A stretch of 34,336 nucleotides of DNA from a virus: the IMG/VR virus record IMGVR_UViG_3300037504_000541, positions 1 through 34,336 of that record; one strand, written 5' to 3'. A program made the translations under genes and the position numbers. Position 1 is the stretch's first letter. The number at the start of each line of letters is the position of its first letter. Of this stretch, positions 1 to 34,336 are shown piece after piece. The notes beneath the pieces are model-generated. The model was given only the letters and a program-made list of their open reading frames with translations, made no database searches and was not told where the DNA came from.

Positions 1-136
1 CAGTGCTGCGATCATTGGCTCCCCATTTTTTCGATGCATAACGCTGTATATCTTGCCTACTGCTGCCATTGATGAGAGCGAGATACACCTCATTAATGCG
101 CTTCTGGTATTCGGCTGCGGTGGGTTTGCGTGCCAT
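1..136 (-). CDS. Probable terminase small subunit (partial, C-terminus off the left edge)
   Basis: Only the first 45 residues are in the window, starting at the ATG complementary to 134-136, with AAGG seven bases upstream. The visible segment (MARKPTAAEYQKRINEVYLA, then INGSSRQDIQRYASKKWGAN) is a helical, basic N-terminus that looks like a helix-turn-helix with the W-G pattern seen in small terminase DNA-binding domains. Small terminases bind the packaging site and recruit the large ATPase/nuclease. The start lies 3 bases past the stop of the adjacent methyltransferase, so the two are probably co-transcribed leftwards. The family call is inferred from pattern and position; another small DNA-binding protein is possible. 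Confidence 0.55.
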   Translation of the reverse strand, partial: MARKPTAAEYQKRINEVYLALINGSSRQDIQRYASKKWGANDRST

Positions 137-139
137 ATG

Positions 140-1426
140 CTAGCCTTGTTCCACTCGTTCCACCGTCAACCCCTCCGCCTCACAACGCTGTAGGATAATC
201 TCGCAATACTCCGGCGATATCTCGCAGCCGTAGCAGCGACGTCCGGTACGGTGGGCCGCGATGATGGTTGTGCCGGAGCCGAGGAAGGGGTCGTATAGTT
301 GCCTATTATCGGGACACACACGCTGTATCAAGTCAGAAATCACGGCCATTGGTTTAACTGATGCGTGATTTGCAACACCATCAGGCAGTTCTTTTCCCAA
401 CGTTGTGGGGCTATATACATCGTGAGCATATGGGTGAATATCCTGCCATTGTCCCTTGCCAACAGAAGACACTGCAATGGCTTCTGACTTCAGAAGCCAT
501 CCACGCCACGGGAAGGTTTCATCATTTGGTTTGTACATCCATAGCACACGCTCAATATTGTGAGACGCATTCTTGACAGCATCAAACCAGACATGCAGCA
601 GTCTTGGAGATTGAAAATTAATCACAACAGAATTGTCAACTGGCAAGACTGCAAGCATTCCGTCAAAAAGCCCACGCAACCCTTCAGGATTGTCATTGGC
701 AATCCCTTCCCGGTTAATACCATATGGGCTATCAGTCACCACCGCATCCGCCCGCTCGCCCTGCATCAGCCGCTCAACTGTCGCTGGGTCGGTACAGTCC
801 CCGCAAATCAGGCGATGCACGCCACCGATGAGCCACACGTCACCCGACTGCACCCGGCATGGTGCGGACTCGTCGGGTTCAAACTCATCGCCACCGCTGC
901 CGGGTTCGGGCAGGTCTGGCGTCAACTCCTCCAACAGCGCGCTATACTCGGCATCGTCAAAGCCCATCGCGGCGATGTCAAAATCGGCCTGCTGCAACTC
1001 GTCGAGCAGCGCGGCCAGTTCGGCGTCGTTGGGTTCGGCACCACGTCGCGTCTCGTTGTCAGCGACGAGGTAGGCGAGCGCCTGCTCTTCTGTCCAATCG
1101 TCGGGGAGTTGGGTGACGCGCAACGATTGAAATGTGTCATGCCTATGCTCGCACCATTGTTCATAGGTATGCGTGGTGTCATCAAACACATATCCGCGTA
1201 ACATCGCCTCATTTACCACAGGGTCAGCCAGCGCAGCAGCCGCCATATATACGCCGTGGCCTGCGATGATGGTATCGCCGTGCACTACAATCGGGCGCAC
1301 CTGCCCAAACTGCACCAGGCTTTTGGCGATACGTGCAATCTGCGCAGGCGGGTGCTGGTTATAGTTGCGCGGATGAGGTGCCAGGGTGTCAATGTCGCGT
1401 GTTGTCTCAATTGGTTCAGTCATCAT
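140..1426 (-). CDS. ParB-domain DNA methyltransferase 1 (beta-class N6-adenine/N4-cytosine type)
   Basis: A 428-residue protein. Residues about 10-125 form a ParB/Spo0J-like N-terminal domain (RPIVVHGDTIIAGHG at about 44-58). A helical linker leads to a methyltransferase domain. Catalytic motif IV is DSPYG at 232-236, and the SAM-binding FLGSGT motif is at 381-386; this order is that of beta-class amino-methyltransferases. The second position of DPPY is Ser, a tolerated variant in this class. The N-terminal 230 and C-terminal 51 residues closely match the paralogue at 2354-3562, but residues about 237-375 do not, and there is a unique insert of about 36 residues near 66-101. The start could be either ATG of the ATGATG pair. 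Likely role: self-protection against restriction or epigenetic marking of phage DNA. Target sequence unknown. Confidence 0.9.
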   Translation of the reverse strand: MMTEPIETTRDIDTLAPHPRNYNQHPPAQIARIAKSLVQFGQVRPIVVHGDTIIAGHGVYMAAAALADPVVNEAMLRGYVFDDTTHTYEQWCEHRHDTFQSLRVTQLPDDWTEEQALAYLVADNETRRGAEPNDAELAALLDELQQADFDIAAMGFDDAEYSALLEELTPDLPEPGSGGDEFEPDESAPCRVQSGDVWLIGGVHRLICGDCTDPATVERLMQGERADAVVTDSPYGINREGIANDNPEGLRGLFDGMLAVLPVDNSVVINFQSPRLLHVWFDAVKNASHNIERVLWMYKPNDETFPWRGWLLKSEAIAVSSVGKGQWQDIHPYAHDVYSPTTLGKELPDGVANHASVKPMAVISDLIQRVCPDNRQLYDPFLGSGTTIIAAHRTGRRCYGCEISPEYCEIILQRCEAEGLTVERVEQG

Positions 1427-1444
1427 TAACCCGTTCTTGCCTTT

Positions 1445-1469
1445 GGTATGCCGAAAACCGTGCTATAAT
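1445..1469 (+). promoter_or_regulatory. Promoter for the radical SAM gene (extended -10)
   Basis: TGC-TATAAT lies with the -10 hexamer at 1464-1469. The best -35 candidate, TTGGTA at 1445-1450, is only 14 bases away, so the element probably relies on the extended -10. It points rightwards into the gene at 1567. The roughly 95-base leader holds a small inverted repeat (CGGA-ctc-TCCG near 1509-1519). Confidence 0.6.
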
Positions 1470-1566
1470 AGACATGGGCTAGACGCGCCTGATCAGCACG
1501 TGACAATGCCGGACTCTCCGAACGGCAGCCCCATTGATTATCGGAGACAACAGAACGGAGACTGTT

Positions 1567-2409
1567 ATGCCTACCCTGAACCCCGACGGCTGGAGCGTCA
1601 AAGGCTGCTCGATTATCTATGCCCCACGCGGGCAAGCTGGCGAGTATTCCAGGCTGGCCACAAACCCCTATCGCGGATGCGGGCATCAGTGCGCCTATTG
1701 CTATGTGCCCAAAGTGCTGCGCATGCCGCGTCCCGAGTTTGACGCCGGTGCGGAGCCGCGCCCCGAGTTTCTTGATAAGTTGCGCAAAGATGCGGCGAAG
1801 TACCAGACACTTGGTATCACCGAACAGGTGATGCTGTCGTTCACGACAGACCCCTACCACCCATTCGACAACTCGCTCACGCGTCCTGTGCTGCAAACAC
1901 TGCAAGCCCACGGTCTGGGCATTTGCACGCTCACAAAGGGCGGCAGTCGTGCATTGCGCGACCTTGATTTGTTCAGGCCAGAGCGGGATGCGTTCGCCAG
2001 CACGCTCACGTCGTTGGATGATGATTTCAGCCAGAAATGGGAACGCGGTGCAGCAGTGCCCGATGATCGCATCAATACGTTGCGTCTGTTCCACAAGGAG
2101 GGAATCTTCACGTGGGTTAGCTTGGAGCCGACACTGAGTACCGAGGCCAGTTTGCAGATCATTGAGCATACGCACGAGTTTGTTAATCTGTATAAAATAG
2201 GCAGGGCAAACTATTTGCCAATGACTGGCACCACCGATTGGGAGAGGTACACCTATCGCATTCTTGAGTTGTGCCATCGCCTTGGCGTGCGGCATTACAT
2301 CAAAAAAGACCTGCAAGGGTATCTCCCGGTGGGATACGAAAACCCGCGCTATATCACACAGCATCACGGTTCGGCTCCTGCAAAGACTGAGCAACTCGCT
2401 CTACTATAA
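1567..2409 (+). CDS. Radical SAM protein of the SplB/COG1533 type
   Basis: A 280-residue protein. The cluster-binding motif CGHQCAYC has cysteines at residues 38, 42 and 45 (CX3CX2C), the signature that binds the [4Fe-4S] cluster used to cleave S-adenosylmethionine. The arrangement (RGCGHQCAYCYVP followed by a TIM-barrel-like sequence with VMLSFTTDPYHP and LTKGGS) is that of the spore-photoproduct-lyase-like SPL family, whose phage and bacterial members mostly lack known substrates. The ATG at 1567 is chosen over an upstream in-frame ATG at 1534 because GGAG sits seven bases before it. It is the only rightward gene inside a leftward late block, has its own promoter, and its last 56 bases overlap the convergent methyltransferase 2. 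This is typical of an added (moron-like) gene. Function is not assignable beyond the family. Confidence 0.85.
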   Translation: MPTLNPDGWSVKGCSIIYAPRGQAGEYSRLATNPYRGCGHQCAYCYVPKVLRMPRPEFDAGAEPRPEFLDKLRKDAAKYQTLGITEQVMLSFTTDPYHPFDNSLTRPVLQTLQAHGLGICTLTKGGSRALRDLDLFRPERDAFASTLTSLDDDFSQKWERGAAVPDDRINTLRLFHKEGIFTWVSLEPTLSTEASLQIIEHTHEFVNLYKIGRANYLPMTGTTDWERYTYRILELCHRLGVRHYIKKDLQGYLPVGYENPRYITQHHGSAPAKTEQLALL

Positions 2410-3562
2410 GTCCTTCCGCCTCGCAGCGTTGCAAGATAACCTCGCAGTATGCCTCGCTGATCTCGCACCCATAGCATCGGCGTCCGGTACGGTGGGCTGC
2501 GATAATGGTGGTGCCGGAGCCGAGGAATGGGTCATATAGCACACCGTCAGTGCAATTTGCAATCAGCATGCGCACCCAATCCAGCGGTTTTTCGTGAGAA
2601 TGGCGACCATCGGCATGTAGTTTGGTTATTGGGGCAACAAATACATCAGACAGGTGCTTGCCACGAGGATCAGGCGTAAATTCATATTCTCCGCGTGTAT
2701 TGCGTACTATGCGTTCATCACCGACCTCACCGTAATGTGCGCCATCAAATTGGTAATTTGCAACATCCCCATACCAAAACGCGAATTTGCCTCGTTGCAA
2801 CGGACGATTAGGGGTATACCACGATGTCACACAATCCCATACAAATACCCACGTAGGGGAGCCAAATAGCGTTATAACATCAGCGGCGCGTCGCCCATCG
2901 CAAAATGCCAGCACAGTACTGGTTGTGTCTGCTGTATACGACACGGCAGCATCCCACGGAGGGTCGTATATCACCGCGTCCGCCCGCTCGCATTGCATCA
3001 GCCGCTCCACCGTCGCTGGGTCGGTGCAGTCTCCACAGATGAGCCGATGCATGCCGCCGATGAGCCACACGTCACCCGCCTGTACGCGGCATGGTGCGGC
3101 GTCGTCGGGTTCAAACTCATCGCCACCGCTGCCGGTTTCGGGAAGTTCCGGCGTCAACCCATCGAGTAATGCGCTATACTCCTGCTCATCGAATCCCAGG
3201 CTATTCAGATCGAAATCAGCCTGCTGCAACTCGTCAAGCAGCGCGGCAAGTCCGGCGTCGTCGGATTCAGCCCCGCGTCGCGTCTCGTTGTCGGCGACGA
3301 GGTAGGCGAGCGCCTGCTCTTCTGTCCAGTCGTCTGGTAGTTGCGTGACACGCAACGTCTGGTAGTTGAGGTGCTGCGCTACCAGGTACACGCCGTGGCC
3401 TGCGATGATGGTATCGCCGTGCACCACAATCGGGCGTACCTGCCCAAACTGGCGCAGGCTGGCAGCAAGCCGCTCAATCTGCTCTGGCGGATGCTGATTG
3501 TAGTTGCGCGAGTGCGGTGCCAGCGTATCAATGTCGCGTGTTGTCTCGATTGGTTCAGTCAT
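2354..3562 (-). CDS. ParB-domain DNA methyltransferase 2 (paralogue of the gene at 140-1426)
   Basis: A 402-residue protein from the ATG at 3562 (MTEPIETT, the same start peptide as the paralogue). An upstream in-frame ATG at 3610 would add 16 residues but lies inside the preceding small gene. A ParB-like domain occupies residues about 10-95, motif IV is DPPW at 200-203 and the SAM motif FLGSGT is at 346-351. The arms are close to those of methyltransferase 1, while the central 204-342 region, holding the target-recognition part, is unrelated by eye and Trp replaces Tyr in motif IV. It probably methylates a different sequence. The start overlaps the stop of the upstream 54-residue gene (ATGACTGA), indicating translational coupling. 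Confidence 0.9.
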   Translation of the reverse strand: MTEPIETTRDIDTLAPHSRNYNQHPPEQIERLAASLRQFGQVRPIVVHGDTIIAGHGVYLVAQHLNYQTLRVTQLPDDWTEEQALAYLVADNETRRGAESDDAGLAALLDELQQADFDLNSLGFDEQEYSALLDGLTPELPETGSGGDEFEPDDAAPCRVQAGDVWLIGGMHRLICGDCTDPATVERLMQCERADAVIYDPPWDAAVSYTADTTSTVLAFCDGRRAADVITLFGSPTWVFVWDCVTSWYTPNRPLQRGKFAFWYGDVANYQFDGAHYGEVGDERIVRNTRGEYEFTPDPRGKHLSDVFVAPITKLHADGRHSHEKPLDWVRMLIANCTDGVLYDPFLGSGTTIIAAHRTGRRCYGCEISEAYCEVILQRCEAEGLIVERVAQSLQEPNRDAV

Positions 3563-3719
3563 CTCGATATCGTATGCGTTTTTGCCAATCAGAAATGCGA
3601 TCGAGCACATTGAATATTTCAGCGAACACCACTAACGCCAACCCCCCCCCCAACGCACCAGCGAACACCATAGCCGACACTCCGATCATGAGTATAGATA
3701 AATCGTACAGCGTATCCAT
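3555..3719 (-). CDS. Small probable membrane protein (54 aa)
   Basis: A 54-residue ORF with a hydrophobic segment at residues about 8-37 (LILIG-type start, then VFAGALGGG and LALVVFAEIF) followed by a basic, amphipathic C-terminus (RISDWQKRIRYRDD). This is the layout of a single-pass membrane protein with a cytoplasmic tail. AGGGG lies seven bases before the ATG. The three glycines at 24-26 are encoded within a run of ten G, a slippage-prone tract. The stop overlaps the start of methyltransferase 2. No family is recognised. A holin-like or superinfection-type role cannot be excluded, but nothing in the sequence shows it. Confidence 0.6.
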   Translation of the reverse strand: MDTLYDLSILMIGVSAMVFAGALGGGLALVVFAEIFNVLDRISDWQKRIRYRDD

Positions 3720-3729
3720 TACACAACCC

Positions 3730-3888
3730 CTACATACGGAACTCTACCACTACCACCAGGCATGCGACAATTCGCGCCAGCGCGAACCCGACACGCGACG
3801 GCAAGTATTGAGCAATCCAGACGGCGACGTGAAATAACCACAATCGACGGAATCGGCATTCAATGGTGACGTGTGTGTCGGTCGTCAT
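3730..3888 (-). CDS. Small hypothetical protein with hydrophobic stretches (52 aa)
   Basis: A 52-residue ORF starting at the ATG at 3888, two bases after the stop of the upstream 63-residue gene, with GGAG ten bases before the start (inside that gene). The protein begins with a polar strand (MTTDTHVTIECRFRR), then LWLFHVAVWIAQYLP, then a hydrophobic run (RIVACLVVVVEF). Short proteins of this pattern are common in phage accessory clusters and usually have no assigned function. Tight packing with the flanking small ORFs supports it as a real gene, but the evidence is positional. Confidence 0.5.
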   Translation of the reverse strand: MTTDTHVTIECRFRRLWLFHVAVWIAQYLPSRVGFALARIVACLVVVVEFRM

Positions 3889-3891
3889 TCG

Positions 3892-4083
3892 TCATACACT
3901 CCGCTCACGCAATGCCTGCACCAAAGCCTGCGCCGTATCGAGACCATACTCGGCTGCCTGGTGTAGTGCATTCTCAATTAACTCTTCAGTTTCTCTCGGG
4001 AGGTTTACGTATTGCTTTATTTTCTCAATCAATGAGTCGATGCCGGTTTCGACCGTTTCCCCGAATGTCGTATTCTCATCCAT
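3892..4083 (-). CDS. Small helical hypothetical protein (63 aa)
   Basis: A 63-residue acidic, mainly helical protein, first gene of the leftward cluster that runs on through two tiny genes to methyltransferase 2. AGGGGGA is well placed before the ATG at 4083, and an extended -10 promoter lies about 40 bases upstream. Two predicted amphipathic helices (ETGIDSLIEKIKQYV and ETEELIENALHQAAEYG) are separated by NLPR. No motif or family is recognised. Confidence 0.7.
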   Translation of the reverse strand: MDENTTFGETVETGIDSLIEKIKQYVNLPRETEELIENALHQAAEYGLDTAQALVQALRERSV

Positions 4084-4121
4084 TATTTTCCCCCTTACAC
4101 GAATACGATTCTATATAACAC

Positions 4122-4127
4122 ATTATA
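4122..4127 (-). promoter_or_regulatory. Leftward extended -10 promoter for the small-gene/methyltransferase 2 cluster
   Basis: On the minus strand TGTGC-TATAAT gives a perfect -10 with the TG extension. No good -35 is present 17 bases upstream. The start site would fall about 30 bases before the ATG at 4083. Confidence 0.65.
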
Positions 4128-4157
4128 GCACATTCAAGTATCCATTGATAGTTATGC

Positions 4158-4163
4158 TACAAT
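4158..4163 (+). promoter_or_regulatory. Rightward extended -10 promoter for the FtsK/HerA-like gene
   Basis: TATGC-TACAAT forms an extended -10 about 97 bases before the ATG at 4260, divergent from the -10 at 4122-4127. The leader contains a short inverted repeat (GCAGC/GCTGC at about 4174-4188). Confidence 0.55.
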
Positions 4164-4259
4164 ATCACCAAACGCAGCGAGGGGCTGCACCACACAACGC
4201 GGCACAACCCCAACTGCACACGGCTAGTGCAAAACTATTGTAACAGAAAAGAGCAAGAG

Positions 4260-5564
4260 ATGGATACATTTGAATTTCTTCGCGGGGCAATCACTGTTGC
4301 GAGTGGTGTTGGGGGCGCAATTGCTATTATTAGCGCCAGCGCGGGTGCGGGTGCAGGATTTGCTCGGGCTGCCTGGCGCGCTGGTGGGCAATGGGGGATC
4401 AAACATGAGCATCACCAGGCGGCGCTTGATGCTCACGTCGCTCTGGAACGTGCGCGTGCCGAGGCCGAGAACGCCCGGGCTGTCGGCTACGCAGCGGTGC
4501 AGCCGCGTAGTGTTCATTACGCACCGCATGTGACCAGCACCGCCCAGGGTGCCCAGGGACAGATGTCTCATGGGGGACAACAGCAGGGGGATCTGCCGGG
4601 GATCGTAGACCTGACTGACGTTGCCATGGTGCCAGGACGGGTGCTGCTCGGGCTGGCCAACGGAGGTACGCCCATCACCACCACGCCAGCGCACTTGATG
4701 CATGTGGGTTGTATCGGTGCGACTGGCAGCGGCAAGACCAACGCGGCGAGATTCATATTGGCGCAGATACTGGCGCTTGGGCGCGGCGATGTGTATATCG
4801 CAAATCCGCACTTTGTTGCAAATGACCTTGACGATCCCGCGTCGGGGGACTGGCGCATTATCGAGTCTCGCCTGGCTGCACCTGCGGCATATGATGAGCG
4901 CTATATCGGTCTGCTGATTGACCAAATTGCAGCGAGTGTTGATGAACGATGGGCAAAAAAGCGCGAGGGACAACGGACTGGCAAGCCACAGATTCTATAC
5001 ATTGATGAGTTGCCTGCAATCCTGGACAGCGTGCCGGGCGCGCTGCAATCGATGGCAACCATCCTACGACGCGGACGGGCTGTGGGGGTGTATCTCCTCA
5101 CGTTATCCCAGGATCTAGCCACAAAAACCCTGGGAAGGGATGCCCCGGGTGCGATAAGAGAAAATTATCGCACGGGGATTTACACCGGCGGCGATCCCCA
5201 CAGCGCGCAACTGCTACTCGATACGCCACGATCCCAAATTGGCAAGCATGAGGGTGACCTGGGGCGGGGGGTTGCCCTGGTGAAGGCACACGGGCAGTCC
5301 GCAACACTAGCCCGCATTCCATTCGCCAGCAACGCAGGCGTTGCCGCGTTACTGTCTCAACCTGAAACGCCTGAAACGCCACATGCGCCACCAGAAACAC
5401 CTGAAACGGTTTCAGGTGCAGTCGATTATGAGGGTATAATCACACGACTGCGAGCAAAAGGGCACGGTAAAAAGGCCATCATCGAGATGGTGTGGGGTGC
5501 CCGTCCGGGGGGTAGCGCTGCATATCGAGAGGCCAGCGCTGCGTACGATGCGGTAGTGGGATAG
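4260..5564 (+). CDS. FtsK/HerA-like DNA-translocase-type ATPase
   Basis: A 434-residue P-loop ATPase. Residues 8-36 are a small-residue-rich hydrophobic segment that could be a membrane anchor. Residues 53-75 are helical and charged. The Walker A motif GATGSGKT is at 153-160 and Walker B ILYIDEL at 245-251, followed by a RGRAVGVYLLTLSQD segment typical of the FtsK/TraG/HerA superfamily. The last 45 residues (GIITRLRAKGHGKKAIIEMVWG...) resemble the small helix-turn-helix found at the end of such translocases. Proteins of this kind move double-stranded DNA during conjugation, segregation or phage DNA handling. The gene stands alone with its own promoter between leftward genes. The ATG at 4260 is preferred over 4227 because a purine-rich stretch (AAAGAGCAAGAG) precedes it. 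It could serve an extrachromosomal lysogen or be an accessory gene. Confidence 0.8.
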   Translation: MDTFEFLRGAITVASGVGGAIAIISASAGAGAGFARAAWRAGGQWGIKHEHHQAALDAHVALERARAEAENARAVGYAAVQPRSVHYAPHVTSTAQGAQGQMSHGGQQQGDLPGIVDLTDVAMVPGRVLLGLANGGTPITTTPAHLMHVGCIGATGSGKTNAARFILAQILALGRGDVYIANPHFVANDLDDPASGDWRIIESRLAAPAAYDERYIGLLIDQIAASVDERWAKKREGQRTGKPQILYIDELPAILDSVPGALQSMATILRRGRAVGVYLLTLSQDLATKTLGRDAPGAIRENYRTGIYTGGDPHSAQLLLDTPRSQIGKHEGDLGRGVALVKAHGQSATLARIPFASNAGVAALLSQPETPETPHAPPETPETVSGAVDYEGIITRLRAKGHGKKAIIEMVWGARPGGSAAYREASAAYDAVVG

Positions 5565-5584
5565 AAACAGAGGGGGGGTACGAA

Positions 5585-5881
5585 TCAATCATCATTTTGA
5601 TGAAAAAACATCGCCTCAAGCTTGTCAAATCTCTCCATTACGCGCTTGTGACGTTCAAGCAGCGTAGTGTCGAGGTTTTCAAGGATTGACTGCTGTTTTT
5701 CCAGGGACAGGACGAATCGCTCCCCGATGTCTGCCATCCGTTGCCCGGTCTCTCGAATGTCGTCAATGTTGTTTAATAGTCGAGAGATATATGGGTCAAA
5801 ATGGCCGACAGACCATCTAAATACATAGAAAAGAAAGATGGCAAACGCTAATTGCGGGGCAATCTGAAGTAATTCCTCCAT
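5585..5881 (-). CDS. Membrane-anchored coiled-coil protein
   Basis: A 98-residue protein from the ATG at 5881. Residues about 8-25 are hydrophobic (APQLAFAIFLFYVFRW), giving one membrane segment. The rest is an acidic/basic heptad-rich helix (DDIRETGQRMADIGERF, then ILENLDTTLLERHKRVMERFDKLEAMF), probably a coiled coil. No function is assignable; a spanin- or holin-accessory-like topology is conceivable but not shown. An in-frame ATG at 5890 would overlap the -10 element, so the start at 5881 is preferred. The gene ends 20 bases from the stop of the convergent ATPase gene. Confidence 0.65.
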   Translation of the reverse strand: MEELLQIAPQLAFAIFLFYVFRWSVGHFDPYISRLLNNIDDIRETGQRMADIGERFVLSLEKQQSILENLDTTLLERHKRVMERFDKLEAMFFHQNDD

Positions 5882-5888
5882 GTGATAC

Positions 5889-5917
5889 ATTGTAGCACAA
5901 ATATTACAAATTTAAAA
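5889..5917 (-). promoter_or_regulatory. Promoter abutting the 5881 start (possible leaderless transcript)
   Basis: The minus strand reads TTTTAA, 17 bases, then TACAAT preceded by TGC (extended -10 at 5889-5894). The expected start site falls at or within a base or two of the ATG at 5881, and no Shine-Dalgarno sequence can fit. Confidence 0.5.
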
Positions 5918-5920
5918 CCA

Positions 5921-6478
5921 TTACATGTTCCCTATGCGCGGCAGCATAACAGACGGAGTCCATTCCGCCTCTGGCGTATTGTAGCGCCCTGTATAGAGCG
6001 TTGTGTTGTCCTCCACAACATGGAATTTAATCAGACCGATGCGCATGCCAGGATAGAGCAAAATGGCATCCGGGCTGTAGTTAAACAACTCCAATGTCCA
6101 ACGCGAGCAATAGCCCGCGTCACCAATGCCTGCCGAGACATGGACTGTCAGCCCCCATCGAGCCGCGGTGCTTCTGGTTTCCAGTGTTGGTTCAATATCC
6201 GGCACCGTCGTGCCGATGTGCTCATCGGTGTGCGCCAGCGCGAACGATAACGACGGCAGCCGGAACGGATTATCTGGTGCCACATCGGCAACGAGCATGA
6301 AACGTCCTTCTGGTGCCTGTGTGGCAATGTCCACGTCGCGGCCCATCGGGCGCGGTATCCAAAAATTACTTCCCAGATGTACATCGATATGTGTCTCGAT
6401 ACGACATTGCGGCGCTGGCGTGCAGACAATGCTGCCATTGGCCAGTGCTGTCTGTATGGCGTCATTTCCTAATATCAC
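5921..6478 (-). CDS. dcd: dCTP deaminase / dUTPase-family nucleotide enzyme
   Basis: A 185-residue protein. It contains ETRSTAARWGL, matching the RSSxAR motif of dCTP deaminase, then AGIGDAGY...TLELFN with the catalytic-type Glu in TLEL, then LYPGMRIGLIKF, the family's C-terminal signature. Dcd deaminates dCTP to dUTP (or dUMP in bifunctional forms) and supplies thymidylate precursors in the cytoplasm. The start is a GTG at 6478 with AAGGAG seven bases upstream. The same frame stays open far upstream through the GC-rich array, but that extension has no ribosome site and is repeat translation. It is the last gene of the leftward early operon. The usual DPG triplet is DAG here, so deaminase activity is likely but not certain. 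Confidence 0.8.
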   Translation of the reverse strand: MILGNDAIQTALANGSIVCTPAPQCRIETHIDVHLGSNFWIPRPMGRDVDIATQAPEGRFMLVADVAPDNPFRLPSLSFALAHTDEHIGTTVPDIEPTLETRSTAARWGLTVHVSAGIGDAGYCSRWTLELFNYSPDAILLYPGMRIGLIKFHVVEDNTTLYTGRYNTPEAEWTPSVMLPRIGNM

Positions 6479-6541
6479 GGTTAATCTCCTTCTGCAACTC
6501 AGTTGTTGTATGGGCAGTTTGCGAACGTGCCCAGGTTCCCA

Positions 6542-6897
6542 TGCCTCGCCATGCCCAGCCCGGCCTCGCCCTGCCCCGCCTAGCCCCGCCCCGCCTGCCT
6601 CGCCCTGCCGCGCCATGCCTGGCCCTGCCGCGCCGTGCCAAACCCCGCCTTGCCTAGCCCCGCCTGCCTCGCCATGCCGCGCCGCGCCGTGCCTGCCCCG
6701 CCTGCCTCGCCATGCCGCGCCACGCCGCGCCAGGCCTCGCCAGGCCTCGCCTCGCCTGGCCGCGCCCCGCCCTGCCTGCCTCGCCATGCCTTGCCAAGCC
6801 AAACCCGGCCAAGCCCTGCCCCGCCATGCCCCGCCTGCCGCGCCATGCCATGCCTCGCCCTGCCAGAGCTAGCCACACCTTGCCACGCCTGCCGTGT
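6542..6897. repeat. Array 1 of the degenerate pentamer GCCNN (about 70 units)
   Basis: About 355 bases in which GCC recurs every five bases on the plus strand (GCCTC, GCCAT, GCCCT, GCCCC, GCCGC, GCCTG and similar), with an occasional four-base step. Positions 4 and 5 vary while GCC is nearly invariant. There is almost no sequence of any other type. It fills the 419-base gap between the deaminase start (6478) and the stop of the next gene (6898); the remaining bases 6479-6541 hold the deaminase ribosome site and no recognisable promoter. On the operon's mRNA the array reads as GGC every five nucleotides, so it is very G-rich on the transcribed product. Long ORFs in several frames here are artefacts of the repeat. 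Confidence 0.9.
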
Positions 6898-7608
6898 CTA
6901 ATCCGGGTCGGGGTAACTGTCAACCACTGCCACAATGGGCGCGAAGAACTTGTTATGCTGATAGCTTTTCGCCCACGTTTTCAAAACCCGAAGAGCTTTT
7001 TTGTCCTTTTCTGATAGTTCGGTTGCAGCAGGCGACGGTGCAGCCACACGCAAAGGTTGCGGCTGTGGGTCGGGGTGCGCAGTGGTAGTCGGTTCGGGTT
7101 GCGGTTGCGGTTGCGGTTGCGGCTGTGGGTCGGGTTGCGGTTCAGGTTGCGCCGCCTCCTGTTTGATGGTCGATACCTCATACGTGCGCGTGGTGCTTGC
7201 CTTTGGTGCAGGGAGCCGCTGCACTTCGAGCATCCGAAACTTCCCTGTCTGCTCACGGTTGCCCGCCCCAAGAGCAGCATAGGCGCGCTCACTATCCTTG
7301 AGGATTTCGCCGGTTTGTGGGTTGCGCCACACAATAGCCAGCGAGCGAAATACCACCCGCAACTGCTCACGGCGGCGCTGGCGTACTGCCTCATCAAGAC
7401 TCTCTCTGGTAAGATACTCATGCAGCGGGTGCGATGGATCGTTCTCAGCATCGTCAATGATCGCATCGCTGTCAACCTTGCCGCCTGCATCCTGGTAGCG
7501 CTCCAACGCGTTCCCGATGATATCGGCGTCCATTGTTTTGTCAATCCAGGATGTATCAAGCCAGCCGTAGCCGTGCTTGAGGAAGACTGGTGTGTGTTGT
7601 GTGGTCAT
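6898..7608 (-). CDS. Hypothetical protein with a proline-glutamine repeat linker
   Basis: A 236-residue protein with a charged N-terminal domain (residues 1-105, including IIDDAENDPSHPLHEYL and RQRRREQLRVVFRSLAIVWRN), a low-complexity linker at about 155-190 built from PQ, PEP and DPQ repeats, and a C-terminal helical tail (SEKDKKALRVLKTWAKSYQHN). The start overlaps the stop of the upstream gene by four bases (ATGA), with GAGGAAGG as ribosome site, so the two are coupled. The linker is encoded by a GGTTGC-type hexamer repeat on the plus strand. The family is not recognised; by operon position it probably acts with the protein encoded at 7605-8213. Confidence 0.75.
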   Translation of the reverse strand: MTTQHTPVFLKHGYGWLDTSWIDKTMDADIIGNALERYQDAGGKVDSDAIIDDAENDPSHPLHEYLTRESLDEAVRQRRREQLRVVFRSLAIVWRNPQTGEILKDSERAYAALGAGNREQTGKFRMLEVQRLPAPKASTTRTYEVSTIKQEAAQPEPQPDPQPQPQPQPQPEPTTTAHPDPQPQPLRVAAPSPAATELSEKDKKALRVLKTWAKSYQHNKFFAPIVAVVDSYPDPD

Positions 7609-8213
7609 TGCTGACCTTCCTCTACTTCCACGCTGTCAACACGGAACATACCCCACGCACCATCTTTCTCTGGGCGAAACTCCCCAACCCCAACCGAGAA
7701 ACCTGCCTGGTCAATCAGTGCCAGAAGCTGCTCCAGCGTCAATGCTCTACGGTTGAGTCGGATAGGTAGTGTGGCGCTCCACTCTGGGAATCCGGGGCGA
7801 TATCGCAGATCAGCAGTCCCGTTCCCGATACGGACGGTATCCTCGCGCATGCGAGGTTCGCCCTCGATAGGAACAAACTCCCCATCGATGTGGAGCGCGC
7901 CACGCAAAAACGTCATCGGCAACCCGTCAACTTGCCGAGCTGCGCTCACGATTGCGCCCTTAAATGCCACAGACGGGAAACAGGGATGCCCGTCGGGGAG
8001 GCGGTAAAATGCCTCCTCGTAATCCTGCTGAGGGTCTTTTACCTCGCGTTTTTGAGCAGCCTTTCCCATCTGCTTGTCCAACATTTGTTTCTTTGCTTTG
8101 TCACTCCACGCGTGCATAACTAGTTCCGATATGCCGACAATCCGAACGTTCACCCGGAGAATATCAATCCCCGGAACTTCCACTTTCCCGTCCTTTTTGG
8201 CTGTTGCTGCCAT
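7605..8213 (-). CDS. Phage protein with a RAMP/Cas7-like glycine-rich C-terminus
   Basis: A 202-residue protein starting at the ATG at 8213 behind GGAGG. Residues about 70-90 (GHPCFPSVAFKGAIVSAAR) and 120-145 (REDTVRIGNGTADLRYRP, then EWSATLPIRLN) precede a C-terminal GVGEFRPEKDGAWGMFRV. That ending resembles the glycine-rich loop of RAMP-fold RNA-binding proteins (Cas7/Csf2-like), and a KGA...AAR segment in the middle is also common in them. The resemblance is by motif only. No other CRISPR gene or repeat array is present, so a CRISPR role is not implied; a nucleic-acid-binding structural role is plausible. It is coupled to the gene at 6898-7608. Confidence 0.7.
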   Translation of the reverse strand: MAATAKKDGKVEVPGIDILRVNVRIVGISELVMHAWSDKAKKQMLDKQMGKAAQKREVKDPQQDYEEAFYRLPDGHPCFPSVAFKGAIVSAARQVDGLPMTFLRGALHIDGEFVPIEGEPRMREDTVRIGNGTADLRYRPGFPEWSATLPIRLNRRALTLEQLLALIDQAGFSVGVGEFRPEKDGAWGMFRVDSVEVEEGQQ

Positions 8214-8247
8214 TGTGTTACCTCCGTCAGGTTATGAATAAAATCCA

Positions 8248-8379
8248 AGCCTCGCCTAGCCCCGCCCAGCCTGGCCCTGCCCATCCCGGCCTAGCCCCGC
8301 CCCGCCTGCCACGCCTGCCTCGTCATGCCTTGCCCAGCCGTGCCATGCCCCGCCCTGCCCTGCCTGGCCTAGCCCTGTC
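8248..8379. repeat. Array 2 of the degenerate pentamer GCCNN (about 27 units)
   Basis: The same GCCNN pentamer architecture as 6542-6897, in the same orientation, filling the gap between the start of the gene at 8213 and the stop of the gene at 8389. Read along the operon mRNA, both arrays begin with the same boundary, TAGACA(C/G)GGC, immediately after the upstream coding region, and end in GGCGAGGC(A/T)TGG. Confidence 0.9.
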
Positions 8380-8388
8380 TACCACATC

Positions 8389-8583
8389 TTAGATAGACAT
8401 TGACATCATTATACCCAATAAACACCTTGTGTCAATGTGCATCAGCTCCTTCACCAGCGATTCTGCAACTGTTGCGCGATATTCATATTCCACACGTTGC
8501 GCCTCTGTGCGCGCCTGCCGTGCGAATTTGCGATATTGTTGTGCGAGTTTTAGCAACTCAACAGGGTTGTATGTCTGTTTCAC
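8389..8583 (-). CDS. Small basic helical protein (64 aa)
   Basis: A 64-residue protein beginning at a GTG at 8583 with AAGGTGA upstream, inside the end of the RusA gene (stop and start overlap). The sequence is a charged helix (LLKLAQQYRKFARQARTEAQRVEYEYRATV, described here in two parts of the same helix) followed by a hydrophobic tail (LLGIMMSMSI). No family is recognised. It precedes the second pentamer array. Confidence 0.6.
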   Translation of the reverse strand: MKQTYNPVELLKLAQQYRKFARQARTEAQRVEYEYRATVAESLVKELMHIDTRCLLGIMMSMSI

Positions 8584-8999
8584 TGCTCACCTTCTAAAAT
8601 CTTGCGCCGTTTCCTGGGGCGCTCCACCGGTAGCGGGCGCGGCACCTGCTGCAATCTGATCACGAGCCGAGGGTTATTCGGTGCAATGCCTCCAAAATGG
8701 ATGGCATTGCCCACAACCCGTTGCCAGTTGTCATCGATGTGCAGGTGCTCACACAGCGCGTCAATCGGTAGTTTTTCATAGTTTGCCAGATCTCTCAACA
8801 CGTTATTCGGCAAAAAGGCATACATTGTAATGATGATTGCCTTGTCATCAGGCACCGTGTAGCCACGCAAACTAATGGCGAGCAACTGCGACGCCTCTTC
8901 CTTCCAGGCACGGCCTTTCTTGCCCAAGCGCCGCCCGCCACTCCTGTCGGTTGGGTATGCCGTATTTGCCGACGGAGGAAATGGTAGTTCAATCTGCAC
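8580..8999 (-). CDS. rusA: RusA-like Holliday-junction resolvase (possibly altered active site)
   Basis: A 139-residue protein with the RusA opening LPFPPSANTAY and the metal-site region RDLANYEKLPIDAL at residues 69-82, followed by IDD at 88-90. RusA resolves Holliday junctions and trims branched DNA during phage recombination. In characterised RusA the region reads RDxDN with Asp at both positions plus a later Asp and a Lys. Here D70, K76, D80 and D89/D90 are present, but the second Asp of RDxDN is Ala (A72). The start is a GTG at 8999 with GGAG nine bases upstream, within the last codons of the PAPS-reductase-like gene. Confidence 0.8.
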   Translation of the reverse strand: MQIELPFPPSANTAYPTDRSGGRRLGKKGRAWKEEASQLLAISLRGYTVPDDKAIIITMYAFLPNNVLRDLANYEKLPIDALCEHLHIDDNWQRVVGNAIHFGGIAPNNPRLVIRLQQVPRPLPVERPRKRRKILEGEQ

Positions 9000-9900
9000 G
9001 CTCGTACACTCCTATGACTTCAGCCTGCATCGCCACTCGATTATCACAGCCAACACACAGCGGAAAGAAATCAGATTGCCCCTCTGGTACGCGCTGTCGC
9101 GCCCAGCGGCGGGCGTGCTCTGGTGTGGCTGCCCATCCCCAGACATTGTAGTCGTCGCGGGCTGCCTGTACTGCCTCTTCAATCCGATCCAGATCGGCGG
9201 CGAAAGCAGGATAGAAAAACCTGTCCACATCGCGCTCGCCTATCGTCGCATACGCACCGCATTTGCATTCTCCTGACATGCATAGCCGCTCCGATACTGG
9301 ATTGACAGGCAGGTTGTGCGCCGTTGTGTATTCATCGCGTTGATATTTGTCGAGATAGTACAGCGGCGATGACCAGTAGCAGCCAGTTTTGACATCGCGC
9401 TGCATAATGGTAGATGTCCTCATTCGACGGTGGCTTTCTTGTCGCCGCATACCGTTAACAATTAAAATCCTATCGCCGCGTCGCTCCTTAATGTGCCGCA
9501 AAAACATAGCCAGCGGGCGCTGTTTCAATCGGTTGTACATTTTGCGATGGTGATCCGGGCCGGGGAACCCATGCTCAATACACAACCGCTCATAAATTTG
9601 CGGATCAGGTGTGCCATCAGCACGGCAGTTATCCACAGCCCGATACTCCCAGAGCAGCCAGCCGCGATCCTGACACACGTCGCGCACAAACTGGCGTGTT
9701 TCCTCAATACCAATGCCTGTGTTGAGGTGCAAAACGCCTGCAAAACGCGGGTGCTGACTGGCGATGTGTGCAGCCGCGATACTGTCGCGCCCGCCTGACA
9801 CGGCAGCCACGACGATACGCGGCTCATACGCTGCTACGGCAGCGCGTAGAATAGATTCAGGTTCAGGTGTTTCCACAAATGTCTGTTGTTGTTCCATCAC
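8989..9900 (-). CDS. PAPS-reductase-family PP-loop enzyme (phage type)
   Basis: A 303-residue protein with the PP-loop SGGRDS at residues 35-40, then LHLNTGIG and a long alpha/beta domain. Near the C-terminus are CMSGECKCG and CVGC, five cysteines that could bind an iron-sulfur cluster or zinc. PP-loop enzymes of this superfamily adenylate or reduce sulfur compounds; relatives include CysH and the phosphorothioation protein DndC. Phages often carry such genes without the rest of the sulfur pathway. Whether this acts on sulfate, tRNA or DNA cannot be told. The start is GTG 9900 or ATG 9897. It overlaps the RusA gene and follows a pentapeptide-repeat gene in the same operon. Confidence 0.82.
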   Translation of the reverse strand: MMEQQQTFVETPEPESILRAAVAAYEPRIVVAAVSGGRDSIAAAHIASQHPRFAGVLHLNTGIGIEETRQFVRDVCQDRGWLLWEYRAVDNCRADGTPDPQIYERLCIEHGFPGPDHHRKMYNRLKQRPLAMFLRHIKERRGDRILIVNGMRRQESHRRMRTSTIMQRDVKTGCYWSSPLYYLDKYQRDEYTTAHNLPVNPVSERLCMSGECKCGAYATIGERDVDRFFYPAFAADLDRIEEAVQAARDDYNVWGWAATPEHARRWARQRVPEGQSDFFPLCVGCDNRVAMQAEVIGVYERAD

Positions 9901-9926
9901 GTTCGTACACTCCTATACAAAATCAG

Positions 9927-10406
9927 TCATCCTGACACCCCGTTCATACCAATCACCTCCAACCCGATGGTACCCGTAGTTATGGCTCTGTGCAGGTCGG
10001 CACCATCGAGGTTTGCCCCGCTCAGGTCAGCCCCGCTCAGATTGGCATAGCTCAAGTCTGCCCCGATTAGGATGGCATAGCGCAGATCTGTCTCGCTCAG
10101 GTTCGCCCCGCTCATGTCGGCGTTAACCAGGTTGACCCCGCGTAGATATATACCGCTTATGTCTGCGTTAACCAGGTTTACCCCGCGTAGATAGATACCG
10201 CTCAGGTCTGCACCGCTCAGGATGGCACCGCTCAGGTTTGCGTAGCTCAGGTCAACCCAGCGCAGGTCTGCACCGCGCAGATCAGCCCCGTTCAGGTTGG
10301 CACCGCGCAGGTTAATACCGAGGAGATTAGCGGGTTTTGCACCATTCTGATGCGGGTTTTGCAGCCACAATTGATGTGCATGCAAAATCTCCTGTATGTT
10401 TATCAT
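9927..10406 (-). CDS. Pentapeptide-repeat protein 1
   Basis: A 159-residue protein from the ATG at 10406, chosen because GAGG lies five bases before it; two in-frame GTGs precede it. After a conserved opening ([20 protein letters not shown]) come about 23 pentapeptides of the A(D/N)LxG type, expected to fold as a right-handed quadrilateral beta-helix. The ending ITTGTIGLE then GMNGVSG is shared with the three plus-strand paralogues. A segment containing GIYLRGVNLVNAD is duplicated in tandem. Such proteins include DNA mimics that bind gyrase, but the role of this one is unknown. The start overlaps the stop of the 103-residue gene upstream. Confidence 0.9.
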   Translation of the reverse strand: MINIQEILHAHQLWLQNPHQNGAKPANLLGINLRGANLNGADLRGADLRWVDLSYANLSGAILSGADLSGIYLRGVNLVNADISGIYLRGVNLVNADMSGANLSETDLRYAILIGADLSYANLSGADLSGANLDGADLHRAITTGTIGLEVIGMNGVSG

Positions 10407-10717
10407 CACCACCTCTTCTTACCAAACATTTCTCCTAGCGTATCAGGCGAAATGCCGGCCATCAACAACGATGCGAACATGTTATCAGAAGCACGCTTGC
10501 GTGCAGATTCTCCTGACATTTCATCCTGTATTTGTTGTGATATTAGCATGCCAACGGCATAATCATCATGTTCGTTGTGTGGGTTGCGCCCCATTGCGCG
10601 GGCAACACTGGCGAGCAGCGTGTAAAATCCTGCTGGGTTGTCAGTGTCATCCCAACGCACACCACCGGCCCGACGTTCAGCATCCTCAATGAAGTCAATG
10701 TTTTTGTGTTCATCCAT
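10406..10717 (-). CDS. Hypothetical acidic phage protein (103 aa)
   Basis: A 103-residue soluble protein starting at the ATG at 10717 with AAGGAGA nine bases upstream. It begins MDEHKNIDFIEDAERRAGG, has a hydrophobic helix (GFYTLLASVARAMG) and ends in a basic GKKRW. No family is recognised. It lies between MT-A70 and pentapeptide-repeat protein 1, overlapping the latter by a TGATG-type junction. Confidence 0.7.
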   Translation of the reverse strand: MDEHKNIDFIEDAERRAGGVRWDDTDNPAGFYTLLASVARAMGRNPHNEHDDYAVGMLISQQIQDEMSGESARKRASDNMFASLLMAGISPDTLGEMFGKKRW

Positions 10718-10730
10718 TATGATTATCTCC

Positions 10731-11417
10731 TTATAACAGAACCAGTTGTTTGTCTGATTTCAGCATCTCATGAGTTTCCAATGGTTCCTCATCCATATCC
10801 ATCGCTGCAATTTCGTTGAGTGCGTCCCGAATATCCCTACCATCAACCTCATTACCAATACATGTCCAACCAGGTCGTTTCCGACGGGCAAACAGTTCCA
10901 GGTATGGACCGTTAATCAGTCGTTCGATTTCATCCTGGAATCGTTCCGGTTTCTCGCTGTGCCTGCCACGTTTTTCTCGAAATGTCGTCATCTCGGTGTG
11001 TTCAAGCAACTCCTGAACTTGCTTTACATCCCTGGCTAGACGTGTTGGCGATCCTCGTGTTGCCAACCACAGCGACTCGCTATTAGATCGTGTCCAGTAT
11101 CCGAGGCCAGAGAATGGCATAAGATTTTTAGGGTTAAGCTTGACCCACACAAACGCGACTGTTTTGAATACAAACCGCCATGACTCCAACAATTTAATAT
11201 ATTCAGGGATGTGCGGATTGCACGCCCAGAGAAACAGGGCACAATCCTCATCAGCAACCCTGTCTATGTAATCCCCGAGCGCGTGGATATCCTGCCATGT
11301 CATTAATTCATAGTGACTGGCTGCGCTGGCCTGTCGCAACCGTCGCGTTGGCAATGCAGGTCCGCTATAGGTATTGTAGGGGACCGGTGGGTCCACCAAT
11401 ATCGCCTTGAATCGCAT
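10731..11417 (-). CDS. MT-A70-family adenine methyltransferase (DPPV variant)
   Basis: A 228-residue protein from the ATG at 11417 (GGAAGG nine bases upstream). It contains the family landmarks in order: LVDPPVPYNTYSG near residues 7-19, HYELMTWQDIHAL, CALFLWACNPHIPEY, FKTVAFVWVK, GLGYWTRSNSESLWLATRG, HSEKPERF, and GPYLELFARRKRPGWTCIGNEVDG. MT-A70 enzymes transfer methyl from SAM to adenine N6 in DNA or RNA. The catalytic tetrapeptide is normally DPPW; here it is DPPV, a rare change at a stacking position. An upstream in-frame ATG at 11447 would overlap the preceding gene further. Likely role: phage DNA protection. Confidence 0.88.
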   Translation of the reverse strand: MRFKAILVDPPVPYNTYSGPALPTRRLRQASAASHYELMTWQDIHALGDYIDRVADEDCALFLWACNPHIPEYIKLLESWRFVFKTVAFVWVKLNPKNLMPFSGLGYWTRSNSESLWLATRGSPTRLARDVKQVQELLEHTEMTTFREKRGRHSEKPERFQDEIERLINGPYLELFARRKRPGWTCIGNEVDGRDIRDALNEIAAMDMDEEPLETHEMLKSDKQLVLL

Positions 11418-11652
11418 ACTCAAGAACCTTCCGCGTATATTTCTCAATATTCACATCCACACATGCCTCCTCTGACTCACGTCCTCGAAGTATCTCCGAC
11501 AGGGTCAGGGGGCGATATGGGAACGCATTAAACTCGTAGCCGCAACCGCAAACAAATGCTTTGCGGAGCTTCACCTGCTCATATATCTGTTGGCGCGACA
11601 ATATTGTCGCACACGACGGGCATATAGCCACGTCAAAAAACCCATCCTTCAT
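11365..11652 (-). CDS. Small zinc-ribbon-like protein
   Basis: A 95-residue protein. CPSC at residues 11-14 and CGC at 35-37 form a probable four-cysteine zinc ribbon, followed by YEFNAFPYRPLTLSEIL. The start overlaps the stop of the upstream HTH gene (ATGA) with GGGAGGG as ribosome site. Its last 53 bases overlap the start of the MT-A70 gene in another frame. No specific function; a nucleic-acid-binding adaptor is plausible. Confidence 0.7.
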   Translation of the reverse strand: MKDGFFDVAICPSCATILSRQQIYEQVKLRKAFVCGCGYEFNAFPYRPLTLSEILRGRESEEACVDVNIEKYTRKVLEYAIQGDIGGPTGPLQYL

Positions 11653-12281
11653 CTTGTCCCTCCCTCGGAGATATCGAATTCCTCAGCAGCGGCGTGTGTA
11701 ATATAGCGCGGGTTCGCTCTCAGCCACGCCGCAATGTCCTCGCGGCGATACCAGTCCCCGCCTGCGCGGTTCCCCAGTCTGAAGTGCGGTTCAGGAAATC
11801 CGAGGTTCCTGCGCATATACCCAAAATTCATTTTCGGGTATAGCAATGCCGACTGGACACCCGCTCCTGCGATGAGCCATGATTCCAACTCCGCTCGTAT
11901 CTCGGATACAATGTCACGCCAGATGTGCGATTGCGGCTTGATTATGGGCGACAACGCATAGCCGTAATCGCGCAAGAATGCCGTTACATCGTCGTTGCTG
12001 ATGACATATATCCGTTGTTTCTCAACAATTTTCGTGATTGCATTGAGTTGACCACACCGTATCCAGTTCATGACGGTTTTATGGTTTACCCCAAACTCCC
12101 TTACCAATTCGGCAATACCTAACCCCTCGTCCCTGATTACGAGTTGTTGAATATTGCCAAGGCTGCGTCGGACACAGCCTGCAGGACGGCCAAGGTTTTT
12201 TGCTATTGTACTGATCCTGGCATAGCCAATCCGATCAAGAGCATATGCACGTTCTCGCCTTGTTAATTCTGGGGATGGCAT
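11649..12281 (-). CDS. Helix-turn-helix DNA-binding protein
   Basis: A 210-residue protein with at least two HTH-like segments: residues about 20-45 (ARISTIAKNLGRPAGCVRRS) and 52-75 (GLGIAELVREFGVNHKTVMNWI, followed by GQLNAI and YVISNDDVTAFL, the layout of an excisionase/MerR-like DNA-binding domain). A third similar block lies near the end (GNRAGGDWYRREDIAAWLRA). It follows the XRE repressor with a TAATG overlap and GAGGGAAGG as ribosome site. It is probably a second regulator of the phage programme. Confidence 0.72.
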   Translation of the reverse strand: MPSPELTRRERAYALDRIGYARISTIAKNLGRPAGCVRRSLGNIQQLVIRDEGLGIAELVREFGVNHKTVMNWIRCGQLNAITKIVEKQRIYVISNDDVTAFLRDYGYALSPIIKPQSHIWRDIVSEIRAELESWLIAGAGVQSALLYPKMNFGYMRRNLGFPEPHFRLGNRAGGDWYRREDIAAWLRANPRYITHAAAEEFDISEGGTR

Positions 12282-12484
12282 TAAACCTTCCCTCCTCTTA
12301 TCACCGCAATTATTGTGTCCACGTCAACCCTCAACGCCGAGGCCAATTTTGCCACGGTCTGCATCGATGGACTGCGCGTCTGTCCGTTGAGAACGCGCCA
12401 GACAACCCCCGGGCTAAGCTCAGCAGCCCGGGCTATCTCTCGATAGCCACGTCCGTCTCGATTTTTCAATTCCTGTATATCCAT
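12281..12484 (-). CDS. XRE/Cro-CI-family repressor-like protein
   Basis: A 67-residue single-domain HTH protein. YREIARAAELSPGVVWRVLNG at residues about 13-33, then SMQTVAKLASALRVDVDTII, is a canonical XRE fold. The ATG at 12484 is chosen because AGGGGGAGGAG directly precedes it; the longer frame to 12550 would run through the promoter. It is the first gene of the leftward early operon and lies beside two palindromic operators, so it is the best candidate for binding them. Its small size and lack of a cleavage domain resemble Cro or a short CI. Confidence 0.85.
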   Translation of the reverse strand: MDIQELKNRDGRGYREIARAAELSPGVVWRVLNGQTRSPSMQTVAKLASALRVDVDTIIAVIRGGKV

Positions 12485-12503
12485 TCTCCTCCCCCTACGA
12501 TTA

Positions 12504-12518
12504 TTCCTAACTGGGAAC
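12504..12518. promoter_or_regulatory. Left operator of the divergent switch
   Basis: The minus strand reads GTTCCCAGTTAGGAA, matching the right operator at 12 of 15 positions. It sits directly downstream of the leftward -10, over the start site. The imperfect dyad (GTTcC...GgAA) fits a dimeric XRE regulator. Confidence 0.7.
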
Positions 12519-12547
12519 ATTATAGCATATCTGTCTCTGTTTGACAA
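12519..12547 (-). promoter_or_regulatory. Leftward early promoter
   Basis: The minus strand reads TTGTCA, 17 bases, then TATAAT at 12519-12524 with a TGC extension. It is a near-consensus sigma-70 promoter driving the XRE gene and the long leftward operon. Its -35 overlaps the -35 of the rightward promoter by five bases. Confidence 0.88.
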
Positions 12548-12569
12548 CAACTGTATGGTGTGGTATGAT
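12541..12569 (+). promoter_or_regulatory. Rightward early promoter
   Basis: TTGACA at 12541-12546, a 17-base spacer and TATGAT at 12564-12569 drive the replication operon from 12612. The arrangement back-to-back with the leftward promoter means RNA polymerase cannot occupy both fully at once. Confidence 0.88.
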
Positions 12570-12585
12570 GTTCCTAGTTAGAAAC
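12570..12585. promoter_or_regulatory. Right operator of the divergent switch
   Basis: GTTCCTAGTTAGAAAC is a near-perfect dyad (GTT.CTA..TAG.AAC) directly after the rightward -10, mirroring the left operator. The operator centres are about 67 bases apart. Confidence 0.72.
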
Positions 12586-12611
12586 AAATGTGGATAGACG
12601 GGAGGTAACAG

Positions 12612-12836
12612 ATGACAGAAATACAACGAGAGATACAACGATTAGAGGCTGAGGCAGACCGACTCATGCACGCATGCCAGCGTGCAGAGAATACTGGTAG
12701 TCCTAATTGGGAATGGTTACGACGGAAATGGGATGAGGTGGAAATGGAGCTACAGGGGTTGCTGGAGGAGCAGAATCAGGACATCCCATCGCCATCCGTG
12801 GCAACTGTCCTGGCGATGCCCGATGGTAGGAAATAA
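12612..12836 (+). CDS. Small coiled-coil early protein (74 aa)
   Basis: A 74-residue protein, first gene of the rightward operon, with GGGAGGT before the ATG. Residues 1-55 form an acidic/basic helix (EIQREIQRLEAEADRLMHAC and WLRRKWDEVEMELQGLLEEQ). No family is recognised. Its position immediately behind the regulated promoter suggests an early regulatory or host-takeover role, which is inference. Confidence 0.7.
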   Translation: MTEIQREIQRLEAEADRLMHACQRAENTGSPNWEWLRRKWDEVEMELQGLLEEQNQDIPSPSVATVLAMPDGRK

Positions 12837-12851
12837 TAACAAGGAGGGGTT

Positions 12852-13100
12852 ATGAGCCTCAGAGAAATACATGAACTGGCACAGGAGATCTACAACGACC
12901 CAGCCAACCAAAACCCCCTGCAGGTGTCAACGATAGCATTGGCTTGCCGACTGCTGCCAGGATTGCACGAATACGCCCGCCAGTGGGATGCACGCTCGTC
13001 ACACGAGCGTGCAGCGGTCGAGAGAACGAAACGCAAAAACGCCTTTCCGGCGTGGGCATGCCGGGAACGGCCTGATGATTTGTTCAAGGATGAAGACTAA
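12852..13100 (+). CDS. Small hypothetical early protein (82 aa)
   Basis: An 82-residue protein with AAGGAGGGG before the ATG. It is helical at the N-terminus (REIHELAQEIYNDP, STIALACRLLPGLHEYARQW) with a charged C-terminus. No motif is recognised. It is followed by a strong hairpin. Confidence 0.68.
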   Translation: MSLREIHELAQEIYNDPANQNPLQVSTIALACRLLPGLHEYARQWDARSSHERAAVERTKRKNAFPAWACRERPDDLFKDED

Positions 13101-13113
13101 ATACATCTGTAGT

Positions 13114-13136
13114 GGGCCGGGTCCTTTACCCGGCCC
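13114..13136 (+). terminator. GC-rich intergenic hairpin (attenuator-like)
   Basis: GGGCCGGGT, a five-base loop, then ACCCGGCCC gives a perfect nine-bp stem. No U-tract follows, so it is more likely an attenuator or RNA-processing/stability element than a full terminator. The next gene's ribosome site follows within ten bases. Confidence 0.6.
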
Positions 13137-13154
13137 CCTGACAAGGAGAAAATC

Positions 13155-13544
13155 ATGAAAGACATGGCACAGCTTGAGGCATTGTATGAACGTCGAGAAG
13201 CGGCAAGGATCGAGCATGATGCGGCGATCAACGAGATCATCCCTGCGGATATTCGCTCCAAGGTAGAGGAACTGAACGCCAATTACGATAGCATGATGGA
13301 TGATATAAACGAGGCCATCAAATTCGCCGAAGAGCAGGTCAAGGCAGCGGTTATCGAGATAGGCGAAACAATCAGGGGTACGCGATACCAGGCTATCTGG
13401 TCTAAGCCACGCGTGTCGTGGGACGACAAACGGCTTGAGGAGTATTTTAATGCGAACGAACCAGAAGCGATAGATCGCATGCGCAAGATGGGGAAGCCGA
13501 ACGTAAGCATTCGAAAAATTTCTAATCTCGATGAGCAGCATTGA
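13155..13544 (+). CDS. Coiled-coil phage protein of the recombination module (129 aa)
   Basis: A 129-residue protein behind AAGGAG. Residues 1-75 are a coiled coil (MAQLEALYERREAARIEHDA, then FAEEQVKAAVIEIGETI). The second half (GTRYQAIWSKPRVSWDDKRLEE...PEAIDRMRKMGKPNVSIRKI) is a short beta/alpha pattern seen in phage proteins encoded next to recombinases. The shape is somewhat like Gam-type nuclease inhibitors, but no specific residue supports that. Function unknown; context suggests DNA recombination or protection. Confidence 0.72.
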   Translation: MKDMAQLEALYERREAARIEHDAAINEIIPADIRSKVEELNANYDSMMDDINEAIKFAEEQVKAAVIEIGETIRGTRYQAIWSKPRVSWDDKRLEEYFNANEPEAIDRMRKMGKPNVSIRKISNLDEQH

Positions 13545-13586
13545 TACGGTAAGACAGACATTAAACGAAGGGAACAGATACAGATA

Positions 13587-14318
13587 ATGAACAACGCAAT
13601 GAAAAACGCAATGAACGCAACGACCGAGCCGCAGACGAAATACTACTTTGTCGAGTGCGAAATTGAAACACGCGAGGTCGTGTTTCAGCAAATTGACGGT
13701 CGCTGGCAGTTGGTAGACTATGACAAAAACAATCCGGAACATAAAAACCCGGACGTAGAAATCAGCTTCCACTTCTACGGCACCACTCGCGACGGTGCTA
13801 CCTACAGCATTGACCGCACGATGCAGGCACACAGCCGCAAGCGCCCTGACTGGACGAAGGTGGTGCTCCCGTCGCTCAAGAAGCTCGGCATTGAAGACCC
13901 AATGACCCAGGTACACAAGCATTGGGTGCATATCGAACTGGTCAAGACTGGTGAATACACGAACAAAGACGGCGAACAGAAGAACTTGACTACTCCCCGC
14001 TTCCTGGAAATCTTCGACAGCCGTGAAGCTTGTAATACTGCTGCGGAAGCGTTTTGGAATGAACGCCGCAACAATGACGGTGGCCATGTCAATGGTCACG
14101 ATGTCCAGGCCAAGAACACACCACAGCCTGTTGAGGAGCACCCCCAGCGCACCATGCTCCTCACACTACTCCCTGCGATGTGGACGGCAGCACAGCAGCA
14201 ACCAGACGCAAACGCCGCCTTTCAGCAGATGCTGGAAGCCAACCCGCTGATGAAAGATGCTGGAATCACAATGACCTCAACTGAGGTCATCGATATTACG
14301 GGCATCCTGCCCTACTAG
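13587..14318 (+). CDS. Hypothetical replication-module protein (possible ssDNA-binding type)
   Basis: A 243-residue protein with a beta-rich N-terminal half (KYYFVECEIETREVVFQQI, WQLVDYDKN, VEISFHFYGTT, HWVHIELVKTGEYTNKDGEQ) and an acidic C-terminal tail (EVIDITGILPY). A beta-rich core with an acidic tip, sited just before annealing and helicase genes, is reminiscent of a single-stranded-DNA-binding protein, but no diagnostic motif is visible. GAAGGGAA precedes the ATG at 13587 at a rather long distance; the in-frame ATG at 13599 is an alternative start. Confidence 0.7.
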   Translation: MNNAMKNAMNATTEPQTKYYFVECEIETREVVFQQIDGRWQLVDYDKNNPEHKNPDVEISFHFYGTTRDGATYSIDRTMQAHSRKRPDWTKVVLPSLKKLGIEDPMTQVHKHWVHIELVKTGEYTNKDGEQKNLTTPRFLEIFDSREACNTAAEAFWNERRNNDGGHVNGHDVQAKNTPQPVEEHPQRTMLLTLLPAMWTAAQQQPDANAAFQQMLEANPLMKDAGITMTSTEVIDITGILPY

Positions 14319-14326
14319 CGAGGAGC

Positions 14327-14365
14327 AAAAACGCCTGTGCAGTTGATCACTGCACAGGCGTTTTA
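14327..14365. terminator. 16-bp perfect hairpin, terminator-like in both directions
   Basis: AAAACGCCTGTGCAGT (14328-14343), a five-base loop and its exact complement (14349-14364) form a long stem ending in TTTT on either strand. It may terminate or attenuate the operon between the gene ending at 14318 and the one at 14379, whose GGAG ribosome site begins two bases after the stem. Confidence 0.7.
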
Positions 14366-14378
14366 TGGAGAAACAATT

Positions 14379-15026
14379 ATGTTGCTCAGTATACTCTACA
14401 ATGGCCTGGATATGCAATCCCAACCAGATTGGGGAATGCCTGCTATTAGCGCGCCGATTGCGCCAGCATCGTATCTAGCTGTATGCGCCGATGGCGCGCA
14501 ACTGGCGATCCGGGTGATGACCACGAACGATCTGCGCCACGCATTGCGCAACAAGACACTCTATGCTGATATGATCAAACTGCGCAACCTCTCACCGTGG
14601 GCGTACCTCATCACGCTGGAGGGCAAGCGCACGCTTGAAGATGACCTATCCGGCGCGCTCTTGAGCGTGCAGGAAACTGGCGTTGGAACGCTGCATATCA
14701 AACAGGAAACGTTAGTTGAGACGGTGCAGCGGCTCGCAAAACGTGACCGTACACCTCGTCGCGTGCGCCCGCCGCGTGATGTGCTGTTTGCCGATCCTGA
14801 TCTGGATATGCTGCTGGCTTTGCCGGGTATTGGTGAGCAGAAGGCAGAAGCTTTGCTCCAGTATTGTGGCGGTGCAGCGTGGGCGCTGATGGTACTCACG
14901 GATGACAAGCATGAGTTTCCAGGTATCGGACAAGAAACCCGTCGTAAGGTGCGCGAGGCTCTTGGATTGCACGATGATATGGGCTTCCGTGTGGAATCCC
15001 ACGAACCGCAGGAGGCAACCACATGA
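14379..15026 (+). CDS. ERCC4/XPF-like protein with tandem HhH motifs (nuclease motif degenerate)
   Basis: A 215-residue protein from the ATG at 14379 (GGAG eight bases upstream). An upstream start at 14337 would lie in the hairpin and is rejected. Residues 35-85 (LAVCADGAQLAIRVMTTNDL...KLRNLSPWAYLITLEGKR) follow the strand/helix order of ERCC4 nuclease domains, including the LITLEG strand. However, the ERKxxxD catalytic signature is not present at the expected place, which reads RVMTTNDL. Two helix-hairpin-helix motifs follow (ALPGIGEQKAEALL near 147-160 and FPGIGQETRRKV near 180-191), giving non-specific DNA binding. It is probably a branched-DNA-binding recombination factor. It overlaps the RecT-like gene by four bases. 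Confidence 0.68.
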   Translation: MLLSILYNGLDMQSQPDWGMPAISAPIAPASYLAVCADGAQLAIRVMTTNDLRHALRNKTLYADMIKLRNLSPWAYLITLEGKRTLEDDLSGALLSVQETGVGTLHIKQETLVETVQRLAKRDRTPRRVRPPRDVLFADPDLDMLLALPGIGEQKAEALLQYCGGAAWALMVLTDDKHEFPGIGQETRRKVREALGLHDDMGFRVESHEPQEATT

Positions 15027-15577
15027 CCACCGAATTGGTGCCGACCACAACTACCGAACTGGCCCGCCGCGAAGTGACGCCGGAGGCATGGCATCTGATT
15101 ACATCGATGGCCGAAACCGTCTATGAATGCCGTCTGGTAGCAGGCGTGAACAAGCCGGAGCAGGCCGCGTTTGCGATGCTGAAGGCATACGAGCTTGGGT
15201 TTCCTCTGTCCAGCGTAGGCGATAACCTACAGGTCGTCATGGGCAAGGTTGCGCTCACCTCGCAGGGAATGCTAGCGAAAATCCAAAGCCGCCCGGATAT
15301 TGTGCATCTCCAGATCGACAGCAGCACCGACGACGCCTGCACCGTCACGATGGTCAGAAATACCGGGTTTAAGTTCACACTCACCTATAGTGTGAAGGAT
15401 GCCGAGCGGGCCGGGTTGGTGAAACCAGATAGCAACTGGAAAAAGTACCCGGCGAATATGTGTAGGTGGCGCGCTATCAGTATGTGCGCTCGCATTGTGG
15501 TGCCTGATCTGCTAGCCGGTTTGTACCTGGCGAGTGAGTTGAATGGGGATATTATAGACGCAGAGGGAGTGGAATGA
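15023..15577 (+). CDS. RecT-like single-strand annealing protein
   Basis: A 184-residue protein whose core (AFAMLKAYELGFPLSSVGDNL, VVMGKVALTSQGMLAKIQSRPD, YSVKDAERAGLVKPDSNWKKYP, MCRWRAISMCARIVVPDLLAGLY) has the pattern of short RecT-family phage recombinases. These bind ssDNA and anneal complementary strands during recombination and replication repair. The Lys/Tyr-Pro followed by an R-A-I-S-x-x-A-R helix is the most recognisable part. It is shorter than RecT proper (about 270 residues). Its start overlaps the ERCC4-like gene and its stop overlaps the helicase start. Confidence 0.75.
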   Translation: MTTELVPTTTTELARREVTPEAWHLITSMAETVYECRLVAGVNKPEQAAFAMLKAYELGFPLSSVGDNLQVVMGKVALTSQGMLAKIQSRPDIVHLQIDSSTDDACTVTMVRNTGFKFTLTYSVKDAERAGLVKPDSNWKKYPANMCRWRAISMCARIVVPDLLAGLYLASELNGDIIDAEGVE

Positions 15578-17367
15578 ATTTATTACAACAGGCGATGGGT
15601 ATGGGCGTGATGCCCGAACCATCACAGACAAATGGGTTTGTGCCATCGAAGTACCAGGCGTCCATTTTTGAATGGGCGCAACACGGCACCGGGAATGCAT
15701 TAGTGGAGGCTGTCGCTGGCAGCGGCAAGAGCACCACACTTGAACAACTCACCAGGCGTTTGAATGGCTCTATCCTGTTTTGTGCCTTTAATAAGCACAT
15801 CGCAGAGCCAATGCAGAAGAAGTTGCAAAACGCGAATGTGAGCACGATTAATAGTATCGGGCATCGCACTGTAGCGCGCCATCTGGGCCGCGTATCGCTT
15901 GATGATCGAAAGTACCGCACCATTGCCCGCGAACTGACCGCACCACTAGCGAACGATTATGATGAGCGCCGCAAACTGTCAGGCGCGCTGTATGACCTGT
16001 GTCGGTTTGTGCGCATCACATTGACCGACCCAGACAGCCAGACAGCACTGGATCGTCTGGTACGGCATTATGGCGTTGAGGACACAACGACCGAACTATT
16101 ACTACTGGTCAAGGTCGCCATCGAACGCGGGAATAATCTGGCGGCAGAGCAAAAAGTAATCGACTTTGCTGATCAACTCTACTTGCCACATCGGTGGGCG
16201 CTGACACCAGACCAATATGATTGGGTGTTAATTGACGAAGCACAAGACCTAAACGCCGCACAACTCGATTTAGTGCTGAAATGCGTTAATCAAACCGGGC
16301 GCATTGTAGCGGTGGGCGACGGCAAACAGGCTATCTATGGTTTTGCTGGAGCCGATGCCGCGAGCTTCCAGAAGATATCCACCGCAACCGATGCAACTCG
16401 GTTGCCATTGTCGATCTGCTATCGTTGCCCGTCCGGGCATCTCGATCTGACCCGCGAGATTGTGCCAGAAATTGAAGCTCGTGACAATGCGCCTGATGGT
16501 ATTATTGAGCATATTGGCGAGCAAGACCTGCACAAACACCTTCAGCCAAATGATCTGGTGCTCTGTCGCCTTACAGCGCCGTTGATTGATGCGTGCCTGG
16601 AATTGATAGCGCGTGGCACGCCTGCCACCGTGCGCGGGCGCGATATCGGTAAGCAACTCACAAAGATCGTTGATCAGGCCACTGATAACGGCGATAAGCC
16701 GTGGGAACGCTTTATCTGGCACCTTGACGCCTATCGTGTTGAGCAGGCCGCGAAGTTGGGTGACGACGACGAGAAACTGCAATCGCTCGAAGACCGGGTA
16801 AGTGCTGTGCGGCGCTGCTATCAGGAATGGCAGAGCGCCAACGCTGATACTTTCAAGCGGCGGCTTGAAGGGTTGTTCAACGACAAGGACAGCATTGTCA
16901 CACTTTCGACTATCCACCGTGCGAAGGGTCTGGAAGCGGAGCGCGTATTCATCCTGCGCCCAGATAAACTGCCGTTACAACTCCGCAACCCGCAGCAGTG
17001 GCAAACCGAACAGGAATGGAACCTGCGCTATGTAGCGCTCACTCGCAGCAGGCACTATCTCTGTTTTGTACATCAGGAGACGCCACCAGAAGCCCCACAA
17101 GAGCCAGAACAGAAACAAGGGGTGGCAGACATCACAGAACCAGATAATGACACGTCTCCGTGTCACTCAGGCACACCACAATCGTTGTATAAACAAGTCT
17201 GCGACCTGGATGACGAGCATAGCCGCATACAGGCAGATCGCAAGTTAAAACGCCGGGAACTTGCGCAGATAGTGATGGATTCGGGCGGCGAACTGGAAGT
17301 TGAGGGTGCGCTCTTGAGAGCGTATGCGAAGGGCGACGAATTGGTATTGCAAATCAGGACGCGATGA
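15574..17367 (+). CDS. UvrD/Rep-type superfamily 1 DNA helicase
   Basis: A 597-residue helicase. Walker A AGSGKST at 48-54, Walker B DEAQDL at 221-226, motif III GDGKQAIYGFAGA at 248-260, motif V STIHRAKGLEAERV and motif VI LRYVALTRSRHYL are all present in order. SF1A helicases move 3' to 5' on ssDNA and unwind or strip proteins from DNA. No nuclease domain is visible. GAGGGAG precedes the start, which overlaps the RecT-like stop. Likely role: replication restart or recombination. After motif VI comes a Pro/Gln/Glu-rich linker and a helical tail of about 70 residues (CDLDDEHSRIQADRKLKRRE). Confidence 0.9.
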   Translation: MNLLQQAMGMGVMPEPSQTNGFVPSKYQASIFEWAQHGTGNALVEAVAGSGKSTTLEQLTRRLNGSILFCAFNKHIAEPMQKKLQNANVSTINSIGHRTVARHLGRVSLDDRKYRTIARELTAPLANDYDERRKLSGALYDLCRFVRITLTDPDSQTALDRLVRHYGVEDTTTELLLLVKVAIERGNNLAAEQKVIDFADQLYLPHRWALTPDQYDWVLIDEAQDLNAAQLDLVLKCVNQTGRIVAVGDGKQAIYGFAGADAASFQKISTATDATRLPLSICYRCPSGHLDLTREIVPEIEARDNAPDGIIEHIGEQDLHKHLQPNDLVLCRLTAPLIDACLELIARGTPATVRGRDIGKQLTKIVDQATDNGDKPWERFIWHLDAYRVEQAAKLGDDDEKLQSLEDRVSAVRRCYQEWQSANADTFKRRLEGLFNDKDSIVTLSTIHRAKGLEAERVFILRPDKLPLQLRNPQQWQTEQEWNLRYVALTRSRHYLCFVHQETPPEAPQEPEQKQGVADITEPDNDTSPCHSGTPQSLYKQVCDLDDEHSRIQADRKLKRRELAQIVMDSGGELEVEGALLRAYAKGDELVLQIRTR

Positions 17368-19544
17368 TGATACATGACACAAAAACTGCTATATTGCAGG
17401 CACTCGAACCATACCAGAATACGCAACATGGCGAAGGCCGCTACAACACACCGTGGCGGCCCGATGCCGATGGTGGCACGCTGTCAGTATCAGAGAACAG
17501 CGACGGGTATCTGGTCTGGTACGATCACAAAGACGAGGAAGGCGGGAGCCAGCGGGAGTTGGCTGAGCGTCTGAATATCCAGACACCCAACGACACGCAC
17601 CCATTGGGCAACATCTGGGAGCGCGCCGGGTTAACGCAGGGTGCCACATACGCACCGAAACCAGCGTACACCTCACTCGAAGACTACGCTACAAAGCACG
17701 GTGTGAGCAAGCATGTTTTTAGCCGCGCCGGGTGGAAAGAAACCCAACGACGCGGACACAAAGTGCTTGCTATTGCAACACAAACGGGTACGCGGTACAG
17801 GTATCTAGACGAAGAAAAAGCCGGGCTGAAATACGATCATGACAAAGGTTGGCAACCGTGCTGGTATGGATTGGGTGTGGCAATCAGTATGCAACTCGAC
17901 TGCCTGATCATCTGCAATGGTGAGGCGTCTACCGTGGTGGCACACCATTACGGTGTGCCAGCCATCTGTGTACCAGGCGGTGAGAAGAAGTTACCGCAGC
18001 CGCTTGTAGAAGAACTTCAGGAGCGCTGGCAGGGTCGGGTGTATGTGGCGCTCGACAGCGACGATAAAGGCCGCAAGGTTGCGCCAAAAATTGCCGAGCA
18101 GGTGAAGGGCACAGCGATTGATCTGGGTCATGATTTCGGCTATGACCTGGCTGATTTTTGCCGTGACAACCCCGAAGAGACGTTGCAGACACTCGAAAAG
18201 TGCGCCCGCACTGACACAGTCTATACGCCCTCCTGGATACAAGAAGGCATTACGCTGTTTGCGCTGCGTCGTAAAGAATTCGATGAGTTGCAGTGGGTTG
18301 TGCCGGGCCTGCTGCCGGAAGGCTGTTGCTTGATGGCAGGCAAACCCAAAACGAAAAAGAGTTGGCTGGCGCTCGGTCTGTCACTGGCTGTGGCAATGCA
18401 GCAGCGGAAGGCGTTTGACAGTCTGGATACACGATCCGGCGAGGTGCTGTATCTCGATCTGGAGAGCAATCAACGCCGCATGAAGAGTCGCATCGGGGCG
18501 ATGTTAGAGGATGCCATTGAATGGCCTGACAATTTCCATCTTTTCACTTCCTGGGAACGCGGCGAGGCGGGCATTCAGATGCTTGAGGAATGGATGCAGC
18601 ATCATCCGAAAACCGCGCTCATTGTAGTGGACATCCTTCAGAATATCAGGGCACCACGAGACAAGAATGCAAACCCATATGACGACGATTACAATGCTGT
18701 CAAGCCACTGAACCAGTTTGCAGAGCGCCACCGCATCACCATTATTGCTATCCATCACACCCGCAAGGCGAAAGCCGATGATGTGTTTGATGAAATCAGC
18801 GGATCTACTGGTTTAACGGGCGGTGTCGCAACGATGTGGATCATCGGGCGCGTGCCATCCTCTGATGACATGGTGCTGCATATCCGGGGCCGTGACGTTG
18901 ACGATGAGGAACTGGCGCTCTCCTGGGACGATTACGCCACTGAGCACCGCATTGAGGGCGACGCGGCTGTATATGCCATCACGAGCGAGCGCCAGCGCGT
19001 TCTGGAGGTAATGCAGGAAGGCATCCAGTACACGCCCAAAGACATCGCCGCCGAGTTGGAAACCACCGTCAATGCCGTCCAGAAGCAACTGCGTCACCTT
19101 GCCGATAGCTTACTTGTTCGCAAAGTGGGTTATGGCAAATACGAGAAAATTTGCAGGCAGAGTAGGCAGAGTGGGCAGAGTGGGAATAGTAGGCAGAGTA
19201 GTCACTCTGCCTACGGAGCTTCAACTCTGCCTAACTCTGCCTGGGGGGGTGGCAGAGTTAACGACGCATCAGGAAGCGATAAAACGGCATTTTTTGGCAA
19301 CTCTGCCTACTCTGCCTGCTATTCTATAGGCGAAAAATCGCAAAAAGAGTACATCGGGAATGTACTCAGCGCACACGCATCCAGCACACTCCGCATTGCA
19401 ATCGACAATGGACAGTACTGGTTAACGGATGATCAAGGCCATATCATTTGGCCCGAGTCATTTGCTAGTCAGGCGGATGCAAAAAATCAGGTTACACAAT
19501 GGCTGAATGAGAATGGCGGATATAACGCTGTGGAGGGCTACTAA
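17364..19544 (+). CDS. Primase-helicase fusion (TOPRIM-like domain plus RepA/AAA_25-type helicase)
   Basis: A 726-residue protein. The N-terminal 80 residues resemble a primase DNA-recognition domain without zinc cysteines. A TOPRIM-like domain follows, with ICNGEAST at 183-190 and ALDSDDKGRK at 229-238. A RecA-fold helicase comes next: AGKPKTKKS (Walker A variant of the RepA group) at 325-333, LIVVDIL at 419-425, IAIHHTRKAK at 461-470, then STGLTGG. A winged-helix-like segment (YTPKDIAAELETTVNAVQKQL) is followed by a Ser/Gln/Gly-rich linker encoded by the 8-mer repeats at 19156-19316 and a last 60-residue domain. It would prime and unwind DNA at phage replication forks. The start overlaps the UvrD stop. 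Confidence 0.87.
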   Translation: MMIHDTKTAILQALEPYQNTQHGEGRYNTPWRPDADGGTLSVSENSDGYLVWYDHKDEEGGSQRELAERLNIQTPNDTHPLGNIWERAGLTQGATYAPKPAYTSLEDYATKHGVSKHVFSRAGWKETQRRGHKVLAIATQTGTRYRYLDEEKAGLKYDHDKGWQPCWYGLGVAISMQLDCLIICNGEASTVVAHHYGVPAICVPGGEKKLPQPLVEELQERWQGRVYVALDSDDKGRKVAPKIAEQVKGTAIDLGHDFGYDLADFCRDNPEETLQTLEKCARTDTVYTPSWIQEGITLFALRRKEFDELQWVVPGLLPEGCCLMAGKPKTKKSWLALGLSLAVAMQQRKAFDSLDTRSGEVLYLDLESNQRRMKSRIGAMLEDAIEWPDNFHLFTSWERGEAGIQMLEEWMQHHPKTALIVVDILQNIRAPRDKNANPYDDDYNAVKPLNQFAERHRITIIAIHHTRKAKADDVFDEISGSTGLTGGVATMWIIGRVPSSDDMVLHIRGRDVDDEELALSWDDYATEHRIEGDAAVYAITSERQRVLEVMQEGIQYTPKDIAAELETTVNAVQKQLRHLADSLLVRKVGYGKYEKICRQSRQSGQSGNSRQSSHSAYGASTLPNSAWGGGRVNDASGSDKTAFFGNSAYSACYSIGEKSQKEYIGNVLSAHASSTLRIAIDNGQYWLTDDQGHIIWPESFASQADAKNQVTQWLNENGGYNAVEGY
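19156..19316. repeat. Ten copies of GGCAGAGT in both orientations (possible origin)
   Basis: The 8-mer GGCAGAGT occurs at 19156, 19165, 19174, 19192 and 19251, and its complement ACTCTGCC starts at 19204, 19224, 19234, 19300 and 19309. Several copies are nine bases apart, and the arrangement can fold into hairpins (for example 19192-19211). It lies within the primase-helicase coding sequence, in a low-complexity linker, the kind of place where lambdoid phages keep their origin iterons. Confidence 0.8.
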
Positions 19545-19739
19545 TGATGCGAACATTTGCCTCGCTCTTTAGCGGCGGCGGTGGCGCATCCTACTGGATT
19601 AGCGCACTCCAGGAGCAGTCAAGGCTCTGGCGTCCCCTGTGCGGTGGCGGCGGCGGCGGCAGAGGCTTGCGAGGCCAACCGCGCTCGCAAACGCGCGCAG
19701 ATTCAACAGGTTGCGCAATGACTACAGGAGCAAGGTGGA
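19544..19739 (+). pseudogene. Truncated duplicate of the Dcm-type gene start fused to an unrelated remnant
   Basis: The first 44 bases from the ATG at 19544 are identical to the first 44 bases of the methyltransferase gene at 20857 (both encode MMRTFASLFSGGGGA). After that the sequence is unrelated, and the frame becomes Gly/Arg-rich and runs on into the next gene in the wrong frame. A second frame, open to a TGA at 19719-19721, encodes an Ala-rich tail (AVAAAAAEACEANRARKRAQ) that looks like the end of a lost protein. The primase stop overlaps this ATG (TAATG), as if the original methyltransferase or its neighbour once started here. It is a rearrangement scar, probably not a functional gene. 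Confidence 0.6.
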
Positions 19740-20597
19740 ATGGAAAGAGGTATGAAACCGATCATCGCATACTACGGCGGCAAGCAGCGGATTGCCTCGC
19801 GCATTGTAGACGTTATCTGCACTATCCCGCACAAGGTTTATGTGGAACCATTTGCAGGTGGCGCGTCTGTGATGTTCGCCAAGGGCAAACCGATTCCCAA
19901 TAATCATGATGATTATCGGGAATGCGTAAACGACAGCGACGAGCGAATTGTGACGCTCTATCGCGTATGCCAGGAGCAGAAAGAGGATTTGCTACACCTG
20001 CTGCACCACACGCCATACAGCCAGGCAGAGCATCGCAGGGCGCACGCAATAATGCGGGCACCGCACGAATACACGCCGCTGCGCGTGGCCTGGGCGGTGG
20101 TTGTCCAGACCCGCCAGTCGTTTGCAAACAGCATAGGTAAGGGGTGGGGAACAGGCGTAAAGACAAAGAACCACGCACAAACATGGGCAACGTATCTGCA
20201 ATGGCTGCCCGCCATACTGGAACGATTCAGCGGCGTGTATGTGTCGTGCGAGGATGCCATCAGATGTATTCAGCGATGGGATAGTCCCGACACGCTGTTC
20301 TATTGCGACCCGCCCTACCCTGACACAAATCAGGGGCATTACAGCGGCTACACCCTGGAGGACTGGCACGCGCTGTGTGACGTGTTGGATGCGTGCCAGG
20401 GAAGTTACATCCTGAGCAACTATCCGCAGACTACGGAACCAGCGTCGGCACAGCGCAGGGTAGAAATACAGGCCGTGATGAGCGCAGAGAACAGCAAGAC
20501 CCGCACGAATAATCAACGCACTGAGTGTTTGTGGGTTTGTAACCGTGGGCAGCGGCAGCAAACTTCATTATTCGATGCAATACTGGAGGGTCACTAA
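19740..20597 (+). CDS. Dam-type (D12 class) N6-adenine DNA methyltransferase
   Basis: A 285-residue protein. IAYYGGKQRIA at residues 9-19 and VEPFAGGAS at 35-43 form the SAM-binding region, and CDPPYPDT at 189-196 is catalytic motif IV, the order of alpha-class Dam/D12 enzymes. These enzymes methylate adenine N6, often in GATC. The start at 19740 has AGGAG nine bases upstream; ATG 19752 (MKPIIAYYGGK) is an alternative. It overlaps the following small gene by TAATG. With the Dcm-type gene nearby, it would protect replicated phage DNA. Confidence 0.9.
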   Translation: MERGMKPIIAYYGGKQRIASRIVDVICTIPHKVYVEPFAGGASVMFAKGKPIPNNHDDYRECVNDSDERIVTLYRVCQEQKEDLLHLLHHTPYSQAEHRRAHAIMRAPHEYTPLRVAWAVVVQTRQSFANSIGKGWGTGVKTKNHAQTWATYLQWLPAILERFSGVYVSCEDAIRCIQRWDSPDTLFYCDPPYPDTNQGHYSGYTLEDWHALCDVLDACQGSYILSNYPQTTEPASAQRRVEIQAVMSAENSKTRTNNQRTECLWVCNRGQRQQTSLFDAILEGH

Positions 20598-20860
20598 TGG
20601 CACGCAAACCTGATCACCATCCCAACCAGGCTAACCTGGAGATGAGCGGGGTGCAGCAGTACTGCCCACTGTCCGATCTCGCAGCGCTGGCCGAGCGCCG
20701 CCGCGTACTATACGCGGAACTCGAACGGCTAATATCCACGCTCGGCATCGATGCGCATACCGCGCCATACTGGACATTGGACAACGACGATGCCCCACCG
20801 TGGTACAGCCTGCCGAGAGCCGTGGAACGGCTGCGAGAGCAAGTAGAGGGGATGGGATGA
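20597..20860 (+). CDS. Small hypothetical protein (87 aa) between two methyltransferases
   Basis: An 87-residue protein, coupled to both neighbours by overlapping stop/start codons (TAATG and TGATG). It has a helical core (LSDLAALAERRRVLYAELER), a Trp/Pro-rich segment (YWTLDNDDAPPWYSLP) and a C-terminal helix (RAVERLREQVEGMG). No family is recognised. It may assist one of the methyltransferases, by position only. Confidence 0.7.
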   Translation: MARKPDHHPNQANLEMSGVQQYCPLSDLAALAERRRVLYAELERLISTLGIDAHTAPYWTLDNDDAPPWYSLPRAVERLREQVEGMG

Positions 20861-21990
20861 TGCGAACATTTGCCTCGCTCTTTAGCGGCGGCGGTGGCGC
20901 TGATATTGGCGCGATTCAGGCAGGCTACACGCCGATATGGGCTGTCGAGTATGACGCAGCCATAGCCGCCTGGCACACGCACAACATGCCTGATGCACAG
21001 ATGATTGTGGGTCCTGTGCAGGATGTGGATTATGGCGCGTTGCCTGCTGTGGCCTGGTTGCACGCAAGCCCGCCGTGTCCGAATTTCAGCGTTGCTAAAA
21101 ACAATGCCACTGAAACTGAACTGGATATCGAGATGGCACGCGGCACGACCCGCGCAATCCAGGAACAGCAGCCGCATGTGTTTAGTCTGGAGCAGGTCTA
21201 TGGTTATCGCAATAGCGTGTCATTTGCGCTGATTGTGCAGGCATTGCGTGCTCTACGGTATGACGTGCAATGGTGGCATCTGAACGCTGCTGAATACGGC
21301 GTGCCCCAGACGCGCCGCCGTCTAATCCTGGTGGCGCGCCGTGACAGGTACGTGGTGCGGCCTGCTGCTACGCACTGCAAAGACGGGCGCGCTGACATGT
21401 TCGGCGGGCTGTTGCCGTGGATTGGATGGTATGAGGCAATACAGGATATCATAGACACCCTGCCAGATAGCGAATTCGCGCCGTGGCAACTGGCACGCCT
21501 GCCTGCGAATGTGCGAGAGAGCGTGCTGCTGAGCAATGCACGGACCGAATACAGCAACGGGTTGTTTTCTGGCACCGAGCCGTCATTATCAATCACACGA
21601 CAACACAACGGACGGTTGCGCGCACTGCTGCTGGACGGGCAGGCCAACGCCAATGGCACAACCTGCACGAGCGTCGCTGATTGCGTGCCTGCGTTTGCGG
21701 TCAAGGCCCAGTCAGGAGCACGACACGCGGCGCGGGCGGTGTTGATAGGAGACGGTGACACATACCGTCCGGTGGTTTCTGGCAACGAACCATCTCCTAC
21801 ACATGGCGCGAGCGCCATTGCTCGCGCACTGGTGCCACACCGCGTCGTGAAAATGACACCGCGTGCGCTGGCGCGCTTTCAATCATTCCCCGACTGGTAT
21901 GAACTGCCACAGCGCAATGCACTGGCGGGCAGGATTATCGGCAATGCGGTTCCGCCGCTGTTGATGCAGCGGGTGATGGAATCCCAATGA
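20857..21990 (+). CDS. C5-cytosine DNA methyltransferase (Dcm type, EQV variant)
   Basis: A 377-residue protein from the ATG at 20857. Motif I is LFSGGGGADIGAIQAG (residues 8-23), the catalytic loop ASPPCPNFS has its Cys at 74, motif VI is LEQV at 111-114 (normally ENV), motif VIII is QTRRR at 151-155, and motif X is IIGNAVPPLL near the C-terminus. The enzyme transfers methyl to cytosine C5. Gln for Asn in ENV is uncommon but conservative. The target-recognition region (about 180-320) is variable. An upstream in-frame ATG at 20800 is inside the 87-residue gene and is not preferred. It is the last gene of the rightward early operon. Confidence 0.9.
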   Translation: MMRTFASLFSGGGGADIGAIQAGYTPIWAVEYDAAIAAWHTHNMPDAQMIVGPVQDVDYGALPAVAWLHASPPCPNFSVAKNNATETELDIEMARGTTRAIQEQQPHVFSLEQVYGYRNSVSFALIVQALRALRYDVQWWHLNAAEYGVPQTRRRLILVARRDRYVVRPAATHCKDGRADMFGGLLPWIGWYEAIQDIIDTLPDSEFAPWQLARLPANVRESVLLSNARTEYSNGLFSGTEPSLSITRQHNGRLRALLLDGQANANGTTCTSVADCVPAFAVKAQSGARHAARAVLIGDGDTYRPVVSGNEPSPTHGASAIARALVPHRVVKMTPRALARFQSFPDWYELPQRNALAGRIIGNAVPPLLMQRVMESQ

Positions 21991-22033
21991 GGACCAATTA
22001 TGCAGTAATTTGCTATCATATCCCTCACAGCTC

Positions 22034-22069
22034 TTGACACCACTGTATCATAGTGCTACAATGGTGTCA
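22034..22069 (+). promoter_or_regulatory. Cassette promoter A with overlapping dyad operator
   Basis: TTGACA (22034-22039), 17 bases, then TGC-extended TACAAT (22057-22062). TGACACCA at 22035-22042 and TGGTGTCA at 22062-22069 form an eight-bp inverted repeat spanning the promoter, a probable repressor site. The leader carries TGAAT-type pentamer repeats at about 22074-22107. The identical element recurs at 23979 and 26044. Confidence 0.85.
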
Positions 22070-22118
22070 GTTGGATGAATTGAATGAATTGAATTGAATG
22101 AATTGAGAGGACAGAATA

Positions 22119-22691
22119 ATGACACGAATAATGAGCCAGGCACGGATCGATGCACTGAACGAACAGATGGTAGACGGGAAAACTGTACACGAGGTGGCGA
22201 GAGAGAATGGTCTGGAACTGGTTCGGTGGTACGACGAGAGCGGCGGACTCTACAGAGACTACGACGGATATCTGGTGTTTGGATGGAACGAGGGTATAGA
22301 GATAGGTTTCGATGACCAGGTTTACGACGCAGATGGATGTTTATTATATTATGGCGACTACCCGACAATCCGTAGCTGGATTGACGGCTATCTGGAAACT
22401 GACATTGCAACTCTCGCCGACAAACTGCTGGCGGAAGATCCAAAGCGCACGCCAGCCTATGCCCGCGCTGTTGCGGGCGCAATGCTCGTGATGTTCTGGT
22501 CGCTAGAGCGCGAACGCCTGGATCACGCGGCAATGAATAGCACGCTCCCTGCCGACCTGGAATCGCTCTATGACCAGGTGTGCGCAGCCGAGGAAACGCC
22601 CTCGGGCTATGTGAACGACGTGATTGACCTGTCGGGCAATCGCGCCATCTGGAACGATGTGGACACACTGCGAGTAGGCCGTATGCCGTAA
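22119..22691 (+). CDS. Cassette protein A (190 aa, unknown)
   Basis: A 190-residue acidic protein. The first 55 or so residues (MTRIMSQARIDALNEQMVDG, then KTVHEVARENGLELVRWYDE and GGLYRDYDGYLVFGW) are shared with the two 77-residue proteins at 24064 and 26129. The remaining 130 are unique and include a helical bundle (RAVAGAMLVMFWSLERERLDH). The shared part has beta-strand and acidic character with no known family. GAGAGG precedes the ATG. It is the full-length or ancestral form of the duplicated gene. Confidence 0.75.
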   Translation: MTRIMSQARIDALNEQMVDGKTVHEVARENGLELVRWYDESGGLYRDYDGYLVFGWNEGIEIGFDDQVYDADGCLLYYGDYPTIRSWIDGYLETDIATLADKLLAEDPKRTPAYARAVAGAMLVMFWSLERERLDHAAMNSTLPADLESLYDQVCAAEETPSGYVNDVIDLSGNRAIWNDVDTLRVGRMP

Positions 22692-22712
22692 GAGACAGAC
22701 AAAAAATTACAC

Positions 22713-22730
22713 GGGCGGCGCAAGCTGCCC
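22713..22730 (+). promoter_or_regulatory. Hairpin with GCAA tetraloop
   Basis: GGGCGGC-gcaa-GCTGCCC forms a seven-bp stem with one G-U pair and a GNRA-type loop, between the stop at 22691 and the ribosome site of the gene at 22751. Possible mRNA stability or attenuation element. Confidence 0.45.
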
Positions 22731-22750
22731 ATAGCAACACAGGAGATAAT

Positions 22751-22999
22751 ATGATGACCAAACCACAACCAACACAAGAGGCAATCATAAAACGAATGAC
22801 AGATCGAACTATATGTATCACAGTACACACACCCGACGCGCTGTCGATTGTAGATACAGCGTGTCAGTTTGGCACAGTGTATAAATCCATGACACAGGCA
22901 AACAGGCATGATTTGGTTGTTGGCGATGGGTACGACGTGGTAGAGGTGTTGCAATATCTGAAAGGAGAATTGTATGCAACGAGCAATCAATATTTTTGA
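22751..22999 (+). CDS. Small hypothetical protein (82 aa)
   Basis: An 82-residue protein with AGGAG before the ATGATG start. The sequence (EAIIKRMTDRTICITVHTPD, then LVVGDGYDVVEVLQYLKGEL) is alpha/beta with no recognisable motif. It overlaps the next gene by 26 bases, and that gene's ribosome site (AAAGGAG) lies within its end. Confidence 0.68.
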   Translation: MMTKPQPTQEAIIKRMTDRTICITVHTPDALSIVDTACQFGTVYKSMTQANRHDLVVGDGYDVVEVLQYLKGELYATSNQYF

Positions 23000-23243
23000 T
23001 TATGCAGCGATTATCGAAAACCGACAGGATGTCGTCATTTTATTGCAACCCCACCTGACGACGGAGCAGGTCAGAGCAGAGCAGACTCTTGATGGAATGG
23101 CATTGCGCCTGGTAGACATTCCTGATAAGCAATTCAATGCAATTCTAGAGATCCTGCGCAATGGGAAGGGCAAGCAGCCAGGTATCCCAAAACACAAACT
23201 TCGAATCTACGAACGTAAAAAAAGCGGTTGGAAGCGAGTCTGA
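22974..23243 (+). CDS. Small hypothetical protein (89 aa)
   Basis: An 89-residue protein with AAGGAG placed seven bases before the ATG. It starts MQRAINIFDYAAIIENRQDV and ends with a very basic tail (KQPGIPKHKLRIYERKKSGW), suggesting nucleic-acid contact. No family is recognised. Downstream is the first copy of the cassette leader hairpin. Confidence 0.68.
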   Translation: MQRAINIFDYAAIIENRQDVVILLQPHLTTEQVRAEQTLDGMALRLVDIPDKQFNAILEILRNGKGKQPGIPKHKLRIYERKKSGWKRV

Positions 23244-23267
23244 TCTAAACAATTCAATTATACGCCC

Positions 23268-23290
23268 GCCCGGAGGCATCGTATCCGGGC
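23268..23290 (+). promoter_or_regulatory. Cassette leader hairpin, copy 1
   Basis: GCCCGGA and TCCGGGC with a nine-base loop lie 12 bases upstream of the ribosome site of pentapeptide-repeat gene 2. The same hairpin precedes pentapeptide-repeat gene 3 (24314-24336) and stands alone at 26379-26401. Conservation in front of different genes suggests a leader regulating translation or mRNA stability. Confidence 0.65.
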
Positions 23291-23316
23291 TGGCAGTATA
23301 TAGGAGGGTAACCATA

Positions 23317-23916
23317 ATGGACATACAAAACATCTTGCATGCACATCAGTTGTGGCTGATGAACCCGCATCAGTATGGTGCTAGCTATGCCAACCTGCGC
23401 AAGGTCGACCTGCGCAGGGCTGACCTGCGCAGGGCCGACCTGCGCAGGGTCAACCTACGCATGGCAGACTTGCGCGGGGCTGCCCTAAGTAGGTCCGACC
23501 TACGCAAGGCAGACTTGCGCAGGGCAGACTTGCGCGAGGCCATCCTGCGTTATGCTGACCTGATCGAGGTGAGTATGAGCGGAGCTGTTCTGCACGGTGC
23601 CGACCTGAGCGGTGCTAACCTGTGTTGGGCCGACTTGAGCGGGGCAGACTTTCGCGGTGCAGACCTGCGCTACTCCGTCCTGAGCTATGCCGACCTGATC
23701 GGGGCCATCCTGAGCAACACCGACCTGAGCTACGCAAACCTGAGCGAGGCCGACTTTCGCTATGCCGACCTGAGCGGGGCTGACCTGAGTTACGCCATCT
23801 TGAGCTATACCGACTTGAGCGGCGCAAACCTCGATGGTGCCGACCTGAGCGGGGCCATAACTACGGGCACTATCGGGTTGGAGTCGGCACCTGGCATGAA
23901 CGGGGTGTCAGGATGA
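23317..23916 (+). CDS. Pentapeptide-repeat protein 2
   Basis: A 199-residue protein from the ATG at 23317 (AGGAGGG seven bases upstream), in place of a longer frame that would start inside the upstream gene. The opening [20 protein letters not shown] is followed by about 32 pentapeptides (A-D/N-L-x-x), first Arg-rich (ADLRR repeats), then Ser/Gly-rich (ADLSG), interrupted by LIEVSMS. The ending is [13 protein letters not shown] then MNGVSG. A right-handed quadrilateral beta-helix is expected, with a basic first half and more neutral second half. It groups with protein 3 rather than 1 and 4. Molecular target unknown. Confidence 0.9.
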   Translation: MDIQNILHAHQLWLMNPHQYGASYANLRKVDLRRADLRRADLRRVNLRMADLRGAALSRSDLRKADLRRADLREAILRYADLIEVSMSGAVLHGADLSGANLCWADLSGADFRGADLRYSVLSYADLIGAILSNTDLSYANLSEADFRYADLSGADLSYAILSYTDLSGANLDGADLSGAITTGTIGLESAPGMNGVSG

Positions 23917-23932
23917 ACAACACCCCGTTCAT
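23896..23932 (+). terminator. Hairpin over the stop codon of pentapeptide-repeat gene 2
   Basis: ATGAACGGGGTGT pairs perfectly with ACACCCCGTTCAT (13 bp, 11-base loop), enclosing the TGA stop. No U-tract follows, so it is terminator-like only. The same structure, with one G-U pair, follows pentapeptide-repeat gene 4 (25943-25979). Confidence 0.55.
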
Positions 23933-23978
23933 CTATGACCAATTATGCAGTAATTTGCTATCATATCCCTCACAGCTC

Positions 23979-24014
23979 TTGACACCACTGTATCATAGTG
24001 CTACAATGGTGTCA
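23979..24014 (+). promoter_or_regulatory. Cassette promoter B with dyad operator
   Basis: TTGACA (23979-23984), 17 bases, TACAAT (24002-24007), with TGACACCA (23980-23987) and TGGTGTCA (24007-24014) as inverted repeats, identical to promoter A. Confidence 0.85.
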
Positions 24015-24063
24015 GTTGGATGAATTGAATGAATTGAATTGAATGAATTGAGAGGACAGAATA

Positions 24064-24297
24064 ATGACACGAATAATGAGCCAGGCACGGATCGATGCAC
24101 TGAACGAACAGATGGTAGACGGGAAAACTGTACACGAGGTGGCGAGAGAGAATGGTCTGGAACTGGTTCGGTGGTACGACGAGAGCGGCGGACTCTACAG
24201 AGACTACGACGGATATCTGGTATTTGGATGGGTATATGGAGACGAGGGGTTCGATGACCAGATTAGCGATGACGATATTGACGATGACCATGTGTAA
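24064..24297 (+). CDS. Cassette protein B (77 aa, truncated paralogue)
   Basis: A 77-residue protein identical in its first 55 or so residues to the 190-residue cassette protein A, then ending in an acidic tail (DDQISDDDIDDDHV). It lacks the helical domain of protein A. It is identical to the protein at 26129. The strongly acidic end is unusual and could mimic nucleic acid, which is speculation. Its start and ribosome site are shared with the other copies. Confidence 0.72.
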   Translation: MTRIMSQARIDALNEQMVDGKTVHEVARENGLELVRWYDESGGLYRDYDGYLVFGWVYGDEGFDDQISDDDIDDDHV

Positions 24298-24313
24298 CTG
24301 ATGTTTTACGCCC

Positions 24314-24336
24314 GCCCGGAGGCATCGTATCCGGGC
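24314..24336 (+). promoter_or_regulatory. Cassette leader hairpin, copy 2
   Basis: The same GCCCGGA/TCCGGGC stem with nine-base loop as at 23268, followed directly by the AGGAGG ribosome site of pentapeptide-repeat gene 3. Confidence 0.65.
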
Positions 24337-24348
24337 AGGAGGCTACAG

Positions 24349-25074
24349 ATGATTGATCTGCAAAACATTTTACAGTCACACAATATGTGGCTGATGAACC
24401 CGCATCAGGATGGTGCTAGCTATGCTGACCTACGCATGGCCGACCTACGCATGGCCGACCTGCGCAGGGCCGACCTGCGCATGGCCGACCTGCGCAGGGC
24501 CGACCTGCGCATGGCCGACCTGCGCAGGGCCGACCTGCGCAGGGCGGCCATGAGCAATGCCGACCTATACAAAGCCGACTTGCGCAGGGCTGATCTGCGC
24601 AGGGCCGACCTGCGTTATGCTGACCTGATCGAGGTGAGTATGAGCGACGCTATTCTGTACACTGCCGACCTGAACTATGCCAATCTACGCAACGCAGACC
24701 TGAGCGGTGCCAACCTGATCAGTGCTAACCTGCGCTGGGCCGTCCTGTGCTATGCCGACCTGAGTGATGCCAACCTGAGCGGTGCTAACCTGTGTTGGGC
24801 CAACCTCAGCGAGGCCGACTTGCGCTATGCCGACCTGAGTGATGCCAACCTGAGCGGGGCAGACTTGAGTGATGCAGACCTGAGCATGGCCAACCTCAGA
24901 GGGGCCATCCTGAGCGGTGCCATCCTGAGCGGTGCCATCCTGAGCGGTGCCAACCTGAGAGGGGCCGACCTGAGCGGGGCCGACTTGAGTGATGCAGACC
25001 TGAGCGGGGCCATAACTACGGGCACTATCGGGTTGGAGTCGGCACCTGGTTTCATGTGCGAGGTGTCAGGATGA
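24349..25074 (+). CDS. Pentapeptide-repeat protein 3
   Basis: A 241-residue protein from the ATG at 24349 (AGGAGG upstream), the longest of the four, with about 40 pentapeptides, roughly ten turns of a quadrilateral beta-helix. The N-terminal part alternates ADLRM and ADLRR and is basic; the C-terminal part is [22 protein letters not shown] interrupts the series at the same place as in protein 2. It ends [13 protein letters not shown] then EVSG. Within it, three perfect 30-bp DNA repeats (24451-24540) show recent expansion. The excisionase-like gene starts at its stop (ATGA). Confidence 0.9.
24451..24540 (+). repeat. Three perfect 30-bp tandem repeats inside pentapeptide-repeat gene 3
   Basis: Units at 24451-24480, 24481-24510 and 24511-24540 are identical and each encodes two pentapeptides ([10 protein letters not shown]). 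Gain or loss of units keeps the frame and changes the beta-helix length by half a turn per unit. Confidence 0.9.
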
Positions 25075-25310
25075 CTGACACTACTATGACCACAGCCGAG
25101 GTTGCCGAATTTCTCGGCGTCCGCGTGCACACGGTGTATACATATATCCGTCGCGGACGCCTGGAACGTGTACCAAGCACTGGCCGTACGGCTCGCATTA
25201 CCCGCGACAGCGTGGAACGCTATGCCGCCGAGCGTGGTCAGCGGGCACGGAAACCGATGGAGGAACTCAGCGAACGGCAGCAGTATAGGCGAAAAACGAA
25301 AACTAGTTGA
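25071..25310 (+). CDS. Excisionase/MerR-like helix-turn-helix protein
   Basis: A 79-residue protein. [20 protein letters not shown] then [29 protein letters not shown] is the standard excisionase-family DNA-binding domain (HTH_17). Such proteins bend DNA at attachment sites or act as small regulators. The ATG at 25071 overlaps the stop of pentapeptide-repeat gene 3 (ATGA); the in-frame ATG at 25056 is less likely. No integrase is in the window, so it may regulate the cassette region instead of controlling excision. Confidence 0.8.
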
Positions 25311-25321
25311 ATAGGGGAATA

Positions 25322-25963
25322 ATGGACATGCAAAACATTTTGCATGCACATCAGTTGTGGCTGCAAAATCCACATCAGGATGGTGCAAAACCCGCCAATC
25401 TCCGCGGTGTTAACCTGCGCGGTACCAACCTGAACGGGGCTGACCTGCGCGGTGCAGACCTGCGCATGGCCAACCTGAGCGGTGCTAATCTGCGCTGGGC
25501 CATCCTGAGCGGGGCTGACCTGCGCAGGGCTGACTTGCGTAGTGCCGACATGAGCAGGGCCAATCTGAGCGGTGCCAACCTGCGCAGGGCTGACTTGCGT
25601 AGTGCCGACATGAGCAAGACCGATTTGCACATTGCAGACCTGTTCAATACCAACCTGAGTCATGCCATCCTGCGTTATTCCGACATAAGCAAGACCGACA
25701 TGATCGGGGCCGATCTGCGCGGTGCAGACCTGAGCGGGTCAAACCTACGCAACACTAACCTGAGCTACGCCAACCTGAGCGGTGCCGACCTGAGCGGCGC
25801 AGACCTGAGCGGCGCAGACCTGAACGTCGCCATCTTGAGCGGTGCCAACCTGAGCGGCGCAGACCTGCGCATGGCTGATCTGCGCATGGCTGATCTGCGC
25901 AGTGCCATAACTACGGGCACTATCGGGTTGGATGTGATTGGTATGAATGGGGTGCCAGGATGA
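25322..25963 (+). CDS. Pentapeptide-repeat protein 4
   Basis: A 213-residue protein from the ATG at 25322 (AGGGG four to five bases upstream). Its opening ([20 protein letters not shown], then [23 protein letters not shown]) and ending ([14 protein letters not shown]) match the minus-strand protein 1, so these two form one subfamily. About 34 pentapeptides lie between. A 60-bp segment encoding [12 protein letters not shown] occurs twice in tandem. It lies 12 bases after the excisionase-like gene and is followed by a hairpin (25943-25979) and cassette C. Confidence 0.9.
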
Positions 25964-26043
25964 ACGACACCCCGTTCATCTATGACCATCGTGAATAACC
26001 AATATATTTATGCAGTAATTTTCTATCATATCCCTCGCAGCTC

Positions 26044-26079
26044 TTGACACCACTGTATCATAGTGCTACAATGGTGTCA
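26044..26079 (+). promoter_or_regulatory. Cassette promoter C with dyad operator
   Basis: TTGACA (26044-26049), 17 bases, TACAAT (26067-26072), with the TGACACCA/TGGTGTCA inverted repeat ending at 26079, identical to copies A and B. Confidence 0.85.
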
Positions 26080-26128
26080 GTTGGATGAATTGAATGAATT
26101 GAATTGAATGAATTGAGAGGACAGAATA

Positions 26129-26362
26129 ATGACACGAATAATGAGCCAGGCACGGATCGATGCACTGAACGAACAGATGGTAGACGGGAAAACTGTACAC
26201 GAGGTGGCGAGAGAGAATGGTCTGGAACTGGTTCGGTGGTACGACGAGAGCGGCGGACTCTACAGAGACTACGACGGATATCTGGTATTTGGATGGGTAT
26301 ATGGAGACGAGGGGTTCGATGACCAGATTAGCGATGACGATATTGACGATGACCATGTGTAA
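26129..26362 (+). CDS. Cassette protein C (77 aa, identical to cassette protein B)
   Basis: The predicted protein is identical to that at 24064-24297, including the acidic tail. It is the last rightward gene before the convergent tail operon. Because no pentapeptide-repeat gene follows, this copy shows that the promoter-plus-small-gene unit can exist without a cargo gene. Confidence 0.7.
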   Translation: MTRIMSQARIDALNEQMVDGKTVHEVARENGLELVRWYDESGGLYRDYDGYLVFGWVYGDEGFDDQISDDDIDDDHV

Positions 26363-26378
26363 CTAATGTTTTACGCCC

Positions 26379-26401
26379 GCCCGGAGGCATCGTATCCGGG
26401 C
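26379..26401 (+). promoter_or_regulatory. Cassette leader hairpin, copy 3 (orphan)
   Basis: The GCCCGGA/TCCGGGC hairpin is followed by CAGGAG but no start codon or ORF. It appears to be the broken end of a cassette. Confidence 0.6.
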
Positions 26402-26420
26402 AGGAGAAAAATAAAAAAAC

Positions 26421-26455
26421 CAGGAACGCCAGTGGGTAATCCACTGGCGTTCCTG
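26421..26455 (-). terminator. Rho-independent terminator of the leftward tail operon
   Basis: A 15-bp perfect stem (26421-26435 with 26441-26455, five-base loop). On the minus strand it is followed by GG then a run of T (complement of 26404-26419), the textbook intrinsic terminator. It ends the tail genes and shields the cassette region. Confidence 0.88.
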
Positions 26456-26480
26456 TAAGTCCCCGTCAATCCCAACCTAA

Positions 26481-26783
26481 TTATACCACATTTCCTGTGT
26501 TTTCGGCATACGCATTTGCGTATGCATCCCACACACTACCGACCGCTGTGTCCAACGCGGTATCTGTCTCGTCGGTAGCATAATATGCTATCGCATAACT
26601 CATCAGGTTGGTATGTCGCTCTGGTTCACGCAGCACTGCGTGTGCAAGCGCAATACGGTTCGCGTGGTTATCCGTCGTGTCTGGTTCGGCACTGATGCTA
26701 ATTGCCGACTGAACCAGCGAGACCATACACTGCTGCCGAAAAATCGTTGTTTCAGCCAGTGAATACGTGTCTGTGTATCCCAT
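26481..26783 (-). CDS. Hypothetical protein ending the tail operon (100 aa)
   Basis: A 100-residue mostly helical protein (MGYTDTYSLAETTIFRQQCM, then LVQSAISISAEPDT and ETDTALDTAVGSVWDAYANA). The second ATG of an ATGATG pair (26783) is preferred because GGAGG is five bases upstream of it. No family is recognised. Position after the fibre gene suggests a structural or fibre-accessory role. Confidence 0.7.
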   Translation of the reverse strand: MGYTDTYSLAETTIFRQQCMVSLVQSAISISAEPDTTDNHANRIALAHAVLREPERHTNLMSYAIAYYATDETDTALDTAVGSVWDAYANAYAENTGNVV

Positions 26784-26793
26784 CATCTCCTCC

Positions 26794-27936
26794 TTACAAT
26801 TCCGCATCAACCTCAAACAACGTTGACGTAGACCCTATACGCAATTGGTACATCGTGCCAGTTGTAAAGCTACCTGTTTTTGTTGCATACAGGTTAAACA
26901 CATTTCCAACCAGACGATATGCATAAAGGCTGGTTGGAACTATAGTTGATGTGGCATAGAACTCAAACAGGTTTGCCGCTGTTGTTAACACTGGAAATGT
27001 ACGCAAATTGATCGGGAGATTAAAGATCGCAATTGCATCATTGCTATTTATCCCCATTCCAAAACCCAGCCTGGTAAATCCCACAGCCTCATCAGCAAAG
27101 CAATACCGTTGACACAATGCCAACTCTTCGCCTACACCACGCTGCTGAAACGTGCTTGCGCTTTCACCTGCTTCTAGCTGTACAGCTTCCAGGTCGAGTG
27201 TGACGTTCTGCGCCAGTGTTGACTCGCTCCACACCACCACAAACACGTTGGTCATAGACGCGCTCATATTGGCACTTGTGGTGAGGCTGAAGTCCTCCCA
27301 GTTAGTGCCATCGCAGGCCACGCTACCTACCCCCTCTACCACCAGGTTTGACGACGCAAAAAAGCCGCCCACCGTGTAGCTCGCGCTTGTCCAGTCGTTG
27401 ATAACGTCTTTTGCCGTATCAGAGAAGTGGGGATCGGGGTCGGTTGACGCATCTCCATCTTCGGTGCCTGTCCAGGATAGAATAGCGAAGCGCGCATTGC
27501 CGCTGGCCGAAAGCCGGGCGCGACCCGAGAGGGTGGCCTTTTGCCCTCGGAGCTGGCGACAGTTTACCCCTTCGATGATTTGCACCAGTCCGATCCGTTG
27601 AGCGGTCGCGTTCGGTTGAGTAAGACGGCAAGCATATCGTTGGCTGCTGCCGTCGGTTCGGGCTACGTTGATGGCTGCAGTTTGGTATAGCGCATACCAA
27701 CGGTCTGGGGCGTAATCAAATTCGCTAACGCTGGTATGACTCGTTCCGCGCTGCCAGACGGCAAAGTTACCGTTAAGGAGTAGATTTTCCACACCCCCAC
27801 CGCCTAGCGGCATTTCTGCACCTGCACTATCCTGCGCATATAGTTTTTTATCATCACGAGCATACAATGCTACGTATCCGCTGTCAGGTGTATCTGGTGA
27901 ACTGCTGTTTTCAGCAAGCAAGTGTTTTGCACTCAT
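26794..27936 (-). CDS. Tail fibre / receptor-binding-type protein
   Basis: A 380-residue protein. The N-terminus (SGYVALYARDDKKLYAQDSA, then GAEMPLGGGG) is the attachment-type motif common in phage tail fibres. The rest is beta-rich: LLLNGNFAVWQRGTSH opens a carbohydrate-binding-module-like domain with SASYTVGGFF and VTLDLEAVQLEAGESAS, the jelly-roll pattern seen in phage receptor-binding proteins. It is likely to contact the host surface at the tail tip. AGGATG precedes the ATG at 27936. Confidence 0.8.
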   Translation of the reverse strand: MSAKHLLAENSSSPDTPDSGYVALYARDDKKLYAQDSAGAEMPLGGGGVENLLLNGNFAVWQRGTSHTSVSEFDYAPDRWYALYQTAAINVARTDGSSQRYACRLTQPNATAQRIGLVQIIEGVNCRQLRGQKATLSGRARLSASGNARFAILSWTGTEDGDASTDPDPHFSDTAKDVINDWTSASYTVGGFFASSNLVVEGVGSVACDGTNWEDFSLTTSANMSASMTNVFVVVWSESTLAQNVTLDLEAVQLEAGESASTFQQRGVGEELALCQRYCFADEAVGFTRLGFGMGINSNDAIAIFNLPINLRTFPVLTTAANLFEFYATSTIVPTSLYAYRLVGNVFNLYATKTGSFTTGTMYQLRIGSTSTLFEVDAEL

Positions 27937-27940
27937 GAAT

Positions 27941-28258
27941 TCATCCTATTATCCAGGTACCGTCAATCACAACTGTTCCGTCAGTTGTTTCGTCAAACAG
28001 ATTATGCAATCTGCCTGCGATAGTGAGTGTCGATGTGCTCTCAATTGTTAATGTGTCAATTACCAACTGTCTCCCTGTCGGTATCTCTCTGTCTGCTGAT
28101 AGTGAAAGTGGGAAAAACTCCGAATCTGCACGCATATTATCAATATCCTGTTGGATTTGTGCGTAATTAGAATCCCACTGCTGTTGTAGATCCCTTTGTT
28201 TTTGTTGTTCCTGCTCTCGAAACAACGCCGCTGCCCTAATGCGAGCATCGAGACCCAT
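27941..28258 (-). CDS. Small tail-tip or fibre-assembly protein (105 aa)
   Basis: A 105-residue protein from the ATG at 28258, behind GGAGGT. The N-terminal half is a Gln-rich coiled coil (FREQEQQKQRDLQQQWDSNY); the second half is beta-rich with RQLVIDTLTIESTSTLTIAG and a repeat of turn-like strands (GTVVIDGTWIIG), resembling a short beta-helix tip. It lies between the hub and the fibre gene. Function inferred from context only. Confidence 0.65.
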   Translation of the reverse strand: MGLDARIRAAALFREQEQQKQRDLQQQWDSNYAQIQQDIDNMRADSEFFPLSLSADREIPTGRQLVIDTLTIESTSTLTIAGRLHNLFDETTDGTVVIDGTWIIG

Positions 28259-28285
28259 ATCAATCACCTCCACAATTGCACGCTG

Positions 28286-31200
28286 TCATGTGACTGACTC
28301 GATAATGCGTACACTAGATAGCCCTGTCAGCCCCGACAGGTCGATTACTGCGGTATCACCGGTCTGTGTGTCATACACATGCGCATTGCTCCCCGATATA
28401 GAAACCACAACTCTGTGATTTTGTGTGTCGATTCTTGTTTCCCCGAGGTTAACACCACTAAACGCCACGGTGGTTGCAGCAGGTGAGGTGTATGGGTTGT
28501 CCACGCGCACCAGGCCACTGTTGGATGCGTGGAACACCTGATTGTCTGCATTAATCACAATGCCACGATTTTGTGGCGCTGCATACCCCAGATTGACTGG
28601 TTGTGATGCTCGATAATCGGTCGTCCCCCATAGTTCGTTCCTATCACTCTTTATCAGCAGCAGCTCCCTCCCTGCAGGATACCGCGCCATAAACCCTATG
28701 CCGTCCCCAACATTCGACCCTGACGGTCGGGTGACATTGCCAGCGTTGTCTGCGTATCGGATGTCATCGTTGTTAGCTGCCCCACTGTGACCCTGTATCT
28801 GGAGTATCCAGTCGCCATCACCGGCGATTGCGTATGAACCATACAAACTTGACACCCCGAACCACCCCGAGATGGTGGTGCCAGACCCAACGCCATAAAC
28901 AAGTATGTTTGATCCATCGTAATACACAACAAAAACCCACTCATTGGCATTGTTGTATTCGACCCGATACACCTGGCGTGATGTTGGACCAGAGGTCTCA
29001 GCCCGAACTATCTCAGTCCAGGTGCTGCCGTTCCATAGCCAGAATGGCGAATAAGAACTGCCCTTGCTGACAACCTTCCCCGTCAGTTCTATCTCATTGT
29101 TGGTATTTGTGTGGAACAGCGCGAGCCATTCGTTGGGGTTGTTGGGATTCGCTGCAATCCACTCGCCATACAGCACCACATCTGTGGGCAGCCCTGCGCT
29201 GCGCAATGACCATGTGCCCCCGCTATACTCCCAAACGCCAGCACTGCCCATTGGTGCCCCCCAGGTGGGCGCGAGCAGCCTATATCCATCAATATCAGTT
29301 GCGCCAACTGGCAGATAGCCAATCTGTGCGGTTGCGGTGCTCACGTCGTCAATGCGATATAGATGGGTGATGGTGCGGTTGAGCAGTTTCAGTGTACCCT
29401 GCACACTCCCCGCGCCGCTATCGCCGACATAACACAAATCGCCAAATGGACTGTCACCGCCGACCGCGCCATCTCGTAGCAGTGCCGTAATATTGCCGCT
29501 AGCATTCGTTCCAATGTCGGTTGCGTCGAAATTGCTTCCGTTTTGTAGGAGCAGGTAGAGATTTCCGCTGCCATCACCCGCAATATAGCCCGGCTCAGAG
29601 AGCAGTGGTGTGATGGTTGTTAAGCTCGTTGGCGCGCTTCCAACGGCACTCCAGTCTACGGTGTAGCCCTGACTGAACTGGACCACATCGGCACTGCTCC
29701 CTGCACTGCTGAATGCACATGCGTTTCCCCATGGGGCGGGTGCCAGGGATTCTGCTGTGCTGCCAATAGCCCCGACAATCGTTGTCGCCCAGGTCGCGCC
29801 CCCATCGAACGATTCGAGGACGTTTGCACCCTCGGCAATGCCAATTGTATCTGCGTTATCAGGCGGGGTGCTGATATCAGCTATGGTGGCATTAGAGCGC
29901 AATAACGTGAACGATTCGCCCTCGTCAGTAGACAAATACAGATCGCTGCCTGCTGCAACGAGGATGATTTCCTGTGCGTTCTCTGGTACCCAGATTACGG
30001 AAATTGATGTGCCTGTCGGATGCGTCCATTTCAGCACAGGCGCACCAGGAAAAACCCACTGATAGACCGCGCCGTCATTCCATCCCGACCACGCGCCGTT
30101 GGGGTTGAATTGCGCCACCGCGGTACACGTCTGGCCGCTCCTGGTCTGTGCCTGCCATCCGCCGCGTGTCAATAGCCGATGTCCGTCACTCCCGGTTGCC
30201 GTACTGATGGGGCGAAAAAGATCTTGGACTTCCGCCACAGCCAGCGGCTTGCTCACGTCAACCGGCGTCGCAACCCCATCATCGAGGTTGAGATTAACGG
30301 TTACGCCTGTGGGGTCTGCTGTGTCGAGGAGCAAAGTTACCTCGTTGCCCGTCGGGGTTGCAGGCGTTGCGGTTGCTCCTGTGACACTCCAGGTGCGAGT
30401 ACCTGAGGCTGATTGTGTTGCGTCAACGTGAACAAACAGCCGATTTTCCAGGCTACCTGCAACGTCGATCGGCTCTGTGTCAATCGTAATAGTGAAGTCG
30501 GCAAAAATTTCAAACAGCGTGTCGAGTGGGTGCCCATCATCCCCCACGCCAATATCATCAAGATCGCTCTCTGAAAAACCAGTGCCTGATACCTGAGGCA
30601 CGCCGAGCACCGCATTCAATGTCATCGTGCCGTCCGCCGTATCAATGCTACGCACCAGCACCGTCGTGTTGACGCTATACCCCTGACGGTCGGGGATGGT
30701 CAGGTTGATGGTAGTTGCTGGCAGAAATTCGGCATCCAGGGCACACGGAATGGTAATAGATCGGGCGGGCCGCAGGTTTTTTGCCGTTTCGCGTTTGGCG
30801 ATTTTTTCACAGATACTATTCGACTGCGCAAAACGATACGTACCACTGCCAATTTTGCCACTAATACCCGTGGCGTTAAACGTGAAAGTCGGTGTGCTGC
30901 CTCCAGACATCCGCCGCCCGCGCGCAATCCACCCGGTTGTAATCGCCTCAAAACTTCCGCTCGTATTGTCGCTATAGCCGGCATAAATGCCACGCTCATC
31001 ACCCGCCGGATCACCCCAGACATAGGCATGCGCGCCGGTTTCGCGGGGGATGTTGAGGTCGTAACTCACGCGAATGATACCGCCCGGTGTGACCCAAATT
31101 GCGCACCCGGCGAATTTCATCAATTCGTCAACCAGATTCGACACATTTTCAGCCCCGGCCTCCAATGTGATATCCCGCACAGTCCCCAGGTTGTAATCGG

Positions 31201-31645
31201 TTCCTGGATCGTAAATAGTCCCTATCTGACTGTTTTCTATTCCCGCGTCATTCAGCAGCGCCTTGATGGCATTTTCAAACGTGGTGTTGCTCCAGGTAAC
31301 ATCGCTCGCAAGAGGTTTGTCGATTTGCCCCAGGATGTCAACGAGCGTTAATCTGTAACCGAACGGTGCAATGCCCACCGCAGGTTTATCGGCAAATCCG
31401 GTGAAAAAACGCCGCCGCGCCGGAACACGATCCTCGCCACGCGCCTCTATCACGACATACGCCGGCACAGGCGTGCCGACGGTAATTTCAACATATTCAT
31501 CGATAGTGACCGTGCAACTGCTGCGCGCACGATCATAGCCGATGGAACGGCGTGGGTAGTCAACGCAGCGAAAATACGCATCGTTGAGATATACCGCCGC
31601 TGACCACGAAACATGTCTATCAGTAACTGGGAACGCGATGCTCAT
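28286..31645 (-). CDS. Large tail hub/tip protein with beta-propeller-like (Asp-box) domain
   Basis: A 1119-residue protein. Residues 1-380 resemble a baseplate-hub/tail-protein domain (FTGFADKPAVGIAPFGYRLT, LTLVDILGQIDKPL, then IKALLNDAGIENSQ and VDELMKFAGCAIWV), as in Mu gp44/lambda-J-like hubs. A linker with Ig-like strands (GTRTWSVTGATATPATPTGN) follows. From about 500 on, repeated beta-blade segments include Asp boxes STDEGESF (about 570) and SFDGGATW (about 612), as in sialidase/BNR beta-propellers. It would sit at the tail tip and bind or process host surface glycans. The start at 31645 overlaps the upstream gene's stop (ATGA). Confidence 0.8.
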   Translation of the reverse strand: MSIAFPVTDRHVSWSAAVYLNDAYFRCVDYPRRSIGYDRARSSCTVTIDEYVEITVGTPVPAYVVIEARGEDRVPARRRFFTGFADKPAVGIAPFGYRLTLVDILGQIDKPLASDVTWSNTTFENAIKALLNDAGIENSQIGTIYDPGTDYNLGTVRDITLEAGAENVSNLVDELMKFAGCAIWVTPGGIIRVSYDLNIPRETGAHAYVWGDPAGDERGIYAGYSDNTSGSFEAITTGWIARGRRMSGGSTPTFTFNATGISGKIGSGTYRFAQSNSICEKIAKRETAKNLRPARSITIPCALDAEFLPATTINLTIPDRQGYSVNTTVLVRSIDTADGTMTLNAVLGVPQVSGTGFSESDLDDIGVGDDGHPLDTLFEIFADFTITIDTEPIDVAGSLENRLFVHVDATQSASGTRTWSVTGATATPATPTGNEVTLLLDTADPTGVTVNLNLDDGVATPVDVSKPLAVAEVQDLFRPISTATGSDGHRLLTRGGWQAQTRSGQTCTAVAQFNPNGAWSGWNDGAVYQWVFPGAPVLKWTHPTGTSISVIWVPENAQEIILVAAGSDLYLSTDEGESFTLLRSNATIADISTPPDNADTIGIAEGANVLESFDGGATWATTIVGAIGSTAESLAPAPWGNACAFSSAGSSADVVQFSQGYTVDWSAVGSAPTSLTTITPLLSEPGYIAGDGSGNLYLLLQNGSNFDATDIGTNASGNITALLRDGAVGGDSPFGDLCYVGDSGAGSVQGTLKLLNRTITHLYRIDDVSTATAQIGYLPVGATDIDGYRLLAPTWGAPMGSAGVWEYSGGTWSLRSAGLPTDVVLYGEWIAANPNNPNEWLALFHTNTNNEIELTGKVVSKGSSYSPFWLWNGSTWTEIVRAETSGPTSRQVYRVEYNNANEWVFVVYYDGSNILVYGVGSGTTISGWFGVSSLYGSYAIAGDGDWILQIQGHSGAANNDDIRYADNAGNVTRPSGSNVGDGIGFMARYPAGRELLLIKSDRNELWGTTDYRASQPVNLGYAAPQNRGIVINADNQVFHASNSGLVRVDNPYTSPAATTVAFSGVNLGETRIDTQNHRVVVSISGSNAHVYDTQTGDTAVIDLSGLTGLSSVRIIESVT

Positions 31646-32013
31646 ATACTGATAAACTCCAGTGTTCCGCTGTATTCGTAGCCAGTCGTGCCAGTCTTTA
31701 GTAGTTCCTGTAAATTCGCCCCCGTTAACGTGGCATTATAGCCAGTAGTGCCATCTGACAGCGTGCCAAATTGCCCTAAGAGTTGCGATGGGTTGAGGAG
31801 TTTGAGTGCATCGGCAGTAGCGCAGCGCACATCAAACGAGCCGCTCTTGAACACGCGCGGTCCATAGCCAAACCCATCCACGCGTCCGGAGGTACCTCCG
31901 GTATACATATTGGCCTGGCTGCGTACCGCGCGCGTTGGCGTAATTTTTCGGTTATCGTCGGCCTGCGGTTCAAACGAGGCCGACACCGCTCCTACGGTGA
32001 ATGTCCACGCCAT
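31642..32013 (-). CDS. Distal-tail-type small structural protein
   Basis: A 123-residue protein (MAWTFTVGAVSASFEPQADD ... FGYGPRVFKSGSFDVRCATA ... GTTGYEYSGTLEFISI), beta-rich with turns, between the tape measure and hub genes, the position of distal tail proteins. The start overlaps the tape-measure stop (TAATG) with GGGGGTGG as ribosome site. The fold assignment is by context. Confidence 0.7.
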   Translation of the reverse strand: MAWTFTVGAVSASFEPQADDNRKITPTRAVRSQANMYTGGTSGRVDGFGYGPRVFKSGSFDVRCATADALKLLNPSQLLGQFGTLSDGTTGYNATLTGANLQELLKTGTTGYEYSGTLEFISI

Positions 32014-34310
32014 TACACCACCCCCTGCAATTGAACATCACGTTGCCCGTCCTCCAATACCGACAGCACCATATCGAGCGCCATGCGTGCGGTCTGCTGC
32101 GCCCGCTCTGGACTGTCCACACTGCCGACTGACATATTCAGGTTGACCGATGTGCCACCGCCGCCAATGATACCCGCTGTAACGCCTGCGGGCAGTACAG
32201 CACTGGCGCGCCCCAAGTTTACCAATTCTGGCCCCTGCTCTCCGACGACCGTCCAACCAGACCCCGTGCCGCCCATGGCACGCTGATCAAATACTCCAGC
32301 TACGGCCTCAGCTCCTCGTTGGATGTCTCCCCCCCAATCGCTCAGCCAGTCTGGGATTTTGATATTGCGTAGCTTTTCCCCTAGATTGAGAATATTTCCG
32401 ATGGCATTCTGTATGGCATTTCCAATAGTCTGGAATGCAGAAATTATAGGATCAATGAAACGCGCTTGAAACACTCGAAAACCGGCCTCAGCTACAACGA
32501 ACGCCTTGTCAATATCCAAACCGATCGCAGACATGGCGAGTTTCACGATCTCGACCATCATGTTAAACCCTGTTTTTAATATATCCGCAATGGCGAGCAC
32601 GAAATTTGCGCTAAATTCCTGTATGGTGTTCCACGCTCCCGTCCAATCCCCGTCAATAATCTGGAGCGCCAATTTGATTGCAGCGGTGATTGTGTCCAAA
32701 AACAACCCGACGGTGGTTTGAATTTGCTCCCATGCCATTGTGAGGACGCCAACAATTTCATCGCTGTGTTCGGCGATGAATGCCGCAATACCCTGGAGCG
32801 CTGGCACAATTGTTGCATTTATCAATTGGATAGCCAGTGATATGATCTCTGTAATTTGCTGCCATGTTGTCTGTAGGAATGAGCGGATGCTATCCCCGTT
32901 TTCCTGGAGGAATTGCTGAATAATTGCAAATCCGCTTTGTATAATGCTCTTGATGGCATCGACGACTGCACCGAACGTTTCCTGTAACATCTGCCATTGC
33001 TCGCCTAACCCAATGGTTGCCATGCTGAATCCATCTGTTGCCGTTTGTGCGCCCTGGAACAACCCCTGGATAGATGAAACGATCGGACCTATGACATCGG
33101 CGATTTGGAGTGCCAGGTCTCGAAACAAAGAGATTAACTCGCCAATGAACTGCACTGCCGGTTGTATCGCCTCGGGCAGATGGAACAACCAATCGTTGAG
33201 CGTGTACCCATCCTCAACAACGAATCTGATGTATTGTGCCAATGGTACCAATATGGACATTAACCCGTCAATTGCACCCACTGCCATATCAATCCATCCA
33301 GGCGCGTTCGTACCGAACCACTCAATAGCCGATATGATATGCGGCATAGCCTCATTGGCGATTTCGAGTAGTTTATCCCCAAGCGGCGCAAGTGCCGCTG
33401 TGGCCTCGCTCGTGATGCCTGCCCACAGCGCGCCGAATGTCTCATATTCCCGCCCACTTTCTTCGATTTCCGTACCGAGCACCTCCACCTCTTCGAGCGC
33501 CTCGCCCAACGCAAATGTAGCATCAGCGCCGAAATCCTCAAACGTGGTGCCGAACGCCTGCACCCCCGCCTCTTGTCGTTTAAGTGGGTCTTCAATGCCC
33601 TCAATGCTATCTGCAATGCGTTCGAATGCCTGGCGCTGCGTAATCTCGCCACGTGCGAACTGATCAAACAAATCAGCGGTGCTCTCGTCAATGTCACTGA
33701 TTGCATCGATAACTGCCGGATCGCGCAACCTGATACCGAACTCGTTAAAGGCATCGCCCACTTTGTCGGTATTCATAAATCCGGCCTCAAGTCCCTCGTT
33801 GATCAATGCGAGGGAGTCAAAGCCGGTGACACCGAGATCGGCAAAATCGTCGGCGTATTCGTTGAGCGTATCGTTAAGATCGCCGAACCTATCAAGTCCA
33901 AGTTCCTGCCCTTCGGTGAGTACGAGGAATGCCTCTTCAGCCGATGTCCCGAACTCATCCTGCACACGTTGCGCGCTGCGTGCAGCCTCAGTTATATCCT
34001 GATCATAGGCATCTGCTAGAAACAACGCATCCGCTGTCGCCTCATCAAGCGTGCCCCCGAAGGCTTTTTCGAGCGATGCGACCTTCCCCTGTGCTGATAT
34101 TGCTGCTGCACTAATGCCCGCAATGGCACCCACCGCGACAGCAGCGCCTGCTGTAATGCCCGTTGCCGCCGCGCCCATTCCGGCTGTCAGCGCGCCACTA
34201 ATGCGGTTCCCGCTGCGCTCTGCTCGGTTCGCCACATTACGCGTTCCGCGATCGAATTCGGACGCGTCTAGAGAGAGCAGGACATTCAATTGTTCTAAAA
34301 TCGTTGCCAT
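32013..34310 (-). CDS. Tail tape measure protein
   Basis: A 765-residue protein. Residues 1-110 (LLSLDASEFDRGTRNVANRA, then GAAATGITAGAAVAVGAIAG) carry the coiled-coil and Ala/Gly-rich segments typical of a phage tape measure N-terminus. The central region (AEEAFLVLTEGQELG, DEATADALFLADAYDQDITE, DQFARGEITQRQAFERIADS) matches the TMP core repeat family. The rest is long amphipathic helices with hydrophobic segments (residues about 340-590, GPIVSSIQGLF, IQLINATIVPALQGIAAFIA). The protein sets the length of the tail tube; at about 1.5 A per residue it would fit a tail of roughly 110 nm. The start is ATG 34310; no strong ribosome site is visible. Confidence 0.92.
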   Translation of the reverse strand: MATILEQLNVLLSLDASEFDRGTRNVANRAERSGNRISGALTAGMGAAATGITAGAAVAVGAIAGISAAAISAQGKVASLEKAFGGTLDEATADALFLADAYDQDITEAARSAQRVQDEFGTSAEEAFLVLTEGQELGLDRFGDLNDTLNEYADDFADLGVTGFDSLALINEGLEAGFMNTDKVGDAFNEFGIRLRDPAVIDAISDIDESTADLFDQFARGEITQRQAFERIADSIEGIEDPLKRQEAGVQAFGTTFEDFGADATFALGEALEEVEVLGTEIEESGREYETFGALWAGITSEATAALAPLGDKLLEIANEAMPHIISAIEWFGTNAPGWIDMAVGAIDGLMSILVPLAQYIRFVVEDGYTLNDWLFHLPEAIQPAVQFIGELISLFRDLALQIADVIGPIVSSIQGLFQGAQTATDGFSMATIGLGEQWQMLQETFGAVVDAIKSIIQSGFAIIQQFLQENGDSIRSFLQTTWQQITEIISLAIQLINATIVPALQGIAAFIAEHSDEIVGVLTMAWEQIQTTVGLFLDTITAAIKLALQIIDGDWTGAWNTIQEFSANFVLAIADILKTGFNMMVEIVKLAMSAIGLDIDKAFVVAEAGFRVFQARFIDPIISAFQTIGNAIQNAIGNILNLGEKLRNIKIPDWLSDWGGDIQRGAEAVAGVFDQRAMGGTGSGWTVVGEQGPELVNLGRASAVLPAGVTAGIIGGGGTSVNLNMSVGSVDSPERAQQTARMALDMVLSVLEDGQRDVQLQGVV

Positions 34311-34336
34311 TATGCGGTTTGTGTCCTATCCTCGCC
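34310..34336 (-). CDS. C-terminal end of an upstream tail gene (partial)
   Basis: Nine codons (GEDRTQTA plus a TAA stop) are open into the right edge, in the frame whose TAA overlaps the tape-measure ATG (TAATG), the same coupling used elsewhere in this operon. The gene upstream of a tape measure is usually a tail assembly chaperone, but too little is visible to name it. Confidence 0.4.
   Translation of the reverse strand, partial: GEDRTQTA

Follow-up and report, generated by a model that had tools for sequence, protein, structure and literature searches.

What is a run of GCC triplets, set five bases apart with two variable bases after each, doing between the genes of a phage operon? Here we follow up such an array, predicted from sequence alone, in a viral contig of 34,336 nt (IMG/VR record IMGVR_UViG_3300037504_000541), whose full length we call the window. 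The array anatomy, the homology and fold of an adjoining protein, the linkage of the two, and largely conserved boundaries and tails around variable NN letters were all observed here; on this basis the locus is almost certainly a phage-encoded VIPR (Viral Interference Programmable Repeat) system with arrays that serve as tandem vrRNA (guide RNA) genes, and it is a new member of an already known system.

As described in the main text of a bioRxiv preprint (version 2, June 2026; PMC13142463), VIPR comprises a RAMP protein (Vipr), in most cases a single vap gene, and flanking vrRNAs, and is found mostly in phages and prophages. A vrRNA is built of 9-16 GGY/NN repeats and ends in a constant 3' tail. 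Its NN pairs read double-stranded DNA, passing over one base (as a rule the wobble base), and transcription is repressed; competing phages and satellites are the targets. The same text characterises systems from the SUSP1 phage and a Pseudomonas fulva prophage, and suggests that class 1 CRISPR may descend from VIPR (PMC13142463).

Two degenerate arrays in one operon

The features of the locus are listed by position.

5921..6478, minus strand: dCTP deaminase gene, start codon GTG at 6478, downstream of array 1
6508..6540, minus strand: tail A, GGGAACCTGGGCACGTTCGCAAACTGCCCA, putative constant 3' end of array 1, shared at 91-95% identity by four sister phages
6543..6893, minus strand: putative vrRNA array 1, modules bounded by GGCA
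6546-6595: array 1 module, RNA-sense NN: GG GG TA GG AG GA CG TG AT GA
6600-6664: array 1 module, RNA-sense NN: GG TA AA GG TT AC GC AG CA AT GC AG GA
6669-6693: array 1 short module
6698-6702: array 1 one-unit piece
6707-6776: array 1 module, RNA-sense NN: AG GG GC CA GA GA CT GA CT GC GT GC AT GA
6781-6835: array 1 module, RNA-sense NN: GG AT GG AG TT CG TT TT AA AT GA
6840-6889: array 1 module, RNA-sense NN: GT AA GT TA CT AG GA AT AT GC
6898..7608, minus strand: candidate vap (accessory) gene, 236 aa, sharing 4 nt with the end of vipr
7605..8213, minus strand: vipr, RAMP protein, 202 aa, phrog_4652, with a C-terminal G-loop-like GVGEFRP...G.F
8232..8248, minus strand: tail C, GGCTTGGATTTTATTCA type, putative constant 3' end of array 2, mostly retained by the sister phages
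8249..8374, minus strand: putative vrRNA array 2, on the leader side of vipr
about 8247-8306: array 2 module, NN: GG GG TA CG TG AG CA TG GG TA GA TT
8320-8374: array 2 module, NN: TA CA AG AG GG AT AC TG AA AT GA
8408..8435, minus strand: predicted operon promoter, TTGACA, 16 nt, TATAAT

The periodicity first noticed is real: array 1 contains 69 GCC triplets on the plus strand (6529-6893, with the regular part at 6543-6893), and 56 of the 68 spacings are 5 nt, with seven of 4 nt and five of 10 or 14 nt. The window has 50 occurrences of four successive GCCNN units, where 200 mononucleotide shuffles give 0.005 on average, and a search of both strands found no run of even three outside the two arrays. 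Because the flanking genes lie on the minus strand, the transcript reads GGC-NN, which bears out the predicted strand-biased array with GGC every five nucleotides. The original prediction overlooked the second array (24 GCC triplets on the same strand as array 1), the identity of the 4-nt spacings, every one of which is GCCT (GGCA in RNA), and the codon-defined boundaries: both arrays start 5-15 nt past a stop codon and end 35-65 nt ahead of the next start codon.

Over 81 RNA-sense units from both arrays, the third position is C in 78 and T in three (78 GGC, 3 GGT), in a count anchored on GGY, so that both Gs are invariant by construction and T was the sole alternative to C counted. The NN pairs use 14 of the 16 dinucleotides, with entropies of 1.78 bits at position 4 and 1.93 bits at position 5. 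The claim that these positions vary freely is thus nearly accurate, but they would not be mere filler, since by homology they probably carry guide information. The view that the constraint acts on nucleic acid rather than on protein also stood. Period-5 arrays are open in all frames except where NN is TA, so the long ORFs in the arrays are merely mechanical; we rejected a coding reading, as the 4-nt units break every frame.

About seven GGCA-bounded pieces make up array 1, five of them guide-sized; its internal modules have no tail, and the run of some 70 units carries a single one. Two GGCA units part the modules of array 2. A GGGC/GCCC hairpin is the minimum-energy fold of three of four tail A sequences, with energies no better than those of shuffles, and an Rfam search of the window gave no match, and so no hammerhead at the gathering threshold. 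The predicted promoter, a consensus match only (12 of 12 sigma-70 consensus bases), lies ~33 nt upstream of array 2 and is followed in order by array 2, vipr, the candidate vap gene and array 1. The dCTP deaminase gene beyond is not thought to belong to the VIPR system and is regarded as cargo outside it.

Elsewhere in the window, three 300-bp direct repeats (21998-22297, 23943-24242 and 26008-26307), 97-99% identical and ~2 kb apart, lie between genes for pentapeptide-repeat-like proteins (23161-23916, 24301-25074 and 25307-25963), a region that looks like a recent tandem duplication of a cassette. Two similar proteins (140-1426 and 2354-3610, minus strand) match phage ParB-like and N6/N4 DNA methyltransferase families, at least five methyltransferase genes are present (including 10731-11447, 19740-20597 and 20800-21990), and a PAPS-reductase-like protein (8989-9900, minus strand) is weakly similar to DndC.

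The adjoining protein is a Vipr homologue

The 202-aa protein ties the locus to VIPR. Its family profile matched SUSP1 Vipr (PDB 36pp_D) over positions 8-192 at E = 5.2e-44, the only strong PDB match, with a weak second match to Csm5; the window protein alone reached 36pp at E = 8.5e-6 in a single-sequence search. The AlphaFold model (pLDDT 91.9) had Csm3/Cas7-type RAMPs as its top Foldseek matches in the PDB (E = 3e-7, TM about 0.57), and in a viral structure library its best match was an uncharacterised viral protein and its third was annotated as a Cas RAMP superfamily protein. Residues G171, G175, G177, R180, G188 and F190 are invariant or nearly so in the family, and all 44 aligned members match phrog_4652, whose function is not known. 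The window thus combines homology to SUSP1 Vipr, a single-domain RAMP fold with a G-loop, and GGY/NN arrays with hypervariable NN; of the VIPR features testable in sequence, none was seen to fail there.

The candidate vap product is a divergent member (E = 7e-8) of a small family that adjoins vipr in many phage loci. Its moderate-quality model gave no significant PDB match and weak winged-helix-like matches only, and neither PADLOC nor NCBIfam holds a model for it or for Vipr. By eye, other small genes recur beside arrays, of a ParB-like and a winged-helix-like family (L049, L056, L081 and L111; L029, L043, L072, L105 and L124), and these are possible alternative vap genes.

Degenerate arrays form a class linked to Vipr

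Eight successive GCCNN units were found in at least 119 stretches of viral contigs, and 91 of the 119 among the matches listed have degenerate NN; the reversed control, CCGNN x8, gave 82 loci, of which none of the 81 measurable ones is degenerate. In bacterial and archaeal genomes, GCCNN x12 retrieves mostly ordinary microsatellites, and several degenerate arrays there accompany a Vipr gene (L132, L174, L232, L237 and L241). Degenerate GCCNN arrays are therefore a class, and a largely viral one. Contigs with Vipr homologues L132, L174, L193, L232, L237 and L241 are assigned to Fibrobacteres, Alphaproteobacteria, Bradyrhizobiaceae, Lokiarchaeota, Atopobiaceae and Bacteroidales MAGs.

Across 108 array-bearing viral contigs, the arrays show no mixing of strands, 191 of 212 four-base units are GCCT, and A or G is rare after GG. 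By simple ORF calling, 67 flanking gene pairs are oriented opposite to the GCC strand and 13 in its direction. When 1132 ORFs were clustered by BLAST, one cluster dominated, with 52 loci, proteins of about 214 aa and a median of 13 bp to an array, and the ORF at 7605-8213 is the window's member of it. A Vipr is detected by profile in 79 of the 108 contigs, a figure to be read with the fact that the other 43 sequences on which the profile was trained were drawn from these same contigs.

The linkage also holds in the reverse direction. The Vipr protein alone, with the array not used, fetched 36 viral loci. In 29 of them a degenerate array of 8 or more units lies within 2.5 kb in the same sense; antisense arrays of that size are absent from all 36. 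Four others (L400, L402, L403 and L405), from AT-rich phages, carry relaxed 5-nt arrays of GTT/GGT-NN consensus downstream of vap, in which GGCAG-like units are still visible; the contigs of L401, L404 and L406 end short of the expected array position. Such an array is present in 0 of 41 unrelated control loci (352 kb); CCG-selected loci were dropped as an array control because they are rich in GG runs, and three of 120 control loci were later found to carry Vipr. In all six named phages inspected, an array adjoins the Vipr homologue. The array is thus a phage element, as one of the original suggestions had it. It does occur in many unrelated phages, yet not at random, being vipr-adjoining, same-sense and just past a stop codon.

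Sister phages have similar boundaries and tails with different NN letters

Five contigs encode a Vipr 88-95% identical to that of the window, and the array locus recurs, with different NN letters, in contigs of other metagenomes, so it is not an isolated assembly artefact, a possibility that had been raised at the outset. The samples of the sister phages are IMG 3300037504, 3300037796 and 3300037341. The boundary TTAGACAC-GGCA-GGC is kept after the vap stop codon in L373, L374 and L376, and tail C is kept more loosely than tail A. The arrays themselves align at 73-84% only and in scrambled register, with the longer matches near the ~72% that, by our own arithmetic, is expected if the NN are unrelated. 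NN letters have thus been replaced wholesale between phages whose genes and tails remain 77-95% identical. One upstream module of L375 has its first six NN pairs in common with the window module at 6840-6889, so guides can also persist and move. Against the seven or so GGCA-bounded pieces of the window's array 1, the sisters have one to three.

What would the four-base units be for? Over the 108 contigs, successive GGCA-type units are separated by 7-13 units in 73% of 137 intervals, against 26% (maximum 42%) in 2000 shuffles of the steps within each run; this interval is about a guide length, and the arrays of the named mycobacteriophages and cyanophage likewise open with GGCA. We infer from these patterns that GGCA probably marks the start of a guide. 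In the window the GGCA-delimited modules mostly have 10-14 units. Staggered and other array formats are mentioned in the preprint's main text (PMC13142463); GGCA punctuation of stacked guides is possibly a new detail, which may already be known, and the stacking of several guide-sized modules on one tail is possibly another. A fuller proposal, which we put forward tentatively and at somewhat less than even likelihood, is that GGCA opens each guide of a tandem, mostly tail-less array, and that whole GGCA-bounded cassettes are gained, lost or replaced between near-identical phages, renewing guides without a Cas1-like adaptation module. The preprint's main text does not take up how phages write new vrRNA guides (PMC13142463). 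The window and its five sisters, with near-identical Vipr, the same boundaries and tails, and different guides, are a ready comparison set that makes the origin of new guides directly testable, and GGCA punctuation allows long arrays to be cut into guides for target prediction.

The proposed code and the search for targets

NN frequencies correlate with the dinucleotides at codon positions 1-2 of the same contigs at r = 0.49, while the five other frames show no such correlation (r from -0.35 to 0.13); NN were averaged over contigs, and only 16 dinucleotides enter the comparison. This is suggestive and agrees with guides that read coding DNA and pass over the wobble base, giving weak but independent support to the published one-base-skip rule. 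By analogy with the characterised systems, the window VIPR quite likely follows the same code.

Natural targets of the tested window guides were not found in viral contigs, sister phages or the window. Against the fetched loci, the window and the sister contigs, guides scored at chance level at every skip length, array self-matches aside. The 10-unit patterns of two modules matched no viral contig; 8-unit patterns of three modules matched 13, 4 and 24 loci, with neighbouring units matching at chance level. One target comparison showed an excess at skip 1, but the loci behind it had been retrieved with the same patterns, so it does not count as evidence. For a guide that mycobacteriophages SwagPigglett and Brocalys nearly share, no target was found in 401 genomes from the family to which a Nocardia genome belongs.

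Mechanism and rival explanations

RNA production, oligomerisation, the one-base skip, DNA binding and repression would be expected here from the SUSP1 and P. fulva systems. On that model, the single predicted promoter would give a transcript of array 2, vipr, vap and array 1, and Vipr would assemble as an oligomer on the GGC-NN RNA, in which every subunit grips a GGC and displays its NN pair; the early idea that the array binds a protein would then be right by homology. The NN pairs of one module of ~10-14 units would jointly recognise double-stranded DNA as NN-x-NN-x..., one base skipped, and the bound complex may repress a gene in a rival phage, satellite or prophage.

The arrays might instead be an autoregulatory RNA element: translation of the operon would be controlled through binding of Vipr, or of some other protein, to the GGC-NN leader and spacer RNA, and NN would mean nothing. 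TRAP binds (G/U)AG-NN repeats, a triplet with a two-base spacer, which the GGC-NN pattern resembles, and the arrays sit in the 5' leader and the 3' part of an RNA-binding protein's operon. A TRAP-type site proper was rejected, as it needs (G/U)AG and the window triplet is GGC/GGT (GCC/ACC on the other strand). Meaningless spacers leave unexplained the stacked 7-13-unit modules with GGCA punctuation and an NN usage that tracks codon positions 1-2; the wholesale change of NN around conserved genes and tails, and the experiments published on homologues in the preprint's main text (PMC13142463), also speak against autoregulation, which we consider very unlikely.

Two further readings are more improbable still. 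Expansion of a GCCNN microsatellite by slippage has precedent in exact GCCNN-type repeats, mainly of GC-rich bacterial genomes. Slippage yields identical copies, though, and here GCC is fixed while NN is nearly random, with 14 different pairs in 81 units; the degeneracy of GCCNN x8 (91 of 119 among the matches listed) against none of 81 for CCGNN x8, and the link of degenerate arrays to one protein family, leave this reading, and with it the suggested spreading simple-sequence element, scarcely any probability. A G-quadruplex or pausing element in the mRNA is hardly credible either: the two-tier quadruplexes once proposed might in principle arise from GG at five-nucleotide intervals, but these do not require the nearly constant C after GG, and the linkage to a RAMP gene would go unexplained. 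Triplets on opposite helical faces, transcription stalling and a packaging or host-factor array proved wrong or unsupported. A phage VIPR system is the reading we retain.

Comparison with known systems

Like VIPR as described in the preprint's main text, the window phage has a RAMP-type Vipr and one small candidate accessory gene, with GGY/NN arrays on both sides and putative constant 3' tails. It differs in that its Vipr is divergent from that of SUSP1 (single-sequence E = 8.5e-6) and that array 1 strings several modules, delimited by GGCA, on one tail; as given there, the vrRNAs characterised so far have 9-16 repeats with a tail each. A CRISPR-Cas array, which needs repeats of tens of bases and unique spacers, was rejected at a period of 5 nt, and no cas gene or family was found among the window ORFs searched. 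The protein nevertheless resembles the class 1 CRISPR-Cas backbone (Csm3, Cas7) in its RAMP fold and C-terminal glycine-rich motif, and oligomerisation on guide RNA would be expected of it by analogy; unlike CRISPR-Cas guides, the guide information in the window is non-contiguous, one NN per five bases. Counterparts in named phages are the homologous loci of Gordonia phages Pipp and ODay, mycobacteriophages SwagPigglett and Brocalys, cyanophage Cy-LDV1 and Pseudomonas phage LESphi2, of which the four actinobacteriophages (Gordonia, Mycobacterium) came from isolation on laboratory actinobacteria and are cultivable. In all six a homologous hypothetical protein is adjoined by same-sense GGC-NN arrays, with Vipr at 27-47% identity and with guides and tails that differ from those of the window.

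Follow-up and report, generated by a model that had tools for sequence, protein, structure and literature searches.

The array-bearing gene and its surroundings

The window, by which we mean the whole 34336-base stretch analysed (virus record IMGVR_UViG_3300037504_000541), carries on its plus strand a replication helicase gene with a repeat array in its 3' part. The gene and the parts of its product are as follows.

17364–19544, + strand: 726-aa open reading frame that contains the array and encodes a primase-helicase-like AAA_25 replication helicase (PF13481, phrog_239)
18258–18773, + strand: AAA_25 domain, aa 299–470 (Pfam match)
18981–19154, + strand: C-terminal winged helix (wHTH), about aa 540–597 (AlphaFold2 model, PDB profile match)
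19071–19100, + strand: codons for the recognition-helix residues NAVQKQLRHL; identity at these ten positions is predictive of the iteron word

PF13481 (AAA_25) was matched at E 7.4e-28 (97.9 bits against a gathering cut-off of 27). The preliminary description had spoken of a primase gene, a name backed by phrog_239 (DNA primase/helicase, E 1.4e-15) and by a Toprim_2 match below threshold. AlphaFold2 modelling of 18942–19166 (75 residues, 76 aligned sequences) gave three helices and a two-strand wing in the order H-H-H-E-E (pLDDT 80.6), and a profile of this region found winged-helix regulators among PDB chains, the best at E 3.1e-8. Foldseek with the model returned nothing at E 0.001, its best match being E. 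coli MarR (3.3e-3, TMq 0.72), and its matches were weak and of the MarR/Z-alpha kind; a PDB sequence search with the whole 726-aa protein returned nothing at E 0.01. The first iterons start within a few codons of the wing, and a tail of 130 residues extends beyond the winged helix. Since the host gene is adjoined by genes for a UvrD-like helicase and a RecT-like annealing protein, its neighbourhood is a replication module.

The window contains several other repeats. The first bases of a cytosine-methyltransferase-like gene recur as an exact 44-bp direct repeat at 19544–19587 and 20857–20900, on either side of an open reading frame for a Dam-like methyltransferase (gene names by reading of the ORFs), which suggests an insertion or duplication right beside the array. 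Further downstream, 327 bp are repeated exactly at 23973–24299 and 26038–26364 (66 to the left and 261 to the right of 24039/26104), with a third copy at 22094 that is 97% alike over 200 bases; these copies lie between pentapeptide-repeat-like ORFs. GCC-NN units form a degenerate, G+C-rich tandem array (10/15 bp) across an ORF end at 6539–6865, and two similar minus-strand ORFs (140–1426 and 2354–3610), ParB-like plus DNA-methyltransferase-like by reading, are separated by another gene.

An 8-bp word repeated in both orientations

Scanning both strands of the window revealed ten exact copies of the 8-bp word GGCAGAGT, all of them at 19156–19316 and none elsewhere in the 34336 bases.

19153–19319, both strands: outer inverted repeat, arms 19153–19177 and 19295–19319, 92% complementary
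19156–19163, + strand: iteron 1, GGCAGAGT, exact match
19165–19172, + strand: iteron 2, exact match
19174–19181, + strand: iteron 3, exact match
19183–19190, + strand: degenerate iteron GGAATAGT, 2 mismatches, 9-bp phase kept
19192–19199, + strand: iteron 4, exact match
19204–19211, − strand: iteron 5, inverted, exact match
19224–19231, − strand: iteron 6, inverted, exact match
19234–19241, − strand: iteron 7, inverted, exact match
19251–19258, + strand: iteron 8, exact match
19259–19299, both strands: spacer separating iteron 8 from iteron 9, candidate site of strand opening, with conserved ATAAAACGGC and a T-run
19300–19307, − strand: iteron 9, inverted, exact match
19309–19316, − strand: iteron 10, inverted, exact match

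That five forward and five inverted copies within 161 bases exceed chance, as had been claimed, was confirmed by 100 dinucleotide shuffles of the window, which contained 0.95 copies on average and four at most. Redrawing synonymous codons 2000 times while the protein of the segment was held fixed gave a mean of 0.17 copies and never more than three, so that the protein sequence does not explain the array. The nine-base spacing ascribed to several copies applies to three of the nine neighbouring pairs (19156–19165, 19165–19174 and 19300–19309), and the 18-base gap between iterons 3 and 4 is filled by the degenerate copy at 19183, which is also in phase.

The array stretch encodes RQSRQSGQSG-like low complexity, and Tandem Repeats Finder also detects 9-bp tandem repetition at 19155–19201, both of which would fit repeats selected as protein, i.e. 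a Ser-rich linker, or left behind as slippage debris. This explanation is highly improbable in view of the synonymous redraw, the inverted copies, the use of two reading frames per orientation, and the position past the stop codon of 20 among 53 strong arrays of the family described below. The repeats of the window, which are more than chance or coding would produce, make up an array of an 8-bp DNA site that occurs in both orientations.

Joint change of winged helix and word in a close relative

Relatives of the protein were found at ten viral loci (78–94% identity), nine of which keep GGCAGAGT, with ten copies in each of seven loci (L004–L010), seven in L011 and nine in L012. The tenth, L013, has zero copies in its array region, and GTCACTCT/GTTACTCT-type words at 9-bp steps take their place in the same layout as in the window. 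Identity between L013 and the window protein is 83% for aa 1–290, 94% for aa 291–530 (AAA) and 58% for aa 531–597 (wHTH), followed by 37% in the iteron region and 53% in the tail, while the wHTH of the other nine relatives is 92–98% identical to that of the window. In an alignment of 124 bases from 19213, the two sequences agree at 61 of 84 positions outside and 19 of 40 positions inside five iterons (Fisher p 0.009); as the iteron bases are less alike than those around them, these L013 sites were altered in place and not merely imported as a block. Winged helix and word thus changed together in L013. The preliminary description had named an 8-mer not conserved in relatives despite a conserved protein as evidence against an origin; read literally, L013 is such a case, but its DNA-reading domain diverged along with the word, so the loss does not refute the proposal. 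A reading in which all L013 sites had been flipped was dropped; read in place, GGCAGAGT has become GTCACTCT, with four of eight bases kept.

In L011, the hairpin loop between AACTCTGCC and GGCAGAGTT (6559–6585) reads ACCCCCACA and is inverted in place relative to the window (19232–19260, TGGGGGGGT), as if the hairpin had flipped. A word search with GGCAGAGT-N-GGCAGAGT retrieved 45 viral stretches. L018, L036 and L046 were rejected as array relatives, being unrelated Ala/Ser coding repeats. L047 has the window's word and layout after a wHTH; to call it a wHTH-only gene would be too strong, as its ORF is broken by the contig end.

Arrays behind the winged helix across the AAA_25+wHTH family

For the family survey, loci were taken from viral contig scans (80 loci kept of 259, 158 and 218 confirmed), from a genome scan (80 kept of 336 confirmed) and from plasmid and phage records, resulting in 301 AAA+wHTH loci that formed 166 clusters at 80% identity, 162 of them with room downstream. 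The alignments did not include Nonomuraea (L058), whose stretch contained stop codons. Lag-9 repetition in the 300 bases after the wHTH reached z 28.1 against 2894 control windows, accompanied by lags 18 (z 14.4), 27 (z 6.3), 36 (z 4.1), 8 (z 11.2) and 17 (z 6.7), and it exceeded all control windows of the same locus in 85 of the 162 clusters (9.1 expected). An exact 7-mer count (35 of 59 clusters) had proved too strict and was replaced by one-mismatch counting, by which 127 of the 162 clusters had a both-strand motif count above that of 20 shuffles, where about 7.7 clusters would be expected; the remaining 35 had no array by this copy test, which random windows, one per locus, passed in 16 of 162 cases. 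In all 127 array clusters, a word specific to the lineage occurs both directly and inverted, with neighbours of the same orientation mostly 9 (322) or 8 (107) bases apart.

Among 53 strong arrays (above the 99th percentile of the controls), 31 lie inside the ORF, two across the stop codon and 20 after it, indicating that the conserved item is DNA at a place and not a protein repeat. Across this large family, arrays are kept 3' of the wHTH codons, inside or just past the gene. The 8291-base plasmid pATHE01, for instance, has its array inside the AAA ATPase gene, with six ATTCACTCT-type copies followed by inverted ones, and no other evident initiator appears among the seven genes listed in its possibly incomplete gene table.

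Eleven control helicases whose match ends before the wHTH (IncQ RepA and ten phage proteins) showed lag-9 maxima of 9–16, and the copy test flagged four of them in at least one of two regions; related helicases whose match reaches the wHTH (L484–L486) were flagged in one region in two of three cases. Notable among the four flagged controls are two Escherichia phages (L480 and L481), which, with a helicase-primase without wHTH match, carry a GCGGGAC-type cluster after the stop codon (copy scores 6.5 and 7.0). Four loci (L084, L085, L087 and L091) have no array at the gene end and their strongest one 1.8–2.2 kb downstream; these distant arrays (about 6400–6760) consist of dense ATACACG/GTACACA/GTTTACA words.

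Recognition-helix residues track the word

Among the 127 array clusters, a higher wHTH identity goes with more similar words at most levels of AAA identity, while the converse relation is nearly flat. A first covariation test gave partial correlations of 0.143 for the wHTH and 0.119 for the AAA domain, both beyond all permutations. In a joint regression, word similarity was predicted by the ten helix-3 residues (beta 0.221; 0 of 999 permutations as high) and by the 55 residues before the wHTH (beta 0.211; 0 of 999), and not by the other 45 wHTH residues (beta 0.009; 432 of 999) or the remaining 190 AAA residues (beta −0.028; 751 of 999). Because the 55 preceding residues, whose own signal may be one of lineage, also predict the word, part of the signal may be lineage. 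For pairs with AAA identity below 0.50, mean word similarity was 0.37 when fewer than 20% of helix residues were shared and 0.72 when at least 80% were (18 pairs). The earlier proposal of the protein's own winged helix as candidate reader of the repeats holds up in this covariation and in the joint change in L013, and binding of each putative site by the recognition helix of the same protein is well supported by these sequence comparisons.

A residue–base rule was read by eye and fixed before fresh loci were fetched. For helices of the form [VITL][RKD]XL[L/M/V], the residue at X corresponds to the first base of NTnA(C/G), Q going with A, K/R with G and F/Y with C; according to a second rule, R/K one position before X goes with a final C and D with a final G, and a third pairs QT with GTCAC and KT with GTCC. 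In the discovery sample, the X rule was right for 33 of 37 clusters, wrong for two and without a call for two. The test set comprised 41 fresh clusters (40 testable, 25 with arrays), and on eight array-bearing ones the X rule was right five times and wrong three times: it was correct for L443–L447, from the search of an alphaproteobacterial order (5/5), and incorrect for L456, L459 and L471 from Chloroflexota (3/3), as well as for L382, which has no significant array. The second rule fits six clusters (L441 and L443–L447) and fails for L456, L459 and L471; the third fits two of two (L439 and L410, the latter without a significant array). These failures on fresh clusters make the rule local to part of the AAA_25+wHTH family, and the window's own word falls outside it.

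Predicted structure of the array

The mixed orientation of the copies had been noted to allow hairpins, and the predicted single-strand fold of the segment is indeed very stable (−56.2 kcal/mol, z −10.06), the outer repeat closing a predicted cloverleaf with inner hairpins at 19189–19214 and 19232–19260 (G-run loop). The L013 segment, built of other words, is predicted to fold with a similar outer stem and branches (−44.3 kcal/mol, z −6.62). Such likeness despite different words is what would be expected if the large stem-loop or cloverleaf mattered and not the word, as proposed for pRN1, and essential or predicted stem-loops lie downstream of the prim-pol/SF3/wHTH genes of pRN1 and Bordetella phage BIP-1 in the accessible part of PMC4234260. 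A stem, however, needs neither the 9-bp repetition within one arm (z 28.1 in the family) nor a word similarity that follows the recognition helix, and we consider an origin read by structure unlikely.

The largest array spacers are moderately richer in A+T than their loci (0.449 vs 0.397; higher in 78 of 119). The copies are arranged in orientation blocks, most often +- (45 of the 127 array clusters), +-+ (36) or +-+- (31). G5 or C5 runs, about twice as common in array regions (71 of 127) as in control windows (478 of 1689), are a possible priming or pausing element. The GC-skew profile, which had been suggested as a check, did not point to the array: the skew follows gene strand, switching sign near 12.9 and 26.9 kb but not at 19.2 kb.

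A candidate self-encoded origin

From analogy and position, we infer that the array is the phage origin, and the likely reading is that the helicase gene carries its own iteron origin, which the wHTH of the encoded protein would bind. Opposed blocks of sites at the gene of a helicase with a site-reading domain fit head-to-head loading of two helicase assemblies. In this scheme, protein units would line up next to each other on both opposed blocks of sites and gather AAA_25 helicase subunits on both flanks; the A+T-richer spacer would open, perhaps with the help of extruded hairpins, and the helicase, together with its primase-like part, would start bidirectional replication. Being adjacent, site and reader would travel as one unit, whose specificity could switch as between the window and L013.

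All binding evidence would fit equally a protein-binding site with another job, such as autoregulation, control of copy number, incompatibility or centromere-like partition. In favour of such a function are the second iteron cluster of P4 (crr), which serves control, and the four loci whose strongest array lies 1.8–2.2 kb downstream, away from the gene end. Against it, the family arrays are found inside or after the 3' end and not at a promoter, and in SaPI and SCCmec the known or putative origins of the initiator helicases are iterons immediately downstream of their genes, as far as described in the accessible part of PMC7581432; we rate another job as quite unlikely. For the reading as a self-encoded origin, the family suggests a wider statement that is on balance probable: AAA_25+wHTH helicases of phages, plasmids and chromosomal mobile elements would form a large undescribed class of replicators, with a 3'-end origin of opposed, 9-bp-phased words that is partly readable from helix residues and with reader and sites switching together. 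A literature search, with subscription papers mostly outside its reach and an earlier description thus possible, found no description of AAA_25 genes with such arrays. If the proposal is true, the origins of many uncharacterised mobile elements could be predicted from sequence alone, embedded DNA sites would account for the unusual, repeat-rich tails of many 'AAA family ATPases', and more than 100 natural helix–word pairs would be at hand for studying joint changes of initiator and origin specificity.

Comparison with known replication systems

In phage lambda, origin iterons lie inside the coding sequence of the initiator O. The window shares this position of iterons within the gene of what is here a candidate initiator, but the repeats of lambda are direct and longer, and O is not known to be a helicase. 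The type I iterons of P4 lie outside the gene, at the two sites ori1 and crr, whereas the arrays of the window and its family occupy the gene's 3' end or adjoin it, in opposed blocks with a 9-bp phase. AAA_25 has a RecA-type fold; the P4 helicase belongs to SF3, so that the window protein lacks the SF3 helicase which the P4 alpha type requires. According to the accessible part of PMC4234260, P4 alpha combines in one protein a primase-like part, a hexameric helicase and a winged helix at the C-terminus, the last of which binds short repeats of ori, and the window protein resembles it in uniting a primase-like part, a helicase and a C-terminal winged helix.

The wHTH protein ORF904 of pRN1 has an essential cis region directly 3' of its gene; between conserved flanks, the sequence of this region is variable yet remains complementary (PMC4234260, accessible part). 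A wHTH replication protein and a cis region at the 3' side of the gene, for the window a putative one, are common to both systems; pRN1 differs in having an SF3 helicase and an AEP primase, and its authors, in the same part of that account, found neither iterons nor specific binding. The window is not of the pRN1 type, as its predicted stem-loop is built of iterons and lies inside the gene. On the Streptomyces plasmid pWTY27, 8-bp words in both orientations form a long inverted repeat by rep and are bound by RepA in vitro (PMC3583192, accessible part). This arrangement of 8-bp words is like that of the window, although the pWTY27 origin is non-coding and the window array is inside coding sequence. 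Residues of the iteron-related domain of geminivirus Rep vary with iteron bases, as described in the accessible part of PMC2974675; covariation of residues and bases is common to both cases, while Rep is a rolling-circle protein of plant viruses with an unrelated fold.

In SaPI Rep and SCCmec Cch2, the C-terminal domain of an initiator helicase binds short iterons directly downstream of the gene (PMC7581432, accessible part). Their helicases are of other families, their iterons lie outside the coding sequence, and the accessible part of that account gives no helix-to-word rule. By this analogy, the window protein would work like SaPI Rep without being a member of the SaPI/PICI Rep group, from which it differs in its domains.

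Follow-up and report, generated by a model that had tools for sequence, protein, structure and literature searches.

Besides the tail genes of the viral record IMGVR_UViG_3300037504_000541, of which all 34,336 nucleotides were analyzed (here called the window), there is an accessory region in which a block of promoter, leader and small gene recurs three times, together with genes for pentapeptide-repeat proteins. The question raised by this locus is twofold, namely whether the repeated blocks serve to multiply and alter their cargo, and what the short hairpin at the end of each block does. In the account that we consider the more probable one, although with considerable reserve, there are two layers: a locus of recombining expression units and, before the cargo of these units, a cis-acting RNA element that is widespread among phages.

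Organization of the Repeated Units

A repeat search of the window revealed a 300-bp repeat in three copies, starting at 21998, 23943 and 26008, with 97–100% identity to the reference copy. The TTGACA-17-TACAAT promoters are located at exactly 22034 (unit A), 23979 (unit B) and 26044 (unit C), in a region with 17 promoter-like sites compared to 4.6 (sd 2.1) in shuffled sequences. A dyad of 16 nt, 88% complementary, overlaps the promoter of copies A and C, and the dyad of copy B has identical letters in the alignment. Units B and C differ at three of 398 positions (23957, 23972, and 24300). The longest exact runs within the window are 285 bp (A–B), 327 bp (B–C), and 249 bp (A–C). All features of the locus, including the three hairpin copies, are listed in Table 1.

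Table 1. Features of the accessory locus in the window.
Feature	Position	Strand	Basis
Unit A: promoter, dyad, pentamer-rich leader, start of small gene	21992–22335	+	Repeats, promoter/dyad scan, alignment
Small gene of unit A, 190 aa, weak HTH-like N terminus	22119–22691	+	ORF, profile matches, model
82-aa ORF, homologue in phage record G008	22751–22999	+	
89-aa ORF, no family matched	22974–23243	+	
RNA element serving gene 2	23264–23290	+	
Gene 2, pentapeptide-repeat protein, 199 aa	23317–23916	+	Pfam
Unit B: promoter, leader, 77-aa small gene (24064–24297), hairpin	23943–24340	+	Repeats, promoter scan
RNA element serving gene 3	24310–24336	+	
Gene 3, pentapeptide-repeat protein, 241 aa	24349–25074	+	Pfam
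Excisionase-like HTH_17 gene before gene 4, 79 aa	25071–25310	+	Profile matches
Gene 4, pentapeptide-repeat protein, 213 aa	25322–25963	+	Pfam, model
Unit C: promoter, leader, 77-aa small gene (26129–26362), hairpin, SD-like GGAG, no cargo	26008–26405	+	
RNA element of empty unit C	26375–26401	+	
Terminator-like hairpin of converging tail genes, locus boundary	26421–26455	-	

The original prediction, made from the letters of this DNA, had described three units of promoter, dyad, leader, small gene and hairpin, with B and C nearly identical over 398 bp, and this description is exact in its coordinates. The pentapeptide-repeat genes 2, 3, and 4 and the excisionase-like gene before gene 4 were likewise recovered by Pfam and ORF scans. 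Unit C was rightly said to be without cargo, as no Shine–Dalgarno sequence and start codon with an ORF of at least 25 codons is found within 45 nt downstream of its hairpin. That A, B, and C are one and the same cassette holds for the shared promoter, leader and hairpin, but not for the whole unit. The hairpin of copies B and C lies only 12 nt past the end of the 77-aa ORF, while that of copy A lies 572 nt past the end of the 190-aa ORF with two further ORFs in between, which makes A a longer unit.

Cargo and Leader Proteins

Genes 2, 3, and 4 belong to Pfam family PF00805, with E-values of 7e-54 to 8e-84 and scores of 179–275 bits compared to a cut-off of 20.2. The model of the gene 4 product (pLDDT 91.9) is a right-handed quadrilateral beta-helix, and Foldseek matches it to solved pentapeptide-repeat members in the PDB. 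The net charge of the three products ranges from -1 to -11. Both the family and the modeled fold appear to be common to Qnr, MfpA, AlbG, and HetL. For Qnr and MfpA, gyrase inhibitors that bind gyrase as DNA mimics, the likeness of the cargo would be one of fold only. Unlike these four proteins, the cargo is represented by more than one paralogue in each phage, and the paralogues are conserved at their ends but vary in the middle. A fourth pentapeptide gene is present outside the cassettes, at 9927–10412 on the minus strand.

The leader protein has weak HTH-like matches (E 0.02–0.06). Its model is poor, with a pLDDT of 56 overall and of 69–89 per 10-residue block over residues 1–60. A single repressor, common to all units and acting on the repeated dyad, is predicted.

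Recombination Between Units

Searches for further relatives of the cassettes by leader protein, operator and adjacent tail gene yielded only one close sister phage, in addition to two more loci with 34% identity. The sister has two units compared to three in the window, and carries gene 2 at the place that matches the empty unit C. This change in copy number is robust, and an arrangement fixed in all relatives was not seen in the comparison, which comprised the close sister and the looser relative G008. Within each of the two genomes the unit DNA is homogenized, followed by a sharp switch to unit-specific sequence: the columns are genome-specific toward the front of a unit and unit-specific toward its back. 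This is illustrated by the first 75 nt of gene 2 of the sister, 74 of which match its own gene 3 and 61 gene 2 of the window. The combination of homogenization and sharp switch indicates that the repeats recombine. There are 24 further variable unit columns that fit neither recombination split.

As an alternative, the cassettes may be ordinary tandem duplications of promoter and leader that play no particular part in the diversification of beta-helix proteins, and we regard this as a serious possibility that falls short of even chances. Only two genomes with units are known, and duplication combined with gene conversion explains the data; however, the units differ in their cargo, and where the window has its empty unit the sister has an occupied one. 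A rather doubtful alternative is that assembly produced the difference in unit order between window and sister, and that only the extra empty unit is real. Short reads of common length would not span the exact repeats of the window, and a path through these repeats can be reasoned out that gives the order of the sister followed by an empty unit. On either path there are three units, as the flanks on both sides are particular to each window unit, and the longest exact repeat of the sister is only 91 bp. Since exact repeats of 249–327 bp allow another assembly path, a changed unit order cannot be claimed safely.

The predicted gain and loss of cargo through direct repeats is partly supported, by the differing unit number, the empty versus occupied unit and the exchange and homogenization of sequence, but not by a changed order. 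Copy number, cargo and exchange likewise give partial support to a cassette system diversifying beta-helix proteins. Its hairpin is not confined to cassettes. The accessory locus adjoining the tail genes may be viewed as a series of expression units, each consisting of a promoter with dyad, a leader, a small HTH-like gene, the RNA element and cargo. Homologous exchange, which is the presumed route, would alter the number of units, empty some of them and homogenize their sequence. The locus would then be an example of one phage multiplying and reshaping a protein family.

A Conserved RNA Element Before the Cargo

The hairpin is no private part of the cassette, as it is a structured RNA element that also precedes genes of unrelated kinds in many other phages. 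Its layout is a stop codon, GCC, a stem of 6–7 bp with a GGC...UA loop, a Shine–Dalgarno sequence and a start codon, the element itself being about 27 nt long. The 19-mer core is present in 12 viral stretches compared to approximately 0.3 expected by chance, at an assumed collection size, and a chance origin was therefore rejected.

The search patterns prescribed two of the stem pairs. With three pairs left unselected, 74 of 79 viral sites are fully paired, where the make-up of the columns gives expectations of 0.71, 0.49, and 0.49 for these pairs; some of the 79 sites are in near-identical contigs, and they represent 69 distinct contexts including that of the window. Alignment A3 was restricted to fully paired sites, and L082 and L112 were omitted from it as they have no Shine–Dalgarno sequence, so its 100% pairing results from selection and 74 of 79 is the unselected figure. 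A compensatory stem variant (L032) had been found earlier with a different pattern, and pair 5 is U-G in 26 of 87 six-bp stems. When GCC was not required by the pattern, it was present at 41 of 44 sites linked to a Shine–Dalgarno sequence; one real-looking site (L174) lacks the first G. Because GCC and GGC are nearly invariant, they offer no covariation for a GCC:GGC helix. RNAfold, which does not allow pseudoknots, sometimes pairs upstream C's with the Shine–Dalgarno sequence instead. The small stems clearly beat shuffled sequences in two of seven tested cases (z -3.2 and -2.9), the others giving -0.2 to -1.5.

After merging seven loci known to duplicate others, their contigs being the same or nearly identical, the census comprised 116 unique sites. 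Ninety of these, in 71 contig groups, are located between the stop codon of an ORF and a Shine–Dalgarno sequence with start codon. In 93 of the 116 the latter two follow the stem, in every case at 8–20 nt. In another count, over 93 sites, an ORF stop is found at most 45 nt upstream in 89 (random positions, 37–39%), and a Shine–Dalgarno sequence and start with an ORF of at least 25 codons at most 45 nt downstream in 83 (random positions, 20%). There are also sites without a gene directly behind them, among others in unit C of the window and in L009. For 79 downstream ORFs, the family scan took in 72.

ORF clustering of 10 phage records gave three (G004, G010, and G013) that have no cluster in common with the window, yet carry the element. 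No cluster was present in more than six of the 10 records; a shared phage-encoded regulator was rejected on this basis, and the clustering revealed no trans-acting factor. The commonest cluster begins like two window genes of 418–428 aa, which we take to be of the ParB/methylase type.

Comparison with Known Elements

In Rfam 15, no match above the gathering threshold was obtained for the window, L009, L007, and eight further loci, and identity with a known RNA was rejected on this basis; around the first element there are three sub-threshold matches (E 1.5–9.5). Among named phages and plasmids, no match to the element was better than E 0.3. Among the papers listed, none was found to describe it either, which is weak evidence of absence as the literature covered was mostly without subscription journals. 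The element looks like a shared, previously undescribed translation element. To our knowledge, phage cis-regulatory RNAs serving many genes are rare.

The SAS and ESAS sequences of Cluster K mycobacteriophages are short repeats just upstream of the starts of many non-structural genes, with a proposed role in translation initiation but no known function (PMC3203893). With its 13 bp, GGGATAGGAGCCC, SAS includes the Shine–Dalgarno sequence and is limited to Cluster K, apart from one deviating copy in Corndog; according to the same paper, an RNA hairpin formed by the ESAS inverted repeats is unsupported (PMC3203893). Like SAS, the element is positioned within a few nucleotides of the starts of many genes (93 of 116 sites). 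Judged against that account, it differs in its letters (GCC-stem-GGC...TA), in leaving the Shine–Dalgarno sequence outside, in its covarying stem and in being common to unrelated phages.

In phage T4, as described in PMC3014915, the leader pseudoknot of gene 32, 67 nt upstream of the start, and the operator hairpin of gene 43, with a conserved loop sequence, are mRNA structures upstream of the RBS that control translation of one gene each and are read by the product of that gene. The element resembles these by description, and in contrast to them it is found at many unrelated genes, directly before the Shine–Dalgarno sequence. A single T4 regulator, RegA, acts at the initiation region of about 30 phage mRNAs (PMC3014915), but the RegA sites described there are A+U rich and unstructured, whereas the element is a G+C rich stem.

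Possible Function

In the mRNA, to judge from its position and stem, the element follows the stop codon of one gene and precedes the Shine–Dalgarno sequence of the next. The best reading is that of a cis-acting translation-initiation element, possibly with a GCC:GGC pseudoknot, that is read by a putative factor. The GCC and GGC...UA letters may be recognized by a trans-acting factor or the ribosome, or may fold as an H-type pseudoknot, and in this way the element would set the initiation of translation at the following gene or insulate it. As it is repeated at gene borders over some 27 bp, it could in addition be a joint for cargo swapping. The most far-reaching version is tentative and on the whole unlikely: here an H-type pseudoknot before the Shine–Dalgarno sequence would control translation across unrelated phage lineages, be read by a host factor, define an accessory-gene regulon and serve as the joint for cargo swaps.

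A hairpin for mRNA processing or stability, i.e., a nuclease site or a cap-like stem at the 5′ end that separates the transcripts of neighboring genes, would suit the stop-to-Shine–Dalgarno position and the stable stem, but has no obvious need for a near-invariant GCC and GGC...UA, and we consider it improbable. Even less credit is given to a DNA recombination joint (a boundary sequence or an attC-like site) that lies close to start codons merely because the cuts are made at gene borders: the homology of the window to the sister does change at the hairpin (it resumes in unit A at 23258 and is lost in unit C at 26406), the unrelated phage L009 has a 27-bp exact match to it, and the mycobacteriophage literature proposes conserved boundary sequences at gene borders as DNA joints for homologous recombination in mosaic genomes (PMC3029335), a position like that of the element, but U-G pairs and compensatory stem changes are covariation of the RNA type, the downstream spacing is tight, and no integrase, as in integron-like cassettes, was found among nine cassette-region ORFs scanned.

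Under the preferred reading as a translation-initiation element, a stem-covarying sequence in so many contig groups, and in phages for which no common ORF family was detected, would offer a handle on how the translation of accessory genes is set. It could moreover be used as a marker for such genes in unannotated phages.

Occurrence in Genome Contigs

In genome contigs, a 21-mer gave no matches and the 19-mer five, near the chance estimate of two. The contexts of these five lack the usual layout, and a covariance model, with scoring limited to 150 candidates in each genome, found nothing in the five genomes. Among 299 genomes from the same phylum as a MAG titled Proteobacteria, one has a site, not fully paired and located in sequence of 75% GC. 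Of 288 genomes from the phylum to which a rumen Lentisphaeria MAG belongs, two contain the element, with five sites that are all paired and four of which are followed by a Shine–Dalgarno sequence and ATG. One order of this phylum has it in four of 144 genomes, with seven paired sites including those five. These paired sites indicate that some element-bearing DNA sits in the MAGs of this group.

Organization of the cassette locus

The window, a viral record of 34,336 bp, carries three copies of a promoter/dyad/leader/small-gene unit between a DNA-methyltransferase gene on one side and converging tail-side genes on the other. The three copies, as well as the near-identity of units B and C, had been proposed in the original prediction and are borne out here, with only 3 of 398 positions differing between B and C. 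In unit A the small gene is longer, and two additional ORFs precede the hairpin. Unit C ends with the hairpin and an SD-like GGAG and, as also predicted, has no gene behind it. The shared promoter and dyad suggest that the units are under common transcriptional control, and their regulator may be the leader protein, in which evidence for an HTH is weak.

Coordinates of the cassette locus in the window
Feature	Position	Sequence
DNA-methyltransferase gene (locus boundary)	20860-21990	
Unit A promoter	22034	TTGACA-17-TACAAT (identical in all three units)
Unit B promoter	23979	TTGACA-17-TACAAT
Unit C promoter	26044	TTGACA-17-TACAAT

The cargo genes 2, 3 and 4 encode pentapeptide-repeat proteins, an assignment now confirmed by family match. 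The model of the gene 4 product consists of an N-terminal helix and a beta-helix (pLDDT 92), and its PDB matches are Beta1 designs, HetL, MfpA, Qnr and AlbG. A fourth pentapeptide-repeat gene (9927-10412, minus strand), which shares the conserved ends of genes 2-4, lies 12 kb from the cassette genes on the opposite strand; the covariance models reported no element beside it.

Variation and exchange between units

One close relative was found, IMGVR_UViG_3300037826_000044, whose tail side aligns with the window over 7,931 bases at 95.5% identity. This sister phage has two units, the first followed by g3', the excisionase-like gene and g4', the second by g2' and then the tail side (primes denote its orthologues of the window genes). 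Orthologues are 87% (g2), 77% (g3), 88% (g4) and 90% (excisionase-like) identical, compared to 50-66% between different cassette genes. Since the sister has two units versus three in the window, and the empty unit C occupies the place of g2', the sisters differ both in the number of units and in their occupancy by cargo, in line with the gain or loss of cargo units that the original prediction considered possible.

When the five units of both phages are aligned, 14 columns distinguish the window from the sister, 13 of them at 22033-22212, and 8 columns, all at 22289-22307, split the g2-linked units from the others; 24 more variable columns match neither split. The front of the unit is thus homogenised within each genome and the back tracks the cargo, which is the footprint that gene conversion or crossing-over between units would be expected to leave. 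The first 75 nt of the sister g2 are identical to the sister g3 at 74 positions and to the window g2 at 61. Exact shared runs reach 285, 327 and 249 bp among the window units and only 91 bp between those of the sister. Another path through the window repeats would yield the order seen in the sister, followed by an empty unit; therefore, we claim the copy number and not the order of the units.

A looser relative, G008, has 60 ORF clusters in common with the window, a count that includes overlapping spurious ORFs. Its stretch beside the tail genes contains homologues of the window's 82-aa ORF and excisionase-like gene, and two hairpin copies with other small genes behind them. The leader repeat has no convincing match in this stretch and no pentapeptide match was found in G008. 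With such contents, the region flanking the tail genes appears to serve as a general accessory slot.

A structured element ahead of start codons

The window hairpin has a 24-nt exact match in an unrelated phage (L009). Its 19-nt core was found in 12 viral stretches, where it usually comes right after a stop codon and ahead of an SD. In one variant, L032, both sides of one stem pair are changed in the same context; the three other extra matches from that search all come from a single coding sequence that was found three times. A pattern search that left three stem pairs free (GCCCNSCC NNN GGCRTYRTA NNN GGS) gave 79 sites. All six pairs form in 74 of these and none of the three free pairs in 3, with 2 sites intermediate. 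In an alignment of 67 distinct rows, selected as fully paired, both sides are changed in 101 cells and the covariation score is 0.419, versus 0.088 for shuffles and at most 0.064 for slid alignments.

From 117 locus groups collected by pattern searches, 116 unique sites in 84 groups fit GCC, stem and GGC...TA loop. An ORF stop lies within 45 nt upstream at 112 of them, an SD with start codon 8-20 nt downstream at 93, and both at 90 (71 groups). As the sites were found by pattern, these counts tell how they lie and not how common the element is. A stricter test on an earlier 93-site set, additionally demanding an ORF of 25 codons, found SD and start within 45 nt at 83 sites and a stop at 89; random positions gave 20% for SD and start, 37-39% for a stop and 7.6-8.7% for both. 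Several phages have multiple copies, e.g., L047, which has six in a stretch of about 1.7 kb (2797-4484). Five of these six have a loop one nt shorter, and several are followed by their SD at a greater distance.

Carriers and downstream genes

Position, stem and conserved letters recur in unrelated phages. Compared by ORFs, ten records fall into separate groups (the window with G001, G008 and G011; G003 with G007; G004 with G010; G002; G013), with 0-3 ORF clusters common to different groups and the widest cluster spanning at most six records. The genes behind the element encode proteins of many kinds. Among the 72 that were scanned, pentapeptide models are matched by three, including two from the window itself; the other matches, by single proteins, are to families that include resolvase, FtsK, YodL and ArdC N-terminal. 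G007, which carries the element but is not closely akin to the window, contains two long reading frames of pentapeptide repeats, of 448 and 357 codons (C1:8517-10408); neither directly follows the elements of this phage, which lie at 144 and 1410.

Around a rumen Lentisphaeria MAG, element sites, all paired, occur in 2 of 288 genomes of its phylum and 4 of 144 of one order therein. At locus L177, the gene that follows the element has a start very similar to that of its counterpart in phage locus L083. In one bacterial genome bin, G121, four contigs (L176, L178, L179 and L180) have element clusters ahead of small genes, which may be of prophage, plasmid or host origin; two of these genes were tested and gave no PHROG match.

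Proposed mode of action

Of 87 six-bp stems, 26 have U-G at pair 5; this, the orientation with the downstream gene and the tight spacing point to an element that acts as RNA. GCC lies 1-3 nt ahead of the stem and, when not required by the search, is present at 41 of 44 SD-linked sites versus 11 of 26 without SD. It could pair with the loop GGC, which would leave mostly two nt across the 6-bp helix and six nt across the 3-bp helix, lengths that would suit an H-type pseudoknot. Covariation that would test this helix was not found, and in L174 the first G is missing. RNAfold, which cannot form pseudoknots, at times has the upstream C's paired to the SD, so that an on/off alternation is possible but speculative. 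Either a factor or the ribosome itself would read the fold, and this would set translation of the next gene.

No match above threshold in Rfam 15 was found for the window, L009, L007 or eight further loci, and no description of the element was found in the literature searched. Closest in concept are the start-associated sequences of Cluster K phages; the paper describing them found hairpins poorly supported (PMC3203893). Both are phage start-associated elements, but the one described here is structured and common to unrelated phages. We rate it as a putative start-associated regulatory element with these properties.

Other features of the window

Two long genes (140-1426 and 2354-3610, minus; 428 and 418 aa) have much the same sequence and flank a gene at 1534-2409, presumably of the radical-SAM type; the DNA of both cross-matches two places in the sister. 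A low-complexity, G+C-rich repetitive stretch at about 6460-6930, in or ahead of what we take to be a dUTPase gene, has a similar counterpart in G008.
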